From: Desulfurivibrio dismutans
Lineage (GTDB): Bacteria; Desulfobacterota; Desulfobulbia; Desulfobulbales; Desulfurivibrionaceae
Direction of reading: 5' to 3'
Length of the DNA stretch: 64,000 nucleotides
NCBI RefSeq assembly: GCF_029210385.1
Contig: NZ_JARGDQ010000009.1
Coordinates: 62,001-126,000 of the forward strand
The position numbers were made by a program, and so were the translations under genes. Below the pieces are notes generated by a model, which was not told the origin of the DNA, searched no databases, and saw only the letters and a program-made list of their open reading frames with translations. Within the stretch, counting starts at the first letter, position 1. Each line of letters opens with the position of its first letter. Positions 1-64,000 of the stretch are shown here, in pieces.

Positions 1-799
1 GGACTTCATCGTCGTCCGCCGGCGGGGGGCTCTGGGTCACGGCCTTGCCGGTGATGGCCCTCATGAGGGGGCCGATGATGTCGGTGGGCACCGGGAAGAC
101 GATGGTGGAGGTCTTGTCGCCGGCGATGTGGCCTAGGGTCTGCAGGTAACGCAGTTGCATGGCCTCGGGTTGCATGGCCAGCACCTGGGCCGCTTCCCGC
201 AGCTTTTTGGAGGCCTGCTTTTCACCCTCGGCGTGGATCACCTTGGCCCGCCGTTCACGTTCGGCCTCGGCCTGGCGGGCGATGGCCCGGATCATCGTTT
301 CATTGATGTCCACGTGCTTGATCTCGACGCTGGAAACCTTGATCCCCCAGGAGTCGGTCTGCACGTCCAGGGCCTGCTGGATGTCCATGTTGAGCCGGTC
401 CCGTTCGGAGAGCATTTCATCCAGCTCGTGCTTGCCCAGCACCGCCCGCAGGGTGGTCTGGGCAAGTTGACTGGTGGCCACCATGTAATTTTCCACTTGG
501 ATGATGGCCTTGGCCGGGTCCATCACCCGGAAGTAAACCACCGCGTTGACCTTGACCGAAACGTTGTCCCGCGAGATTACGTCCTGGCTGGGCACGTCCA
601 TGGTCAGGGTCCGCAGGTCCACCCGTACCATCTGTTGCAGACCGGGAACGACGATGATCAGGCCCGGGCCCTTGACGCTCCAGAAGCGGCCGAGTTGGAA
701 AATTACCCCCCGTTCGTATTCCCGCAGGATCCGGAAAGTGTAGCCCGCCAGCAGCACCAGACCCACCACCACCATCAAGAAAAAATAAGCGTCAAACAT
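1..799 (-). CDS. Slipin (stomatin/SPFH family), 3' end off the window
   Basis: Membrane-anchored SPFH-domain protein of the slipin type; 266 codons are visible and the C terminus lies beyond the left edge. The start is ATG at 799, preceded by a strong GGAGGAAGG ribosome site. A single N-terminal hydrophobic anchor (about residues 5-22) is followed by the SPFH core, with motifs such as [12 protein letters not shown] and GPGLIIIVPG, then a charged Ala/Glu/Arg-rich helix ([10 protein letters not shown]) typical of the oligomerising coiled coil. It follows NfeD by 38 bases, which is the usual slipin partnership. Known role of the family: scaffolding of membrane microdomains, with NfeD as companion protease. 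The exact function here is inferred. Confidence 0.93.
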
Positions 800-837
800 G
801 GCCTTCCTCCATTTTTTAAAACGTTGTGTACGTTAAA

Positions 838-2349
838 TTATTCCACATCAAGTTCCAGGCCGCGTACCCTGGTGACCTTTACTTTCTGTCCTTTTTTCAC
901 CGGCCCGGGTGCCTGGGCCAGCCAGCTTTCGCTGTGAACCCGGATCCAGCCCCGATTTTGGTCGTCAAAATCGGCCAGAGCCTCGCCTTCGGCTCCCGCC
1001 ATTTCCTCGTTGCCGGCCACCACCGGCCGTTGCCGGGCTTTCAGGGCCATGCCAACCACCACGACCAGGAAGAGTATCGTGGCCGCCGTAACCCCGACGA
1101 TCAGAGGCCAGGGGAGGGTAAAGCCTGGCGCACTTGTATCCATAAGCATCACCGATCCGATTATGAAAGCCACCGCGCCGCCCATCCCCATAATCCCGAA
1201 GGAGGGCATCATCATTTCGGCGGTCATGAAGGCTACCCCCAACAGGATCAGCCCCATGCCGACATAGCTGACGGGCAGCAGTTGAAAAGCGTATAGCGCC
1301 AGCAACAGGCTGATGGCGCCGGTTACCCCGGGAATCATGAAACCGGGGTTGTAAAACTCCAGAAGTATACCATAAATTCCCAGCAGCATCAGGATATATG
1401 CCACGCTGGGATTGGTGATGGTGGCCAGAAAACGGTTGCGCCAGTCGGGGTCGATGGCGATCAGCTCGGCGTCTGCGGTGTCCAGGGTGATGGCGCCCAT
1501 GGGCACGTTAAGCTCCCGGCCGTCGATCTGGCGCAGCAGATCGCGAATATCCCCGGCCACCAGGTCCACCACGTTGATCTCCGCCGCCTCAGAAGCCGAC
1601 AGGCTGACCGCTTCCCGCACCGCCTTTTCCGCCCACTCCACATTACGGCCCCGCAACTGGGCCAGGCCGCGGATATAGGCGGTGGCATCCTCGATCTGCT
1701 TGCGGGTCAGGGCGTCACCGGCCGGGGTTTCTTGTTCGTCGGCCTTTTCATCCTTTTGTCGATCATCGCCATCCTGATTGTCGTCGGGAGCCCCCGGTGC
1801 CCCGCCGGGGCCGCCGATGGCCACCGGGGTGGCGGCCCCCAGGTTGGTGCCCGGCGCCATGGCGGCGACATGGCTGGCATAAAGAATATAGGTGCCGGCA
1901 CTGGCGGCCCTGGCCCCGGAAGGATGTACAAAGGTGGCAACCGGCACCGGTGAGGCCAGAATATCCTTAATGATCTCCCGCATGGCGGTATCCAGGCCGC
2001 CGGGGGTGTCCATCTGCAGCACCACTAGCTGGGCGCCCTTGGCATGGGCCCGGTTCAGCCCCCGCTTGATATAATCGGCGGTGGCCGGCCCGATGGCATC
2101 GGCCACGGTCAGCACCACCACCGGCGCCACCGGGCTGCCAGGGGCTACAGCGGGCGCTTCACCCCCACTGCCGCTTGCCCCAGGCACCTCATCACCACTG
2201 CTGCCGGCCACCCCCGGCGCCAGGGCGGCGGCCCACAGGGGTGCTGCCACCAGCAGCAGCAAAAACAACCGCCGCAACCAGGTAACTGGTTTAAAGAAAT
2301 TGGTGTCTGCCCCCAATTTTGCCAATTTTCTAAAAAATAGCTTGTTCAT
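838..2349 (-). CDS. nfeD: NfeD-type membrane serine protease (ClpP-like domain plus NfeD domain)
   Basis: Long-form NfeD (503 aa). A signal or anchor segment (about residues 27-45) and a Gly/Ser-rich linker lead into a ClpP-class protease domain: the motif LQMDTPGGLD near 111-120, the nucleophile in ARAASAGT (Ser150) and a probable general-base Lys in LTRKQ (about 217). An acidic insert (about 188-210) separates the two catalytic parts. Several membrane segments (about 310-430) follow, then a C-terminal OB-fold NfeD domain (about 445-503). It is operonic with the downstream slipin. The family cleaves slipin-like partners. Oddity: the first 20 residues are partly encoded by a 22-base repeat also found at 21068, so the true start may be further in. 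Confidence 0.92.
   Translation of the reverse strand: MNKLFFRKLAKLGADTNFFKPVTWLRRLFLLLLVAAPLWAAALAPGVAGSSGDEVPGASGSGGEAPAVAPGSPVAPVVVLTVADAIGPATADYIKRGLNRAHAKGAQLVVLQMDTPGGLDTAMREIIKDILASPVPVATFVHPSGARAASAGTYILYASHVAAMAPGTNLGAATPVAIGGPGGAPGAPDDNQDGDDRQKDEKADEQETPAGDALTRKQIEDATAYIRGLAQLRGRNVEWAEKAVREAVSLSASEAAEINVVDLVAGDIRDLLRQIDGRELNVPMGAITLDTADAELIAIDPDWRNRFLATITNPSVAYILMLLGIYGILLEFYNPGFMIPGVTGAISLLLALYAFQLLPVSYVGMGLILLGVAFMTAEMMMPSFGIMGMGGAVAFIIGSVMLMDTSAPGFTLPWPLIVGVTAATILFLVVVVGMALKARQRPVVAGNEEMAGAEGEALADFDDQNRGWIRVHSESWLAQAPGPVKKGQKVKVTRVRGLELDVE
2298..2319. repeat. 22-bp repeat copy 1 (inside nfeD N terminus)
   Basis: The sequence reads AATTGGTGTCTG followed by CCCCCAATTT and matches 21068-21089 at 21 of 22 positions. 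The ends AATTGG and CCAATT are complementary. In this copy it is translated on the minus strand as part of the extended NfeD N terminus. Its origin is unknown; a mobile or REP-like fragment is possible. Confidence 0.6.
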
Positions 2350-2403
2350 AATATTGATGCTACCTCAACGAAAATATGTTGCCGGACCCATGCCAGGCAA
2401 CGC

Positions 2404-4290
<1,887 letters not shown>

Positions 4291-4776
4291 ATGGCGGCGA
4301 CGGACACAAGCAGGCGAACGTGGTCGACGGGTTTCACCCTGGTGGAAGTCATTGCCGTGCTGATTATCATCGGTATCCTGGCGGCGGTGGCGGCCAGCCG
4401 GGTGGGCGACAACCAGAGCCGGGTGGTGGCGGCGGCCGACAAGCTCAAGGTGCACCTGCGGCATGCCCAGCTTCGGGCCATGCATTCCGATACCTCCTGG
4501 GGGGTGCATAACAGCAGCTCCAGTTACTGGCTTTACAGCGGCGACGACATTACTAGCCGGAGCGTGTTTCTGGGGGAGGAGGCAGACACCGTGCCCCTGC
4601 CCGCCGGGGTGAGTGTCAGCGGTTTTACCAACCTTTCTTTTGACGCATGGGGGCGGCCATACAATGGTGTTGATCCCGCCAGCGGCAGCTTGCTGGACAG
4701 CGACCAGGCGGTCACCGTAGGCAATGGCCACACCGTTACCATCACCATTACCCGCGAAACAGGTTTTATCCCATGA
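4291..4776 (+). CDS. Minor pseudopilin, GspH/FimT-like
   Basis: 161-aa type IV prepilin-like protein. The leader ends at Gly14 and is followed by FTLVEV and a hydrophobic helix (15-36). The Glu at mature position 5 needed for assembly is present. The C-terminal domain has the GspH/FimT-like pattern (LRHAQLRAM, then FDAWGRP, ending TGFIP). It is the first gene of the rightward pilus locus and overlaps the next gene by 4 bases (ATGA). Likely role: minor pilin at the tip or in priming of the pseudopilus. A paralogue lacking the leader motif lies at 21215-21697. Confidence 0.85.
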   Translation: MAATDTSRRTWSTGFTLVEVIAVLIIIGILAAVAASRVGDNQSRVVAAADKLKVHLRHAQLRAMHSDTSWGVHNSSSSYWLYSGDDITSRSVFLGEEADTVPLPAGVSVSGFTNLSFDAWGRPYNGVDPASGSLLDSDQAVTVGNGHTVTITITRETGFIP

Positions 4777-5150
4777 TCAGACCGGAGCCATGCCAAAGCG
4801 GTTTTACCCTGTTGGAAATCATCATCACCATCGTGGTGGCGGCCCTGGCCGGCCTGGTGGCCTTCACCTTTGTCAGTCACACCGTGGTCCGCAGTAGCGA
4901 GCCGATCCATTCCGCCCAGGCTCTGGCCCAGACCAGGGTTCCCCTGGAAACATTGACCGCCTCTTACCATGAATATCTGCGTGAAGAGCTTGACTGGGGT
5001 GAATTCGAGAGCGAACTGGATAATCTTTTAGCGGCTTATGGTGGCACGAAAACAGATGTTTCGGCTGACTTTGACGGCGATTTCGAGGTGCTGCAGGTTA
5101 CCTTCACCGGGGCGCATGGGCAGGAATTGACCGCGTTTTTCTCGGAATAG
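4773..5150 (+). CDS. Minor pseudopilin, GspI/MshO-like
   Basis: 125-aa protein with a short class-III leader (cleavage after Gly10), then FTLLEI with Glu at mature +5 and a hydrophobic helix to about residue 33. The rest is acidic and shows no domain I recognise. It overlaps the upstream GspH-like gene by 4 bases and is followed after 9 bases by a third pseudopilin, so the three are translationally coupled. Minor pseudopilins of this size initiate fibre assembly. The exact GspI/PilV equivalence is inferred from order and length. Confidence 0.8.
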   Translation: MIRPEPCQSGFTLLEIIITIVVAALAGLVAFTFVSHTVVRSSEPIHSAQALAQTRVPLETLTASYHEYLREELDWGEFESELDNLLAAYGGTKTDVSADFDGDFEVLQVTFTGAHGQELTAFFSE

Positions 5151-5159
5151 GGGAATAGA

Positions 5160-5627
5160 GTGTTTGCGCGACCAGCAAAAAACCGCCGCCAATGCGGCTT
5201 TACCCTGATCGAGGTGATCGCCGTGCTGGTGCTGGCCGCCATGCTGGCCGCCATCGCCGGGGCGGGGTTGACCGCCATTGCCCGGGGTTACCTGATGGCC
5301 CGGGAAAGCACCGCCATGGCCCAGAAGGCGCAACTGGCCCTGACCCGCTTGAGCAGTGAGCTGCAGGTTTGCTACGATTGTATCGGTGCAGACGAGCCGA
5401 TTGATCTGCCTTTTACCTACAATAATATACTCGGCTCCATGAGTATCGCCCAAAGCGACGACACCATCACCCTTGACGGGGCGCCCCTGATCGACGGGGT
5501 AATCGACTCTTCGTTGGCGTATGACGCCGCCGGCCTGGTGGTGATAACCTTCAGTCTGGAACATCAACAGACGGGAAGTGCCCTGGAATTCACCACCAGC
5601 GTGCTGCCCCGTAACTCCTACCAGTGA
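5160..5627 (+). CDS. Minor pseudopilin, GspJ/PilW-like
   Basis: 155-aa prepilin-like protein starting with GTG at 5160. The leader ends at Gly13, followed by FTLIEV (Glu +5) and a hydrophobic helix (14-38), then a small domain with a CYDC pair (about 75-78). It overlaps the next gene by 4 bases (5624-5627). The order GspH-, GspI-, GspJ-like, then a large PilX/GspK-like protein matches the minor-pilin set that caps type II and type IV fibres. Confidence 0.8.
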   Translation: MFARPAKNRRQCGFTLIEVIAVLVLAAMLAAIAGAGLTAIARGYLMARESTAMAQKAQLALTRLSSELQVCYDCIGADEPIDLPFTYNNILGSMSIAQSDDTITLDGAPLIDGVIDSSLAYDAAGLVVITFSLEHQQTGSALEFTTSVLPRNSYQ

Positions 5628-7543
5628 GCAAACCTATGCACAAGGCAAGGCCAGAGAAACGCGGGGCCGGGCGCCAAGGATTAAATCCTGTGGGTAATCA
5701 CCAGGGTGGTGTGCTGCTGGGGCTGGTGGCGGCCATGGTGATGGCCGGGGTGCTGGGCGCCGCCGCCGCCTCCATGCTGGGCACTTCTTCCCTGCACGGG
5801 GTGCGGGCCAACTACGGCGAACGGGCCTACTACCTGGCGGAGTCCGGCTTCCGCTACGCCGCTTCCACGCTACGCAGCGATGCCGATGAGTTTTGGGAAC
5901 TGGATGGTGAAGAATTTATAGTGGCGGGGGGCACGTTCACCCTGGAGTTGGCCAAGCTGACGGAAGAGGAAGGCTATGATGCCGAGGCTTGGGTTGCCGG
6001 TACTCAGACGGTCAGTAACGCCCCGGGGGAAAGAGACCTGCAAATTGAGTCCGGGGCGCAGCTGGCCCCCAGGAATGGCCTGTTCAGATACCAGGGCAGT
6101 TGGTACCGTTACCGTGAATTTAGTGACGATACCCTGGTGGCGGTAATCGCCGCTATCCCCAACCGGCGTGAGGTACAGGGGGCGCAAGCGATCAACGAAG
6201 AAGATGACCTGCCATTAAAGGCCGGTTCGGTGATCCCGGCCAGTGACCATGTTTTTTTGCACAACGGGGTGGAGTACGGCTATGAGGAGTTTGCGGGCGG
6301 CGCATTGCGGAACATCAGCGGGGACAGCGACGATTTCCCGTTGACGCTGGATGACGGCGAGTTCCTGCATTTTCCGGCGCTCTTTCCCTTCACCGTGCAA
6401 GACCAGGATGTGCTTGAATTTGCCCCGGTTATTCAGGTGCGCTCCATCGGCGAGTACCCCGGCGATAACAGCAGCCTCAATGTGTCCCGCGCCGTCACCT
6501 ACTGGTTTTACGATGACGCCGGCTTTCCGCTGGAGATATCGGGGGATGATGAGTTTGTCGGCGACGGGGAGATGATTGCCAGCGATATGGACAACTTTGG
6601 TGAAGGGCCGGGGGCCAGCGGCAAAGGGGCGCCGCTGGGTAAATTCGGGACCGTCGATGAGGATGGGGCGCCGGCCATTCAGTTGCAGGGAATGAATCCA
6701 GGTGGACAGCATCCCATGACCTCGTTGCTTTATAGTGGCCAGGTTGGCCCCGATTACGAGGTGCAGGTTAAAGTAAAAATTGAGCAAGACCTTGATCCGA
6801 TGGCCTATATGGCCGGGATTACCTTTCGCCTGCAGGGAGATGGAAATACGCCGGGGCAGCTTGGTAAAGGTCTTTATGGGGTTTCGTTTGTCAAGGGGCA
6901 TCCTGAGGCCAGTGGTAACGATGCGCCATCTCCCGAGATCCTCGCTGAGATAGGCAAGGAGGAGCCTCACCTTGTTTTGTGGAAAACGGTCGGATCAGGA
7001 GCCAATTTTGGGGCCCAACCGCTGGCCTGGCATTCACTGGCCAATTCTTCCATCGTTAACGAAGAAGGACGTTTGCTGGACTGGAGCACTTTGCTGTTGC
7101 GGGTCCAGCAGCTAGGTGAATCGGGTGGCAACCGTATTCAGGTGTTGTATGGCGATCATGTCGTCGAATCAATCAGCGGCGACAGCGATCCCTACAATGA
7201 TGATATCAGGATCACTTCCCCCCGCGGCGGCCTTGATAATGACGGCTCCCAGGTTCTGCCCTGGCCGCCTAGTGATTTCGGGGACTGGACGGAGGCGGTC
7301 GACTACTTCACGGTTACCTCCATTGACGTAACCGACGACAGTAACGATTATAAGTCCGACGCGGCGGCGGAAGTCGGGCTGCACACCTGGGGCCACAACT
7401 TGGTGGAATGTACAGGGCAGGGCAACAGTGAGGTTTGCGACGGCAAAGTTTTTTTTGATAACTTTGCCGTTCGCGAAGCCGGGCAGGGTGATGGCGGCGG
7501 CGCTGGGTACGGTGGCGGTTACATTCCACCTATTCAGCAATAA
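5624..7543 (+). CDS. Large PilX/MshP-like minor pilin with C-terminal lectin-like region
   Basis: 639-aa protein. After about 28 basic residues comes a hydrophobic helix (GGVLLGLVAAMVMAGVLG), then AYYLAESGFRYAAS, the pattern of PilX/GspK-type pilins that sit at fibre tips. No canonical FTLxE leader is present, as is usual for this type. Residues about 335-560 contain beta-strand-rich sequence (VQVKVKIEQDL, YMAGITFRL, IQVLYGDHVVESI) resembling LamG/ConA-like folds, as expected for an adhesin; this is inferred, not proven. The last residues are Gly-rich (GGGAGYGGGY). It overlaps the GspJ-like gene and lies 3 bases before the ATPase gene. Confidence 0.7.
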   Translation: MSKPMHKARPEKRGAGRQGLNPVGNHQGGVLLGLVAAMVMAGVLGAAAASMLGTSSLHGVRANYGERAYYLAESGFRYAASTLRSDADEFWELDGEEFIVAGGTFTLELAKLTEEEGYDAEAWVAGTQTVSNAPGERDLQIESGAQLAPRNGLFRYQGSWYRYREFSDDTLVAVIAAIPNRREVQGAQAINEEDDLPLKAGSVIPASDHVFLHNGVEYGYEEFAGGALRNISGDSDDFPLTLDDGEFLHFPALFPFTVQDQDVLEFAPVIQVRSIGEYPGDNSSLNVSRAVTYWFYDDAGFPLEISGDDEFVGDGEMIASDMDNFGEGPGASGKGAPLGKFGTVDEDGAPAIQLQGMNPGGQHPMTSLLYSGQVGPDYEVQVKVKIEQDLDPMAYMAGITFRLQGDGNTPGQLGKGLYGVSFVKGHPEASGNDAPSPEILAEIGKEEPHLVLWKTVGSGANFGAQPLAWHSLANSSIVNEEGRLLDWSTLLLRVQQLGESGGNRIQVLYGDHVVESISGDSDPYNDDIRITSPRGGLDNDGSQVLPWPPSDFGDWTEAVDYFTVTSIDVTDDSNDYKSDAAAEVGLHTWGHNLVECTGQGNSEVCDGKVFFDNFAVREAGQGDGGGAGYGGGYIPPIQQ

Positions 7544-7546
7544 CCC

Positions 7547-8401
7547 ATGCAATACTACCAGCTCCTTGACCTGCAGCGGGACCCCTTCGCCAACTCGCCG
7601 GACCCCCGTCTGCTTTATCTTTCCGCCCAGCATCACGACTGTTTGCAGCAGTTGGAACTGGCGGTGCGGCTGCGGCGGGGGTTGAGTGTGGTGATTGGCG
7701 AGGTGGGTACCGGCAAGACCACCATCTGCCGGCGACTGATCCGTAACCTGGGAGGTGAGCGGGACCGGCGGATCCTGACCCGGCTCTTTTTGGACCCCAA
7801 TTTCAAGTCCGGCCGGGAGTTTCTCGCCGCCATCGTTCAGGCCTTCGGGCTGGGGGGAGAGGAGCCGGCGGAATTTAATGAGCGGGAGTTGCGGGAGTTG
7901 TTTAACAACTTCCTTTTACAAGAAAGCCTCGAGCGGGACCGCACCGTGCTGCTGATCATTGACGAAGGCCAGAAGCTGCCGGATTTCTGCCTGGAGGTGC
8001 TGCGGGAGCTGCTCAACTATGAAACCAACGACCGCAAGCTGGTGCAGGTGCTGATCTTCGCCCAAGAGGAGTTCAAGGAACAGATCCGGCGGCATAACTA
8101 CTTTCGGGATCGCATCGCCTACTTTTTCCATCTGCGGCCGCTGGGGTTCCGGGAAACCCGGGAGTTGATCAATTTCCGCCTGCGACAGAGTCACCGTCGC
8201 CCGGCCACGGCCGATGATCTTTTCACCCTTCCGGCCCTGTGGCTGATTTATCGCCATACCGGCGGCTACCCACGCCGCATTGTCATGCTTTGTTCCCAGG
8301 TCCTGCTGGCCTGTATCGCCCGGGGCGGGTTGGATGCCGCCGGTCCCCGTCGGGTTCGGGCCTCCCTGGTGCGCGCTTGCGCCCGGCGAGTATTCAGTTG
8401 A
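7547..8401 (+). CDS. ExeA/MshM-like AAA ATPase
   Basis: 284-aa P-loop ATPase of the GspA/ExeA/MshM group. It opens with the family signature LDLQRDPFANSPDPRLLYLS, then Walker A GEVGTGKTT (about 50-58) and Walker B VLLIIDEGQ (about 129-137). Relatives help secretin or pilus assembly by acting on peptidoglycan or by positioning the complex, and in MSHA loci this gene sits among the msh assembly genes. It starts 3 bases after the preceding stop. There is no peptidoglycan-binding or membrane segment, so it is more MshM-like than full ExeA. Confidence 0.85.
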   Translation: MQYYQLLDLQRDPFANSPDPRLLYLSAQHHDCLQQLELAVRLRRGLSVVIGEVGTGKTTICRRLIRNLGGERDRRILTRLFLDPNFKSGREFLAAIVQAFGLGGEEPAEFNERELRELFNNFLLQESLERDRTVLLIIDEGQKLPDFCLEVLRELLNYETNDRKLVQVLIFAQEEFKEQIRRHNYFRDRIAYFFHLRPLGFRETRELINFRLRQSHRRPATADDLFTLPALWLIYRHTGGYPRRIVMLCSQVLLACIARGGLDAAGPRRVRASLVRACARRVFS

Positions 8402-8579
8402 ACAAGTAAAGCAAGTTCTGGCGGCTTGGGCGGGCCGGAAAAAGGTGCCACAAAAAAAGAAAAAAAATATTGATATTTTGTTTGTGTTGCGGTAAGTGGG
8501 AAAAGCTGTTTTAACCACCTGTTGTAGGCTGAACCTTTAATATCCCGCCGTTTACAAGAGGTTTATAACTTTTAACTGC

Positions 8580-8596
8580 CTGGCATTTTGCTTGCC
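8580..8596 (+). promoter_or_regulatory. Candidate sigma-54 promoter before the PilM-PilN gene
   Basis: CTGGCATTTTGCTTGCC has GG, ten bases, GC with near-perfect TGGCA and TTGC boxes. The predicted start (about 8607) is only 10 bases before ATG 8617, which lacks a clear ribosome site, so a near-leaderless mRNA would result or this match is fortuitous. A sigma-54 activator is encoded in the same locus. Confidence 0.5.
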
Positions 8597-8616
8597 CGGG
8601 GCTGGTCGCCGCAATA

Positions 8617-10632
8617 ATGGATCGTCGTAAAGAACTTTCCACCACCGAAAAATTGCTGGATCTGATTCGCGCCGGCGATGACCATGACGTTCCCCCCCGG
8701 CGGGAGAGCAATACGGCGGCTGCTGCCGTCCCGCCGGCGGCTGCGGCACCGGCCAGGGACGATGCCCCCCGGGCCGAGCAAAAGTCCTGCCCCCCCCGCC
8801 CCCCCCTGCTTTCGCCATCCAGATGGTCCGAGCTGGCCGCCAAATTGCCGGTTTTGCGGCGCCGGGGCCGGCCGGTTACGGTGGGGATTTCCCTGCGGCC
8901 CGATGCTCTGGAGTTGGCGGTGGTGGGTCATGTCCATGGGCGCCAGCTGCTGCAGGACCACCAGAGCTACAGCGTTAAGCAGGAGGCCGCCGCCGGCGCC
9001 CCGGATTCTGACGACTCCTGGCTGGACTCCGCGGCCATGCAAGAGGCCCTGCGCCGGGCCCTGGCGGTGGTTCAGGCCGCCCATGGCGGCAGCGCCCAAC
9101 CACTTGAGATCTGGACCGAACTTCCTTGGCACCACGTCGATGTGCATTTGCTGACCATCCCGCCGGTGGCCACTTCGGAGGTGGCCAACGCCGTGTTCTG
9201 GGCGGCCCGGAAAAACATCGACAGCTTTGATCCCAAAAACCAGATCCTCGATTTTGTGTTGCGGCCCGCAGCCGAGGCCGACAACGACGGCAAACGGCGG
9301 GCGGTGGTCTTTCTGGCGCCCAGGGCGGTGGTGGAACGCCTGCGCCAACTGTTCCGTGCCCTCTCCTTTCCCTTGGCCGGGATCACTGCCCCCTCCTCTG
9401 CCTTACGCAATCTTTGCCTGCAGGAGCGTTTAAGCGGCGGTGATCGTGCCTTTTCCCTTTTGCGGCTGGAGGAAAACAGCTCTTTTATCTCCCTTTTCCG
9501 GGACTGCGGGTTGGTGTTCAGTCGGGATATCAAAACCGGCCTGCAGAGCATTCTGGAAGTCGGGCCGGCAGCCATGGCCAACGGCGGGGAAATCGAGCTT
9601 TCGCGGGGCGAAACGGCGCCGGCCGGGGCAGACCCGGAGCTGCAGGCGCCAGGTGAGTGGGAAGAGGGGGTGCTGGATGAACCGGCGGTCGACCCGGCAA
9701 CCGCCGGGCCCGAGGGCCATGGGGGCGCGGAACTCCCGTTCGACCCCCAGGCCGCAACCCGCCTGGTGCGCCAGTTGGAGCGCACCTTCGACTACTGCCA
9801 GGCCAACCTGGGAATCCCCCGGCCGGAGCGGATTTATGTTGCCAGCCCGATGAAACTGGGGGCGTCGCTGCTGGAAAAAATTGAAGATGAACTGGGCATC
9901 GGCTGCGCCTGGCTTGATCCCTTCGCCAACGACCAGGGCTGCGGCCCCCTGGCCGCCGCCCCCCCCTACGACCAATTCGCCCGACAACTGCTGGCCCCGG
10001 CCATCGGCCTGGCTCACTGTAATCGCCGGCACAGCCTGAACTTTCTGCTCACCTATCCGGACAAGGAAAAACAGCAGCTGGCCCACCGGACCAACCAGGC
10101 GGTGGTGGGCCTGTTCATTGTGCTGGCCCTGGGGCTGGCCGGCCTTTACGGCTGGCAGCAGAGTGTGATCGGCGAACGGGAGCGCGAGTATGCCGCCCTC
10201 GAGCAGGAGCGCCGACAACTGGCCGCCACCCAGTACGACGAGGCTTATCTGGCGGCGCTGGCCGCTGAAATAGGCCGCTACCAGGATGAGATTACGGCCA
10301 TGGCCCGGCGGCAGCAGTTGTTGATGCTGCTCACCGAGGTTCAGGAACTGGCCCCGTCGGGCGTGGCCTTGCTGGCCCTGCAAGCCCGGGGCCTGGCGGG
10401 GGCGGATGAAAATGGCCTGACGCTGGAACTGCGGGGGGTGATCGGCGGCCGGCCGGCGGAGCGGGATCTGCAACTGGTGCGTTACCTGCGGCGGCTGGAG
10501 GGCTCCCAACAGGTGCGGACGGTCGGCGTTACCCAGCGGGAAGAAAGGGAAACCACAGCGCAAGTGAGCGTGCTCTATTTCCATCTGGAGGTTGAGGCCC
10601 GCCTGTTGTTTAAGGGAGAGCAGAGCCGATGA
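8617..10632 (+). CDS. PilM-PilN fusion-like pilus assembly protein (MshI-like)
   Basis: 671-aa protein. A Pro/Ala-rich N terminus (about 25-70) is followed by an ASKHA/PilM-like cytoplasmic domain (about 85-470) interrupted by an acidic linker (about 328-375). One membrane helix (about 495-513, LFIVLALGLAGLYGW) and a coiled-coil plus ferredoxin-like periplasmic domain typical of PilN follow (about 520-671). In most systems PilM and PilN are separate and PilM binds the PilN N terminus, so a fusion makes sense. It overlaps the PilO-like gene by 4 bases. The start lacks an obvious ribosome site. Confidence 0.75.
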   Translation: MDRRKELSTTEKLLDLIRAGDDHDVPPRRESNTAAAAVPPAAAAPARDDAPRAEQKSCPPRPPLLSPSRWSELAAKLPVLRRRGRPVTVGISLRPDALELAVVGHVHGRQLLQDHQSYSVKQEAAAGAPDSDDSWLDSAAMQEALRRALAVVQAAHGGSAQPLEIWTELPWHHVDVHLLTIPPVATSEVANAVFWAARKNIDSFDPKNQILDFVLRPAAEADNDGKRRAVVFLAPRAVVERLRQLFRALSFPLAGITAPSSALRNLCLQERLSGGDRAFSLLRLEENSSFISLFRDCGLVFSRDIKTGLQSILEVGPAAMANGGEIELSRGETAPAGADPELQAPGEWEEGVLDEPAVDPATAGPEGHGGAELPFDPQAATRLVRQLERTFDYCQANLGIPRPERIYVASPMKLGASLLEKIEDELGIGCAWLDPFANDQGCGPLAAAPPYDQFARQLLAPAIGLAHCNRRHSLNFLLTYPDKEKQQLAHRTNQAVVGLFIVLALGLAGLYGWQQSVIGEREREYAALEQERRQLAATQYDEAYLAALAAEIGRYQDEITAMARRQQLLMLLTEVQELAPSGVALLALQARGLAGADENGLTLELRGVIGGRPAERDLQLVRYLRRLEGSQQVRTVGVTQREERETTAQVSVLYFHLEVEARLLFKGEQSR

Positions 10633-11177
10633 ACACCGTTATCTGGCAGGAAAAACTGAGGGTCGCCTTCAATGCCTACAACCTGACGGTGTTGGGCGTG
10701 TGTTGCCTGCTGCTGGCGGTTTTTGGCTTTGGGCTGGTGCTGCCTTCTTTCAAGGAAGCCGAGCGGCTGGCGGCGGAGATTCCAGCGGAGCGGGCCCGCC
10801 TTGAGCAGACCCGGGAGATTCATCTGGTGGCCGAGGCCCTGCACGGCAAACTGGCCGTGCTGCGGGAGGAGGCCTGGTCGCCGCCCCGGGAATTCGGCCA
10901 CGAGTACCGGGAGTCGCCGATGGCGGTGCGCCGCCTGGCCGCTGAACACGGTGTTGCGGTGCGGGAGCTGGGCCTGGAAATTCCCGAGCATTTAGAACCA
11001 ACGGGGTATCTTAAACTTCACCTGAAGCTGGCCGGCGAGCTGGATTCCCTGCGGCGGCTGGCCCTGGAACTGGTCTGGCTGCCTTCCCTGGAGGAACTGG
11101 CAGAAATCGGGATAGAGCGGGAGCGGGGCGAGCGCGGGTTTCTGCTTACGGCGCTGCTGCTCGTTGACGACCAGTAG
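10629..11177 (+). CDS. PilO/MshJ-like inner-membrane protein
   Basis: 182 aa. One N-terminal membrane helix (about 20-40, VLGVCCLLLAVFGFGLVL), a periplasmic coiled coil (about 45-85) and a small alpha/beta domain: the architecture of PilO. The start codon overlaps the stop of the PilM-PilN gene (ATGA). PilN and PilO heterodimerise in the periplasm and link the motor to the secretin. Sequence similarity to PilO is weak by eye, so the assignment rests on topology and position. Confidence 0.7.
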   Translation: MNTVIWQEKLRVAFNAYNLTVLGVCCLLLAVFGFGLVLPSFKEAERLAAEIPAERARLEQTREIHLVAEALHGKLAVLREEAWSPPREFGHEYRESPMAVRRLAAEHGVAVRELGLEIPEHLEPTGYLKLHLKLAGELDSLRRLALELVWLPSLEELAEIGIERERGERGFLLTALLLVDDQ

Positions 11178-11212
11178 CTTGTGCCGGTGACTATAGTGCG
11201 GAGGAGAGAGTT

Positions 11213-11725
11213 TTGAAAACCACGCGGGAAAAGATCATTGTCGGCCTGATGGGGTTGGTGGTGCTTTATTTTGTTTACGATTTTTTCCTGGTCACCGAGC
11301 CCGAAGCGCCTGCCCACACTGCCGCGCATGATGCCGCCCTGGCCATGGCCGTGGAGTTGCAGCAGGAGCTGGCGGTGGGCAAGTTCGAGCCGCCGGAGGC
11401 GGCCCTGCAGGCCATGGACGAACTGCAGCAGACGGCCTGGTCGGCAAACCTCTTCGTTGCCTCGGATTTTGTCCTGCTGGACGAACCGGCGGCGGATCGG
11501 CGCGAGCATGTGGTCATGGAAGAACTGCGGGAGGCCGCCGGTCGCCTGGTTTATTCCGGCTACCTGGAAATGGCCGGCCGGCGGCTGGCGGTGCTGAACG
11601 GCAAGGAGTACATGGTTGGTGATACCATCAATGGTAATCTTAGCCTGCAGCGGATCGATCCCCATTATCTGGAGCTTGGCTGGGGGGGGCACGTGGTGCA
11701 GATCCCCCTTGTCGACCTGGAATAA
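11213..11725 (+). CDS. PilP/MshK-like periplasmic protein
   Basis: 170 aa from a TTG start at 11213 behind GAGGAGAGAG. One N-terminal membrane helix (about 9-25) is followed by a helical segment and a C-terminal beta domain (about 105-170: YSGYLEMAGRRLAVLNGKEY, then IPLVDLE) of the homology-region/PilP kind that docks on the secretin N0 domain. It lies between the PilO-like protein and the secretin, exactly where PilP is expected. Function is inferred mainly from topology and context. Confidence 0.65.
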   Translation: MKTTREKIIVGLMGLVVLYFVYDFFLVTEPEAPAHTAAHDAALAMAVELQQELAVGKFEPPEAALQAMDELQQTAWSANLFVASDFVLLDEPAADRREHVVMEELREAAGRLVYSGYLEMAGRRLAVLNGKEYMVGDTINGNLSLQRIDPHYLELGWGGHVVQIPLVDLE

Positions 11726-11772
11726 GCGGCAGGGTTACAGGTAAACTAACGGCCCGGGAGGTAGGCCTTACC

Positions 11773-13290
11773 ATGAAATCACGTTCTGTCATATTGCTGT
11801 TGGCTCTGCTGCCCCTGCTGGGGCTGTTCGGGGCCTGCTCCACTTTGCCGGATCCTAAGCCCGAGCGGGATGCTTTTTTCGAGCAGTGGCGGGAACTGGT
11901 GGAATCCTCGCAACCGGTGATCCGGCCCGTCGAGCCGGAGGTGGCGGAGCCGGCGGCGCCCGAGATCATGCCGCGCCGGCCGCCGCGTACCGTGGCCGAG
12001 CGCACCGCCGAGTTGCACACCGCCTTGCCCACCACCGCCACTACCATCAACCTGGTGGATGTACCCATCGGCACGGCCATGCGCTCGCTGGCCCGGGTGG
12101 CGCGGCAGAATATCATCATCAACCCCAGCGTTACCGGCAGTGTCAATATCCATGTGGACCGGGTGCCCTGGAACGATGTGTTCATGAGTATCATCGAAAG
12201 TTACGGCCTGGTGGCGGCCCTGGAGGGTGGGGTGATCCGGGTGATGTCGGTGGAAGATCTGCGTCGCCAGGTGGAGCGCCAGGGTCTTTATCTGGAGGAA
12301 GAACATGTCAGCCCGCTGCTGACCAGAGTTATCCCGGTACGTTTTTCCGAGCCGGCCTCGCTGGCCGAATCGCTTACCCCGATGCTGAGTCGGGACAAAG
12401 AGGGCAACCCCCGGGGGTCGGTGACCGTAGATCGTCACACCCGCTCTTTGGTGCTGCGTGATACCGCTGAAAATCAGGAACGGCTGGCCGACTTCCTGCG
12501 GGAGGTCGATCAGGCCACCCCCCAGGTGCTCATCGAGGCCCATATCATCGAAACCAACCAGGAAGTGGCCCGGGAACTGGGCGTTCAGTGGGGCTCGTTC
12601 TGGCGCGGCCGGCAGCGGGTCAGCGATGATGGGACCGACGGTTTTACCTATCAGGCGGGCAATCCCATCGGAGAGCAGTACAGCCTGGATGTTTTGAGCG
12701 GTGAGGTCGGCTTCTACACCGCCTCGGTGGCCGGCAACATTCTGGAAATGCAGTTGCAGGCCCTGCAGCGGGAAGGTAAAGTCAACATCCTCTCCCGGCC
12801 GTCCATTGCCACCCTGGACAACCACGAGGCGGTACTGGAAAGCGGTACCGAGGTTCCTTACCAGACCATTGAAGATGGCACCACCAGTGTCCAGTACAAA
12901 GACGCGGTGCTGCGGCTGCTGGTCACCCCCCAGGTGATCTCCCGGGACAACATCAAACTCAAAATCGAAGCCCAGAAGGACGAGGTTGACCAGAGCCGCA
13001 CCGTTTTGGGCAATCCCTTCATCATCAAAAAACTGGCCCAGACCAACCTGATCGTGGAAGATGGCGCCACCGTGGTGATTGCCGGGCTGGCCAAGGAGCG
13101 CCAGGCCAGCAGCAGCTCCGGCGTGCCGCTGCTCAAAGATATTCCGGGGATCGGAGAGTTTTTCCGCAGCGATGCCCGGGCCGGAGAATTTGAAGAACTG
13201 CTGATTTTTATTACCCCGCGGATTTTGAGTGCCGACAACCTGGAAAACCGGAACTACGAGCACCTCCGTGAACTACCGAGCCTGCGCTGA
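11773..13290 (+). CDS. Secretin, lipoprotein (MshL/PilQ/GspD family)
   Basis: 505-aa outer-membrane secretin. The signal peptide ends in a lipobox (LFGAC, lipidated Cys22), so the protein may be self-piloting. Residues about 90-170 form a STN/N0 domain (TTINLVDVPIGTAMRSLARV), followed by an N1-type ring domain (about 175-250) and the secretin beta-domain (about 290-490: VNILSRPSIATLDN, VPYQTIEDG, VVIAGLAKE, LLKDIPGIGEFF). The last is the classic secretin signature. A GGGAGGTAGG-like ribosome site precedes ATG 11773. It forms the pore for the pilus or pseudopilus. Confidence 0.93.
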   Translation: MKSRSVILLLALLPLLGLFGACSTLPDPKPERDAFFEQWRELVESSQPVIRPVEPEVAEPAAPEIMPRRPPRTVAERTAELHTALPTTATTINLVDVPIGTAMRSLARVARQNIIINPSVTGSVNIHVDRVPWNDVFMSIIESYGLVAALEGGVIRVMSVEDLRRQVERQGLYLEEEHVSPLLTRVIPVRFSEPASLAESLTPMLSRDKEGNPRGSVTVDRHTRSLVLRDTAENQERLADFLREVDQATPQVLIEAHIIETNQEVARELGVQWGSFWRGRQRVSDDGTDGFTYQAGNPIGEQYSLDVLSGEVGFYTASVAGNILEMQLQALQREGKVNILSRPSIATLDNHEAVLESGTEVPYQTIEDGTTSVQYKDAVLRLLVTPQVISRDNIKLKIEAQKDEVDQSRTVLGNPFIIKKLAQTNLIVEDGATVVIAGLAKERQASSSSGVPLLKDIPGIGEFFRSDARAGEFEELLIFITPRILSADNLENRNYEHLRELPSLR

Positions 13291-13317
13291 ACGGCCCTGA
13301 CAAGCGGTTGGAAAGGA

Positions 13318-15018
13318 ATGCTTAAGACCAGAAAAAAATTGGGCGACATGCTGGTGGATTCCGGCCTGCTGACGGCGGAACAGCTCCAGCAGGTGCTGAG
13401 CGGCCAGAAAAGCAGCGACATGCGTCTGGGCGACTACCTGATTCAACAGCAAATCGTGCCGGAAGAGTCGATTATCTGGGTGTTGAGCGAACAGCTGCAT
13501 ATCGGCCGTTACGACCACGAGAAAAACCAGGTCACCCCGGAAGCCGCGAAGATCCTGCCCCGGGACATGGCCATGAAGTACAAAGTGGCCCCTTTGGCAA
13601 AGGACGCCTTCGTGGTCCGCATCGCCATGGTGGACCCCCTGGATATTGCCGCCCTGGACGCGGTGGAGGGGCACACCGGCCTGGAAGTCGAACCCCTGAT
13701 CTGCTCCCAGTCCGAATTTCCCCTGCTGATCAACGGCATTTACGGTTTCCATTCGGCGGTCAGCGACGTGCTGCGCGATGTGGAAAGCGAGGTGGAGATC
13801 GGCAAGGAAGAGGAGGAGAGTGACGCCACCGCCCTGGGGGTGCTGCAGGATATCGCCGGCGCCGCCCCGGTGATCCGGCTGGTCAACTCCATTCTGCGCC
13901 AGGCGGTGCAGGAGGGGGCCAGCGACATTCATATCAGCCCGGAAAAGAACCGGGCTCAGGTGCGGCTGCGCATCGACGGCAAGCTGCATGAGATCCCGCC
14001 CCCGCCCCGCAACCTGATCCCCGGCATCATCTCGCGGATCAAGGTGCTGGCCAGCATGGATATCGCCAATGTCCGCATTCCCCAGGACGGACGATTCAAC
14101 ATCAAAGTGGACAACAAAGAGATCAACATCCGCGCTTCCACCCTGCCCACCATCTACGGGGAGAACCTGGTGCTGCGGCTGCTCTTTGTCAGTTCCGGGC
14201 CGCTGACCATAGACAACCTGGGGCTTTCCGGCGAGGATCACCGCAAGATAATGCGGATGATCCGGCAGCCCTACGGCCTGATTCTCAGCGTCGGCCCCAC
14301 CGGCAGCGGCAAATCCAGCTCACTGTGTGCCTTTTTAATGGAGATCATGTCGCCGGAGATCAACATCGTCACCCTGGAGGACCCGGTGGAATACCGCCTG
14401 GACGGGGTGCGCCAGGTGCAGCTTAACCGCCGGGCGGGGATGACCTTCGCTTCGGGCCTGCGCTCCATCCTGCGGCAGGATCCGGACGTGGTGCTGGTGG
14501 GGGAAACCCGGGATGCGGAAACCGCCCAGATTACTACTCAGGCGGCCCTTACCGGCCACCTGGTCTTTACCACCCTGCATACCAACGATGCGGTGAGCAC
14601 CATTTCCCGGCTGCAGAACATGGGCATTGAACCCTTTCTGCTGGCCTCCAGCCTGGTGGGGATCATCGCCCAGCGGCTGGTGCGCCGGCTCTGCCCCCAG
14701 TGCGCCGAGCCCTACCAGCCGGCGTCGGAGATTCTGGAGTTCTGGGGGCTGGCCGACCGGGCCGGGGCGCAGTTTAAAAAACCGGTGGGCTGTTCGCTGT
14801 GCATGAACAGCGGCTACCGGGGGCGGGTGGGGATTTACGAGATCATGTCGGTGGACGGCGAGGTCCAGGAGATGATCCTGAATCACCAATCCAATGCCGA
14901 GATCGTCAGTCACCTGCGCGGCCAGGGCAAGCTGGTGCTGCTGAAAGAGGCCGCCGCCAACAAGATCGCCGACGGCGTTACCTCCTTCGACGAAGCCGCC
15001 CGCACGGTTCTGACCTGA
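13318..15018 (+). CDS. PilB/GspE/MshE-type assembly ATPase
   Basis: 566-aa hexameric motor ATPase powering pilin polymerisation at the cytoplasmic face. An N-terminal MshEN-type domain (about 1-150, LGDMLVDSG and LGDYLIQQQ units) may bind cyclic di-GMP (family knowledge). Walker A is GPTGSGKSS (about 326-334), the Asp box VTLEDPVEY, Walker B DVVLVGETRD (about 390) and the His box TGHLVFTTLHTND. A zinc tetra-Cys is present: CPQC (about 459) and CSLC (about 491). It is intact, unlike the second PilB-like gene at 50392-53102. It lies 27 bases after the secretin. Confidence 0.94.
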   Translation: MLKTRKKLGDMLVDSGLLTAEQLQQVLSGQKSSDMRLGDYLIQQQIVPEESIIWVLSEQLHIGRYDHEKNQVTPEAAKILPRDMAMKYKVAPLAKDAFVVRIAMVDPLDIAALDAVEGHTGLEVEPLICSQSEFPLLINGIYGFHSAVSDVLRDVESEVEIGKEEEESDATALGVLQDIAGAAPVIRLVNSILRQAVQEGASDIHISPEKNRAQVRLRIDGKLHEIPPPPRNLIPGIISRIKVLASMDIANVRIPQDGRFNIKVDNKEINIRASTLPTIYGENLVLRLLFVSSGPLTIDNLGLSGEDHRKIMRMIRQPYGLILSVGPTGSGKSSSLCAFLMEIMSPEINIVTLEDPVEYRLDGVRQVQLNRRAGMTFASGLRSILRQDPDVVLVGETRDAETAQITTQAALTGHLVFTTLHTNDAVSTISRLQNMGIEPFLLASSLVGIIAQRLVRRLCPQCAEPYQPASEILEFWGLADRAGAQFKKPVGCSLCMNSGYRGRVGIYEIMSVDGEVQEMILNHQSNAEIVSHLRGQGKLVLLKEAAANKIADGVTSFDEAARTVLT

Positions 15019-15092
15019 GATGGAAGCGAGATTGCGAGGGCAGTTGAGATATCGGTCGAGAGTTCTGCTAAGAGCTTTGCCGCGAGTTCTCC

Positions 15093-16307
15093 ATGGTTAA
15101 ATTCGACTACCAGGCCACCACCGAAAGCGGCCGCCGGCTAACCGGCGTCATCGAAGCCGATTCCCCCGAAGAGGCCACCGAACTGCTCTGGGTTCAGGGG
15201 ATGGCACCGGAAAAGGTGGTCCGGGCCAAGGATAGCGATGAATCATCGTGGCTTGACCTGCTGCTGGCCGGCAAACCGGTCAAGCCCCAGGACGTGGTGA
15301 TCTTCACCAAACAGTTACGCACCCTGCTGCGGGCCGGGGTGGCCATTACCCGGTCGCTGGAAATCCTCCAGGATCAGACCGAACACCCCCACATCAAGCG
15401 CAGCCTGGGCCGGATGGTGACCGATATCGAGGAAGGCTCCACCCTGGAGGCGGCCTTCCGCAAGCATCCCAAGATTTTTTCCAAGCTCTACTGCAGCATG
15501 GTGCGGGCCGGCGAAGCCAGCGGTTCCCTGCCCGAGGTGCTGGAGCGGCTGAGCTACATCCTGGAGCATGAAAACAAGGTCAAGGGCGATATCAACACCG
15601 CCCTGGCCTACCCCAAAATTGTCAGCCTGGCCCTGGTGGGGGCCTTTCTCTTTCTGCTGACCATGGTCATTCCCCAGTTTGTTTCCACCTTTGCCAAGGC
15701 CGGGATCGATCTGCCCCTGCCGACGGTGATCAGCGTGGCCATGTACCGGGGGCTGGTGGAGTACTGGCCGGTGCTGCTGGCCGGGCTGGCGGCGGGTTTT
15801 TTCGGCCTGCGGGCCTATTTTCGTTCGGAGCTGGGTTATGTGGTCAAGGGCCGTCTGCTGTTGCGGTTGCCCATTCTCGGCCCGCTTTTTCAGAAAAGCG
15901 CCATGTCCCGTTTTTCCAGCATTTTTGCCATATTGCTGGCCAGCGGGGTGACGGTGATGGAATCGCTGTCCATTATCTCCGAGGTCATCGGCAACGGGGC
16001 CATCGCCCGGGAGTTCGACAAGCTCAAGGCCAAGATCGAAGAAGGGCGGGGGATTGCCGGCCCGCTGAAACAGGCCCGCTATTTTCCGCCCCTGGTGGTT
16101 AACATGGTGGAAATTGGCGAGGAGTCCGGTTCGCTGGATGAAATGCTGCAGGCGGTGGCCAACCACTACGACGCCGAGGTGGAGTACGCGGTAAAACGCC
16201 TTTCCGACGCCCTGGGCCCCCTCCTGGTGGTAGGCCTGGCGGCGGTGGTGGGCTTTTTCGCCCTGGCCATCTTCATGCCCATGTGGGATCTGACCAAGAT
16301 GGTGTAG
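15093..16307 (+). CDS. PilC/GspF/MshG-type platform protein
   Basis: 404-aa polytopic inner-membrane protein with two tandem GspF domains (about 70-195 and 270-395) and three membrane helices (about 170-200, 222-243, 375-397). Motifs FTKQLRTLLRAGVAI and FSSIFAILLASGVTV are family signatures. It is the platform with which the ATPase extracts or inserts pilins. It lies 74 bases downstream of the ATPase gene; no ribosome site stands out before ATG 15093. Confidence 0.93.
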   Translation: MVKFDYQATTESGRRLTGVIEADSPEEATELLWVQGMAPEKVVRAKDSDESSWLDLLLAGKPVKPQDVVIFTKQLRTLLRAGVAITRSLEILQDQTEHPHIKRSLGRMVTDIEEGSTLEAAFRKHPKIFSKLYCSMVRAGEASGSLPEVLERLSYILEHENKVKGDINTALAYPKIVSLALVGAFLFLLTMVIPQFVSTFAKAGIDLPLPTVISVAMYRGLVEYWPVLLAGLAAGFFGLRAYFRSELGYVVKGRLLLRLPILGPLFQKSAMSRFSSIFAILLASGVTVMESLSIISEVIGNGAIAREFDKLKAKIEEGRGIAGPLKQARYFPPLVVNMVEIGEESGSLDEMLQAVANHYDAEVEYAVKRLSDALGPLLVVGLAAVVGFFALAIFMPMWDLTKMV

Positions 16308-16331
16308 CCATGGTTCGAGGATAGAGCAAGG

Positions 16332-17735
<1,404 letters not shown>

Positions 17736-17918
17736 CAAAAATTGTTGAGGGTTGCATTTTTTGCAGCTTCGGAGCGGCCTGACTACCAAAAAATGTAGCT
17801 TTGCCCGATGGCGGCTGGGGTGGGACGGCTTGCCGCCGAGCCGGGCCGGTGGTGCAGTACGCCGAAGTCAGGTGATAATATGGTGATCAGAGAGCGGGTC
17901 GGCTAGCGTGGTCCTCTC

Positions 17919-17935
17919 TTGGCATGGTAAATGCT
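17919..17935 (+). promoter_or_regulatory. Sigma-54 promoter of the major pilin
   Basis: TTGGCATGGTAAATGCT: GG, ten bases, GC, close to the consensus TGGCACG-N4-TTGC. Predicted transcription start is about 17946, giving a leader of about 80 bases to ATG 18027. The gene immediately upstream encodes a sigma-54 activator. Confidence 0.7.
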
Positions 17936-18026
17936 ATTGTAGCTAGCCAGGAAATTGGTTAAAGCTTACGGTTGGTAGAAGCCGTGAGCGTCAAGCAGCG
18001 CTAACCTTATAAAGGAGAAAGAAAAA

Positions 18027-18479
18027 ATGGAGGCAACAGCTATGGAACAGACGAGAAAAAATAACCCCACCCGCTTCCAGGGTGGTTTTACCCTGATCGA
18101 AATTATCGCCGTGTTGGTGATCTTGGGGATTTTGGCGGCGGTGGCGGTGCCGCGGTTTGTGGGTTTGCAGGAGCAGGCAAGAATAAGCGCTCTTGATCAA
18201 ATCGCTACTTCAGCCGTTTCCGCCACTACTATGGAATATTCTCGGAGATTGCTTAGTACGGGCGGCAATGTGGATACAGCTTGGAGTGAAACCGTAACTT
18301 GGGCAACCAGTGAAAATTTGTTAAACAGTGTTAGTACTGACGGATATGAAGGGACTATCTCCTTCAATGTAGCCGGTGTAGAGGGTGAGACCATAACAAT
18401 ACAAGCCCAGGAAGTAGTGGGGGACACGACTAGGCAATCAACAACTATGACATTTACTAATCCAAACCAGAGTGAATAA
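18027..18479 (+). CDS. Major pilin (MshA/GspG-like)
   Basis: 150-aa prepilin. The basic leader ends at Gly20 and is followed by FTLIEI with Glu at mature +5, then a classic hydrophobic helix (AVLVILGILAAVAVPRFVGL). The remainder is Ser/Thr-rich, with a predicted small beta domain (SFNVAGVEGETITIQ). An AAAGGAG site lies 9 bases before ATG 18027; a second Met at codon 6 is a possible start. A sigma-54 promoter precedes it, fitting high and regulated expression of the main subunit. The GC content of its 3' half is lower than that of its neighbours. A transposase element begins 25 bases after the stop. Confidence 0.88.
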   Translation: MEATAMEQTRKNNPTRFQGGFTLIEIIAVLVILGILAAVAVPRFVGLQEQARISALDQIATSAVSATTMEYSRRLLSTGGNVDTAWSETVTWATSENLLNSVSTDGYEGTISFNVAGVEGETITIQAQEVVGDTTRQSTTMTFTNPNQSE

Positions 18480-18583
18480 ATTGAAAGGTAATGGGGACTA
18501 ATGGGGACGTACATAAAATTATAAGTTTCCCCGTTCTGTCTTTTCGTTGAGCGACCACGAATACCGACTTTACGACTTCATAG

Positions 18584-18626
18584 CCCCCGCTCCAGTTGCT
18601 TTCCCGCTGGAGCGGGGGTTTTTTTG
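18584..18626 (+). terminator. Rho-independent terminator
   Basis: CCCCCGCTCCAG and CTGGAGCGGGGG form a perfect 12-bp stem around an 11-base loop, followed by eight Ts. It lies upstream of the transposase gene and would end pilin transcription or insulate the element. Confidence 0.9.
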
Positions 18627-18720
18627 TTGACATCTCAATGCTTTTGCCTAACCTTGACGTTGCCCTGCAAGAACAACAGCTCAATCTATGAGTCCAGCCG
18701 ATGACGACGAGGAGTCCGTC

Positions 18721-19689
18721 ATGCCACGACAAGCCCGCATAGATGCCCCCGGAATTGCTCATCACATTATCTGTCGGGGGGTTGATCGGTGCAGGATTTT
18801 CAAAGACAACGATGACCGAGACCACTTCCTGAGTCGGCTCTCCGCCCTGCTGACTGACTGCGATGCCAGGTGTTATGCCTGGGCCTTGATACCAAACCAT
18901 TTTCACCTGCTGCTACGCACCGGAACCACCCCGCTGACCACCATAATGCGCCGGTTGCTCACCGCTTACGCCATCTACTTTAATCGCCGCCATCGCCGCA
19001 GCGGCCACCTGTTCCAGAATCGCTACAAATCCGTAATCTGCCAGAACGAACCATACTTGCTTGAACTGGTGCGCTATATCCACCTCAATCCCCTGCGCTC
19101 CCGCCTGGTGGCCGACCTTGCTGGGCTGGAGCGCTATCGCTACAGTGGCCATCGCCAATTGTTGGCAGCGGACGCGGACTGGTTGGATGTGAATTTTGTG
19201 CTGAGTCACTTTGCCGCACATCCCGCCGAGGCTCGGCGCGGCTACAGGACTTTTATCGCAGAGGGGCTGGCCGAACTGGATACGCCGGCCGGGCAAGGCG
19301 AAGACAAAACCGGTAAGCCGCGACCGCAAGTGCAGCAGGCAGTGGCTGCCAATGATTTCGCAACCAGGGCGCTGGCGGAAAGTCAGCGGCGAATGGAAAA
19401 AAGTAACCAATTGCGAAGACTAAATTTGAACCTTGAGCAATTGGCCGTTGTTGTTGCCCGTTCCTTCAATCTCGACCCCGCCATGATTTGGGACCCAGGG
19501 AAGCAGCCGCAGCGGGTGAAAGCCCGCAGCCTGCTCTGTTATTGGGCGGTAAATGAGCTGGGCTTGACCACCACCGCTCTGGCCCGGCTATTGTCCCGTA
19601 GCCAGCCGGCGGTCAGCCAAGCTGTGCGCCGGGGCCAACAACTGGCCCGACAGGAAGGCTGGCAACTGGAGAAACTTATAAATTTATGA
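18721..19689 (+). CDS. REP-associated tyrosine transposase (TnpA_REP / IS200-like) with C-terminal HTH
   Basis: 322 aa. The N-terminal Y1 HUH domain has HFH in PNHFHLLL (about 57-64) and the catalytic Tyr in VRYIHLNPL (about 117). The opening PRQARIDAPGIAHHIICRGV is typical of RAYT proteins. The C-terminal third (about 235-322) is a DnaA-like or winged-helix DNA-binding segment (SLLCYWAVNELGLTTTALARL) often fused in this group. Start ATG 18721 is preceded by GAGGAG; 18688 is possible but lacks a site. RAYTs process single-stranded palindromic REP-like DNA. Whether it acts on the palindromes seen in this window is unknown. Confidence 0.9.
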   Translation: MPRQARIDAPGIAHHIICRGVDRCRIFKDNDDRDHFLSRLSALLTDCDARCYAWALIPNHFHLLLRTGTTPLTTIMRRLLTAYAIYFNRRHRRSGHLFQNRYKSVICQNEPYLLELVRYIHLNPLRSRLVADLAGLERYRYSGHRQLLAADADWLDVNFVLSHFAAHPAEARRGYRTFIAEGLAELDTPAGQGEDKTGKPRPQVQQAVAANDFATRALAESQRRMEKSNQLRRLNLNLEQLAVVVARSFNLDPAMIWDPGKQPQRVKARSLLCYWAVNELGLTTTALARLLSRSQPAVSQAVRRGQQLARQEGWQLEKLINL

Positions 19690-19729
19690 ACGTCCCTGCC
19701 AACCTGCCAACCGGCCGGGGGGGGGCCGC

Positions 19730-20140
19730 TCAGCCCTTCAGCCAGTTCTCTGCAGGCAGATTGGTAATTCGAGAAAATTCTGCGATGTTGGCGGTAACCA
19801 CCGTCAGTCCGTAGGAAAGAGCGTGGGAAGCGATCAGTAGATCATTGGGGCCGATGGGGGTACCACGCGCTTCCAGTTCCGCACGAATCTCGGCGTAATG
19901 GGGATCAACACCAGCATCCAGCGCCAGAACCTCGATGACGGCAAGGATCTCTTCCACTCTGGCCGTAAGAATCGCAGAGCCCTTCTTGCGAGCCCCAAAG
20001 CGCAACTCACAGGCAACCACAATGCTGGTGCAGACGGCACTTTCTCCCTTTGCGGCAATTTGCTGCGCCACTCTGCCGGCCGGGTTCCGGATCAGATCGG
20101 AAATGATATTGGTATCCAGCAGGTAAACAAAACCGTCCAT
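19730..20140 (-). CDS. vapC: VapC-type PIN-domain toxin
   Basis: 136-aa PIN RNase toxin. The acidic active-site residues are visible: Asp9 in LLDTNIIS, Glu45 in ACELRFGA and Asp100 in GPNDLLIA. The start is ATG 20140, one base after the stop of vapB, so the two genes are translationally coupled; an upstream in-frame Met would lie inside vapB. Typical VapC toxins cut initiator tRNA or 23S rRNA. Family substrate preference cannot be read from the sequence. Confidence 0.92.
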   Translation of the reverse strand: MDGFVYLLDTNIISDLIRNPAGRVAQQIAAKGESAVCTSIVVACELRFGARKKGSAILTARVEEILAVIEVLALDAGVDPHYAEIRAELEARGTPIGPNDLLIASHALSYGLTVVTANIAEFSRITNLPAENWLKG

Positions 20141-20141
20141 T

Positions 20142-20381
20142 TTACAACTCAATGTCATCAAGAGGCGGCAACGCTTCATCTACATCGGGGAAATCTTCGG
20201 CCAGGGGCTCCCAACCGGCAAGAGTCGCCAGCAGGGAACGGCGCTGCACTGCTTCAATGATCAGCCTGTCGCCATCCCGGCGGATCACCGCTTCATCGCC
20301 AGGCAGTTCAAACTCCCGGGGAATCCGTACCGCCTGATTACGCCCATTTTTAAAAAGTCGCACATGTCTTTCAGTCTGCAT
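20142..20381 (-). CDS. vapB: VapB-type antitoxin (SpoVT/AbrB fold)
   Basis: 79 aa. The N-terminal swapped-hairpin DNA-binding motif RLFKNGRNQAVRIPREFELPG is the hallmark of AbrB-type VapB antitoxins, and the acidic C terminus (DFPDVDEALPPLDDIEL) would wrap the toxin. It precedes vapC by one base. An imperfect palindrome overlapping the predicted -10 box (20404-20425) is a likely autoregulatory operator. Confidence 0.92.
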   Translation of the reverse strand: MQTERHVRLFKNGRNQAVRIPREFELPGDEAVIRRDGDRLIIEAVQRRSLLATLAGWEPLAEDFPDVDEALPPLDDIEL

Positions 20382-20403
20382 AATCTTCTCCCAATTTATG
20401 TAT

Positions 20404-20452
20404 ATGTCTCAGCATATGCCGACATGCTAGCACGGCAACATATTTTCGGCAA
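20404..20452 (-). promoter_or_regulatory. Probable vapBC promoter and operator
   Basis: Reading leftward, TTGCCG, 17 bases, then TAGCAT. An interrupted palindrome (ATGTC, GCATATGC, GACAT at 20404-20425) overlaps the -10 box, as expected for repression by VapB. Confidence 0.45.
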
Positions 20453-20551
20453 GGGAGTAAGTTGGGGTCACCGATAAGACAACGTGGGACGATTGTTGTG
20501 TGAATGTTAAGCGCGAATCTTTCCCCGGCACGCCCTTCCGCTCCCGAAAAC

Positions 20552-20580
20552 TTGACCCGGCCAACCGAACCTGTTATGAT
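20552..20580 (+). promoter_or_regulatory. Sigma-70 promoter of the RHH/RelE module
   Basis: TTGACC, a 17-base spacer, then TATGAT. It lies 36 bases before the antitoxin ATG, which has an AAAGGAGGGG ribosome site. Confidence 0.7.
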
Positions 20581-20615
20581 GTCGATGACATTCAAGAACA
20601 TTAAAGGAGGGGAGT

Positions 20616-20831
20616 ATGTCCCAGATTACCGCTCGCTTACCGGACGAAGTTGTCTCAGCATTGGACCGCGCCGCCAGAGCTTTGCACCGGAGCCGTGCCG
20701 ACGTGGTTCGTCAGGCCGTCGAAAGTTATCTTGAAGACTTCGACGACTTGAGCGTTGCCATCGAACGCCTGCGCGACCCCGCCGACGAGACCATCGACTG
20801 GCAAGAGGCTCGCCGTGTCCTACTCGCTTAA
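20616..20831 (+). CDS. Ribbon-helix-helix antitoxin
   Basis: 71 aa. The RHH pattern is clear: ITARLPDEVVSALDRAARAL, then RADVVRQAVESYL, ending in an acidic segment that would bind the toxin. It has a strong ribosome site (AAAGGAGGGG) and a good sigma-70 promoter. It overlaps the RelE-type toxin start by 17 bases, indicating coupled translation. RelB/ParD-like by fold; no specific symbol is justified. Confidence 0.88.
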   Translation: MSQITARLPDEVVSALDRAARALHRSRADVVRQAVESYLEDFDDLSVAIERLRDPADETIDWQEARRVLLA

Positions 20832-21069
20832 GATTAAGCGAAGCGCCCTCAAGGAAATCCAGTCCCTGCCTAAATCCGAGCGCTTACGCATAGTTGAAGC
20901 CATCGACCGGCTATCCCAAAATCCCCACGTCGGCAAACTGCTCAAGGGCGATCTCTCGGGCCTGCGTCGTATTCGCACCGGCGTTTACCGCATCGTTTAC
21001 GAGATCGATGAAGGGCAGGTCGTAGTCCTCGTCCTGCGCGTCGCCCATCGTAAGAACGTTTATAAATAA
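20815..21069 (+). CDS. relE: RelE/ParE-family toxin
   Basis: 84 aa from GTG 20815. The RelE-superfamily signature is present: SLKIKRSALKEIQSLPKSER, LLKGDLSGLRRIRTGVYRIVYEI and a basic C terminus (RVAHRKNVYK). This is the arrangement of mRNA-interferase RelE proteins more than of gyrase-directed ParE. The start overlaps the antitoxin gene; the upstream ATG 20755 would give a 104-aa form with a non-family N terminus. It ends at a 22-bp repeat. Confidence 0.88.
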   Translation: MSYSLKIKRSALKEIQSLPKSERLRIVEAIDRLSQNPHVGKLLKGDLSGLRRIRTGVYRIVYEIDEGQVVVLVLRVAHRKNVYK

Positions 21070-21089
21070 TTGGTGTCTGGCCCCAATTT
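21068..21089. repeat. 22-bp repeat copy 2 (after the RelE gene)
   Basis: AATTGGTGTCTG then GCCCCAATTT, one mismatch from 2298-2319. The AATTGG and CCAATT ends are complementary. It begins at the stop codon of the toxin gene. Confidence 0.6.
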
Positions 21090-21214
21090 CCACCTCCGTC
21101 GCAGGTTTTACCTTGCGGCGGGGGGGCGCTTTCGGTACCTTGCGACAGGCAACGGTCTTCTTAAGCTGGCTTCGGCTTTCCCATGGTAATCTGTCCCCCA
21201 AAGCGGTGAACATC

Positions 21215-21697
21215 ATGTCGGTTAACGCAACTCCCAGGGTCCGGCGTGGCCCCATCCTGCGCCAAGTGGTGGCGGTGGTGATCCTGCTGGGCCTGCTGAC
21301 CGCGGTGGTTGTCAGCCGGATGGAAGGCGGCGGCCCGGAGTACAATGCCCAGGTGGCCGAGCTCAAAAGTCATTTGCGCCACGCCAAGCTGCGGGCCGAG
21401 GAGTCCGGCCCCACCGGCGATTACCAGTTCTGGGGGATCAGAAGAAACGGCGACAGTTACCAACTGATCGCCATCGATGCCGAGGGCAATCAAACCCACC
21501 GGCTGCTGCCCGGCCAGTCACGGATTTACGTGGTGGCCGACCGGCTGAACTTTGTCGACTCCTTCCGGGTGGTTTACTTCGACGCCCAGGGCCGCCCCCA
21601 TGTAGGCGAACCGCCGCGGCCAGCCACCCGCGACGTGGCGGTCACCACCGGCTACCGGCCGGTCAATGTGATCCGCAACACCGGGGTTATTCCATGA
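21215..21697 (+). CDS. Orphan GspH/FimT-like pseudopilin paralogue lacking the leader motif
   Basis: 160 aa from ATG 21215 (TTG 21113 would add 34 residues). It resembles the GspH-like protein at 4291: matching LKSHLRHAKLRA, FDAQGRP and the TGVIP end. A hydrophobic helix (about 17-35, VVAVVILLGLLTAVVVSR) is present, but the prepilin cleavage site is replaced by RRGPILRQ, with no FTLxE and no Glu at +5. It therefore may be an N-anchored membrane protein, a regulator of pilin assembly or a decaying duplicate. It stands alone after the toxin-antitoxin genes. Confidence 0.7.
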   Translation: MSVNATPRVRRGPILRQVVAVVILLGLLTAVVVSRMEGGGPEYNAQVAELKSHLRHAKLRAEESGPTGDYQFWGIRRNGDSYQLIAIDAEGNQTHRLLPGQSRIYVVADRLNFVDSFRVVYFDAQGRPHVGEPPRPATRDVAVTTGYRPVNVIRNTGVIP

Positions 21698-21748
21698 GCA
21701 GCTCCCTGACCGCCGCAAGATGGGGTGCTGCTGGACAGTTACCGCAGA

Positions 21749-22474
21749 TTAAAGAAACTTCCGCCGCTGCCACCAGCTTTTTTTCTCTATTTCGGGCTGG
21801 TCGTGGCGGTTTTCCTGTTCGTAGCGGCGCAGGTAGTCGGCTACTATTCGTTCCGGCTGGTAACCCAGCGCCTTGGCGAACAGGGTGAGGTACCCCCGCA
21901 GATAAACCCGTACCGGCAACAGAGAAAAATTTTCCTCTTCGATGTATTCCAGGTAGCGGGTACCGAGATTGGTCATTTCCGCCACATCCTTGATCGTCAG
22001 ATCCTGCTGGACCCGCAGTTGCCGCAGCACGGCGCCGGAAAATTCTTCGATTTCCGCCGGCGGCGGGACCAGTTTTTCCGGCAGGCGCAGTTCGTTCTCC
22101 TCCTCATCTTCCCCGTCGGCCGCGGCGGGGGCCGCGGGTAATTCTTTGGGCTCCGGAGGGGGGGCTGCCGGCGGGGCTGACGGCGCTACCGCTGCGGATG
22201 TCGCCGTCGGTTCCGTGCCCTTGGCCTCCTGTCGGGCCAGTCGGGCATCATATTCGGCGCGGCGCTGGGGGTGAATTAAAGTTTGATAAGCGGTTTCCAG
22301 TTGCTGCCGGATCTGCTGCAGTTCGTGTGGGGTGAGCAGGGAATAAATGGCGCTGGCATCACCGGAGAAGGTCTGGCGGGCCCGGGTGTAAGCCTGCTCG
22401 ATGCCGCGGGCGGTGGCCTGGCGATTCAACTCGAGCAACTCGTAGTAATTGAGTTCAGCCATTTTGAAAGACAT
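21749..22474 (-). CDS. DnaJ-like domain fused to RodZ-type HTH
   Basis: 241 aa. Residues about 5-80 resemble a degenerate J-domain (YYELLELNRQATARGIEQAY, ending HPQRRAEYDARLA), lacking the HPD triad. After a Pro/Ala-rich linker (about 85-125) comes a RodZ-like helix-turn-helix (about 140-215: LRQLRVQQDLTIKDVAEMTN, YLEYIEEENF, YLRGYLTLFAKALGY). It ends in a basic tail. It is encoded 30 bases after the MinD-like gene and is probably cotranscribed. Possible role: positioning or envelope morphogenesis factor; the function is not established. Confidence 0.7.
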   Translation of the reverse strand: MSFKMAELNYYELLELNRQATARGIEQAYTRARQTFSGDASAIYSLLTPHELQQIRQQLETAYQTLIHPQRRAEYDARLARQEAKGTEPTATSAAVAPSAPPAAPPPEPKELPAAPAAADGEDEEENELRLPEKLVPPPAEIEEFSGAVLRQLRVQQDLTIKDVAEMTNLGTRYLEYIEEENFSLLPVRVYLRGYLTLFAKALGYQPERIVADYLRRYEQENRHDQPEIEKKSWWQRRKFL

Positions 22475-22504
22475 GCTTGTCTCTATGCTCCTTGCTCGAC
22501 TGCT

Positions 22505-23449
22505 TCAGGGCATGGGGTTCTCCAGTTGCTGATGACCGAGCAGGTTATGGACGATGCGCTCCAGGGAGTGCCGGGGCCGGGAGTTGGGGTATTCCAGGGC
22601 CAACGGTCGCCGGCGGCGAATCGACTGCCATACGCAGTCATCATACTCAACATAACCGGGATATTCCAGGTCAATACCGAAATAGATCCGGGCCGCGCTG
22701 CGCATGGAAAAACCGATCCGGACATCTTCCGGGGAGCGCACCTGATTGAGAATCAGTTTCGGTTTGAACTTTTTCATCTCCGCTTCGAGTTGTCGGCCGG
22801 CCTCCGGTTCCATGTCCTTGATGCATTGGAGCAGGTCGTGGGGGGTCTGCAGGCCCAGGGCGTTTTTCTGGTCTTTGGCGGCGTCCACCACTTCCTTGAG
22901 GGCCCGGTTTTCCACAACGTTGCGGAATTTACGATAGAAAGCGCTCTTGATAAAACGATAAACGTTTTCAATGGAGGTGGGTTCGGGCAGCACCACCAGG
23001 GCGCCATGGTTGGAAAAGAGGAAGAAATCGAGCACGTTGAAGGATGTGCCGGCCCCCAGGTCGAGAATTAGGTAGTCGGCATCGACTTGGCCCAAGTGCC
23101 TCAGCAGGCGGCTTTTCTGACCGTGCAGCGGGTTGGCGGCATCCAGAAAATCCCGGGCGCCGCTGATGATTTGCAGGTTGCTGATCCCGGTTTCCGCCAC
23201 CACGTCGCGAAGCTGCTCGGTGCGCCGCTTAAGGAAGTCGGACAGGGTGACTTCCGGCGCCTCCATCCCCAGGGTGGTGTGGACGTTGGCGCCGCCCAGG
23301 TCGAGGTCCACCAGCAGGACTTTTTTTTGGAGCTGGGCGAGGATGATGGCAATGTTGCAGGCGATCAGGCTTTTGCCGATCCCACCCTTGCCGCCGCCGA
23401 TGGACCAGATCTCTTTCTGTGGTGGAGCGTGGTGGCTGTTGGGCATCAT
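22505..23449 (-). CDS. MinD/FlhG-like ParA-family ATPase
   Basis: 314 aa from ATG 23449 (AAGGCGG upstream; a longer start at 23599 adds a non-conserved extension). Deviant Walker A GGGKGGIGKS with the signature Lys, then LLVDLDLGGANVHTTLG and YLILDLGAGTS. This is the MinD/FlhG (MinD2) pattern, acting as a membrane- or pole-associated positioning ATPase. It is upstream of the DnaJ/RodZ-like gene. No flagellar genes are in the window, so the cargo is unknown; the pilus machine is a candidate. Confidence 0.85.
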   Translation of the reverse strand: MMPNSHHAPPQKEIWSIGGGKGGIGKSLIACNIAIILAQLQKKVLLVDLDLGGANVHTTLGMEAPEVTLSDFLKRRTEQLRDVVAETGISNLQIISGARDFLDAANPLHGQKSRLLRHLGQVDADYLILDLGAGTSFNVLDFFLFSNHGALVVLPEPTSIENVYRFIKSAFYRKFRNVVENRALKEVVDAAKDQKNALGLQTPHDLLQCIKDMEPEAGRQLEAEMKKFKPKLILNQVRSPEDVRIGFSMRSAARIYFGIDLEYPGYVEYDDCVWQSIRRRRPLALEYPNSRPRHSLERIVHNLLGHQQLENPMP

Positions 23450-23726
23450 TTTTTCCGCCTTGCCCGTTAGATTTACAGGCAGTTTGAGGACAACAAGGGT
23501 CCCGGCAGGTCGTGTCTGCCAGCCCCGATGACCTGGGTCGGCGGTGCGGCGCGGCGTGAAGCCGCCAAATCGTGGCCTGGCATCTCCAAATAGCGGCAAA
23601 GAAAAAAGTCCCCGATAACCCTAGCTTGATCCGAGCAAAAAAACAAGATAGCATGAAGATATTTTCTTATCCGGTTAATCTTCTCGGCGTGGCGGAAGGC
23701 AAAGGATTACGCAAGGAGGGGCGGGG

Positions 23727-25295
23727 GTGGTGAAAAATATTCTGGTGGTGGACAATCATCCGCTGATCCGCCGGTTGCTGAGTGCCCGTCTGGAGAAGCA
23801 GGGCTACAAAGTGCGCACGGCGGAAGATGGCCTGAATGCTTTGGATTTGTTGCACGAATTTGTGCCGGACGTGGTGGTGGTCGACCTGGTGATGCCCAAT
23901 ATCGACGGGGCCCGACTGTGTCGGATCATCCGTTCCCGGCCACAACTGGCCGGGGTCAGCCTGGTGGTAATCTCCGCCGTGGTGGCCGAGCAGGGCTTTG
24001 AACCGGACAGTTGCGGGGCCGACGCCTGTATCGCCAAAAGTGGCGCCGACCGGATCTGTACCCACCTGGATACGGTGCTGGCCGACCTCAACAACCACGG
24101 CCGGATTCTCGATGAACACCGGATGCTGGGGGGGGAGGAGGTTTTCCGGCGGGAAATCACCAAAGAACTGCTCTCCTTGCAGCGCCACCACGAAATGGTT
24201 TTAGGAAATATCGCCGACGGGGTGATCGAGCTTAACCACGAAGGCAAGGTGGTCTACGCCAACCCCCAGGCCCTGGCCATGTTCGACTGCCGGGAAGAAG
24301 AAATGCTGGGGAGCGATCTGCCGGCCACCCTGGAGCTGGCAACGGCGGAAGTGCTGGCCCGGGTTCTGGCCGGGCCGCCTCAGCCGGTAAGCCTTACCGA
24401 ACCCGTCTATCTGCTCAACCGGCAGGTGCAGATGTCGTTGCATCCGGTGCCGGAAGGTGAGTTGTACACCTTTGTCGTCCTGTTGCACGATATTACTGAA
24501 GCCCGGGCGGCGGAACAGGCCCTGCGGCGGACCTCCGATAATTTGCGGCAATCGCTGGCCGAGTTGCGCAGCGCTCAAAATGTTCTGGTCCGCCAGGAGA
24601 AGCTCGCTTCCATCGGCACTTTGGCGTCGGGGGTGGCCCATGAGATTTTGAACCCCCTCAACATCATCGGCACCATTGTGCAGGTGATGCAAACGGAGGA
24701 GCAGTTGCCGGAATTGATGCAGGAGCAACTGGAGGAGGTGATGGTGCAGATCAGGCGGGCCACCAAAATCACCAACAGCCTGCGGATGTTTTCCCGCCAG
24801 GGCAAGGCGGAAATTGAGGAAGTGGATATCCACGTCCTGCTTGACAATACCCTGGAGTTGGTGCAACGTAGCCTGGAGCTTGACCAGATCGTGGTGGAGA
24901 AAGACTATACCCCGGAACTGCCGGCGGTGGCCGTCGATCCGGATCAGCTGGCCCAGGTGCTGCTGAACCTGATCAACAATGCCCGGGATGCCATGCGTGA
25001 CCGCCGGGAACGGCGGCTGACCTTTGCCACCCGGACGGTGGAGCAGGGTATCGGCCTGACCGTGGCCGATACCGGCGGCGGTATTGCTCCTGAGCATCTG
25101 CCCAAGATCTTTGATCCTTTTTTTACCACCAAGGATCCCGGCAGCGGCACCGGGATGGGACTGGCCATTGTTCATTCCATCATCGAGGGAATGGGAGGGT
25201 TTATCGAGGTTGATTCCCGGCCGGGCCGGGGGAGTGAGTTTTTTATGGTGTTGCCCTTGCCGGAACTGGGCGGGCAACGGGAACGGGGGAAATAA
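23727..25295 (+). CDS. Hybrid receiver-PAS-histidine kinase
   Basis: 522 aa from GTG 23727 with AAGGAGGGG upstream. N-terminal receiver (about 1-122, phospho-acceptor Asp53 in VVVDLVMP), PAS domain (about 150-260), coiled coil, then a HisKA domain with [11 protein letters not shown] (His about 305) and an HATPase (about 395-515: [27 protein letters not shown]). There are no membrane segments, so it is cytosolic. Two bases separate it from the response regulator gene, its likely partner. The HEILNPLN box is typical of NtrB/PilS-like kinases. Confidence 0.92.
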
Positions 25296-25296
25296 G

Positions 25297-25677
25297 ATGA
25301 GTGCTGATGAACGTAAGATTCTGATCGTCGACGACGAATATGCTTTTTGCAAATCTTTGAAGCAGTATCTGGATAAGCTCGGCTACCAGGCCATGGTGGC
25401 CACCAACGGTGAACACGCCCTGGATCTGATCCGGGAAGAGGCGCCGGAGCTGATGACCCTGGATATCCGGATGCCGGGGATCAATGGTTATGAAGTGCTG
25501 AACAAGGTCCGCCATCTGGCCCCGGAGATGCGGGTGGTGGTGGTTACCGCCGTCGATGTGCCGCGGATGGAGGAGATGCTGGAGCATTCCGGGGCCCACG
25601 CGGTAGTGCATAAGCCCATCAATTTGGAGGAGTTGCGGCGGGTGATCGACAAACTGTTGCCGGCGCCCCAGGGTTGA
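25297..25677 (+). CDS. Single-domain response regulator (CheY-like)
   Basis: 126 aa receiver only: the acidic pocket IVDDE (about 11-14), phospho-acceptor Asp56 in LMTLDIRMPG, Thr in VVVTAVD and Lys in VVHKPIN. It starts two bases after the kinase stop. With no output domain it must act by protein contact or as a relay. Confidence 0.92.
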   Translation: MSADERKILIVDDEYAFCKSLKQYLDKLGYQAMVATNGEHALDLIREEAPELMTLDIRMPGINGYEVLNKVRHLAPEMRVVVVTAVDVPRMEEMLEHSGAHAVVHKPINLEELRRVIDKLLPAPQG

Positions 25678-25701
25678 TCGGCGCTCGTCGCCGGCTATCG
25701 C

Positions 25702-26754
25702 TCATTCTTGCGCGGCGGCGCGTTCCCGCAGCAGCCTTTTTTCTCCGGCGTCCGCCGCGCCGCCGGGGCTGAGCGGTTTGATACTGATGGCCCGGGCCGG
25801 GCAGAACTCCCGGCACAGGCCGCAGGCGCTGCACGACAGCGGGATGAAATCAAGCCGCTGCAGGTCGTCATCGCCGCTGATGGCGCCGCTGGGGCACAGG
25901 CCGATACAGGCGCCGCAGAAGGTGCATTCCGGGCCGACGGTAAGTTCAACCAGCAGTGCTGTCAGCAAAGGGGTATGGTCGGCGTTCCGCTCTCCGGCCT
26001 GTTGCAGCAGTCTGAGCCGGCCGGGCAGATGTTTGCTGGCGGCCCACTGCTCTTCTTGTTGTTCTTCCTCGCGCAGGGTGGTCCAGGTTTCGGCGGCGGC
26101 GTGGAAGGAGACTTCCTTGAAGGCCCGGAAAAAATCGCGCCGCCCCGGGGCGCGCTCTTGGTCGGTGTTCCGGCGTTGATCGGAGACGGGATCAGGGTGG
26201 GCCGGGGCCGGCGGTTTCGCCTCCAGGTGCAGGTGGATGACGGGTTGATGGTCCAGGCCCTGCCATTGTTGGTGCAGCTCATCCAACTGTTCCTGCAGAA
26301 CGTCCGGCACCCAGGGCGAATGGCATTCCCGGCAGGGATACAGCAGCAGGGTCAGGCGGCCGCGCAGCAGGGCATAAGCGGCCAGATGATCACGGGATAG
26401 CGCCCCCAGGCAGGGGAGAATAATTTCGGTGCCGTGGCGCAGTGATTTTTCGCAGCAGAGCACCACTTCGCCATCCCCGGTGGCGATTTTGGGCCCAGCC
26501 TTGGCCAGGCGGGAATCTCGGCCGGTCAGGGCTTCGGTGGGGCAGACGGCGGTGCAGACCAGGCAGCCGGTACAGCGTCCGGACTCCAGCCGCACCTCGC
26601 CTTCGCCGGGGTAGATGGCCTGGGGCCGACAGGCCCGGGCGCAAAGATCACAGCCGCTGCGGATAAAACGGCGCCGCAGGCAGCGGGCGCCGGTAAAGTC
26701 GACTGTGGTGCCGGGCCGCGCGATGCGGGCCAGCAGCCGATCGGCCAAAGTCAT
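25702..26754 (-). CDS. Multi-cluster 4Fe-4S ferredoxin-like protein
   Basis: 350 aa from ATG 26754, overlapping the MOSC gene by 4 bases (ATGA). Cys motifs: CDLCARAC (about 39), CTGCLVCTAVCP (about 63-75), CTFCGACIGLCP (about 278-290) and CSACGLCREFCP (about 308-320), consistent with up to four [4Fe-4S] clusters in two bi-cluster modules separated by about 200 residues. The central region contains CC and PCRECH pairs. No catalytic domain is visible; electron transfer is likely. Its coupling to MOSC and MoaA suggests delivery of electrons to a molybdoenzyme or for Moco sulfuration (inference). Confidence 0.8.
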   Translation of the reverse strand: MTLADRLLARIARPGTTVDFTGARCLRRRFIRSGCDLCARACRPQAIYPGEGEVRLESGRCTGCLVCTAVCPTEALTGRDSRLAKAGPKIATGDGEVVLCCEKSLRHGTEIILPCLGALSRDHLAAYALLRGRLTLLLYPCRECHSPWVPDVLQEQLDELHQQWQGLDHQPVIHLHLEAKPPAPAHPDPVSDQRRNTDQERAPGRRDFFRAFKEVSFHAAAETWTTLREEEQQEEQWAASKHLPGRLRLLQQAGERNADHTPLLTALLVELTVGPECTFCGACIGLCPSGAISGDDDLQRLDFIPLSCSACGLCREFCPARAISIKPLSPGGAADAGEKRLLRERAAAQE

Positions 26755-27242
26755 GGGGCGGTTTTGGCCGGTGACCCCTGCGGCGCCCCGGCTCCCGGCT
26801 GCACCCCCGGCTGTACTTCGATGCTTTGTCCGGCCTTCACGGTGCCGCCTTTGAGCACCCGGCTGAAAATCCCCTCCCGGGGCATGATGCAGTCGCCGGT
26901 GGCCTTCTTGATGGCGCAACCGCTGTTATGGCATTCTTTGCCGATCTGGGTGATCTCCAGCAGCACCTCGTTGTTGATCAGCAGCCGGTCGCCGATCTTC
27001 AACGCCACCAGGTCGACGCCCCGGGTCACGATGTTTTCAGCAAAAACGCCGTGACCGATCTGGGGCAGTTTGGCTTTCACCCCGTCGATGCTCTCTCCGG
27101 CCAGCAGGGAAACCTGGCGGTGCCAGTCGCCGGCGTGGGCGTCATCGGCAATCCCCCAGTTTTCCTTCAATTCCACCTCGCTCGCCGGTTTTTTGATAAT
27201 GCCCTTCTTGGCGCTGATACAAACCGCTTCCACTGTACCCAT
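26751..27242 (-). CDS. MOSC-domain protein
   Basis: 163 aa from ATG 27242 behind GAGGAAACG. MOSC (Moco sulfurase C-terminal) fold: AVCISAKKGI, GIADDAHAGDWHRQVSLL, IGHGVFAENI, and GKECHNSGCAIKKATGDCIM, which contains the conserved Cys. Single-domain bacterial MOSC proteins of this kind (MoaA-linked) are thought to carry sulfur or Moco intermediates. It lies 25 bases downstream of moaA. Confidence 0.9.
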   Translation of the reverse strand: MGTVEAVCISAKKGIIKKPASEVELKENWGIADDAHAGDWHRQVSLLAGESIDGVKAKLPQIGHGVFAENIVTRGVDLVALKIGDRLLINNEVLLEITQIGKECHNSGCAIKKATGDCIMPREGIFSRVLKGGTVKAGQSIEVQPGVQPGAGAPQGSPAKTAP

Positions 27243-27267
27243 TTCGTTTCCTCGTAAAAACTTGATA

Positions 27268-28290
27268 TTAGCCGCCGATGGTGGCCATTGACGCACAACT
27301 GCCCGGCAGGCCCTTTTTTTTGCGTTGTTCGGCGGCGGCAAAGCCGTCGGCGTGGCGCCGACCCAGGCAGGCCCGAATCATTTCGGCCAGTTCGCGGTCA
27401 CTGCTGCCGGAGCGCAAAACTTCCTTTAAATCCAGTACCCCGTCGTCGTAGAGGCAGGTTTTCAGCATGCCCTGGGGGGTGATGCGAATTTTGTTGCAGG
27501 TGGCGCAAAAACAGCGGGAATAGCCGCCGATCAGGCCGATGCTGCCCTTGAAGCCGGCCGCCTGCAGAACCCGGGCGGTGGCGCCGGCCGTCGGCGCTTC
27601 CCGCACATCCGGCAGGTGCTCCCGGAAGTGCTGTTCCAGCCGCGCCAGGTTCCAGTTGCCGGCTACAAAGCTGTTGCCGCCGTCAAAGGGCATGGGCTCG
27701 ATAAAACGCACCTGGATGGGGCGGTCGGCCGCCAGGCGGGCCAGGTCCAGCAGTTCGTCGGTGTTGATGCCTTCCTGGACCACGGCGTTGATTTTCACCG
27801 GAATGCCGGTAAAAATGGCCTCTTCAATGACCGCAAAAACATCGGCGAACAGGTTCTGGCCGGTAATGGCGGCAAAGCGCTCGGGCCGCAGGGTGTCCAG
27901 GCTGATGTTCAGGCCGGCGAGGTTGAGTGCCCGTAAGTCGGCCAGCCGGGGGCCCAGCAGGGTGGCGTTGGTGGTCAGGGCCAGTTGGTGCAAGCCGTCG
28001 ATGGCCTGCAGGCGCCGCATAAAATCCAGCATGCCGTGGCGCACCAGGGGCTCGCCGCCGGTGATCCGTACTTTACTGACTCCCATCTCCACCAGTAGGC
28101 GGGTAAGCCTTTCCAGCTCCTCGTAACTCAGCAGTTCGCGGCGCGGTTCGTCGCAGGGGCCTTTGGGGCGGCAGTAGCGGCAGTTGAGGTTGCAGCGGTC
28201 GGTGACCGCCAGTCGGACGTAATTAATCGTCCGGCCGAGATTGTCGGTAAGAGTGGGGGCCGGTGGCGCGGGGGTGTGGTGTGGCGTCAA
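27268..28290 (-). CDS. moaA: GTP 3',8-cyclase (Moco biosynthesis)
   Basis: 340 aa from TTG 28290, preceded by GGAG at 7 bases; further upstream starts run through low-quality coding sequence. The radical SAM CxxxCxxC motif is CNLNCRYC (about 32-39) and the C-terminal cluster motif is CFCATCNKIR with a further Cys in LKTC. It ends in the catalytic double-Gly tail (ATIGG). It converts GTP to 3',8-cH2GTP, the first step of molybdopterin synthesis. It heads the operon with the MOSC and ferredoxin-like genes. Confidence 0.95.
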   Translation of the reverse strand: MTPHHTPAPPAPTLTDNLGRTINYVRLAVTDRCNLNCRYCRPKGPCDEPRRELLSYEELERLTRLLVEMGVSKVRITGGEPLVRHGMLDFMRRLQAIDGLHQLALTTNATLLGPRLADLRALNLAGLNISLDTLRPERFAAITGQNLFADVFAVIEEAIFTGIPVKINAVVQEGINTDELLDLARLAADRPIQVRFIEPMPFDGGNSFVAGNWNLARLEQHFREHLPDVREAPTAGATARVLQAAGFKGSIGLIGGYSRCFCATCNKIRITPQGMLKTCLYDDGVLDLKEVLRSGSSDRELAEMIRACLGRRHADGFAAAEQRKKKGLPGSCASMATIGG

Positions 28291-28715
28291 GTTTCGTCTC
28301 CTGCGGCGGGGCCAGGCGCCGTTATGGGCATACGAATGTTGCCAGGTTTCATAGTGTAGTAATGTATTGCATAAAATAAAAAGTACAAGCCTAGTTTGCC
28401 GCCGCCGCTTTTTTTGCGCATTTTTGCCGCTGTAAATTTTGTGCAAAAACCACCTTGACACCGGTTGTTTGTATTGCCTATCCTGATCGTTGGGTACATG
28501 GTGGCATGTATATGCTGCATCACCGTTTCTGCGACAATTTGTCACTTCCTGCTTTTGGGCGGGGCGTGCTAGATTCCTACCAGGTAATACTGGTGAGCAG
28601 TCCCTTCTGTTCGTCACTATCGAAAAATACAGACCGCATGCTAAGGAGGTGATGGCGCAGGTAGTTTAGTTCAGATCCGGGGTAATTGCTGTTTAAACAG
28701 AGAGGAGGAAGATTA
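28291..28715. other. Divergent promoter region between moaA and the cytochrome gene
   Basis: 425 bases. The rightward promoter at 28455-28484 would give a leader of over 220 bases for the cytochrome. The leader contains an isolated AAGGAGGTGATG with a 5-codon ORF (28650 region). I compared the moaA side with the Moco riboswitch as I remember it and saw no match. Confidence 0.5.
28455..28484 (+). promoter_or_regulatory. Sigma-70 promoter for the multiheme cytochrome
   Basis: Perfect TTGACA at 28455-28460, an 18-base spacer, then TATCCT. The predicted leader exceeds 220 bases. Confidence 0.6.
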
Positions 28716-29948
28716 ATGAAACATTGGATAATCGGTCTGGTCGTCGCCGCTTTTGCCCTGCCGGGCATGGCGTTGGCCGGCCAGAAAGCCACCACCATCG
28801 ACGAGCTGGCGCAGATGTTCGACGCCTCGCGCTGCAAGGCTTGTCATGGCGAAGTCTACAAACAGTGGGAGGTGTCCCATCACGCCCGTCCTCTGATGGG
28901 GGTGCATGGCGGCCTCAAGGATACGCCTTTGGCCATGGCCGGGGCCACTCCCTGGTCGCCGGAGCACCCGTCCGAGGCCACCCTGGAAACCTTTCCCTGC
29001 TTTAAATGCCACCTGCCCCAGGCCCTGACCCACGCCGAGGATTCGGTGGCGGCGGAATACGCCCAGGCCCTGCTGGACCAGGACCGGCGCAAGATCGGGC
29101 AGCTTAAGATCACCTGTATCGTTTGCCACAACAATAAGGCGATCATCCATCGTTTGCAGGAAGGTGAGCCCGAGCCCAACGTGCTTTACGGCACTAGGGA
29201 CATTCCCAATCATCCCGATCCGGTCTTCACCGAGATTCGCCAAAGCCCGGTGATGAAGGAGCCCCTGTTCTGCGGCCAGTGCCACGGCGTCGGGGTTAAC
29301 CTGGAGTTCGGCAACCCGGTGCAGTGCGCCACTCTTTACGGCAGCTATCAGCACGCCTACATTCCCGCCGGCGGTACCCAGTCCTGCCAGGACTGTCATC
29401 TTTATCCGAAGAAAGACGGCTATGCCGACCACCGGATGCTGCCCGACTGGAACGACACCGAGCTGATGAGCCAGCGCCTGGCCGAGTCCCTGTCTTTTGA
29501 TATGCAGGCCATGGGTTACGAGTGGCTGCGGGCCGGCGGTGATCGGCCCAACCGGCTGGTGATTGAAACCAAGATCGATTCCAAGGCCGGGCACCGCATC
29601 CCCGACGGCTGACCGTCTCACAATCGAGTGGTCCTGGAAGTGACCGCAAAAGATTTGGACGGAAAGCTGATTGCCCAAGATTCCCGCCACTACCATCCCC
29701 AGGCGACCACCCAGCGGGGCGCCAACGTGATGGTTTACGGCGCCCAATGGAAGGCCAGCTATGTGCGCGACACCAGCATCCAGCCCTTCCGCACCAAGGA
29801 GGAAACCTTCGAGTTCCTGCTGCCGGAAGGCACTCGCTGTGCCGATGTGGAGGTGGAGTTGCGTTATGAACTGGGTAACCCCGATCAGATTATCCCCATT
29901 CATCGCCGCACCAAAAGGGTAACCCTGGATCGTTGCCCACCCCTATAA
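28716..29948 (+). CDS. Five-heme cytochrome c, probable selenoprotein (in-frame TGA)
   Basis: 410-residue reading from ATG 28716 (GAGGAGGAAG upstream) with one in-frame TGA at 29610-29612. A Sec signal peptide (cleaved after ALAG, about residue 22) precedes five CxxCH heme sites: CKACH, CFKCH, CIVCH, CGQCH and CQDCH. The TGA follows GHRIPDG and is followed in the same frame by PSHNRVVLEV and another 101 residues of good coding sequence ending in TAA at 29948. Selenocysteine insertion is the simplest reading. A weak hairpin (GUGGUC, 8-base loop with GG, GACCGC) starts 15 bases after the TGA. If TGA is a real stop, the product is 298 aa. Likely a periplasmic electron carrier. Confidence 0.8.
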
Positions 29949-29950
29949 AC

Positions 29951-30059
29951 GGTAAACGAACGCTGGCACCGCATCTTGCGGCGATCATCCCGACTTGCGT
30001 ACTGATGTACGCGGCGCCGGGCTGCTTGCCGCAACCTGCGGCACCAGCGCTCGTTTACC
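29951..30059 (-). repeat. Palindromic repeat family, copy B (inverted)
   Basis: Opposite orientation to copy A. Outer arms GGTAAACGAACGCTGG and CCAGCGCTCGTTTACC pair with one mismatch. The core GCGTAC-TGAT-GTACGC is shared. It starts 2 bases after the cytochrome stop. A terminator follows at 30114. Confidence 0.85.
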
Positions 30060-30113
30060 GGTCCTGGCCAGGGCGTGTGTTGATGGTTTGAACGTGCTCT
30101 GGTCGCACCGAAT

Positions 30114-30152
30114 AAAAAAGGCCCCCGGGTTTCCCGGTGGGCCTTTTTGTTT
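30114..30152 (+). terminator. Bidirectional rho-independent terminator
   Basis: AAAAAGGCCC and GGGCCTTTTT with CCGGG/CCCGG inside and a TTT loop. The T-run on either strand lets it end both the rightward cytochrome transcript and the leftward activase transcript. Confidence 0.93.
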
Positions 30153-30243
30153 TGATGTGATCGTGAACGGGCTTGGGTAGCCGGGGGCAGATTTAAATCA
30201 GCCCCCGGCGCGCCAAGGCTTAGCCGTAAGGTGCCGTGGGTGA

Positions 30244-30352
30244 GGTAAACGGACGATAGTGCCGCAGGTTGCGGCAAGCGCCCCGGCGCCGCGTACTCCA
30301 GTACGCAAGCCGGGGCGATCGCCGCAAGATGCGGTGCTAGCGTCCGTTTACC
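30244..30352 (+). repeat. Palindromic repeat family, copy C
   Basis: Outer arms GGTAAACGGACG and CGTCCGTTTACC pair; the core is GCGTAC-TCCA-GTACGC. The right arm encodes the last residues (VNGR) and the TAG stop of the activase gene on the minus strand. Copies B and C face each other across the terminator. Confidence 0.88.
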
Positions 30353-33300
30353 AGGTCTGCGTGGATTCTTCGGGCCTGTAGGGCGAAGGCCTCCAGGCGG
30401 GCTTCGATGATCTGGGGGAAGGCGTTGCCGTCGGTTTCCAGGGCCAGGAAGGGCAGTTTGCGCTCCTTCTCCTTGTTGAGCAGGGCCGGCATGTGCCGAT
30501 GGCCCTCCGCCTCCCAGACCAGCCGCTTTTCGCCGCTGGTGAACTTTTCATTCAAAATCGATTCCGCCAGCCGGGTGGGCATGCAGCCAAACGGGCCGAT
30601 GGAGATGATGCCGCAGGAGGGGTGCAGGATCTCGTGCAGGGCCGCCCCCACCGTCAGGATCGCCTCGCCGGCAAGCTCGGGGGCGATGTGCCGGCGGCCG
30701 GCGTTGATCAGCGGTTCCACCTCCACCTTTTCCTCGTAGTGAAAGAGCCCGCAGGGGGCCAGCAGCCGGCGGATCTTGGCGTCGAAATAGCGCTTGACCC
30801 AGTAGCGGGTCCACCAGGGGAAGTCCGGCTTGCCTTCGATGCGGTTTTTCACCAGCCAGTCGCAGTACTTGATCCACTCCGAAACCTGTGAAGTGCGGAC
30901 GATAAAGCCCTCCGCCGCCAGTCGTTCGACTAAGCGCTGCAGCGAGATGGGGTCGTGGCGCACGTAGATCTCGCCCACCAGGGAGAGTTTGGGGATCTGC
31001 GCGTGCGGGGTGTGCAACTCTATTTTACCCAGTTCCCGGGCCGTGGCCTTGAGCTGCCGGGCGATGGTCGGCCAGCGGTCGGCAATAACCTTTTCCAGCT
31101 TCTCTTGCTCCCGCCAGAAGATGGCTTCCGCCGCTTCCTTGTCCTTGGCCCCGGCCTGGATGGTGGACCAGATTTCATTGAGCAGATCACCGATGATAAT
31201 GGCCCGCCAGGCCGCCAGGGTGAACTTGTTACCCAGGCCGCCGTAGCTGTTGGTGGAGGTCAGCGACATCACCGCCGCGTCGGTAATACGGTGGCGGACG
31301 ATGGTGCGATGGGAAAAGACGTGGTACTGGCCGAAGCGGCAGGGGCCGTCGGTGGTGGCCATGAAATAGGCGGTGATCTCGCCCTTGGGCCGCCGCTGCT
31401 GCAGATACTGCAGCATGGTGCCAACGGTGGTCTGCAGGGGCAGGCACTCCTTGCAGGAGGAGTTGCCCCGGCCCAGTTTCAGGGCCTCTTCATCGGCCGG
31501 CGGCAGGGCCTCGGCCCTGATCCCGCGCCGCCCAAAGGCCGCCGCCACCAGGCTGGTGCCAAAGGGCCCCATGGCCGGTACCAGCACTTTGACCCGAGGG
31601 TCGGTCATCGGCACCCAGGAGCCGTCGGCCAGCCGGATGCCCAGCTCATCGCCGCGCATTTCGGTGACTGCCGGTTTAAATTCCGACTTGCCAATCGCTG
31701 CGGTTAAATCGTTGGCTTCGCTGTTGTCGCCTGACGGTGCAGATGAATCCGGCTGCCCGGCGCTAAGCTCCGTCGAGGGCCGAGTGGGTGGCTTCGGCGA
31801 CTTGGGTTCGGCTGCGCCCGCACTTTCGGCCTTGCTTTGAATCTGCCGATAATACCGTACGATATCCAAGAAGGCTTCGATCCGCGTTTCCAGCCCGGCG
31901 TCGGCGGTATGGCTGTCCAGTTCCAGGGTCAGGGAGGGCTTGCTGCCCATCATGTCGCGGAAGTAGGTGAGCAGAAAGGAGTCCGGCCCGCAGGAGAAAT
32001 TGGTGATATAGGTGCCGTACAGCTGGGGGTGGTTTTTCACGTACCGGGCCGCCTTCATGATCATCCGGCCCATGGCCCAGTACATGTTCATGTCCGCCCC
32101 CAGGGGCTCGTCCTCAAAGGGCAGCAGGTCGATGGGGATGACTCGGATGCCCCGGGAGGCGAACTTGGCGGGAATGCCCTTGTTGGCTTCCCGCACCAGG
32201 CTGTTGTAGGGGCGGCCGAAGAGCACCACCGCCGTGCTTTCCGGATCTTGTTCCAGCTCGGCCAGGGCTTGGCGGCCCATCTCCTTAAGGTCGTGGCGGC
32301 AGGATTCCTGGTCGGCGATGGCCGCCTGCAGGGCCGCTTCGGCCCGTTTGGGGTCGGCTCCCAGTTGCCGGGCCAGGTCTTTGAATACCGGCAGGTTGGC
32401 GGTAAATCCCTTGCTGAAATCAAACACCGGGCTGATGATCGGCTTCTTTTCGGCGGCCGGGAAGGTGGCGCGGAGGTAGTAGGGCTCGCCCTGGACGAAG
32501 GGGCAGACGCAAGAGGTGGTGGCGTCGTCGGTGATCTTGACCCCCCGGATATGGGGCAAGAACAGGTAGTCGGGGGACTTGGCCAGCAGGTCGCCAAAGA
32601 GGCCGTGGGCCAGCTCCACCGGGTAGCAGAAGGGGGCGTTGCGCTGGTCGATCCCGTTGGGGTCGACCCTTTCCGAGAGCACCGGTTTTAGGTTCAGCTC
32701 TTGAAAGAAGCGGTTGAAAAGCGGGAAGAAGGTGTTGATCAGGAATGAGCGGTTGATGCCCACCGTTTTTTGCTTGGTCGAGCTTTCAAGCTGGTTTTCG
32801 GGCTTAGGCTTTACCGGGAGGGTTCCGCCAAGTTGGTTCTCGGGCTTAGGCCTTCCCGGGGGGGTTCCGCGCCCCGGTTGACGCTCATTCTCGGCGGGCA
32901 TCCTGCCCGCCTCCGAGGCGCCGGCGGCCTCCTGCACGTCCATGTGCCCGGCCGCCGGCGAACCCGCGTCAACCGGGGCGCGGAACCCCTGGGGACCCTT
33001 GGGGGTTGTGGCCCGGGGAGTGTCCGTGGTGGTGGCCTGGGGGGCGTCCCGGAATACCCGGCGTTCTCTTTGTATCACCAGGTCCAGGCCGGTGCTGTCC
33101 ACCTTGCGGCGGTGGATGATGTTGTCGTAGCGGTTGCAGATGCCGCCGAAGGGGTAGCTCTTGCCGTTGATGTTGATCCGGGAGATCTCGCAGCCCCGGT
33201 CGCAATCCTTGCCGCCGCCGCACTTGAAGGGCTGGCCGTATTCCACCTCCCGCACCGCCAGTTCGTCGAGGTCGAATTTGTCCGGTTCCAGCAGGCCCTG

Positions 33301-35055
33301 TTCCAGGCGGCGTTCGGCCTCCAGGGCCACCCCGAAGGCGCCCATCAGGCCCGGATCGGGGGGGACCACCATCTCCTTGCCGGTCAGTGCCGCCATGGCC
33401 GCCGGCACCGCCTCGTTGTAGCAGACCCCGCCCTGGATGAAGACCTTGCGGCCCACCGGGCGGTTGCCCTTGACCCGGTTGGTGTAGTTCATGCAGATGG
33501 AGTAGACCAGGCCGGCGACGATATCCTCCAGCGGCACCCCTTCCTGGGCGGCGCCCTTGATGTCCGAGCCGATGAAGGCGGCGCACTGGTCGTTGAAGTT
33601 GGGGGGGCTGGTGGCCCGGTAGGCGGTTTGGCCGATTTCGGTAACACCGATGCCCAGGCTTTCCTTGGCCGCCTCCTCCAGGAAGGAGCCGGTGCCGGCG
33701 CTGCAGGCCTCGTTCATGGCGTAGTCCGAGGGCACGCCGTTGGTGATGTAGGTGTACTTGGCGTCCTGGCCGCCGATTTCAAAGATGGTGTCCACCTCCG
33801 GGTCGAAATGGACCGCCGCGGTGGCGTGGGCGATGATCTCGTTGATCACCCCCTCGCTTAAGGCGTGCAGGCCGGCGATCTGGCGGCCGGAGCCGGTGAC
33901 CCCAAGGGCTTCGATGATGATCGATTGGCGCAGCTCAGGTCCCAATTGCTCGGCCAGCGAGGCGTAAACCCGGCGGGAGGCGTCGATGGGATCGCCGTCG
34001 GTGCGCAGGTAATCGGCGGCTAAAATGGCCTTGTCGGCTCGCCGCATGATCACCCCCTTGGTGGTGGTGGAACCCACGTCCAGGCCCAGGATGCAGCGAT
34101 CGCCGGCCGCCGCCTGGCCCCGGGCGGAGGGCTTGAAGTCCACCAGGTGGGTGAATTCGGTGAGGGGCTGGTGGTGGGAAAAGCTGCCGCGTTGGTTGCT
34201 GAACACCTGCTCCGGCGCCGGTAGCGGCCGGGTTTCATGCTCCAGCGCCCACAGGGCCGCCCCCAGCGCTTCCATGGCATCGGGGGGGACATCTGGGGGG
34301 ACATCGGGGGGAACATCAGTGGAAACATCGGGGTTGCCATCGGTGCCGCCGGGAATGGCCAGGTCGGCGATCTCCTGGCGCAGGTAGTGGACCATGGAGC
34401 GGTTGGCGGCGCAGCCGCCGATGAGCAGCACCTGGTCCGAGGGCATTTTTTTCAGCAGCTCAAGGATTTTGCCGGCCATCATCCGGCTCAGGCCCGCCAC
34501 CACCTGGTTCTTGGGAATGCCCTTGTTCAGGGCGTGGGTGCAGTCGCTTTTACAGAACACCGAGCAGCGGCCGGAAACCTGGTAGCGTTTCTCCGGCATC
34601 TCCATGGCCTCGACGTCTTCCAGGCTCAGCGACATGCGGCCCAACTGCTGCAGCAGAAACTCGCCGGTGCCGGAGGCGCATTTGTTGCCGCTCTGGATAT
34701 GCTGAATCCGCCCCTCGTCGTCCAGGCGGTAGACCATGAAGCTCTCGCCGCCGGCGGAAACCACGGTGCGGTAGGGATGATCGGCGGGCAGTACGAACCG
34801 GCAGGCCAGTTCCACCGCCTCGGGTTCGGGAATGGTGGAAAGTGCCAGGTGGTGGCGGAACTTACGACCGGTGGCCGCCACCTTCAAGCCGTCCGGCCGG
34901 CCGAACTCCGCCAGCATCTCGGCCAGAACCCGGCGCGGATTACCCTCGTGGGAGCGCTTGCGTCGCAGGCTGATCTGTGCCTTCTCGCCCTTGTCCCGGG
35001 TCAGGCCTACCATGGTAATGGTGGAGGCCCCCAGGCAAATACCCAGTGCTTGCAT
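30337..35055 (-). CDS. Giant acyl-CoA dehydratase activase (BadF/BcrA-type tandem ATPase plus HgdB-like region)
   Basis: 1572 aa from ATG 35055 (GTGAGGT upstream). Two ASKHA ATPase domains of the 2-hydroxyacyl-CoA dehydratase activator family: the first (about 1-245) has a degenerate phosphate loop (LGICLGASTIT), the second has intact DVGSTTTKG (about 325). Cluster-ligand Cys occur in CASGTGEFL and in CSAGTGSF. A DUF2229-like region and an HgdB-like C-terminal half follow (FGRPYNSLV, NFSCGPDSF, GRGNSSCKECLP, TTDGPCRFGQY). Two low-complexity linkers contain repeats (PPDVPPDVPPD; PKPENQL). The family uses ATP to drive low-potential electron transfer. The stop codon is in repeat copy C. Confidence 0.88.
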   Translation of the reverse strand: MQALGICLGASTITMVGLTRDKGEKAQISLRRKRSHEGNPRRVLAEMLAEFGRPDGLKVAATGRKFRHHLALSTIPEPEAVELACRFVLPADHPYRTVVSAGGESFMVYRLDDEGRIQHIQSGNKCASGTGEFLLQQLGRMSLSLEDVEAMEMPEKRYQVSGRCSVFCKSDCTHALNKGIPKNQVVAGLSRMMAGKILELLKKMPSDQVLLIGGCAANRSMVHYLRQEIADLAIPGGTDGNPDVSTDVPPDVPPDVPPDAMEALGAALWALEHETRPLPAPEQVFSNQRGSFSHHQPLTEFTHLVDFKPSARGQAAAGDRCILGLDVGSTTTKGVIMRRADKAILAADYLRTDGDPIDASRRVYASLAEQLGPELRQSIIIEALGVTGSGRQIAGLHALSEGVINEIIAHATAAVHFDPEVDTIFEIGGQDAKYTYITNGVPSDYAMNEACSAGTGSFLEEAAKESLGIGVTEIGQTAYRATSPPNFNDQCAAFIGSDIKGAAQEGVPLEDIVAGLVYSICMNYTNRVKGNRPVGRKVFIQGGVCYNEAVPAAMAALTGKEMVVPPDPGLMGAFGVALEAERRLEQGLLEPDKFDLDELAVREVEYGQPFKCGGGKDCDRGCEISRININGKSYPFGGICNRYDNIIHRRKVDSTGLDLVIQRERRVFRDAPQATTTDTPRATTPKGPQGFRAPVDAGSPAAGHMDVQEAAGASEAGRMPAENERQPGRGTPPGRPKPENQLGGTLPVKPKPENQLESSTKQKTVGINRSFLINTFFPLFNRFFQELNLKPVLSERVDPNGIDQRNAPFCYPVELAHGLFGDLLAKSPDYLFLPHIRGVKITDDATTSCVCPFVQGEPYYLRATFPAAEKKPIISPVFDFSKGFTANLPVFKDLARQLGADPKRAEAALQAAIADQESCRHDLKEMGRQALAELEQDPESTAVVLFGRPYNSLVREANKGIPAKFASRGIRVIPIDLLPFEDEPLGADMNMYWAMGRMIMKAARYVKNHPQLYGTYITNFSCGPDSFLLTYFRDMMGSKPSLTLELDSHTADAGLETRIEAFLDIVRYYRQIQSKAESAGAAEPKSPKPPTRPSTELSAGQPDSSAPSGDNSEANDLTAAIGKSEFKPAVTEMRGDELGIRLADGSWVPMTDPRVKVLVPAMGPFGTSLVAAAFGRRGIRAEALPPADEEALKLGRGNSSCKECLPLQTTVGTMLQYLQQRRPKGEITAYFMATTDGPCRFGQYHVFSHRTIVRHRITDAAVMSLTSTNSYGGLGNKFTLAAWRAIIIGDLLNEIWSTIQAGAKDKEAAEAIFWREQEKLEKVIADRWPTIARQLKATARELGKIELHTPHAQIPKLSLVGEIYVRHDPISLQRLVERLAAEGFIVRTSQVSEWIKYCDWLVKNRIEGKPDFPWWTRYWVKRYFDAKIRRLLAPCGLFHYEEKVEVEPLINAGRRHIAPELAGEAILTVGAALHEILHPSCGIISIGPFGCMPTRLAESILNEKFTSGEKRLVWEAEGHRHMPALLNKEKERKLPFLALETDGNAFPQIIEARLEAFALQARRIHADLVNGR
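32790..32880. repeat. Tandem 42-bp-type repeat in activase linker
   Basis: Two imperfect tandem units (each containing TGGTT, TCGGGCTTAGGC and GGGTTCCGC) encode the repeated KPKPENQL/RPKPENQL linker of the activase. Confidence 0.6.
34280..34328. repeat. Short tandem repeat in activase linker
   Basis: Near-perfect 12-base units (GGGGGGACATCT-like) repeat about four times and encode the PPDVPPDVPPDVSTDV linker after the first ATPase domain. Candidate site for length variation. Confidence 0.7.
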
Positions 35056-35415
35056 GTCTACCTCACAAAACACGTATTGAATCGGCTAAATAAATAAATG
35101 CAGCGACAGGCCTGGCCGAGGCTGGCGCATTTAATCGCAAAACCCGTATAATAATAGATTCGATGAAATCATGCTTCCGCTTTTCTTGTTTTTGATTTTT
35201 CTTTACCGAGAGGGGTAGCGTGTGGCACAATGTGTTACCCGCGGCTTGGGTTCCGAGTTGGCGGTCTTTTTTTGTTGACATCTTCTTTACCGGTCCGTTA
35301 TAGGTTACAGACCCTTGCTAGATTCGGGGGAACATCTTCTGTTTACCCGACGTGTTTTAGATGGTGAGCAACGGTAATTTCCTAATCACCCAAAACCCCA
35401 AAAAGGAGAGCAATC
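35056..35415. other. Divergent promoter region between activase and sulfur relay operon
   Basis: 360 bases with no gene that I would call. The rightward promoter at 35275-35304 serves the tusA operon. The leftward side is AT-rich near 35080-35170 but shows no clear promoter match. Confidence 0.5.
35275..35304 (+). promoter_or_regulatory. Sigma-70 promoter of the tusA-dsrE operon
   Basis: Perfect TTGACA at 35275-35280, 18 bases, then TATAGG. The leader to ATG 35416 is about 105 bases. Confidence 0.6.
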
Positions 35416-35658
35416 ATGGACGTCAACAGCATTACTCCCGACCAGACCCTGGACACCAAAGGACTTAGCTGCCCCATGCCGCTGCTGAAGACCAAGAAAG
35501 CCGTCGGCCAGCTTGGTTCCGGCCAGATCCTCGAAGTACAGGGCACCGATCCCGGTTCCAAGAACGATATGCCCGCCTGGTGTGAGCGGGAAGGCCATGA
35601 GTTCCTGGGCATCAAAGACGGCGACGGCTTCTTCTCGGTATTTCTGAAAAAGGCCTGA
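35416..35658 (+). CDS. tusA: TusA/SirA-family sulfur carrier
   Basis: 80 aa. The persulfide-carrying Cys lies in the family signature GLSCPMPLLKTKKAV (about 16-30), followed by LEVQGTDPGS and a C-terminal strand. TusA proteins pass sulfane sulfur between sulfurtransferases and, in sulfur-metabolising bacteria, to Dsr proteins. An AAAAAGGAG site precedes the ATG. It is first in an operon with two DsrE-like proteins and a 57-residue protein. Confidence 0.95.
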   Translation: MDVNSITPDQTLDTKGLSCPMPLLKTKKAVGQLGSGQILEVQGTDPGSKNDMPAWCEREGHEFLGIKDGDGFFSVFLKKA

Positions 35659-35773
35659 TTGTCTTCGCCTTGAAAACAAGGGTAAATGTCCGGCCGGTCA
35701 CGGGGGCTCTGCTTCGTAGTCGTGGCAACGGCCGGGTCGTATTTTGTGTAAATGAATCGCGATGGAGGACAGC

Positions 35774-36088
35774 ATGGCGAACAGTTTAGGTATTTTTGTT
35801 ACCAACCCCGACAGCGTGCAGCATATCGTAGGGGTTACCAAGGCCGCCAAGGCCAAGGGCATCAAGGTAAAACTATTTTTTACCTGGAGCGGCACCAAGC
35901 TGACCAAGGATCCTGCCTGGTCCGAACTGGTGAAACTGGCCGACGATGTTTCGATCTGCGCCGACAGCTACAAGAAGATGGGCTTCAACGTTGAAGACGT
36001 TCCCGAAGGGCTGACCACCGAGAAGATGGCCACCCAGGCTCAGCACGGCGACATCATCGAAAACTACGATCGCTACATGACACTGTAG
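35774..36088 (+). CDS. DsrE-family protein 1
   Basis: 104 aa from ATG 35774, behind GGAGG. DsrE/TusD-like fold: LGIFVTNPDSVQHIVGVTKAAKAKGIKVKLFF is split here by the core strand pattern, followed by a Cys in VSICADSYKKMG (about residue 65), the likely persulfide acceptor position. It is separated by 115 bases from tusA, with a possible second ribosome site and no terminator. Probable partner of TusA in sulfur relay. Confidence 0.85.
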   Translation: MANSLGIFVTNPDSVQHIVGVTKAAKAKGIKVKLFFTWSGTKLTKDPAWSELVKLADDVSICADSYKKMGFNVEDVPEGLTTEKMATQAQHGDIIENYDRYMTL

Positions 36089-36105
36089 GACAGGGAGGTA
36101 ACAGC

Positions 36106-36402
36106 ATGTCTAAAAAATTATTTTTTATGTACAAAAACGCGGATTACGTCGTGGACGGCATGCGCTCCGCCCTCGGCCAGGCCGTGGAGAACAACTACGC
36201 TTTCGGCGCGGTGATGACCGATATGCCGGCGCTGGACGAGCACAATAAGGAAAACGTGGACTGGATCCGGGACATGGAGGGTGAGATTTATTCCACCGTT
36301 CCCTCGGTTTGCGAGCAAAACGAGCTGACTCCCATCACCCTGGAAGAGCTGGGGCAAAAGTTGCGTGAGATGGAGTATATCATTCCCTACGGTGTTAAGT
36401 AA
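36106..36402 (+). CDS. DsrE/DsrF-like protein 2
   Basis: 98 aa. It opens KKLFFMYKNADYVVDGMRSA, a DsrE-superfamily first strand and helix, with a single Cys in VPSVCEQNEL (about 66) that could carry sulfur. It lies 17 bases after the first DsrE gene, so it is cotranscribed. It resembles the F/TusC partner by position. The family assignment is moderately supported. Confidence 0.75.
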   Translation: MSKKLFFMYKNADYVVDGMRSALGQAVENNYAFGAVMTDMPALDEHNKENVDWIRDMEGEIYSTVPSVCEQNELTPITLEELGQKLREMEYIIPYGVK

Positions 36403-36431
36403 CCAGAGACCAACAAGCACAGGAGTAGATT

Positions 36432-36605
36432 ATGAAAATCCTGCATGTATATCGTTCAGAGCCGGATTCCGACACCAAGAAACTGGTGGAGATTGTTTCC
36501 GAAGGCCGCGAGGCCGCTGAGTTTAAACTCCACGAAGGCCAGGTTGATTACGACAAGCTGGTGGACATGGTGATGGACGCCGACCAGTCAATCTGCTGGT
36601 GGTAG
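36432..36605 (+). CDS. 57-residue protein at the end of the sulfur relay operon (TusB/DsrH-like by position)
   Basis: ATG 36432 behind AGGAGTAG, 29 bases after the DsrE-like gene 2. It begins MKILHVYRSEPD and ends DADQSICWW, so the single Cys is three residues from the C terminus. TusB/DsrH proteins also have a short fold and a conserved C-terminal Cys followed by aromatic residues, but are about 95 aa long. This one is shorter and could be a reduced equivalent. It was too short for routine gene calling. A truncated palindromic repeat begins 16 bases downstream. Confidence 0.7.
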   Translation: MKILHVYRSEPDSDTKKLVEIVSEGREAAEFKLHEGQVDYDKLVDMVMDADQSICWW

Positions 36606-36620
36606 AAAACGTTCAGCCGT

Positions 36621-36690
36621 ACTGCCGAAAGCGGCGACCGGCCCGGCTTGCGTACTGAGAGGTACGCGGCGCCGGGCCGCTTCTTTTCTG
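36621..36690 (-). repeat. Palindromic repeat family, copy D (truncated), terminator-like
   Basis: It contains one degenerate inner hairpin and the core GGCTTGCGTAC-TGAGAG-GTACGCGGCGCC, and is truncated on the right, where GGCCCGGC/GCCGGGCC form a strong stem followed by TTCTTTT. It probably terminates the sulfur relay operon. Confidence 0.7.
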
Positions 36691-36707
36691 ACCCCTTTTA
36701 ACTTCTG

Positions 36708-37844
36708 GTGGCCCGTTTGAGTTCTTCTGCCGCCCCTTTTCTCTCGGTTATCGTGCCCAACTATAATGGGGCCGCCACCATTGGCGCTTGTCTGGAGGCT
36801 TTTTCGGCTTCAGACCACGCCGTCTTTGAGGTGATCGTGGTGGACGATGGCTCCACCGACGGGTCCGTGGAGTTGATCCGCGCCTTTATCAAGGGGCGCG
36901 GGGGGGCGGCTTTTCCCTGCCGGCTGGTGCAACTCAAAAACCGACGCGGTGCCTCGGCGGCCCGTAATGCCGGGGCGGCCAAGGCCGCGGGGGATTACCT
37001 GTTCTTCATCGATTCTGATTGCCTGGTCTTGCCGGAAACCCTCAGCGCGGTGGCACAGGCTGTCGAGGAGCACGGAGCCGGGACGGTGGTGGGCGGCACC
37101 TATACCCTCCGGGCTTATGATCCCGGTTTTTTCAGTCATTTTCAGTCGACATTCATCCACCATTTCGAGACCAAGCGCCTGCATGATCCCGATTACATCG
37201 CCAGCCACGCCATGCTGATTGCCGCCGACGTCTTCAAGACCGCCGGCGGTTTTCCCGAGTCCTTCATGCCCATCATCGAGGACGTGGAGTTCAGCCACCG
37301 GTTGCGCCGCCACGGTTTTGCGCTGCGCATGGACCCGCGCATCCTGGTGCGGCATGTTTTCAACTACGACTTGCGCCGGTCATGGCAAAACGCCTGGCGT
37401 AAATCCCGTTACTGGACCACCTATTCTTTGGGCAACCGTGATCTGTTGGCCGATTCCGGCACCGCCTCCCGGGAGTTGAAAATCAACGTGGTTGCCTGGG
37501 CGGTCAGCGCGGTGCTGTTGCTGTTGGGGCTGGTGCTGCTGCTCACGGGGCCGGAGACGGCGGCCCTGGCCGGCGAGGCGGTCGGTGGCGCGGGGGCGGG
37601 CGGTAACGGTGATCCGGCAGCGGCCGGCGCTTCGCCTTGGGCCCTGTGGCTTACTGTCCTGGTGGTGCAGGCGGCCAACTGGCTGGAGCAGCGGCCGCTG
37701 CTGGCCGCTTTCGGCCGGGCCGGCGGGTCGGGGTTCGCCCTGGCCGCCGGGCTTTATTACACCCTGCTCTATCCCCTGCCGGTGGGTCTGGGGGCGCTGC
37801 GGGGGATGCTCGGCTATCTGGCGGGGGAAGGCGATGGTCGCTGA
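36708..37844 (+). CDS. Family 2 glycosyltransferase with C-terminal membrane segments
   Basis: 378 aa from GTG 36708. The GT-A/GT2 catalytic domain has VIVPNYNGAATI (about 13), VVDDGSTDGS (about 44-53), the DxD-like DSDCLV (about 103) and the ED base region IIEDVEFSHRL. Two C-terminal hydrophobic segments (about 262-283 and 345-365) suggest membrane association, with a Gly-rich loop between. It acts on lipid-linked or surface glycan substrates (family knowledge). It overlaps the radical SAM gene by 11 bases. Confidence 0.9.
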   Translation: MARLSSSAAPFLSVIVPNYNGAATIGACLEAFSASDHAVFEVIVVDDGSTDGSVELIRAFIKGRGGAAFPCRLVQLKNRRGASAARNAGAAKAAGDYLFFIDSDCLVLPETLSAVAQAVEEHGAGTVVGGTYTLRAYDPGFFSHFQSTFIHHFETKRLHDPDYIASHAMLIAADVFKTAGGFPESFMPIIEDVEFSHRLRRHGFALRMDPRILVRHVFNYDLRRSWQNAWRKSRYWTTYSLGNRDLLADSGTASRELKINVVAWAVSAVLLLLGLVLLLTGPETAALAGEAVGGAGAGGNGDPAAAGASPWALWLTVLVVQAANWLEQRPLLAAFGRAGGSGFALAAGLYYTLLYPLPVGLGALRGMLGYLAGEGDGR

Positions 37845-38958
37845 AGGGCGGGGCGCCGCCCCGAGGCGCTATTCCCCCCTGCGGCACTTGGGCGGTATTT
37901 TTTCCAAGCAAGCCCCCCTGCACTTGACCGTCTTTCTTACCCGTCGCTGCAACCAGCGCTGTTCATTTTGTTTTTACCTGGCCGCCGACACCCCCCCGGC
38001 CGACCGGGGAGCTGGCGAGTTGTCCTTGGCGGAGCTGGAAAAAATCGCCGCCTCCAGCCCGCCGTTGCTCTGGCTGGCCTTTTCCGGCGGCGAGATCTTT
38101 TTGCGCGACGACCTGGTGGCCGTCACCGAGGCCTTTTACCGCCACACCCGGCCGGCGATTATCCTGCTGCCCAGCAATGGCCTGGATACCGGGCGAATTA
38201 CGGCGGCGGTGCGTGAAATTCTCCAGCGCTGTCCCCGCTCCACGGTGGTGGTCAAGCTCTCTTTGGACGGGCCGCCGGCGGTGCATGACGCCCTGCGGGG
38301 GGTGGGCGGCAGCCACGCCGCCTGCCTGCGCACCGCCGCCGAGCTGGGGGAAATGCAAGGGCGGTGGACTAATTTTGAATTGGGAATCAATTCGGTGTTC
38401 TGTCCCGCCACCCAGGATAGCATGCTGGAGACGGTGGATTTTGTCGCCGGCCTGCCGCATATCCACACCCACACCATCTCGCTGGCCCGTGGTGACCTGG
38501 CCGATAAAAGCCAGTTGACGGCGGACCTGGAAAAATACCGCCGAGCCTGCGAGTACCTGGAAAAAAAACTCAAAAATCGCCAGGCCGCCACCTACCGTTT
38601 CGGCGGCGCCCGGCTCAAGGCGGCCCAGGATATCCTCCAGCGCCGTTATATCCTGGCCACCGCCCGGCAGCAGAGGGCGCAACTGCCCTGCTACGCCGGG
38701 CGGCTCAACCTGGTGGTGGCCGACGACGGTGAGGTTTATCCGTGCGAGGATTTCCGCCCGGCCATGCGGCTGGGCAATATCCGGGAGCATGATGGCGATC
38801 TGCCAAAGCTGCTCCACAGCCCCCGGGCCCGGGAGGTGGTGGCGGCCATCCGCCGCGACGGCTGCTGGTGCACCCACGAATGCTACATGATGACCAACAT
38901 CCTCTTCAATCCCGCCACCTATCCGGCCCTGCTGAAAGAATACGTTCAGCTCCGGTAA
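37834..38958 (+). CDS. Radical SAM protein with SPASM-like C-terminal cysteines
   Basis: 374 aa from ATG 37834. Radical SAM motif CNQRCSFC (about 46-53), then FSGGEIFLR and LSLDGPPAVHD. C-terminal Cys residues (CYAGRLNLVV, YPCEDF, CWCTHEC) resemble a SPASM/Twitch auxiliary cluster region. It overlaps the glycosyltransferase gene by 11 bases, so the two are translated together. Substrate unknown: peptide or glycan modification is possible. The stop TAA lies in a GGTAAACG stretch like the outer arm of the palindromic repeats. Confidence 0.85.
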   Translation: MVAEGRGAAPRRYSPLRHLGGIFSKQAPLHLTVFLTRRCNQRCSFCFYLAADTPPADRGAGELSLAELEKIAASSPPLLWLAFSGGEIFLRDDLVAVTEAFYRHTRPAIILLPSNGLDTGRITAAVREILQRCPRSTVVVKLSLDGPPAVHDALRGVGGSHAACLRTAAELGEMQGRWTNFELGINSVFCPATQDSMLETVDFVAGLPHIHTHTISLARGDLADKSQLTADLEKYRRACEYLEKKLKNRQAATYRFGGARLKAAQDILQRRYILATARQQRAQLPCYAGRLNLVVADDGEVYPCEDFRPAMRLGNIREHDGDLPKLLHSPRAREVVAAIRRDGCWCTHECYMMTNILFNPATYPALLKEYVQLR

Positions 38959-39012
38959 ACGTTCAGCCAGTTAAATCAGCACTTTGTTGGCTTTGGTGAA
39001 GAGTTGTCCACT

Positions 39013-40533
39013 CTAATGGCGCTTGTCGCCCCGGTGGAAGATTCGGTCGCCCACCAGAAGCCAGAACAGGCTCCTGACCCCGTTGATGGCGGCCTTCAGA
39101 TCATGCATGCTGCGCAGGGCCAGCAGTCGTCGCCAGAGGAATTTGGGCCGTGAGTAGAAGCGTTTGAAGGCCAGGCGGCGCAGTTCGGCGATTTCTTCCC
39201 TGGTCATGGAGTAGGGGATGAAGGCGGCCCCCTGGTAGGTGTAGTCGGCCAGGTCGTGGGAGACGGTGCCGTATTGGTCCAGGTTATCCCACAGTTCGGT
39301 GCCGGGAAAGGGGGTCAGGGCGTGGAAGTTGGCGATATCCGGGTCCAGTTCCAGGGCAAAGTCGATGCTTTTCAGGCCGTCTTCGAAGGTCTGGCCGGGA
39401 ATCCCGAAAATAAACGGCGTGTAGACGGTGATCCCCGCTTCCTTGGCGGCGGCTACCGCCTTCTTGATCTGGGCCGGGGTAATGCCCTTGCGGATGGTGT
39501 TGAGGTCCTTCTGCACCCCGCTTTCGGCCCCGAAGAGGATGGCCCAGCAGCCCGCCTCCTTGAAGGCCTTGAGCAGCGGCAGGTCCACCTGGTTGACGCA
39601 GGCCGAGGCAAACCAGGTGAAATCCAGTCCTTCCTCCTTGATGCGTCGGGCCAGTTCCATGGCCCGGTCGTAATCCGCCGCCAGGGTGTCGTCGATGAAC
39701 TTGATCTCCCGGTAGCCCTGGGCCAGGCAGTGGCGGATCTCGGCCATGACGTTGTCCACCGAGCGGTAGCGGATGCCGCTTTGGCGGCTCTTGTCGATCT
39801 GGAAGCAGTACAGGCAACGGCGGTTGCAGCCCCGGGAGGTGATGATCACCGCCACCGGGCGGCGTTTGTAGGTGGCCGGCGGCGGCACATAGTCGTCGAT
39901 CTCCCCAAGCAGCTCCCGGGCCGGGAAAGGCAGGGCATCCAGGTCGGTGATCAGCGATCGTGGCGGGTTGAGCACAATTTCCCCGCCCCGCCGCCAGGCA
40001 ATACCTTGTATCCGGCTTAAATTCTGGGTTTGGACGCCGGCGGCATCGTCGAGTTCGGTCGCACCCGCGATCCCAGGTGAAGCTTCGCCATCGCTGCCGT
40101 CGAGCTCCCCGGCCAGCAGTGCCAGCAGTTCAACCACCGTCTCCTCGCCTTCGCCGGTCACCACCACATCCAGCTCCGGGCATTCAGTCAGGCATTTTTC
40201 CGGCAGGGCGATGGGGAAGGGGCCGCCCACCACCAGCCAGCCTTGGTGACCGGCCGCTCTTAAGTCGGTGGCCATTTTTTTGGCTTTGTCCCAGCCGAAG
40301 GTCGTTGAATAAAGGCCAATAAACTCCGGGGCAAACTCCTTAACCCCGGTCATGATCTCCTGGTGTTTAAGAAAGGCGCCGTTAAAAAAGCGCACCTCGT
40401 GCCCGGCCTGCTGCAGGGCGGCGGCCACGTACAGGGTGCCCAGGGGCTGCCAGTAGTTGATCTGGCTACCGGCGGTCTTGCTGGAAAATATTTCCTCGGG
40501 CAGCCAGGGCGGAATGATCAGGGCGCATTTCAT
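39013..40533 (-). CDS. B12-binding radical SAM enzyme
   Basis: 506 aa from ATG 40533 (ACGAGG upstream). The N-terminal cobalamin-binding-type domain (about 1-140, opening KCALIIPPWLPEE, then VVGGPFPIALP) lacks a clear DxHxxG. The radical SAM CNRRCLYC motif lies at about 245-252, followed by FIDDTLAADYDRAMELARRI and GAESGVQKDLNTIRKGI. It ends in a basic, partly hydrophobic tail. Class-B-like radical SAM enzymes methylate or rearrange unactivated carbons. It converges on the glycosyltransferase/radical SAM pair with a 54-base gap. Confidence 0.88.
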   Translation of the reverse strand: MKCALIIPPWLPEEIFSSKTAGSQINYWQPLGTLYVAAALQQAGHEVRFFNGAFLKHQEIMTGVKEFAPEFIGLYSTTFGWDKAKKMATDLRAAGHQGWLVVGGPFPIALPEKCLTECPELDVVVTGEGEETVVELLALLAGELDGSDGEASPGIAGATELDDAAGVQTQNLSRIQGIAWRRGGEIVLNPPRSLITDLDALPFPARELLGEIDDYVPPPATYKRRPVAVIITSRGCNRRCLYCFQIDKSRQSGIRYRSVDNVMAEIRHCLAQGYREIKFIDDTLAADYDRAMELARRIKEEGLDFTWFASACVNQVDLPLLKAFKEAGCWAILFGAESGVQKDLNTIRKGITPAQIKKAVAAAKEAGITVYTPFIFGIPGQTFEDGLKSIDFALELDPDIANFHALTPFPGTELWDNLDQYGTVSHDLADYTYQGAAFIPYSMTREEIAELRRLAFKRFYSRPKFLWRRLLALRSMHDLKAAINGVRSLFWLLVGDRIFHRGDKRH

Positions 40534-40548
40534 GGGAAAAAACCTCGT

Positions 40549-40599
40549 AAAAAAAAACGGGAGGATGGCCACGTCATATCGACCATGGCGATCCTCCCG
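40549..40599 (-). terminator. Rho-independent terminator after yedE
   Basis: Leftward: CGGGAGGAT and ATCCTCCCG form a 9-bp stem, extended by GCCA/TGGC after one mismatch, followed by nine Ts. It separates yedE from the radical SAM gene. Confidence 0.88.
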
Positions 40600-40665
40600 A
40601 TCAGTACAGGGTAACGGTCAGGTTACCGTCCCCCGGCAATAGCTACTTACACAACAGCGGTCGCC

Positions 40666-41922
40666 TCACATCTCAAGAACACCCTTCTGGGTCTTTTCGT
40701 TCCAGGTAACGGCGATCCACCAGGCGGCCATGGCGCCGAAGATCAGGGCCAGCGTACCGCCCCATCCCAGCCAGGTGTTGGGCAGGTAGGTGAAACTGCC
40801 CAGCATCCCTTCGCTGAAGGGCAGGGGTTGTCCGGCTTGATACCAGGCAATGATCCCTTCGATGTCGCGGGGGCCATGGATAAATTTGCTGGTTAAAGCG
40901 GCTCCCAGGCCGAAGAAGGGCACCACGATCCAGAGCTTGATCTGGCCTTCGCCCACCCGCCAGAGGGCGCCGGTACCGCAGCCGCCGGCCAGAACCGCGC
41001 CGAAGCCGAAGATAATGCCGCCCAGCACGCCACCCCAGCCGAAGACGCCACGCAGGTAATGGGCGGGATCGACGATTCCGGTGTGCTTGAGTACGGCAAT
41101 GCCGGTTACCAACAGCACGATGGACAGGGCCACTGACTTGGCCATCTTGCAGTCGCCGGTCATGTGCGGCTCCCGGAAGGCCTGGATCATGCACCAGCGA
41201 CCGCGCTGGAAGACATAGCCCAGTGCTGCAGCCAGCAACAGCACGCCGCCCAAGGTGCCCAGCGGCTGCCAGGCGCCCATGCCCCAGAAATGCTCCTGGC
41301 TGCCGGCGTAGGCGTAAGCTCCCCAGATCAGGGCGATCAGGGCGCCAACGCCCAGCACGATCTGCAAAGCCGGGGGTACGTTGAAGGTCTTGGCGCCGCC
41401 TTGTCCCCAGGAAACGTTTTCCATTTCCCAGTAGGTGTATTTCAGGGCCAGAATGGCGCCGATAATCAGGCCGGCCCACATGGCGAACCCATGGGCCGAC
41501 AGGTTGCCCAGAGCGTTGTAGAAACCGCCGACGTTACAGCCACCGCCCAAAATGGCGCCGATCCCCATCAGGGAGCCGGCGACTACCGCTTTGATTATTT
41601 CGATGCGGGGCGGAATGCGAAAGGCGAAGTTGCCGCCCAGGCACGCAGAGACAAAAGCACCGGCGATAAAAGCAATGCCAATCACCGAGCCGCTGTGCAG
41701 AAAGATGTTGCCGGGGCCTGATTCGTTAACCCCGACTCCGTAAAGGATCCAGTCGCCCCAGTTCTGGACGGCGCCGGTGGCACCCCACGAGGTGTACCAG
41801 GCGGCGATCACCACGCTCAAAAAGGCGATGAAGGTGGCAGTGATGTAAGGGTTCCATTTGTCCTGACAGAGAATCTTATACAGTTCTTTGGCCTGCTGAC
41901 CAAGCACGCTTCCTTCGCTCAT
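40666..41922 (-). CDS. yedE: YedE/YeeE-family sulfur-compound channel
   Basis: 418-aa integral membrane protein with about nine hydrophobic segments. The two characteristic channel motifs are present: GAILGGGCNVGGFYNALG and VLAGGCGTGALWRVGEG, whose Cys residues would contact thiosulfate or a similar anion in the TsuA/YeeE family. A selenium-linked YedE subfamily also exists. GAGAGG precedes ATG 41922. It is expressed leftward alone and closed by the terminator at 40549-40599. It fits with the TusA/DsrE operon 5 kb away (inference). Confidence 0.9.
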   Translation of the reverse strand: MSEGSVLGQQAKELYKILCQDKWNPYITATFIAFLSVVIAAWYTSWGATGAVQNWGDWILYGVGVNESGPGNIFLHSGSVIGIAFIAGAFVSACLGGNFAFRIPPRIEIIKAVVAGSLMGIGAILGGGCNVGGFYNALGNLSAHGFAMWAGLIIGAILALKYTYWEMENVSWGQGGAKTFNVPPALQIVLGVGALIALIWGAYAYAGSQEHFWGMGAWQPLGTLGGVLLLAAALGYVFQRGRWCMIQAFREPHMTGDCKMAKSVALSIVLLVTGIAVLKHTGIVDPAHYLRGVFGWGGVLGGIIFGFGAVLAGGCGTGALWRVGEGQIKLWIVVPFFGLGAALTSKFIHGPRDIEGIIAWYQAGQPLPFSEGMLGSFTYLPNTWLGWGGTLALIFGAMAAWWIAVTWNEKTQKGVLEM

Positions 41923-41960
41923 ACCCTCTCCTGTTCCCTAGAGTTTGAAAGTTTACTGAA

Positions 41961-42009
41961 AACGCAGGAAACCACCTTGCCTCCTCAGCAAAGTGGTTAT
42001 TCCTGCGTT
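41961..42009 (-). terminator. Probable terminator/attenuator between GYGAPP gene and yedE
   Basis: Leftward: AACGCAGGAATAACCACTT and AAGGTGGTTTCCTGCGTT form a long stem with one mismatch and a 12-base loop, followed by a short TTTT. It lies just before yedE, so it may be a read-through attenuator. Confidence 0.6.
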
Positions 42010-42039
42010 CTCTGGCTGTTGCATCAAGACCGTCGCTGC

Positions 42040-42345
42040 TTAGCGACCGTAACCGCCACCGGGCCGGGGGGGCGGTGCACCGTAGCCACCGCCGCGGGGT
42101 GCGGGGGGTGCGCCGTAGCCTCCACCCGGCCGAGGCGGCGGAGCACCGTAGCCCGGAGCCCGGCCTTTATCTTCTTCTTTGGCTTCCGGTTGCGGCTGGC
42201 CGTACCCGCCACCCTGAGCAGGGGGAGCGCCGTAGCCACCGGCCCGGGCCTGAGCCTCATCGGGGCCGCCGATCTGGCCCTGGAAGGCCACGAAGCCGAG
42301 CATTCCGGCTACCAGTAACATGCCCACAAAACGTGATGTTTTCAT
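42040..42345 (-). CDS. Secreted GYGAPP-repeat protein
   Basis: 101 aa. A Sec signal peptide (about 1-33, cleaved near AQA-RA) precedes Gly/Tyr/Pro-rich low complexity with four copies of GYGAPP spaced by PRPGG or PAPRGG. The residues around 50-60 are charged (EAKEEDKG). AAGGAGGTTCC precedes ATG 42345. No catalytic domain. Such repeats suggest a flexible, self-associating extracellular or periplasmic matrix protein; the function is unknown. A 272-base AT-richer stretch (42346-42617) upstream holds its promoter. Confidence 0.8.
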   Translation of the reverse strand: MKTSRFVGMLLVAGMLGFVAFQGQIGGPDEAQARAGGYGAPPAQGGGYGQPQPEAKEEDKGRAPGYGAPPPRPGGGYGAPPAPRGGGYGAPPPRPGGGYGR

Positions 42346-42617
42346 TTTGGAACCTCCTTGCGTTTCTTTGGGTTGCAGTTCTAGTGCTGCCTTTGTTTCT
42401 TGTTTTGATTTAAAAGACCACTTCGGCGGTCAACTTGTTCCCCTTCGCCTGGGCCATATATCACAGAGTGGCAGGTGGTCGACGGCGCAAAAGAAGGAGT
42501 CACCGGGCGATGGCGCTCGGTCTTTTCCTGCTCGTGACCGGGGCAACGATACTTCTAAAAAAATTGTAAGGCATTCTATGTGATTGTTTTATTTTTTGCA
42601 AAATAAAAATGTGTATT

Positions 42618-44396
42618 TTACGGCTCCGGCCAAGGTTTGGCGATGTCGGCGGCGCGGTAAATCAACACCAGGGGGCGATACTGGAAAATCCCGCTGTCGG
42701 CGCTGAACTGTTGCAGATGGTGGTAACCGTCCAGCATCATTATGGTTTCCGGCGGAATGCGGGCCGTGGGGGAGCCCTTGATGACTACCACAGTTTCCGG
42801 CGGCGGGGCAGCCGGGGCGGGTAAATAAAATTCCGGCAGGTGCATCTCCCAGCTGAAGCGCAGCGGTGATTCCGTCACCCCCGGCGGCTGCGGGGGCGGC
42901 GTCGCCGGAGGCAGGTAAACAACTTTCTGGTTGGTGAAAAGGTCGAGCAGGGGCAGGGTCACCCGGGGGTCCAGCACCGGATCATGTTCGCTCAATACCA
43001 CCACCCCAATCGGCTGCCGGGGCAGAGTGTCGAGGAAGCGACCGGCCTCCAGCAGATTACGGTCGCCGGTGCTGTTGAGAAAAGGCTTGAAGGCGCCGCC
43101 GGCCAGCAGCAGCGAAGAGCCGGCGATGACCACCAGCAGGTGCCGGCGCAGACCGGGGTCGGCCAGGTCGCGCAGGCCGTAACCGGCCAGCAGGGCCAGC
43201 AGCGGCAAGATCGGAATCGAATAGCGGATGCGGCGCAGTTCAAGCACCACCAGCACCAGAATCACCAGCCAGGACAGTGCCGCGTAACGCCGGTCGCGCT
43301 GCCGGATGGCCCGGTAACCCGAGTAGAGCAGGGCGGCGGTGAGCAGCGGATGGGTCTGGAAGAAGAAGGTGGAGATCAGTCCCTCGCGCCAGCCCTGGCT
43401 TAAGGCCGGGCGTTGGAATTCCAGCAGCAGGGCGATTTGCTCGGCCATTACCTCCCGCTGTCCCCAGAAAAAAACAGCGACCAGAAGCAGGGCCGGCGTC
43501 AGGGCCAGGGCGGCTCGGATTATGGCCCGCCGTGGCTCCGGGCCCAGTGAGCAGAGAAAAACCGGCAGCAGCCCGGAGAGCAGCAGCCAGGCGGAATATT
43601 TCACCAGCAAAACACCGATCACCGCCACTGCGGTGAGGGGGACATACCATCCACCCCTGGTCATGGCTCGATGCAGGGAGGCCAACGCCAGCAGCAGGAA
43701 GAACATGGTGCCGATGTCCACCAGCAGCAGCGGAGTCTGGCTGTACAGGTACGGAAAGCCGAGAAACAACAGGGCCCCGGCTTGGCCGGTTTCCTCATCC
43801 CAGAAATCTCGACCAAGTTGTGCGATGAGCAGGGTAGTGAGGGCAAACAGCAGGGCGTTGAGCAGTTGCGCCGCCAACCGGCTCTCTCCGAAAATGGTGA
43901 ACAGCAGGCCGTAAAGCATGGACATCAGGGGCAGGTCGGTCCAGGCAAAAATTTCGCCGCCCCATTCCCGGTAGAAATATAGCGGCCCGTAAGTGCTGAA
44001 GCTTTTGGCCTGGATAAAATAGCGGGCCGCGTCCACGATCATTTCCGGAACATCGAAAAAGAGCAGGCAGGCCAGAAAGGCCATCAGCGGAGTAGTGGCC
44101 CGCGCCAGCAGCGGCATCAGTCGCCGCTGGCGTCCGGCGGGGGTGCTGTGCCCGGCCTCCCGCCACCACTCGGGGGCCTTGGCCAGCAGCCACAACAGCG
44201 GGGTTAACAGCAACAAATACAACCACAGCCGCCAGGGCTCGGCGGCCTGAAAAACCCACTGCCAACTGGTCAGGGCATTGTCATCCAGGTGTCGGGCCCG
44301 GTACAGTAGCACCGGAAACAGCAGGGAAAGCCCGGCAATCAGCAAGTGTCCGTATATGTTGCGCAACAGAACAGGCAAATTTTCTCCTTCGCCCAT
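42618..44396 (-). CDS. GT39/ArnT-like membrane glycosyltransferase
   Basis: 592 aa with 10-12 hydrophobic segments and a large extracytoplasmic C-terminal region (about 430-592). PMT_2-like signature in the first loop: DAARYFIQAKSF (Asp/Tyr) and FAWTDLPLMSMLYGLLFTIFGE. These proteins transfer sugars from polyprenyl-phosphate donors to proteins or lipids in the periplasm. It lies 19 bases downstream of a UGM-like flavoprotein and may be cotranscribed with it. The C-terminal Pro-rich stretch (PPATPPPQPPG) is a linker. Confidence 0.85.
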   Translation of the reverse strand: MGEGENLPVLLRNIYGHLLIAGLSLLFPVLLYRARHLDDNALTSWQWVFQAAEPWRLWLYLLLLTPLLWLLAKAPEWWREAGHSTPAGRQRRLMPLLARATTPLMAFLACLLFFDVPEMIVDAARYFIQAKSFSTYGPLYFYREWGGEIFAWTDLPLMSMLYGLLFTIFGESRLAAQLLNALLFALTTLLIAQLGRDFWDEETGQAGALLFLGFPYLYSQTPLLLVDIGTMFFLLLALASLHRAMTRGGWYVPLTAVAVIGVLLVKYSAWLLLSGLLPVFLCSLGPEPRRAIIRAALALTPALLLVAVFFWGQREVMAEQIALLLEFQRPALSQGWREGLISTFFFQTHPLLTAALLYSGYRAIRQRDRRYAALSWLVILVLVVLELRRIRYSIPILPLLALLAGYGLRDLADPGLRRHLLVVIAGSSLLLAGGAFKPFLNSTGDRNLLEAGRFLDTLPRQPIGVVVLSEHDPVLDPRVTLPLLDLFTNQKVVYLPPATPPPQPPGVTESPLRFSWEMHLPEFYLPAPAAPPPETVVVIKGSPTARIPPETIMMLDGYHHLQQFSADSGIFQYRPLVLIYRAADIAKPWPEP

Positions 44397-44415
44397 GATA
44401 AATAACCGGCGGCGA

Positions 44416-46008
44416 TCAGCCTTCTTCGTGGTACTCTTCTTCGCTGTTCACTTCCCAGATCGCCCGCTTGTCGGTGCTGCCGTTTTTAATCGCCGCCACC
44501 GCCGCCATGGCCGCCAGCATGGAATGGTCCATGTTGTTATAGCGGTGCATGCCGTTGCGACCGATCAGAAACAGATTGGTCAGCCCGTCGGTGAAGTTGC
44601 GGATCTCGGTGAAACGGTGATAAGTGCCGAAATAGGCAGGATAAGCCTTGGGCTGGCGGATTATCACCCCATCCAGCACGTCGGCCGGGTCGATGAAACC
44701 CAGGCTGGTCATTTCCGCCACCCCCAGTTGCTGCAGCTCGTGGTCGGGCATGTTCCAGAGGTCGTCGCCTTCGTCGCAAAAATACTCCAGCCCCACCCAG
44801 ACCGTATCCGGGTTATCCACCATGTAGGGGCTCCAGTTGTTGAAGATCTGCAGCCGGCCCAGGCGGACATCATGTTCCTGGATGTAAATCCAGTTGTCGG
44901 GCAGCAGGCCGGTTTTGCCTGGCGCCTGCCCGGTGGCGGCGAGCTGGCCACTCATTTTGCTGAGCAGCAGGCCGATGGTTAAAAAATCCCGGTAAACCAG
45001 TCCGTTGGCGAGCTCCATTGTCGCTTCCGGGGCCTGGTCCAGGGCCAGGATCAGATCGCGCACCGGCATGGTGGAGAAGCAGAATTCGCCGTCTTCAACG
45101 TACTCCGTGCCGTCGGCCAGCTTGCGCACCCGCACCCCGGTGACCCGGTTGTCGCTGGTAAGCAGTCCCACCACCTGGTGACCGGTGCGCAAAGTGCCAC
45201 CGGCGCCGGTTACCCGGCGGGCCACTTCTTCCCATAGCTGCCCCGGGCCCAGCTTGGGGTAGAAAAAATGCTGGATCAGGCTGGTTTCCACCTTGGCTTT
45301 GGCCCGGGCGCGGGGGCTGGTGAAGAGAAAGCGCAGGGCATGTTTGACGGCTCCCGCCACGGATAGTCCTTTCACCCGCTGAGCCCCCCATTCGGCGGGA
45401 ATCTCTTTGCAGGGGCGACCCCAGACTTTCTCGGTGTAATCCTTGAAAAAGGTGGCGTAAAGGCGGTAGCCAAAGCGGTTAATGAAAAAATCTTCCAGGT
45501 TTTGTTCGTCCCGGATGGGAAACAGGTGGGCCCGCAGGTAACTGAGCAGGATCAGCAGCAGCCGGCCGGCTCCCAGGGCGCGGACCAGCGGCAGGCCGAC
45601 CGCCAGGGGGTAGGCGAGAAAGCGGCGGCGATGGAGAATGCGGGAGAGGCGAGAACGCTGCAGCATTACCCGATCGGTTTTTTCCGGGTCCGGACCGTCG
45701 GCGGTCAGCAGGTCGGCCAGATCGCGGCCCAGGGCGCGGTCATCCCGGGCCGGTGCCCCCTGGAGGGGGAGAATTTCCTGCCACCACTCCATGATCCGCT
45801 GGGAGCGGGAAAAAAAACGGTGTCCGCCGATGTCGATCCGGTTGCCCCGGTAATTTTCGGTGCGGGAAATGCCGCCGATATGCGGTGTGGCCTCCAGGAT
45901 CAGCGGCGTAACGTCGGTCTGGCGCAGCAGTTCCAGCGCGGCGGTAAGCCCGGCGGGGCCGCCGCCGATGATGATGGCGCGGCGCTGGGGGGGCGAAGAG
46001 GCAGACAT
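44416..46008 (-). CDS. FAD-dependent UDP-galactopyranose-mutase-like or phytoene desaturase-like oxidoreductase
   Basis: 530 aa. FAD-binding Rossmann motif [14 protein letters not shown] (about 11-25), then [10 protein letters not shown] and a C-terminal FAD contact [17 protein letters not shown] (about 495-510). The overall pattern is that of amine-oxidase/UGM-like flavoproteins. In this context, next to a GT39 transferase, a sugar-nucleotide mutase or a related desaturase is plausible. It lies 10 bases downstream of the thioredoxin-like gene, so all three may form one operon. Confidence 0.8.
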
Positions 46009-46018
46009 AAGCGGATGG

Positions 46019-46528
46019 TTACCTGTCGCTGAGGTTTTGCCGGTCGATGGCGTCCCGCAGCCATTCTTCCAGTTTGGCTTTGGGTGGCAGCTTGCCGGCG
46101 CTGAGCAGGCGGTCGTTGATTACCAGGGCCGGGGTGCGGGGCATACCGAAGCGGCCGATTTCGTCGGGGTCCTGGATCTGCAGGATATCGGCGGGAATAT
46201 CCAGCTCGGACATCACCTCCAGTACCATTTCGCCCAAGCGATTGCAGGAAACACAGCCGGGACCCAGGATGCGGATCTGCAGGGCGCCATCCCGGCGCGG
46301 TTTGCCGTGTTTCAGCCGGTCATACTCCTGTTCCAGGGCCCGGCGGTAAAGCTCTTCGCGGCCGGCCGGGATGTAGTTCTGGCGGGCTATCTGCCGGTAA
46401 AGCCGGTCCAGAATTTCCTGTCGGGGGCTGACCTGGTCGGCCAGGGCGTGGCCCAGGGCGACATCAAGACCCAGCAGGCCGATGACCGCCCGTCCGACCC
46501 TCAAGGAGCGCTGGATAGGGGTGTCCAT
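46019..46528 (-). CDS. Thioredoxin-like redox protein with N-terminal extension
   Basis: 169 aa. The C-terminal half (about 83-165) has the small-thioredoxin fold with active site CVSC (Cys92, Cys95), then cis-Pro region [14 protein letters not shown]. It matches the thioredoxin family redox-active disulfide type 2. Residues 1-80 form a helical extension ([37 protein letters not shown]) that I do not recognise, perhaps for partner docking. First gene of the apparent operon with the flavoprotein. Confidence 0.8.
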
Positions 46529-46952
46529 GGTATGGATTTCGTCCGAATGGCTTTGTGTTTGTCATGATTTGTCGGTGGTCTTGACGACTGGCAGCAGGGT
46601 TCATAATTTTGTACCGGTGCAATAAATAATACCTGGCCTGCGGTTTCTCGTCACGTCATGTGCCGGTAGCGTTCTCCGTTGGCTGGAACAGTAAAGTCAG
46701 TATAAAAAATTGTACCAACCCGACCCGTCGCTGGTGATTCTGGTGGTTAATTATTTAAAAACACGTAGCTTTTTAATGGTATCTGTCGCTGGTATGGAGC
46801 TTGCATGTCAATAGAGGGTAGCAGTTGTAGCATCTCTCCTTTCATCTCCTTTCTCCAGGCACGAGAGCCGGCGCGCCCGCCAAGCGTTACGGCTCTTTTG
46901 CTTTTCTGCTAAAGATTCATAACGGGAACCGGGGCCGGAAACAAGGGTTGTT
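46529..46952. other. Gap with possible promoter and terminator on the plus strand
   Basis: 424 bases without a protein gene. On the plus strand TTGACG (46581), 17 bases, TAATTT (46604) resembles a weak promoter, and an AGAGCCG/CGGCTCT stem (46864-46896) is followed by a T-rich tract, so a small RNA is possible. The leftward promoter of the thioredoxin gene should also lie here. Confidence 0.35.
46864..46906 (+). terminator. Terminator-like hairpin
   Basis: AGAGCCG at 46864 and CGGCTCT at 46890 with a 19-base loop, followed by TTTGCTTTTCTG. No plus-strand gene ends here, so it could close a small RNA. Confidence 0.45.
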
Positions 46953-47708
46953 TTAGGCCGGGTTGCTGTCGGCCAGGATTTGTTCCAGGCGCCGGCGGTA
47001 TTCTTCGGGGCTGATTTGCGCCCCCCGCAGGCCGCCCCGCAGGTTGATTTCGCCAAGATAGGCTTGTTCCGGCAGCAAAAAAAGATCCAGGTGGGCGTAA
47101 GGGAACCGGCCACGCTCCATGGTCCGGCGGCACAACTCCAACTGGCTGCGGCTCAGGGTCCAGGGCTCACTGTGGCCGCCGCAATGGAGATTGTGACGGA
47201 AACCGGCGGCGTTGTGGCGCAGGTAAGCCTCCCGGTAATCGCCCAGGATAACCACCCGGATATCCCGCCCCTCCGGCCTGAATGGTTGCAGCACAAAGGG
47301 AGGGTGCAGAGTCCCCAGAGTGGCCTGGTTGAGCACTTCTTCCACGCTGTTCCAGAGCAGTACCCCCATGCCGGCGTTGGCCCGGTCCAGCTTGGTGACC
47401 ACCTGGTCGATGCCGGCGGCGTGATACCGGGTGACGGCCCGGTGCAGGCCGTGCAGGTCGTGAATGGCCAGGGTATGGGGCAGCATGAAGGGGGTGAAAA
47501 CGGCGGCCTGCATAACCTTGGAGCGTGACAGGGCCTGGGCCCGGGCCGGTGGGAAGAGCTGTATCCCCCGGTCGACCAGGTCCCAGAGCAGGTACTCCTC
47601 GCCGGGGGCCAGCCGGACGCGGGTAAGCACCCGGTCGCCGGCGATCAGCCGATGATAGTCACGGCGCAGGGTTTCGTTGTCACGGATCAGTCGGGGGTGG
47701 GAAGTCAA
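46953..47708 (-). CDS. ATP-grasp (RimK/glutathione-synthase-like) protein
   Basis: 251 aa from TTG 47708 behind GGGAGG, leaving 17 bases to the upstream zinc ribbon gene; a longer frame would overlap that gene. ATP-grasp features: VVTKLDRANAGMGVLLW (substrate loop), FVLQPFRPEGRDIRVVILG (adenine pocket and hinge) and LGEINLRGGLRGA (metal-binding Glu/Asn). It joins a carboxylate and an amine or thiol in an ATP-dependent way (family knowledge). Substrate unknown. Confidence 0.8.
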   Translation of the reverse strand: MTSHPRLIRDNETLRRDYHRLIAGDRVLTRVRLAPGEEYLLWDLVDRGIQLFPPARAQALSRSKVMQAAVFTPFMLPHTLAIHDLHGLHRAVTRYHAAGIDQVVTKLDRANAGMGVLLWNSVEEVLNQATLGTLHPPFVLQPFRPEGRDIRVVILGDYREAYLRHNAAGFRHNLHCGGHSEPWTLSRSQLELCRRTMERGRFPYAHLDLFLLPEQAYLGEINLRGGLRGAQISPEEYRRRLEQILADSNPA

Positions 47709-47725
47709 CAGGCGGCCTCCCGGGG

Positions 47726-48001
47726 TTAGAAGAGCATTTCCAGAAAGCGGGAATGGAAATTGGACAGGTCGGTGTTGCACTCGCCGCAAAACAGCTTGAT
47801 TTCACCCAGAATCTGGGACTCATCACCTTCCTGGGTGAAGCTGCCGTCGCGGTTTTGTCGGTAGTGAGTGGTGAGAATCACGTCATCGGCAACTTCCAGA
47901 AAATCGGTGTCGTTGCCGCAGTTGGGGCATTTAATCAGGGCCAGGCTCCGACTGATTTCACGTTTTTTTTGCTGTTCGTTCGGGTTGCGGGCTGCTTCCA
48001 T
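47726..48001 (-). CDS. Small zinc-ribbon protein
   Basis: 91 aa. Two Cys pairs, CPNCGND (about 25-28) and CGECNTD (about 73-76), form a zinc ribbon split by a beta hairpin. The N terminus is basic and the C terminus (SNFHSRFLEMLF) is hydrophobic. It precedes the ATP-grasp gene by 17 bases. No specific function is recognised. Confidence 0.75.
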   Translation of the reverse strand: MEAARNPNEQQKKREISRSLALIKCPNCGNDTDFLEVADDVILTTHYRQNRDGSFTQEGDESQILGEIKLFCGECNTDLSNFHSRFLEMLF

Positions 48002-48237
48002 GTTGGTTCCTGTGACTGGGCGACTGGCAAGGGCAGACAGTATGAGGCCTGCTTTACGGTACAGTGATCGTCGGTAAATCGTTCACTATATTCCGCCAGG
48101 CGGTTTTCGTCAATCATTATGGCAAAGCCGCTCAAGGGAACCGTCAAAGTCATTGGCCTTGGTGCCGGGGTGGGGGCGCTTGCTTGGCGTGCAACCCCGA
48201 GATCGGTCGCGAGGGCCACGGACTGAACGCAGAATGT

Positions 48238-49120
48238 TTAATCAAAGAGGTGCAGGACATTGTCCTCGCCCCGGTTGATGACCTGGCACAGGTTGCCGAG
48301 CATCACGTCCAACTTTTTGGCGTCCAGCTCAAAGCCGTTGAGGTGGAGAAATTTAAGCAGTTTGGGGTTGCGGAAGAGTTCCCTGGTGGTTGGTTCTTCA
48401 TCTTTCAGGCTGGGGTAGCCGATTATTTTGGCAAAGATGTTGGCCAGGTAGACCACGATGGAACTGCATGGGGAATCCCGGTCATGCCAGGGGGCGTGGT
48501 GATATAGTACGGGGCGGATGACCTGGGGGGGGGAAGTCCCACTGGCGTAGCAGTTTGGCGGCCACCTGGTAATGAGTGACCCCCAGAACGGCCTTTTCCG
48601 CTGTGCTGAATGACTGGTGCTGGGTGGCGACCAGATTCAGGATCTGCTTGAAGTCATCGCGGAAATAGGCATCAAATACGATCTTGCCGATGTCGTGAAT
48701 CAGGCCGGAGAGAAAAATGGCGTCATCCTGGCAGCGAAAATGGTGGGCCAGATACTTGGCAATCTGGCTGCAGACGATGGCATGACGCCAGAAGCCTTTG
48801 CGGTCGAAACCGTTGCCTTCCTGCTGTTGAAAAAAATCGTAGACCGCCAGGGCGCTGAGGATAGAACGCAGTTCGTTGGCGCCTAAAATGGCCAGGGCGT
48901 GCTCGATGGTGTGGACCTTGCTGAGGGTCATGTGCAGCGGCGAGTTGGCGATCCGCAGAATTTTGACCGCCAGCGGCGGATCCTGTTCGATCAGGGCGGC
49001 GATTTTCCGGTAATCCACCGTTTCGTCTTCCAGCAGATAGGAGATTCGGTGGGCGATGGCCGGCAGGGTGGGCAGTTCTTCGATCCGCTGACTGATATCC
49101 TGCACTGTATAGGCGGGCAT
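48238..49120 (-). pseudogene. HDOD-domain signalling protein, frameshifted in a C9 run
   Basis: The frame from ATG 49120 (AAGGA upstream) encodes an HDOD domain (EELPTLPAIAHRI, ILRIANSP, AILGANELRSIL, SGLIHDIGKIV) but shifts at 48525-48533, where nine G (nine C on the coding strand) give QWDFPPPGHPP and an early TGA. Deleting one base restores QWDFPPQVIRPVLYHHAPWHDRDS and continues in frame through VVYLANIFAKIIGYPSLKD to TGA 48238: 293 aa, an 882-base ORF in an 883-base span. HDOD proteins act as signalling scaffolds. The run could be phase-variable or a sequence error. It lies one base after the MinD-like gene. Confidence 0.85.
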
Positions 49121-49121
49121 T

Positions 49122-50321
49122 TCACGATTCCTTGGTGCGGTTGGTCCCAGTGGCGTAAGAATGAAGGTCCAGCACGTAAACCTGCCGATCTTGAGCGGGC
49201 TGGGCTGTGGGGGCGGCGGGGCGCACGGCGACACCGCCCTTGTCGTTGGTTCCCAGGGCTTCCCGGATCCGGCTCAACTCGGCGGAGACCAGGGCCAGGT
49301 TGCCCGCCAGTTGTTCGACTAAGGGTACAAAGGCCAGCAGTGGATCTTGGGGGCCGCTGGCCGGCGGTGTCGTGTCGTCGGTGCCGGCCGTGTCCTCGTT
49401 AACGGCGGTGGCCGACGGTGCGACCGGCGGTTGCGGGGCTTCCGCCGTAGCGGCCGTTTCTTTCCGGGGAGCGGCTTGTTCCGTCCGGTGTTCCTGCCGC
49501 TTACCAGGAATATCGAGCGGCATGTTGAAATACTTGAAACAATTGTTCCAGAAAACCGTCATGTCTTCCGGCGCCGTTTTCTCGGAACTTTCGTTGGTCA
49601 GCCGCTGGGCCAGAGATCTGATACAGCTTGCGGCGCCGGACTGCGGGTACAGCTTCATGAACGATTTCTGCTGCTGCAGGGCCCGGGGGACGGCCTCATC
49701 CTGGTAGACCAGGCCCAGGGGTTCCAGCGGTACGCCGAGGTACTTATCCACTGCCATCCGGAACTTCTTGAACACGCCTTTGGCGGAAGCCACGTCGGTG
49801 CAACGATTTACCACAACCCTTACCCGGCCGCCATATTTATTCTTCGTTAACACCTTGAGCAGCGAGTAAGCGTCGGTCATGGAGGTGGGTTCACTGGTGA
49901 TTACCAGCACCACTTCCGAGGCGGCCAGGCAGAAGGCCACCACGCTGCGGGAGATGCCCGCTGCAGTGTCAAAGAGAAAAAAATCGTAGCGTCCCAGAGA
50001 GGCAAAGGATTTGACCAGGGTGTCGAGATGTTCGGCCTCAAGGTTGGCCATCTCCTCGACGCCGGTGCTGCCGGGAATGACGTTGATCCCCGAAGGGTCT
50101 TGGATGATGATGTCCTGAATGGTTTTCTGGCCCCGGATCACATCGCCGATATCATGTTCGGGGTTGATCCCCAGCAGGATGTTGATATTGGCGGTGCCCA
50201 GGTCGGCATCGAACAGGCAGGGTCGATAACCTAGTTCAGCCAGGTGGATGGACAGGTTGACCGTGAGGTTGGTTTTGCCGACGCCTCCCTTTCCGCTGGT
50301 GATGGCAATGGTTCGATTCAT
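49122..50321 (-). CDS. MinD/FlhG-like ParA-family ATPase with disordered C terminus
   Basis: 399 aa from ATG 50321 (GGAAACAGC upstream). Deviant Walker A SGKGGVGKTN (about 8-17), DADLGTANINILLGI, and FFLFDTAAGISRS. Residues about 275-370 are Pro/Ala/Thr-rich and probably disordered, followed by a short hydrophobic helix region (LLAFVPLVEQLAGNLAL). It lies between a PilB-like ATPase and an HDOD protein, so it may place the pilus motor at a pole or link it to signalling. It is intact, though both neighbours are frameshifted. Confidence 0.87.
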   Translation of the reverse strand: MNRTIAITSGKGGVGKTNLTVNLSIHLAELGYRPCLFDADLGTANINILLGINPEHDIGDVIRGQKTIQDIIIQDPSGINVIPGSTGVEEMANLEAEHLDTLVKSFASLGRYDFFLFDTAAGISRSVVAFCLAASEVVLVITSEPTSMTDAYSLLKVLTKNKYGGRVRVVVNRCTDVASAKGVFKKFRMAVDKYLGVPLEPLGLVYQDEAVPRALQQQKSFMKLYPQSGAASCIRSLAQRLTNESSEKTAPEDMTVFWNNCFKYFNMPLDIPGKRQEHRTEQAAPRKETAATAEAPQPPVAPSATAVNEDTAGTDDTTPPASGPQDPLLAFVPLVEQLAGNLALVSAELSRIREALGTNDKGGVAVRPAAPTAQPAQDRQVYVLDLHSYATGTNRTKES

Positions 50322-50391
50322 GCTGTTTCCGTGGGGAAGTGTGAAGTTTACGGGAGAAATGCCGGGCGCCCCTGCCGCTGACGGGCCACTC

Positions 50392-53102
50392 TCAGTCAAG
50401 GGGAACGGCGGTGATCCTCACGCCGCCGTCGGCGTTCTCGAAGTTGAACAGAATACTGTGGCTACCGGTGGTCTTGGTAAGATCCTGGAAATTGTCGGTT
50501 ACAAAACGATGAAAAAGTTCCCGATCGATTTTTTCTTCATCCTGGATTATGGCGGCCAAAGAGAGGTACTCTTCATACATCTGGTCGATGCGGATGCCTT
50601 CGGTGGCCGGATCGGTGATCATGAAACCGCGCCCCCGGCCGGTGCTGGAGGCGGGGCCGGGGTCATGGGCGCCGGGTGCGGAGCGGCTGCCCCGCTTGCG
50701 GAACATTTGGATCATCTCGTGCGGCACCACTCGCAGGATCTCCGAAATGGTGGTATCGCCGAGCTTCAGCAGGCCGTCGTCGACCATGGTTTTCATCCGG
50801 CCGCTCTCAATGGCTTCCGCTTTCAATTCATCGACCCCGGCGCCTTTGTTAAAAGATTTGAAATCGCTGGGAACAAACAGTTCCGACAGCAGAGTGCGGC
50901 CGCTGAAGCCGGTGAAATCGCAGTCACTGCAGCCCTCTCCCTTAAAAAAGGTAAGGTGAGTGGGGTAATCGCTGAACAGCGGGCTCCATTCCTCCTCGCT
51001 GGGCACATAATCCGCCAGGCAGGTTGGGCAGATACGGCGGACCAGACGTTGCGCCAGCACGCAGCTCAAGCTGGCGGCGATCTGGGCCCGATCAATCCCC
51101 AGATCATCGAGCCGGCCCAGGGTGCTGATGGCGTCGTTGGTGTGCAGGGTACTCAACACCAGGTGGCCGGTCTGGGCGGCGTCGAAGCCGATCTGGGCCG
51201 TGTCGCCGTCGCGGATCTCGCCCACCAGGATCACGTCCGGATCCAGTCGCAGAAAGGAGCGCAGCAGTTGGGAAAAGGAGAGGCCGATTTTGTTGTTGAT
51301 CTGGGTTTGCATGATCCCCGGGAAGCTGTATTCAATGGGATCCTCGGCGGTGATGATCTTCAGGGTGGGGTCGTAGATATACTGCAGGGCGCCGTACAGG
51401 GTGGAGGATTTGCCGCTGCCGGTGGGGCCGGTGACCAGCACCATGCCGGCCGCACTCTTAAGGAAGATTTTGAAAGGGTCCAGTACATGGGGCGAATGAT
51501 TAAGTTTTTCCAGTCCCACATTGGCATTGCGGGAATCCAGGATCCGGATGGTGACGTTTTCGCCGCTGATGGCCGGGCAGGTGGCCACCCGGAAATCCAG
51601 GTTGTATTTCTGGCCCATGGTGCGGTCGAAGTAATTAATATGGTGCGGTCGAAGTAATTAATGCGGAAAACGCCGTCCTGGGGAACGCGACGCTCGGAAA
51701 TGTCCAGGCTGGACATGACCTTGATCCGGGAAACGATGGCCGCCGGCTTTTCATTGATCTTGTTGTGCAGCCAGCCGGCTTTGACCTCGCGCAAGACGCC
51801 GTCGATCCGGAAACGCAATTTGGCTCCCTTGCGGTCCTGCTCGAAATGAATGTCACTGGCTTTGTGGGTAATGCCGTACTTGACGATGTAGTTGACCAGC
51901 TCCTCGGTTTCCAGGTCGTAGGCGCCGTAATCGGTTTGGCTTTCCGGCACCTCGTCGATATCTTCGGAAAGCTCAAGCTGCATGGAGTCGGCCGGACCAT
52001 TCTCAGCCGCGCGCTCTTCGCTGTTCTCTTTTGCTTCCGGCGATTGCCGACCGCTTAACTTTTTGCTGTAAAGAATTTCAAAAAGCTCGCCAAACTTGGC
52101 CTGGGTAATGAAGATGCAGGAGATGTTAAGGCGGTCGTAAAGTTGGTTGAGGTCGCGGACGTTGCTGATTTTATCGGCGCTGAGGGTGGCGACGGTGAGT
52201 TCGTTATCTTTCAGCGAAATGGGCAGAATAAGATTTTTTTCAGCATACTTGGGGCTGATGATTCTGGTCAGCGCCCGTTTGTCGTTCTCGCTGTAGATGA
52301 ACCCCTCCAAAGCTTTGAAGGGAATACCGGCCTGCTTGGAGACTGCTTCCTGGAGCTGGGAGTTGGTAATCAGCTTGTTGTTGATCAGCAGCGTGCCCAG
52401 CGGCACGCCCTCGCGCTTTTGCTGGGCCAAGGCTTTCTGGAGCCTGTCCTGGTCCAGGTAGCCCAGGTTGATCAGGATTTCGCCCAGTTTGGTCTGCTTG
52501 TCGTACTTGTTTAAGATACGGTCCAGGTCCAGGGGGCTGAGCAGCCCCAGGTCACAGCAGATCTCGCCGATGCTGCGGGAGGATTTCTGGGTTCTTAGAG
52601 CGGCGTCGATATCCTGCCGGCGGGCCAGGTTGAGTTTGACCGCCAGGTCACCCAGTTTGTTAGAGCTCGCCTGTTCCTTGATCAACTCGTAGAGGGCGGC
52701 GCTGTCCAGGAAACCTTCATCGACCAGGGCCTGCCCCAGAGCCTGGTGGTGCTCCTTTTTCTGCAGGCAGAACATCAACTGTTCCTGGGTAACGTACTTC
52801 TTCTCCACCGCCAGGGTGCCAAGATGCTTGCGAAAGCTGGGATGTTCCTGGAGGCGGTGGAGATTCTGTTCGCTGAGCTTGCCCTGCTTGACCAGTATCT
52901 GCCCCAGGGGCAGGCCGATCAACTGCTTTTCCTGCTGCTGGAGTTTGAGAACCCGGTCGATGTCCTGCGGGCTGACCATCTTTTCACGTACCAGCAGCTC
53001 GCCAAGACGGAAGTGGCCGTTTGGGTTGGGTGCCAAATCGGAATTCAGGGCCGGCTTGTTCATTGTTGGAGGCTCTGCATGGGCTGTCTCGCCGTTGGCC
53101 AT
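50392..53102 (-). pseudogene. PilB/GspE-like ATPase with MshEN repeats, split by a 23-bp tandem duplication
   Basis: The N-terminal half starts at ATG 53102 and has about eight LGxxL units (LGELLV, LGQILV, LGTLAV, LGQALV, LGDLAV, LGEILI, LGTLLI). The C-terminal ATPase has [31 protein letters not shown] and CPTC/CSDC. Two identical 23-base units at 51617-51639 and 51640-51662 shift the frame between RINYFDRT and the ATPase. Removing one unit joins [19 protein letters not shown] perfectly and gives 2688 bases (895 aa). In the present state two partial proteins would form. The duplicate unit could be real, slippage-prone or an assembly artefact. Confidence 0.88.
51617..51662. repeat. 23-bp perfect tandem duplication
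   Basis: Two adjacent identical units beginning ATGGTGCGGTCG and ending GAAGTAATTAAT; 23 bases shift the reading frame of the PilB-like gene. No mismatch is present, so the duplication is recent or artificial. Confidence 0.97.
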
Positions 53103-53194
53103 GAACTGCGCCCCGCAAGAACTGGCGGCAGGAAAAGTTAAGCGCGCAACAGGCGACGACTTTCTGATCCTGACTTGTTGTTGTTTCCGTTTTC

Positions 53195-53223
53195 CTTATA
53201 AATTAGAGCCCCCTTATTGTCAA
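53195..53223 (-). promoter_or_regulatory. Sigma-70 promoter of the PilB-like/MinD/HDOD operon
   Basis: Leftward TTGACA, a 17-base spacer, then TATAAG: almost consensus. The start would be near 53188, giving a leader of about 85 bases. Confidence 0.8.
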
Positions 53224-53269
53224 CAAAAGGCGTATAGTTAAAAAGATTTTGTGGCATGGTCCTGTATTA

Positions 53270-54085
53270 TTAGCCGAAACGGCCGGTGATATACTCTTCG
53301 GTACGCTTCTGATTGGGGTTGGTGAACATCTTGGCGGTGGGGTTGAACTCGACCAGGTCGCCGACGTAGAAAAAGGCGGTGTAGTCGGAGATCCGCGAGG
53401 CCTGCTGCATGTTGTGGGTGACGATGACGATGGTCACCTGCTTTTTCAGCTCGCTCATCAGCTCTTCGATGCGAATGGTGGACTGGGGGTCCAGGGAACT
53501 GGTGGGCTCGTCCATCAGCAGCACCTCGGGCTCCACCGCCAGGGCCCGGGCGATGGAGAGCCGCTGCTGCTGCCCCCCGGAAATACCACCGCCGGGCGCC
53601 TTGAGCCGGTCCTTGACCTCGTCCCACAGGGCCGCTCCCCGCAGGGCCTTTTCCGCCACCTCGTCCAGCACCGCCCGGTTGCGAATCCCCACCAGCTTCA
53701 AACCCGCCACCACGTTGTCATAAATGGACATGGTGGGGAAGGGGGTGGGCTTTTGAAAGACCATGCCAACGCGGCGCCGGACGGTTACCGGGTCCACCTT
53801 GGGGGCGTAGATGTCGCTGCCGTCCAGCAGCGCCTGGCCGGTGACCCTGGCCCCCCGGGTAAGGTCGTGCATGCGGTTGAGCGAGCGCAGGAAGGTGGTC
53901 TTGCCGCAACCGGAAGGGCCGATCAGGGCGGTGATCTTCTTATTGTACATGGACAGGCTGACATCATTGACCCCGGCGGTGTCACCATAAAAGACGCTGA
54001 GCTTGCGGGTCTCCATCCGAATATCGGTAGCCGCCGGCGCGGTTTCAGCATGGCGGCCGGCCGCCGTAGATTCCTGATTATGCAT
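53270..54085 (-). CDS. pstB: Phosphate ABC transporter ATPase
   Basis: 271 aa from ATG 54085 (GAGAGGAACG upstream; 54112 would add 9 residues). Walker A GPSGCGKT (about 56-63), the PstB-specific [14 protein letters not shown] region, signature ISGGQQQR (Leu replaced by Ile) and Walker [12 protein letters not shown]. It energises phosphate uptake and forms the sensing complex with PhoU and PhoR. Downstream of pstA, with palindromic repeat copy E between, so pstB may be differentially expressed. Confidence 0.96.
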
Positions 54086-54129
54086 GTTCGTTCCTCTCGC
54101 GCTTGTTAGCATTGTGTCCGAAAGCCCGC

Positions 54130-54240
54130 GCGTAATCGTTCGGCAGTGCCGCAGCTTCGGGCAAGCAGTCAGGTGCCGCGTACCCCTGTACGCAAGCCTG
54201 GCTGATCGCCCGAAGATGTGGTGCTGCCGAACGATTACGC
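54130..54240 (+). repeat. Palindromic repeat family, copy E
   Basis: The outer arms GCGTAATCGTTCGGCAG and CTGCCGAACGATTACGC are perfectly complementary (17 of 17) but differ from the arms of the other copies. The core is GCGTAC-CCCT-GTACGC. The right arm supplies the TAA stop of pstA. The repeat sits between pstA and pstB and may tune their ratio. Confidence 0.9.
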
Positions 54241-55146
54241 CCGCCGGACCGTCACTCGGGCCGTGATAAAGAGCAGGATCACCATCACCAGCAGGACAAT
54301 GCCCGCCGCCCAGCCCATCTCATGCCACTGCTTGTAGGGGCTGATGGCCAGGCTGTAGAGGCGCTGGGGCAGGGTGTCCACCGGCCCGAAAAGCCAGCCG
54401 GTCCAGCGGCTGGGCAGGTAATTGTTGCCGAACGAGGTAAAGAGCAGCGGTGCGGCCTCGCCGGCGGCCCGGGCAAAGGCGATCAGGATGCCGGTGACCA
54501 GCCCCACCTTGGCGGCGGGAATGATGGTGGAAAGAATCACCCGCCAGCGGGGCAGCCCCAGGGCCAGGCCCGCCTCCCGGATGGACCAGGGAATGATGTC
54601 CAATGCACTTTCGGTGGCCCGGGCGATGATGGGCAGCATGACAAAGGTCAGGGCCACCGCCCCGGCCAGGCCGGAAAAGGTGCCCATGGGCTTGACGATC
54701 AGGGCAAAGGCCAGCATCCCCTTCAAAATAGCCGGCATCCCGTTCAAGGTGTCGTTGAGCAGCCGCAGCAATGGGTTCAAGCGATGATCCGGGTACTCGG
54801 CCAGCATCACCCCGGCCCCGATACCTAAAGGTACGGCGATGATCAGGGCCATGGAATCCACCACCAGGGTACCGATGATGGTATGCACCAGGCCGGTAGG
54901 CTGGCCGGTGTGGGCCCGAGTGGGAGAACCCAGTTCCTGGGTGAAAAAATCCCAGTTCAAGGCGCCGATGCCCTGCACCACCACGTAAGCGATGACGATG
55001 AACAGCGGCACCAACACCAGGATAGTGGAGCTGGCCAGTAGACCCAGCATTAGCCGGTCGCGCCAGTAGCGGCGGCCAAGGCTCAGCACCGGGGTGGCCA
55101 GCGCGGCGCTGCCGGTCTTGGTGGTATTACCATTAAATGCCGTCAT
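54235..55146 (-). CDS. pstA: Phosphate ABC transporter permease PstA
   Basis: 303 aa, six hydrophobic segments. Permease EAA-like loop [26 protein letters not shown], then the family features [21 protein letters not shown]. It overlaps pstC by 4 bases (ATGA) and pairs with it to form the channel. Its stop codon TAA lies inside the outer arm of palindromic repeat copy E (GCG TAA). Confidence 0.96.
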
Positions 55147-56132
55147 GCCGAGCGTCCTCCGGCGACCATCATTTTGCGTTGAATATAAGCGGCCAGCAGG
55201 TTGACGATCAGCGAGATCAGGAAAAGATAAAAACCGATGGCCATCAAACTGGACAGGTGCAAGTTTTCCACCGCCTCCCGAAACTCGTTGATGATCACCG
55301 AAGGCATGGTGGCCGCCGGCCCGAACAGGTCAAAGGGCAGGGTGTTCTTGTTGCCGATAAGCATGGCCACCGCCATGGTCTCGCCAATGGCCCGGCCGAA
55401 AGAGAGAATTGCCCCGGCGACGATGCCGCTTCTGGCGTAAGGCAACACCGCCATGCGAATCACCTCCCAGCGGGTGGCGCCCAGGGCCCAGCAGGCCTCC
55501 CGCTGCGCCTTGGGCACCAGACGGATGGCATCCCGGCTTAAGGCGGCGGTGAAGGGGACGATCATCAAAGCCAGCACGATCACCGCCGTGGTCATGCCGT
55601 AACCCATGGGGCTGCCGATGATCGGCAGCAGCTCCGGCCGGCTTTCCGCCGCCCACATATAGAGGGGCAGGTAAAAATGATCCCGCAGCCAGGGGGCCAG
55701 CACGAAAATGCCCCAGATGCCCACCACCACGCTGGGTACGGCGGCGATCAGGTCCACCAGGGCGTCGATGATATGGGACAGCCAGCGGGGGGCGTACTCG
55801 GCGGAGAAAATGGCCACCGCCAGGGCCGGAAAAAAAGACAGCGCCAAAGCCGCCACACTGGTGACCACGGTGCCGATGAGAAAAGGGAAGGTGCCGAAGG
55901 TCAGGGTCAGGGCCGGGTCCCAGGTGGTGCCAATGAGAAAACCCCAAAAGCCGAAGGTTTTGATGGCCTCCGAACCCTCCCAAAACAGCACCACCGCCAG
56001 GGAGATGGCCAGTCCCATCACCGTCAGGCCGAACAGGGTGACCAGCACGGCGAATATCCGGTCGCCCAGCCAGCGGTAAAGCAGCGGCGGGGTTCGTCTG
56101 ACCAGTTCGTAAGTGGATGGGGCAGCAGCCAA
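55143..56132 (-). CDS. pstC: Phosphate ABC transporter permease PstC
   Basis: 329 aa with six to seven membrane segments. Cytoplasmic loop AIRLVPKAQREACWALGATRWEVI is the EAA permease motif. AEYAPRWLSHIIDALVDLIAAVPSVVVGIWG is typical of PstC. It overlaps pstA. A gap of 206 bases to pstS contains a Pho-box-like element, so it may have its own promoter. Confidence 0.96.
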   Translation of the reverse strand: MAAAPSTYELVRRTPPLLYRWLGDRIFAVLVTLFGLTVMGLAISLAVVLFWEGSEAIKTFGFWGFLIGTTWDPALTLTFGTFPFLIGTVVTSVAALALSFFPALAVAIFSAEYAPRWLSHIIDALVDLIAAVPSVVVGIWGIFVLAPWLRDHFYLPLYMWAAESRPELLPIIGSPMGYGMTTAVIVLALMIVPFTAALSRDAIRLVPKAQREACWALGATRWEVIRMAVLPYARSGIVAGAILSFGRAIGETMAVAMLIGNKNTLPFDLFGPAATMPSVIINEFREAVENLHLSSLMAIGFYLFLISLIVNLLAAYIQRKMMVAGGRSA

Positions 56133-56301
56133 GGGAAAGTCCTCCCGGTAAAAGCGTCAACAAAAGGGCGTCATAACAGTCATCGTTCCCGATTCAGCCA
56201 CGTTTGTGGCGGTAAACGGTAATAAAATCGGGCAGCGGCGGGGCCGGGGAGGAAGTGTCCGTCTCGCCGCCCCGCCGCTTGTGAGGAGAAACTAAGCCGC
56301 A

Positions 56302-56336
56302 AATGTTCGGCTTTGATTAGGATTCGTTTAGGATTG
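56302..56336 (-). promoter_or_regulatory. Pho-box-like element between pstS and pstC
   Basis: Read on the minus strand it contains AATCCTAAACG and AATCCTAATCA, two 11-base direct repeats as in PhoB operators. It matches 31 of 35 positions of the element at 57588-57622. Confidence 0.5.
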
Positions 56337-56338
56337 TT

Positions 56339-57472
56339 TTACCGTTGCATTTCCCGCAGCACTTTTTCGCCCAGCTTCTCGTCCTGCCAGGTGATCTGGC
56401 GGATCATCTCGAAGTTGAGGTCGATGGCCGCCTGGGGCAGGCGGGCAAAGCCCAGGGACTCTGAAAGTTCCTGGCCGTCGCGGATGGCCCAGATCAGGAA
56501 CTTCAGCAGCTCCTCGGCCTGGGCGCGGTTGGCAATGGCCCGGTTCTGGTCCAGGTTCTGATAGACCAGCATCCAGGCGAAACCGGCGGCGGGGTAGCCG
56601 TCCGGAGCCGGGGTGTTGGTGAATAGCACCCGGGTGTCGGCGGGCAGGTCGATATCGGCGGCGGCGGTGGTGGCGGCGTAGCTGGGCTCGATGGTGTTGC
56701 CCGCGGCGTTGACCACGTAGCCGTAGCTGATATCGCTGAGGATGGCGTAGGAGAGCGAGTTGTAACCCAGAGCGCCGGGGGTGTTCATTACTACCCCGGC
56801 CACCCCTTCGTTGCCGTTGCCGCCTACCCCGGTGGGCCAGTTGACGCTGGTGGCGTAACCCACCTTCTTGGCCCATTCATCGGACACCCGGGTCAGGTAG
56901 CTGGTCCAGACATTGGTGGTGCCGGAACCGTCGGAGCGGTGCACGATGGTGACGGGCAGGGGCGGCAGCCGCAGGCCGGGGTTGAGTTCGGCAATGCGGG
57001 GATCGTTCCAGCGCTTGATCTTGCCCAGGAAAAGGTCCACCAGCAGGTCGCCGTCAAACACCAAGCCTTTTTTAACCCCGGGCAGATTGTAGGTGGGCAC
57101 CACGTCGGCCAGGGTGATGGGCAGGTTGAAGGCGGCCCCGCCGGTGCGCTGCTCAATGTCGGCCATGATCTGGTCGGAGAGAAAGGCCTCGGACATGCCG
57201 AACATCACGGTCTGCTCGATAAACTGCCGAATGCCGCCGCCGGAGCCGATGGACTGGTAGTTGACGGTCACCCGGCCGCCGGTCTTGGTCCGGTACTCAT
57301 CGGCCATGGCGGTGACCAGGGGGGCCGGGAAGGTGGCCCCGGCGCCCAGGATGTCGGTGCGCTGAGCCAGAGCCGAACCGGCCCCCAGGCCCAGAAAAAT
57401 CAGGGTGGCGGCCGCTGCGGCCACCAGTTTGGTCTTTAAAAAAGACCGGCGAGGTTGATGTTGCTGGTTCAT
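56339..57472 (-). CDS. pstS: Phosphate-binding protein PstS
   Basis: 377 aa from ATG 57472 (AAGGAG upstream). The signal sequence begins MNQQHQPRRSFLKTKL, a twin-arginine-like RRSFLK followed by a hydrophobic core and AQ-type cleavage (ALAQ). Binding-site motifs: GAGATFPAPL (about 43-52), SIGSGGG and HRSDGSGTT. Periplasmic phosphate receptor for PstCAB. The Tat-like leader is unusual for PstS. Confidence 0.95.
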   Translation of the reverse strand: MNQQHQPRRSFLKTKLVAAAAATLIFLGLGAGSALAQRTDILGAGATFPAPLVTAMADEYRTKTGGRVTVNYQSIGSGGGIRQFIEQTVMFGMSEAFLSDQIMADIEQRTGGAAFNLPITLADVVPTYNLPGVKKGLVFDGDLLVDLFLGKIKRWNDPRIAELNPGLRLPPLPVTIVHRSDGSGTTNVWTSYLTRVSDEWAKKVGYATSVNWPTGVGGNGNEGVAGVVMNTPGALGYNSLSYAILSDISYGYVVNAAGNTIEPSYAATTAAADIDLPADTRVLFTNTPAPDGYPAAGFAWMLVYQNLDQNRAIANRAQAEELLKFLIWAIRDGQELSESLGFARLPQAAIDLNFEMIRQITWQDEKLGEKVLREMQR

Positions 57473-57587
57473 GGTGCATCTCCTTGTGGTTGGGGTTGGC
57501 ATTGCTTGGTTTACCGGCGGCCCGGCGGTGTCCGGGAAATTCCGTCGGCCAGTTTACGCCGTTTGCTTCGCCACAGAATGCATCGCC

Positions 57588-57622
57588 AATGTTCGGCTTT
57601 GATTAGGGTTTGTTTTTGATTG
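57588..57622 (-). promoter_or_regulatory. Pho-box-like element upstream of pstS
   Basis: 116-150 bases before the pstS start. On the minus strand it reads AATCAAAAACA then AACCCTAATCA, an 11-base-spaced pair like the element at 56302. A plausible PhoB site; unverified. Confidence 0.5.
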
Positions 57623-57700
57623 GGTAATGATTGTCCGCCAGGCGGCAGAAGTTCCTGAAACCCTGTTGGTTGCGGTCGCTCTTGTGTTAAGTTGTCAGTT

Positions 57701-57812
57701 GGTAAGCGATCACAGGGCACCGCATCTTGCGGCGATCGGGCCGGCTCACGTACTGAGGTACGCTTCGCCGCCCCGCTCACCACAACCTGCGGCACCCTGT
57801 GACCGCTTACCC
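57701..57812 (-). repeat. Palindromic repeat family, copy F (inverted)
   Basis: Outer arms GGTAAGCGATCACAGGG and CCCTGTGACCGCTTACC pair with one mismatch; the core is CGTAC-TGAG-GTACG. Unlike the other copies it is not at a gene's 3' end but in the divergent pst/pho control region. Confidence 0.82.
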
Positions 57813-57869
57813 CGTAGACCCCGTGATCAGTTACGTCAGTTGCACTCACAATCGTAACGAGGAAAAAAG

Positions 57870-59762
<1,893 letters not shown>

Positions 59763-59857
59763 TAAACGGGGGTTAGCTTGTGCAACAGTTGGCCCGCCCG
59801 GTCGATAATGATCAGCGGTCGCCTTTGAAAAACCACATGCCTAGCAGGGAACCCGTT

Positions 59858-60538
59858 ATGACGCGCCTTATTCAGCCGGAAATCGAAAAAGTCAAAAACC
59901 GGACCGGGGAGATCGGCACCCTGATTGAAGAAAACCTGCAGCGGGCAATCAAATCCCTGCTGACCAGGGATGCCGACCTGGCCCGCGAGGTAGTCCGTTT
60001 TGACAAGCAGGAGATCGACCGCCTGGAGATCGCCCTGGAGGAACAATGCCTGCGGATCATGGCCCTGCACCACCCGGTGGCCGGTGATCTGCGTTTTCTG
60101 GTCACGGTGCTCAAGGTCAACGGCGACCTGGAAAGGATCGGCGACCTGGTGGCCAAGATCGCCGACAAGGTGCTGCAGATCGACGCCCTGAAGATCGATC
60201 AGTTGCGGGCCAACGGCCTGATGCTGCCGGAAATGCTGGAAGCAATGTATGAAAAGACCCTGATCATGTTGCGCTGGACCATGGAAGCCTTCCTGAACGG
60301 CGATGTCGATACGGCCTATAAGGTCTGCGTCACCGATGACGCGGTGGATACCGACAAGCGGGCCATCCGGGAGGAACTGGAAGAGATCATCGTCGGCAAT
60401 CCCGCCCAGCACGTGTACCTGGCCAAGCTGCTGGGGGTGGCCCGCTCACTGGAGCGGATCGCCGATCATTGCACCAATATCTGCGAAGATGTAATCTACA
60501 TGGCGCAGGGCGAGATTGTCCGGCATCAGCCGCTTTAA
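59858..60538 (+). CDS. phoU: Phosphate transport regulator PhoU
   Basis: 226 aa from ATG 59858 (AGGGAACC upstream; 59780 and 59837 are alternative in-frame starts). Two PhoU three-helix repeats with the metal-binding motifs DKQEIDRLE, GDLERIGDLVAKIAD and RSLERIADHCTNICED. PhoU blocks PstB and PhoR under phosphate sufficiency. It sits between phoR and phoB, an uncommon order, and is separated from phoB by hairpins. Confidence 0.95.
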   Translation: MTRLIQPEIEKVKNRTGEIGTLIEENLQRAIKSLLTRDADLAREVVRFDKQEIDRLEIALEEQCLRIMALHHPVAGDLRFLVTVLKVNGDLERIGDLVAKIADKVLQIDALKIDQLRANGLMLPEMLEAMYEKTLIMLRWTMEAFLNGDVDTAYKVCVTDDAVDTDKRAIREELEEIIVGNPAQHVYLAKLLGVARSLERIADHCTNICEDVIYMAQGEIVRHQPL

Positions 60539-60551
60539 TAACCGGGGGGGC

Positions 60552-60630
60552 GGGCGCCGCCGAGCCCTGGAGGCGGCGTGGTCGGCGCCCCGTTGTGATC
60601 GCGCGGATTCCGGTTCCGCCCCGATCACAA
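60552..60630. repeat. Two GC-rich hairpins between phoU and phoB
   Basis: First GGGCGCC (60552) with GGCGCCC (60584). Second TTGTGATC (60593) with GATCACAA (60623), extended inside by GCGGA/TCCGC. No T-run follows, so they are probably attenuators or processing sites, not terminators. Distinct from the copy A-F family. Confidence 0.6.
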
Positions 60631-60703
60631 CAGAGCGCCGATGCGTTAACGGTTTACCGTGTTGATGGCCGCAGCCATCAGTGAGCCAGTGGAAGGGCCA
60701 GCC

Positions 60704-61417
60704 ATGACGACGAACAGCGCCGCCAAACCCACCATCCTCATCGTCGAGGATGACGAAAATATCCAGCAACTGGTGGGCTACAACCTGGCCAAGGCCGGTT
60801 ACCAGGTACTCTATGCCGACAACGGCGAACAGGCCCTGGCCATGGTGGGCCGGGAGAACCCCGACCTGCTGGTGCTGGACGTGATGCTGCCGGGGATGGA
60901 CGGCTACCAGGTGTGTAAGACCCTGCGCCGGGAGCCCCGCCACCGCCGCCTGCCCATCATCATGCTCACCGCCCGCACCGACGAAGACGACGTCAGCACC
61001 GGCCTGGATCTGGGGGCCGACGACTACATCACCAAGCCCTTCAGCCCCAAGATCCTGCTCTCCCGCATCAAGTCCGCCCTGCGTCGCAGCCGGGAGGAAA
61101 ACAACCCGGAAGACGAGGAGGGCGGGGTGCTGCGCGTCCATGACCTGGCCATCGATTCCCGCCGCTACGAGGTGACGGTCAAGGGCGAACCGGTGGCCCT
61201 TACCCTGTCCGAGTTCGGCATCCTGGATCTGCTGGTCCGCCGCCCCGGCTGGGTCTTCAGCCGCCAGCAGATCATCGACGCGGTGCGGGGCTACGACTAC
61301 GCCATCACCCCCCGGGCGGTGGATGTCCAGGTCTTCGGCCTGCGCAAAAAGCTGGGCGCTTCCGGTGGGTTGATCGAAACCGTTCGTGGCGTCGGTTATC
61401 GCCTGAAAACCCCATAA
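60704..61417 (+). CDS. phoB: Phosphate response regulator PhoB
   Basis: 237 aa from ATG 60704 (GGAAGGGCC upstream). OmpR/PhoB class: receiver with Asp59 (LLVLDVMLPGMDG), Thr in LTART and Lys in KPFSP, then a C-terminal winged helix (about 135-235: YEVTVKGEPVALTLSEFGIL, RAVDVQVFGLRKKLG, TVRGVGYRL). Partner of PhoR. It faces the DUF4412-like gene with a 13-base gap. Confidence 0.95.
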   Translation: MTTNSAAKPTILIVEDDENIQQLVGYNLAKAGYQVLYADNGEQALAMVGRENPDLLVLDVMLPGMDGYQVCKTLRREPRHRRLPIIMLTARTDEDDVSTGLDLGADDYITKPFSPKILLSRIKSALRRSREENNPEDEEGGVLRVHDLAIDSRRYEVTVKGEPVALTLSEFGILDLLVRRPGWVFSRQQIIDAVRGYDYAITPRAVDVQVFGLRKKLGASGGLIETVRGVGYRLKTP

Positions 61418-61430
61418 TTAAATCGGTAAC

Positions 61431-62030
61431 TTATTCGCCGAAGCCGCCGAAAAAGTCCATACCGGGCATTTCCATTTTGGTGTAGCCGGTCGGCGGTTGG
61501 AAAAGTTCGCTGGGCTGCCGGCCCTCCTTGATATTGCGCATCTCGGTTACTTTTTTTCCGTCCTCGGAGCGGATTGCCGCCTGCAGGCGCGGGTCGAACC
61601 ACACTGTGATGGCGCCCCGGGCGCGGCCGGGCCTTTCGCAGAGCCATTTTTCCACCTTGCGGCCTTGCAGGGTTTCGCTGCCGACCTTGCGGGGGGTGGT
61701 CAGCTCGGGGCAGGGCGATAAAAAGTCGCCGGCATCTTCGGGCTGGAAAGGAATTTCCAGGTAGGTGCGTTCTTGCACTTGCACCATCCAGGAGCGATTG
61801 TGGGCAAAATTGACGATGGTGATAAAAGGTTCACCGTCGCTGGCGCTTTCCAGGCGAATGCCTTCGGGGCTGGCGTAGTACTTGCCTTGGATGATGTCGC
61901 CGTTATCGGTGTCGATAAAATCGGCGGAAAAGGCCACCGGTTGTCCCTGGGCGTGGATTGCCGCCGGGGCCGCCAGCAGCAATGCTGCCCCCATCAGTAG
62001 CAAAAACAGATTGGTTGTGATTGTTCGCAT
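61431..62030 (-). CDS. Secreted DUF4412-like protein
   Basis: 199 aa from ATG 62030, with GGAGGTAAGG upstream. Sec signal peptide (ending near AIHAQG), then a beta-rich domain with QERTYLEIPFQPED, TLQGRKVEKWLCE and AITVWFDPRLQAAIRSED. This pattern matches the DUF4412 fold of outer-membrane-lipoprotein-like proteins (LolA-like). Two Cys could form a disulfide. Role unknown. Convergent with phoB. Confidence 0.7.
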   Translation of the reverse strand: MRTITTNLFLLLMGAALLLAAPAAIHAQGQPVAFSADFIDTDNGDIIQGKYYASPEGIRLESASDGEPFITIVNFAHNRSWMVQVQERTYLEIPFQPEDAGDFLSPCPELTTPRKVGSETLQGRKVEKWLCERPGRARGAITVWFDPRLQAAIRSEDGKKVTEMRNIKEGRQPSELFQPPTGYTKMEMPGMDFFGGFGE

Positions 62031-62082
62031 ATCCTTACCTCCCAATTAAGATAAACTCGCAAAAAGTCCGTCCATGGACGCC

Positions 62083-62108
62083 TTGATGACTTCTTGCGAA
62101 GTCATCAA
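62083..62108. repeat. Perfect 11-bp-stem hairpin
   Basis: TTGATGACTTC, loop TTGC, GAAGTCATCAA; a 12-bp palindrome CGTCCATGGACG lies at 62069-62080. No T-run on the sense of the neighbouring genes. A different repeat type from the copy A-F family. Confidence 0.7.
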
Positions 62109-62172
62109 TAAAAAAAATGATTGAGACAACCGAACCAATTCAAGGTTCGCCGTATCCAGTCACCGTGGTCGC

Positions 62173-62742
62173 TTACGGTTCGACAATCCGCTCCAGGCTA
62201 ACGGTAAGGTGAATCCGTTCGCCGCCTTTGATGCGCACCTGGCGCTGCTGTGGTTCGTATCCCTCGGCGCTGACCTGCAGAAGATAGTCGCCCGGCAGCA
62301 GCCCGACCTCGAAGGAGAGGTCGGGGTGGCGCTGGAGAGGATAGTCGTTGATGGTGGCTTGTGCCTGCACCGGTTCCACCAGCAGCCGTAAACGGCCGGC
62401 CGGGAGCGGGGGCGGCTCTTCATACCAGGGTGTTTCCCGCTGATAATAGGGTGGATAACCCGGAAATGGCGGATAATAAGGGCGATAATACGGTGGGGCG
62501 CCCGGATGATGATAGTGGGGCGGCCAGCCGGGATATCCGGGGGGCGGGTAATACATATGGGGAGGAGGGTATGGGGCGTCAATAATCACCTGCCCCGGGG
62601 GCGCCCCCCAGGTATGATCCGGCGTCGATGGCATGCCGGGCGAAATTTTTTCTTTTGCCAGAGCTGTCGGCGGCGCCGGCAGCAGCGTGAAGAAGGCGGT
62701 CAGGGCGGCCACTGCGGTTATCAGCACATTTCCCCCGATCAT
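62173..62742 (-). CDS. Secreted PEGA-domain protein with Pro/Tyr-rich region
   Basis: 189 aa from ATG 62742 (GGGGAGGG upstream). Signal peptide (about 1-29, ending ALA-KE). Residues about 35-110 are dominated by Pro, Tyr and His (YPPPHMYYPPPGYPGWPPHY), probably unstructured. Residues about 120-185 form a PEGA domain (LRLLVEPVQAQATINDYPLQ, GDYLLQVSAEGYEPQQRQV), which mediates surface or complex interactions. It sits next to the CsgG-like gene. Confidence 0.85.
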   Translation of the reverse strand: MIGGNVLITAVAALTAFFTLLPAPPTALAKEKISPGMPSTPDHTWGAPPGQVIIDAPYPPPHMYYPPPGYPGWPPHYHHPGAPPYYRPYYPPFPGYPPYYQRETPWYEEPPPLPAGRLRLLVEPVQAQATINDYPLQRHPDLSFEVGLLPGDYLLQVSAEGYEPQQRQVRIKGGERIHLTVSLERIVEP

Positions 62743-62856
62743 CTTTACCCTCCCCGGCCATCGACCGTGTTCAACTTTGATAGCCTCGCAAAAACCCGTC
62801 ACCCGATAAAGACCTTTCCGGCACTTTTGGCGCTGTTGTCAGCCTTGGCCATTTAA

Positions 62857-63600
62857 CTAACGGTGATGATAAAATTCCGCCGGCGTTTGCTCGACCACAA
62901 AATCCACCGCCTCGGCAATGGCCCGGCGGATGGCCTGTTCCATGGGGGTCCGGGCAAAGGTGGAAAGATCGCCGGAGCCCCCGGAACCAAAGACCGAGCC
63001 GCCCAGGTCGAAGCTGCGGGCTTTGCCCTCCACATTGGTGGCGGACAGTATCCGGCCGGTGGCGGTATCGACGACGCGCAGGTCCAGGGCCACATGGGCC
63101 TGCTGAACGCCGGCGGTCAGCCTTCCCAGCCGGTCGCCCAGCAGCCCGCTGCGGCCTTTGACCGTACCCTTGGTGCCGGCGGTGCCGGGGTCAAAACCGG
63201 TGACGGCGGCGATTACCATAAGCTGGGCGCCTTCCAGTTCGCCGATGGGGGCGGTGGTATCCTGGCGGAACCGGCCGCTGGCGCCCAGGTCCTGCTCGGC
63301 GATGACCGCCGAGAGTTTCTCCCGTTCCAGCACAATGTAACGGTCGGTGTTGAACAGTTCGGTTATCAGCATGTCCTGCATGCCGCGGCCGTATTCCCGG
63401 CGGTACTGCCCTCGGCCCACGGTCTTGTCTTCAAAGTCGGCCACCGCGATGGCCGCTTTGGGTCCATGATAATCCTCGGCGCGGGCCGTTCCCATGTCCG
63501 GGCCGCCGGATTGCGCCTGGGCCGTGGCCGCTGGGACGATGAAGGTGCCGGCCGCCAACAGGAAAAATACGCTGATTAGAGTGGTAAATGCAGTTTTCAT
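62857..63600 (-). CDS. CsgG/HfaB-family secretion protein
   Basis: 247 aa from ATG 63600 (GGGAGGAAAA upstream). Signal peptide (about 1-30), then the CsgG motifs IAVADFEDKT (about 50-59), MQDMLITELFNTDRYIVLERE, GASGRF and AQLMVIAAVTGF. No lipobox Cys is visible. In curli systems CsgG forms the outer-membrane pore. Here the partners are PEGA and hypothetical proteins, so export of another product or an LpoB-like lipoprotein-type role is possible. Confidence 0.88.
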   Translation of the reverse strand: MKTAFTTLISVFFLLAAGTFIVPAATAQAQSGGPDMGTARAEDYHGPKAAIAVADFEDKTVGRGQYRREYGRGMQDMLITELFNTDRYIVLEREKLSAVIAEQDLGASGRFRQDTTAPIGELEGAQLMVIAAVTGFDPGTAGTKGTVKGRSGLLGDRLGRLTAGVQQAHVALDLRVVDTATGRILSATNVEGKARSFDLGGSVFGSGGSGDLSTFARTPMEQAIRRAIAEAVDFVVEQTPAEFYHHR

Positions 63601-63632
63601 GGTTTTCCTCCCTCGCTGGTGGTTGGCAGTGT

Positions 63633-64000
63633 TCAATCCTTTTCCCGTAAACGAATTCGATCGGGCCAGGTGGTCGGGTCGGTGTGGATCATGATCCGGG
63701 TGCGGTAAGCGTGTTGGTCAATTTCAGCCAGCAGGTCGACCCAGTCGTCCCAATCAATGCCGGCGGCGGTGCCGGGGGTTCCGACGGGCATGCCGGGCGA
63801 ACGGGTGCCGGCCGCCATCTGCCGGGCCATTTCCTGGGCCTCCTCCATGCGGCCGGACATGGCCAGGGTCTGCATCTGGATGGCCATTGCCTCCATGTCG
63901 GCCTCGCTAAGCACCGGCGGCAGGTTTTCATCATGATACCGGCGGAGCATAGCCTGGGCCTGGTTCAGGGCGCGCCCCCGCTCATCCTGAACTGCGGAAG
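63633..64000 (-). CDS. Unknown protein, 5' end off the window
   Basis: The frame is open to the right edge, so the start is missing; about 121 residues are visible, ending REKD then TGA. The visible part is helical and charged (LSEADMEAMAIQMQTLAM, MEEAQEMARQMAA) followed by a Trp/Asp-rich segment (GIDWDDWVDLLAEIDQHAYRT). No domain is recognised. It lies 32 bases upstream of the CsgG-like gene and is probably in the same operon. Confidence 0.75.
   Translation of the reverse strand, partial: SAVQDERGRALNQAQAMLRRYHDENLPPVLSEADMEAMAIQMQTLAMSGRMEEAQEMARQMAAGTRSPGMPVGTPGTAAGIDWDDWVDLLAEIDQHAYRTRIMIHTDPTTWPDRIRLREKD

Follow-up and report, generated by a model that had tools for sequence, protein, structure and literature searches.

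An open reading frame on the forward strand of the Desulfurivibrio dismutans genome passes through five heme-binding motifs, reaches a single in-frame TGA and then stays open beyond it; it lies within the window, i.e., the whole stretch of 64,000 nucleotides that was analysed. The question raised by this locus is whether the TGA ends a five-heme cytochrome, or whether it is translated into selenocysteine (Sec) and the protein continues. As judged by comparison with homologues, there is very little doubt that the gene encodes an exported five-heme cytochrome of the ExtKL/MccSep kind, in which the UGA at 29610–29612 would be recoded as Sec by means of SelB, tRNA-Sec and a SECIS element to give a product of 410 residues. 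The features on which this reading is built are as follows.

28700–28711, forward strand: ribosome-binding site region (GAGAGGAGGAAG), 5′ of ATG 28716, read from the sequence
28716–29948, forward strand: predicted extKL-type pentaheme cytochrome c selenoprotein gene, from the NF040886 match, the PDB MccSep chains and the stops in the frame
28716–28781, forward strand: putative signal peptide MKHWIIGLVVAAFALPGMALAG for periplasmic export, recognised by eye from the sequence pattern
28833–29399, forward strand: five CXXCH motifs for the attachment of heme c, with their first bases at 28833, 28998, 29115, 29271 and 29385
29610–29612, forward strand: in-frame TGA, read as Sec299 in the motif GHRIPDG-U-PSHNR, from the homologue column and the aligned PDB chains
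29613–29945, forward strand: 111-codon tail, made only when the TGA is read through, conserved and under purifying selection
29628–29647, forward strand: convincing candidate for a bacterial SECIS hairpin, GTGGTC-CTGGAAGT-GACCGC, from its fold, codon constraint and loss in sense-codon homologues

First of all, only two stops are found in the frame that begins at ATG 28716, namely the TGA at 29610–29612 and the TAA at 29946–29948, the latter being the terminal stop of a 410-aa product with Sec at residue 299. The start codon is preceded by GAGAGGAGGAA (GAGGAGG), and the number of CXXCH motifs is also five in nearly every ExtKL homologue. The preliminary description of this DNA had claimed that the frame is open on both sides of one TGA, and that 111 codons running to a TAA follow a start resembling a signal peptide and five hemes up to GHRIPDG; both statements hold. 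The tail starts with PSHNRVVLEVTAKDLDGKL, and a GTG at 29628 begins a 106-aa ORF inside its region. In terms of composition, 3% of Markov resamples keep a tail of such length open, which makes its openness only mildly unlikely, and therefore the comparison with homologues had to decide.

The homologue search covered 395 genomes of the phylum. A match above the cut-off was present in 39 of them, and in almost every case it contained one in-frame TGA and no more. Among 51 distinct homologues, the codon at the TGA column is TGA in 44, TGT (Cys) in four, and GTT, ATC and ATG in one each; that is to say, 48 of the 51 have Sec or Cys at this site, as had been expected from an alignment if the TGA encodes Sec. 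The TGA is kept in a same-genus relative (96% identical), in a Desulfobulbaceae MAG (64% identity) and in a Nitrospirota MAG (about 60%), and genomes of many families share the identical codon. In the maximum-likelihood tree, all the main clades are dominated by Sec and Cys appears in scattered places, while the homologues with a sense codon are fused across the column and always have the long form. Moreover, the comparison of the window gene with the same-genus relative gave a dN of 0.025 and a dS of 0.65 before the TGA, and a dN of 0.026 and a dS of 0.33 after it, so that purifying selection acts on the tail as it does on the part before the TGA, and the coding character that had been attributed to it is confirmed. 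This homology, namely the predominance of TGA at the column together with purifying selection on the tail, is decisive.

Some individual homologues deserve separate mention. The tandem ExtKL paralogues at L052 (genome G027) and L040/L053 (G203) carry Ile or Val at the Sec position (PDS-V/I-SSNHR) and their SECIS has decayed; each lies beside another ExtKL copy, which in G027 is of the Cys type. In a Cys-type ExtKL homologue on contig C11 of G289 (L055), the frame is interrupted by a single TAA that precedes the Cys column; the gene is perhaps a pseudogene or affected by a sequencing error. This TAA was considered as a stop at the Sec column and ruled out, the codon there being TGT and the stop lying elsewhere.

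When read with Sec, the full protein matches the NCBIfam model NF040886, “multiheme c-type cytochrome (seleno)protein ExtKL”, with an E value of 8e-145 and 482.7 bits (cut-off 250), over positions 28–422 of the 423 in the profile, which means that one profile spans both the part 5′ and the part 3′ of the TGA. Matches in the PDB include chains of the “Multiheme cytochrome c selenoprotein (MccSep)” and of its U325A mutant (E 1e-65; 9wt8/9wt9 and related entries), in which position 299 aligns with X of the wild-type chain (GHSIPDGXPTPNR) and with A of the mutant chain. The features of the ExtKL family are found here in the score above the cut-off, the five CXXCH motifs, the export signal (by eye) and the Sec after GHRIPDG. 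It has been proposed earlier that extKL of Geobacter sulfurreducens encodes a selenoprotein (PMC5877670; PMC6148476), and ExtKL is included among the prokaryotic selenoproteins in a 2026 review (PMC13188914). The extKL-type gene therefore belongs to a selenoprotein family that is already named, catalogued and structurally solved; what is new here is that the gene stands alone and that its SECIS is backed by evidence at the level of codons.

Among the known relatives, ExtKL of G. sulfurreducens (GSU2937-2936) likewise has five hemes, Sec after GHxIPDG and a Sec-dependent C-terminal domain, but its gene sits in the extHIJKLMNOPQS operon, whereas the D. dismutans gene stands alone. MccSep (PDB 9wt8/9wt9/9wta/9wtb/9wtc) aligns over residues 22–372 with the variant residue at the Sec299 column, but it is a distant homologue (226 bits), and its motif is of the type found in the ext-operon subclade (as at L028), not the GHRIPDGUPSHNR type of the window. 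The pentaheme cytochrome c552 (PDB 5ze8) gives a weak match that includes the tail motif hxmPtGxP.xN, but it is without Sec and its aligned residue is Ala. The small pentaheme cytochromes (sPHC) of cable bacteria are structural homologues of ExtKL located outside an ext cluster (PMC11976967), and one of them has an extKL-like two-gene layout; unlike the gene studied here, they are described as two genes, and selenocysteine is mentioned zero times in PMC11976967. The tail may form an immunoglobulin-like domain, as does that of the ExtKL model presented in the same paper.

The hairpin at 29628–29647 begins 15 nt 3′ of the TGA, and its best fold consists of the 6-bp stem and two further pairs flanking a bulged U, with an apical loop GGA and a distance of 23 nt from the TGA to the loop. 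By the criteria attributed to Zhang and Gladyshev (2005), the loop of a bacterial SECIS has G at positions 1 and 2 and the element lies about 16–37 nt from the UGA, and both the loop and the spacing found here agree with them. Compared with shuffled sequences, the folding energy has a z of −0.7 to −2.5, which is weak evidence alone, since pairing is already favoured by the peptide VVLEVTA, which is conserved: synonymous resampling leads one to expect about 4.5 of the 6 pairs, against 5.5 observed. The MFE profile around the TGA is suggestive and blurred by codon composition. Therefore, with a weak fold and pairs that the protein explains, the case for the SECIS rests on codon constraint. The synonymous-codon tests of single genes are individually weak (P mostly 0.1–0.3), and therefore the codon columns were pooled, in a test that ignores relatedness and takes the other columns of the extKL-type gene as its control. 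Of 289 scored codon columns in the TGA genes, +6, +8, +10, +7 and +11 rank first to fifth in synonymous constraint; these five are exactly the hairpin codons, and columns +5, +12 and +13 from the TGA are unconstrained. The complete set of six pairs is present in 32 of the 44 TGA genes versus none of the seven sense-codon genes, five TGA homologues retain only two to four of the six pairs, and in the Cys homologue at L052 the peptide LILDVTA is kept with codons that break the hairpin. The codon evidence is convincing for a SECIS. The preliminary description had reported a 6-bp stem with a GG loop 15 nt after the TGA, which is exactly what was found, and had called it not textbook, which undersells a hairpin with the strongest synonymous-site constraint in the gene and with the loop and spacing of a bacterial SECIS. 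At the Rfam gathering threshold no match was found in the 64-kb window, this search not being the test for the SECIS here.

The genome (completeness 99.99%) contains the whole of the Sec machinery, on whose presence the Sec reading had been made to depend: selA (638 bits), selB (358 bits), selD (383 bits) and selC, a tRNA-Sec with the anticodon UCA (tca) that was identified by Rfam (73 bits) and ARAGORN. A second candidate for selC, the tRNA-Ser (tga) at 56425 of the window, was rejected, being a normal serine tRNA. An in-frame TGA also occurs close to the start of the selD gene itself (L071; TVKAAG*AAKLGPGDLD), and a Sec-containing SelD is a known arrangement; therefore, the decoding of UGA as Sec is probably used elsewhere in the genome of D. 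dismutans too.

In general, the decoding of UGA as Sec competes with release factor 2. It is thus conceivable, if unlikely, that both products are used, the full-length protein being replaced in part, under selenium shortage, by a 298-residue five-heme form that arises from partial termination at the UGA; all five hemes are located before the UGA, and the truncated form could still bind heme. However, nothing points to selection for a short form in its own right, and the sense-codon homologues never occur as one. It is highly improbable that the TGA is a real stop that ends a 298-residue cytochrome, with the 111 codons forming a separate small gene or decayed remains, in line with the old annotation as ExtK plus ExtL. 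The ORF from GTG 29628 could serve as such a gene, and extK and extL are described as separated by a TGA (PMC6148476), but the Sec or Cys at the column, the fusion of the sense homologues through it, the single profile over both halves, the PDB chain that spans the TGA site and the purifying selection on the 3′ part all speak against it. More improbable still is a UGA read otherwise than as Sec, through read-through with Trp or a changed code, for which there is no specific support: the commonest alternative residue in the 51 homologues is Cys and never Trp, a tRNA-Sec with a UCA anticodon and the full machinery are present, and the SECIS is at the expected place. Finally, a sequencing error or a nonsense mutation in a pseudogene, suggested by the single base that separates TGA from Cys TGT or Trp TGG, is refuted by a TGA conserved in the same-genus genome and in many families, including the Nitrospirota MAG, by the intact frame and by the low dN/dS. 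The reading of TGA 29610 as Sec, first put forward from the letters of the DNA, is supported by the homologues, the sel genes, the constraint on the hairpin, NF040886 and the MccSep chains.

The window gene is flanked by moaA/MOSC genes on one side and by a large CoA-dehydratase-activase-like gene on the other, and ORFs of matching size and start occur on both flanks in the same-genus genome. Location in an ext operon (the selenite/tellurite operon), which is typical of Geobacter and not required by NF040886, was not found for the window gene; for comparison, extH, extI, extKL, extM, extN, extO/P and extS stand in a row at L084. In the tree, the window gene belongs to a different subclade from such full ext-operon loci (e.g., L028 and L084). 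On another contig of its own genome (C23; L086:2069-5701), extH, a single 801-aa frame that comprises two rhodanese units of the ExtH type, is followed directly by extI, without extKL or ExtM alongside, and this pair is located behind a sigma-54 response regulator; the same-genus genome G195 has the same arrangement of extH and extI matches. No ExtM match was found in the D. dismutans genome. ExtKL and extHI could nevertheless function jointly despite their separate contigs. Near extHI there is also an integron integrase (L086:8408-9805; TIGR02249, 466 bits), possibly of a chromosomal integron. Downstream of the extKL-type gene, a palindromic repeat of about 110 bp with GGTAAACG...CGTTTACC arms occurs in two inverted copies (29951–30060 and 30244–30352) that flank a terminator-like hairpin. 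It has at least 44 matches across the genome (40 of 207 candidates scored), one copy adjoins the selC locus L002 as seen by eye, and it looks like a REP/MITE-type element.

Comparison shows that the gene belongs to the family, that its UGA is conserved, that the genome has the Sec machinery and that a SECIS follows the UGA, and from these findings a mechanism can be proposed. SelB and tRNA-Sec, together with the hairpin 15 nt downstream, would decode the UGA as Sec, and a full-length exported pentaheme cytochrome would result, with Sec299 right after GHRIPDG, where the heme domain meets the C-terminal domain. Sec299 may be close to a heme and take part in catalysis, presumably a multi-electron reduction. 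The substrate would most likely be an oxyanion such as selenite, reduced in the periplasm, by analogy with the work on ext operons, outside which the window gene lies; the published mutant phenotype concerns extI, and the work on extKL is called preliminary there (PMC5877670). A single-sequence AlphaFold model had a pLDDT of 33 and was not used for a fold search. It is a tentative and rather doubtful idea that the subclade outside any ext operon, found in genomes that lack ExtM, has been recruited to a different electron chain or substrate with Sec still catalytic.

In summary, a Sec-containing multiheme cytochrome is confirmed by comparison in a genome in which standard gene calling would cut the gene short or divide it, and the codon-constraint map provides a clean SECIS consensus for the ExtKL family. 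Natural controls for the contribution of Sec are available in the copies where it has given way to Cys, Val or Ile and the hairpin has decayed, and the family ties selenocysteine chemistry to periplasmic electron transfer.
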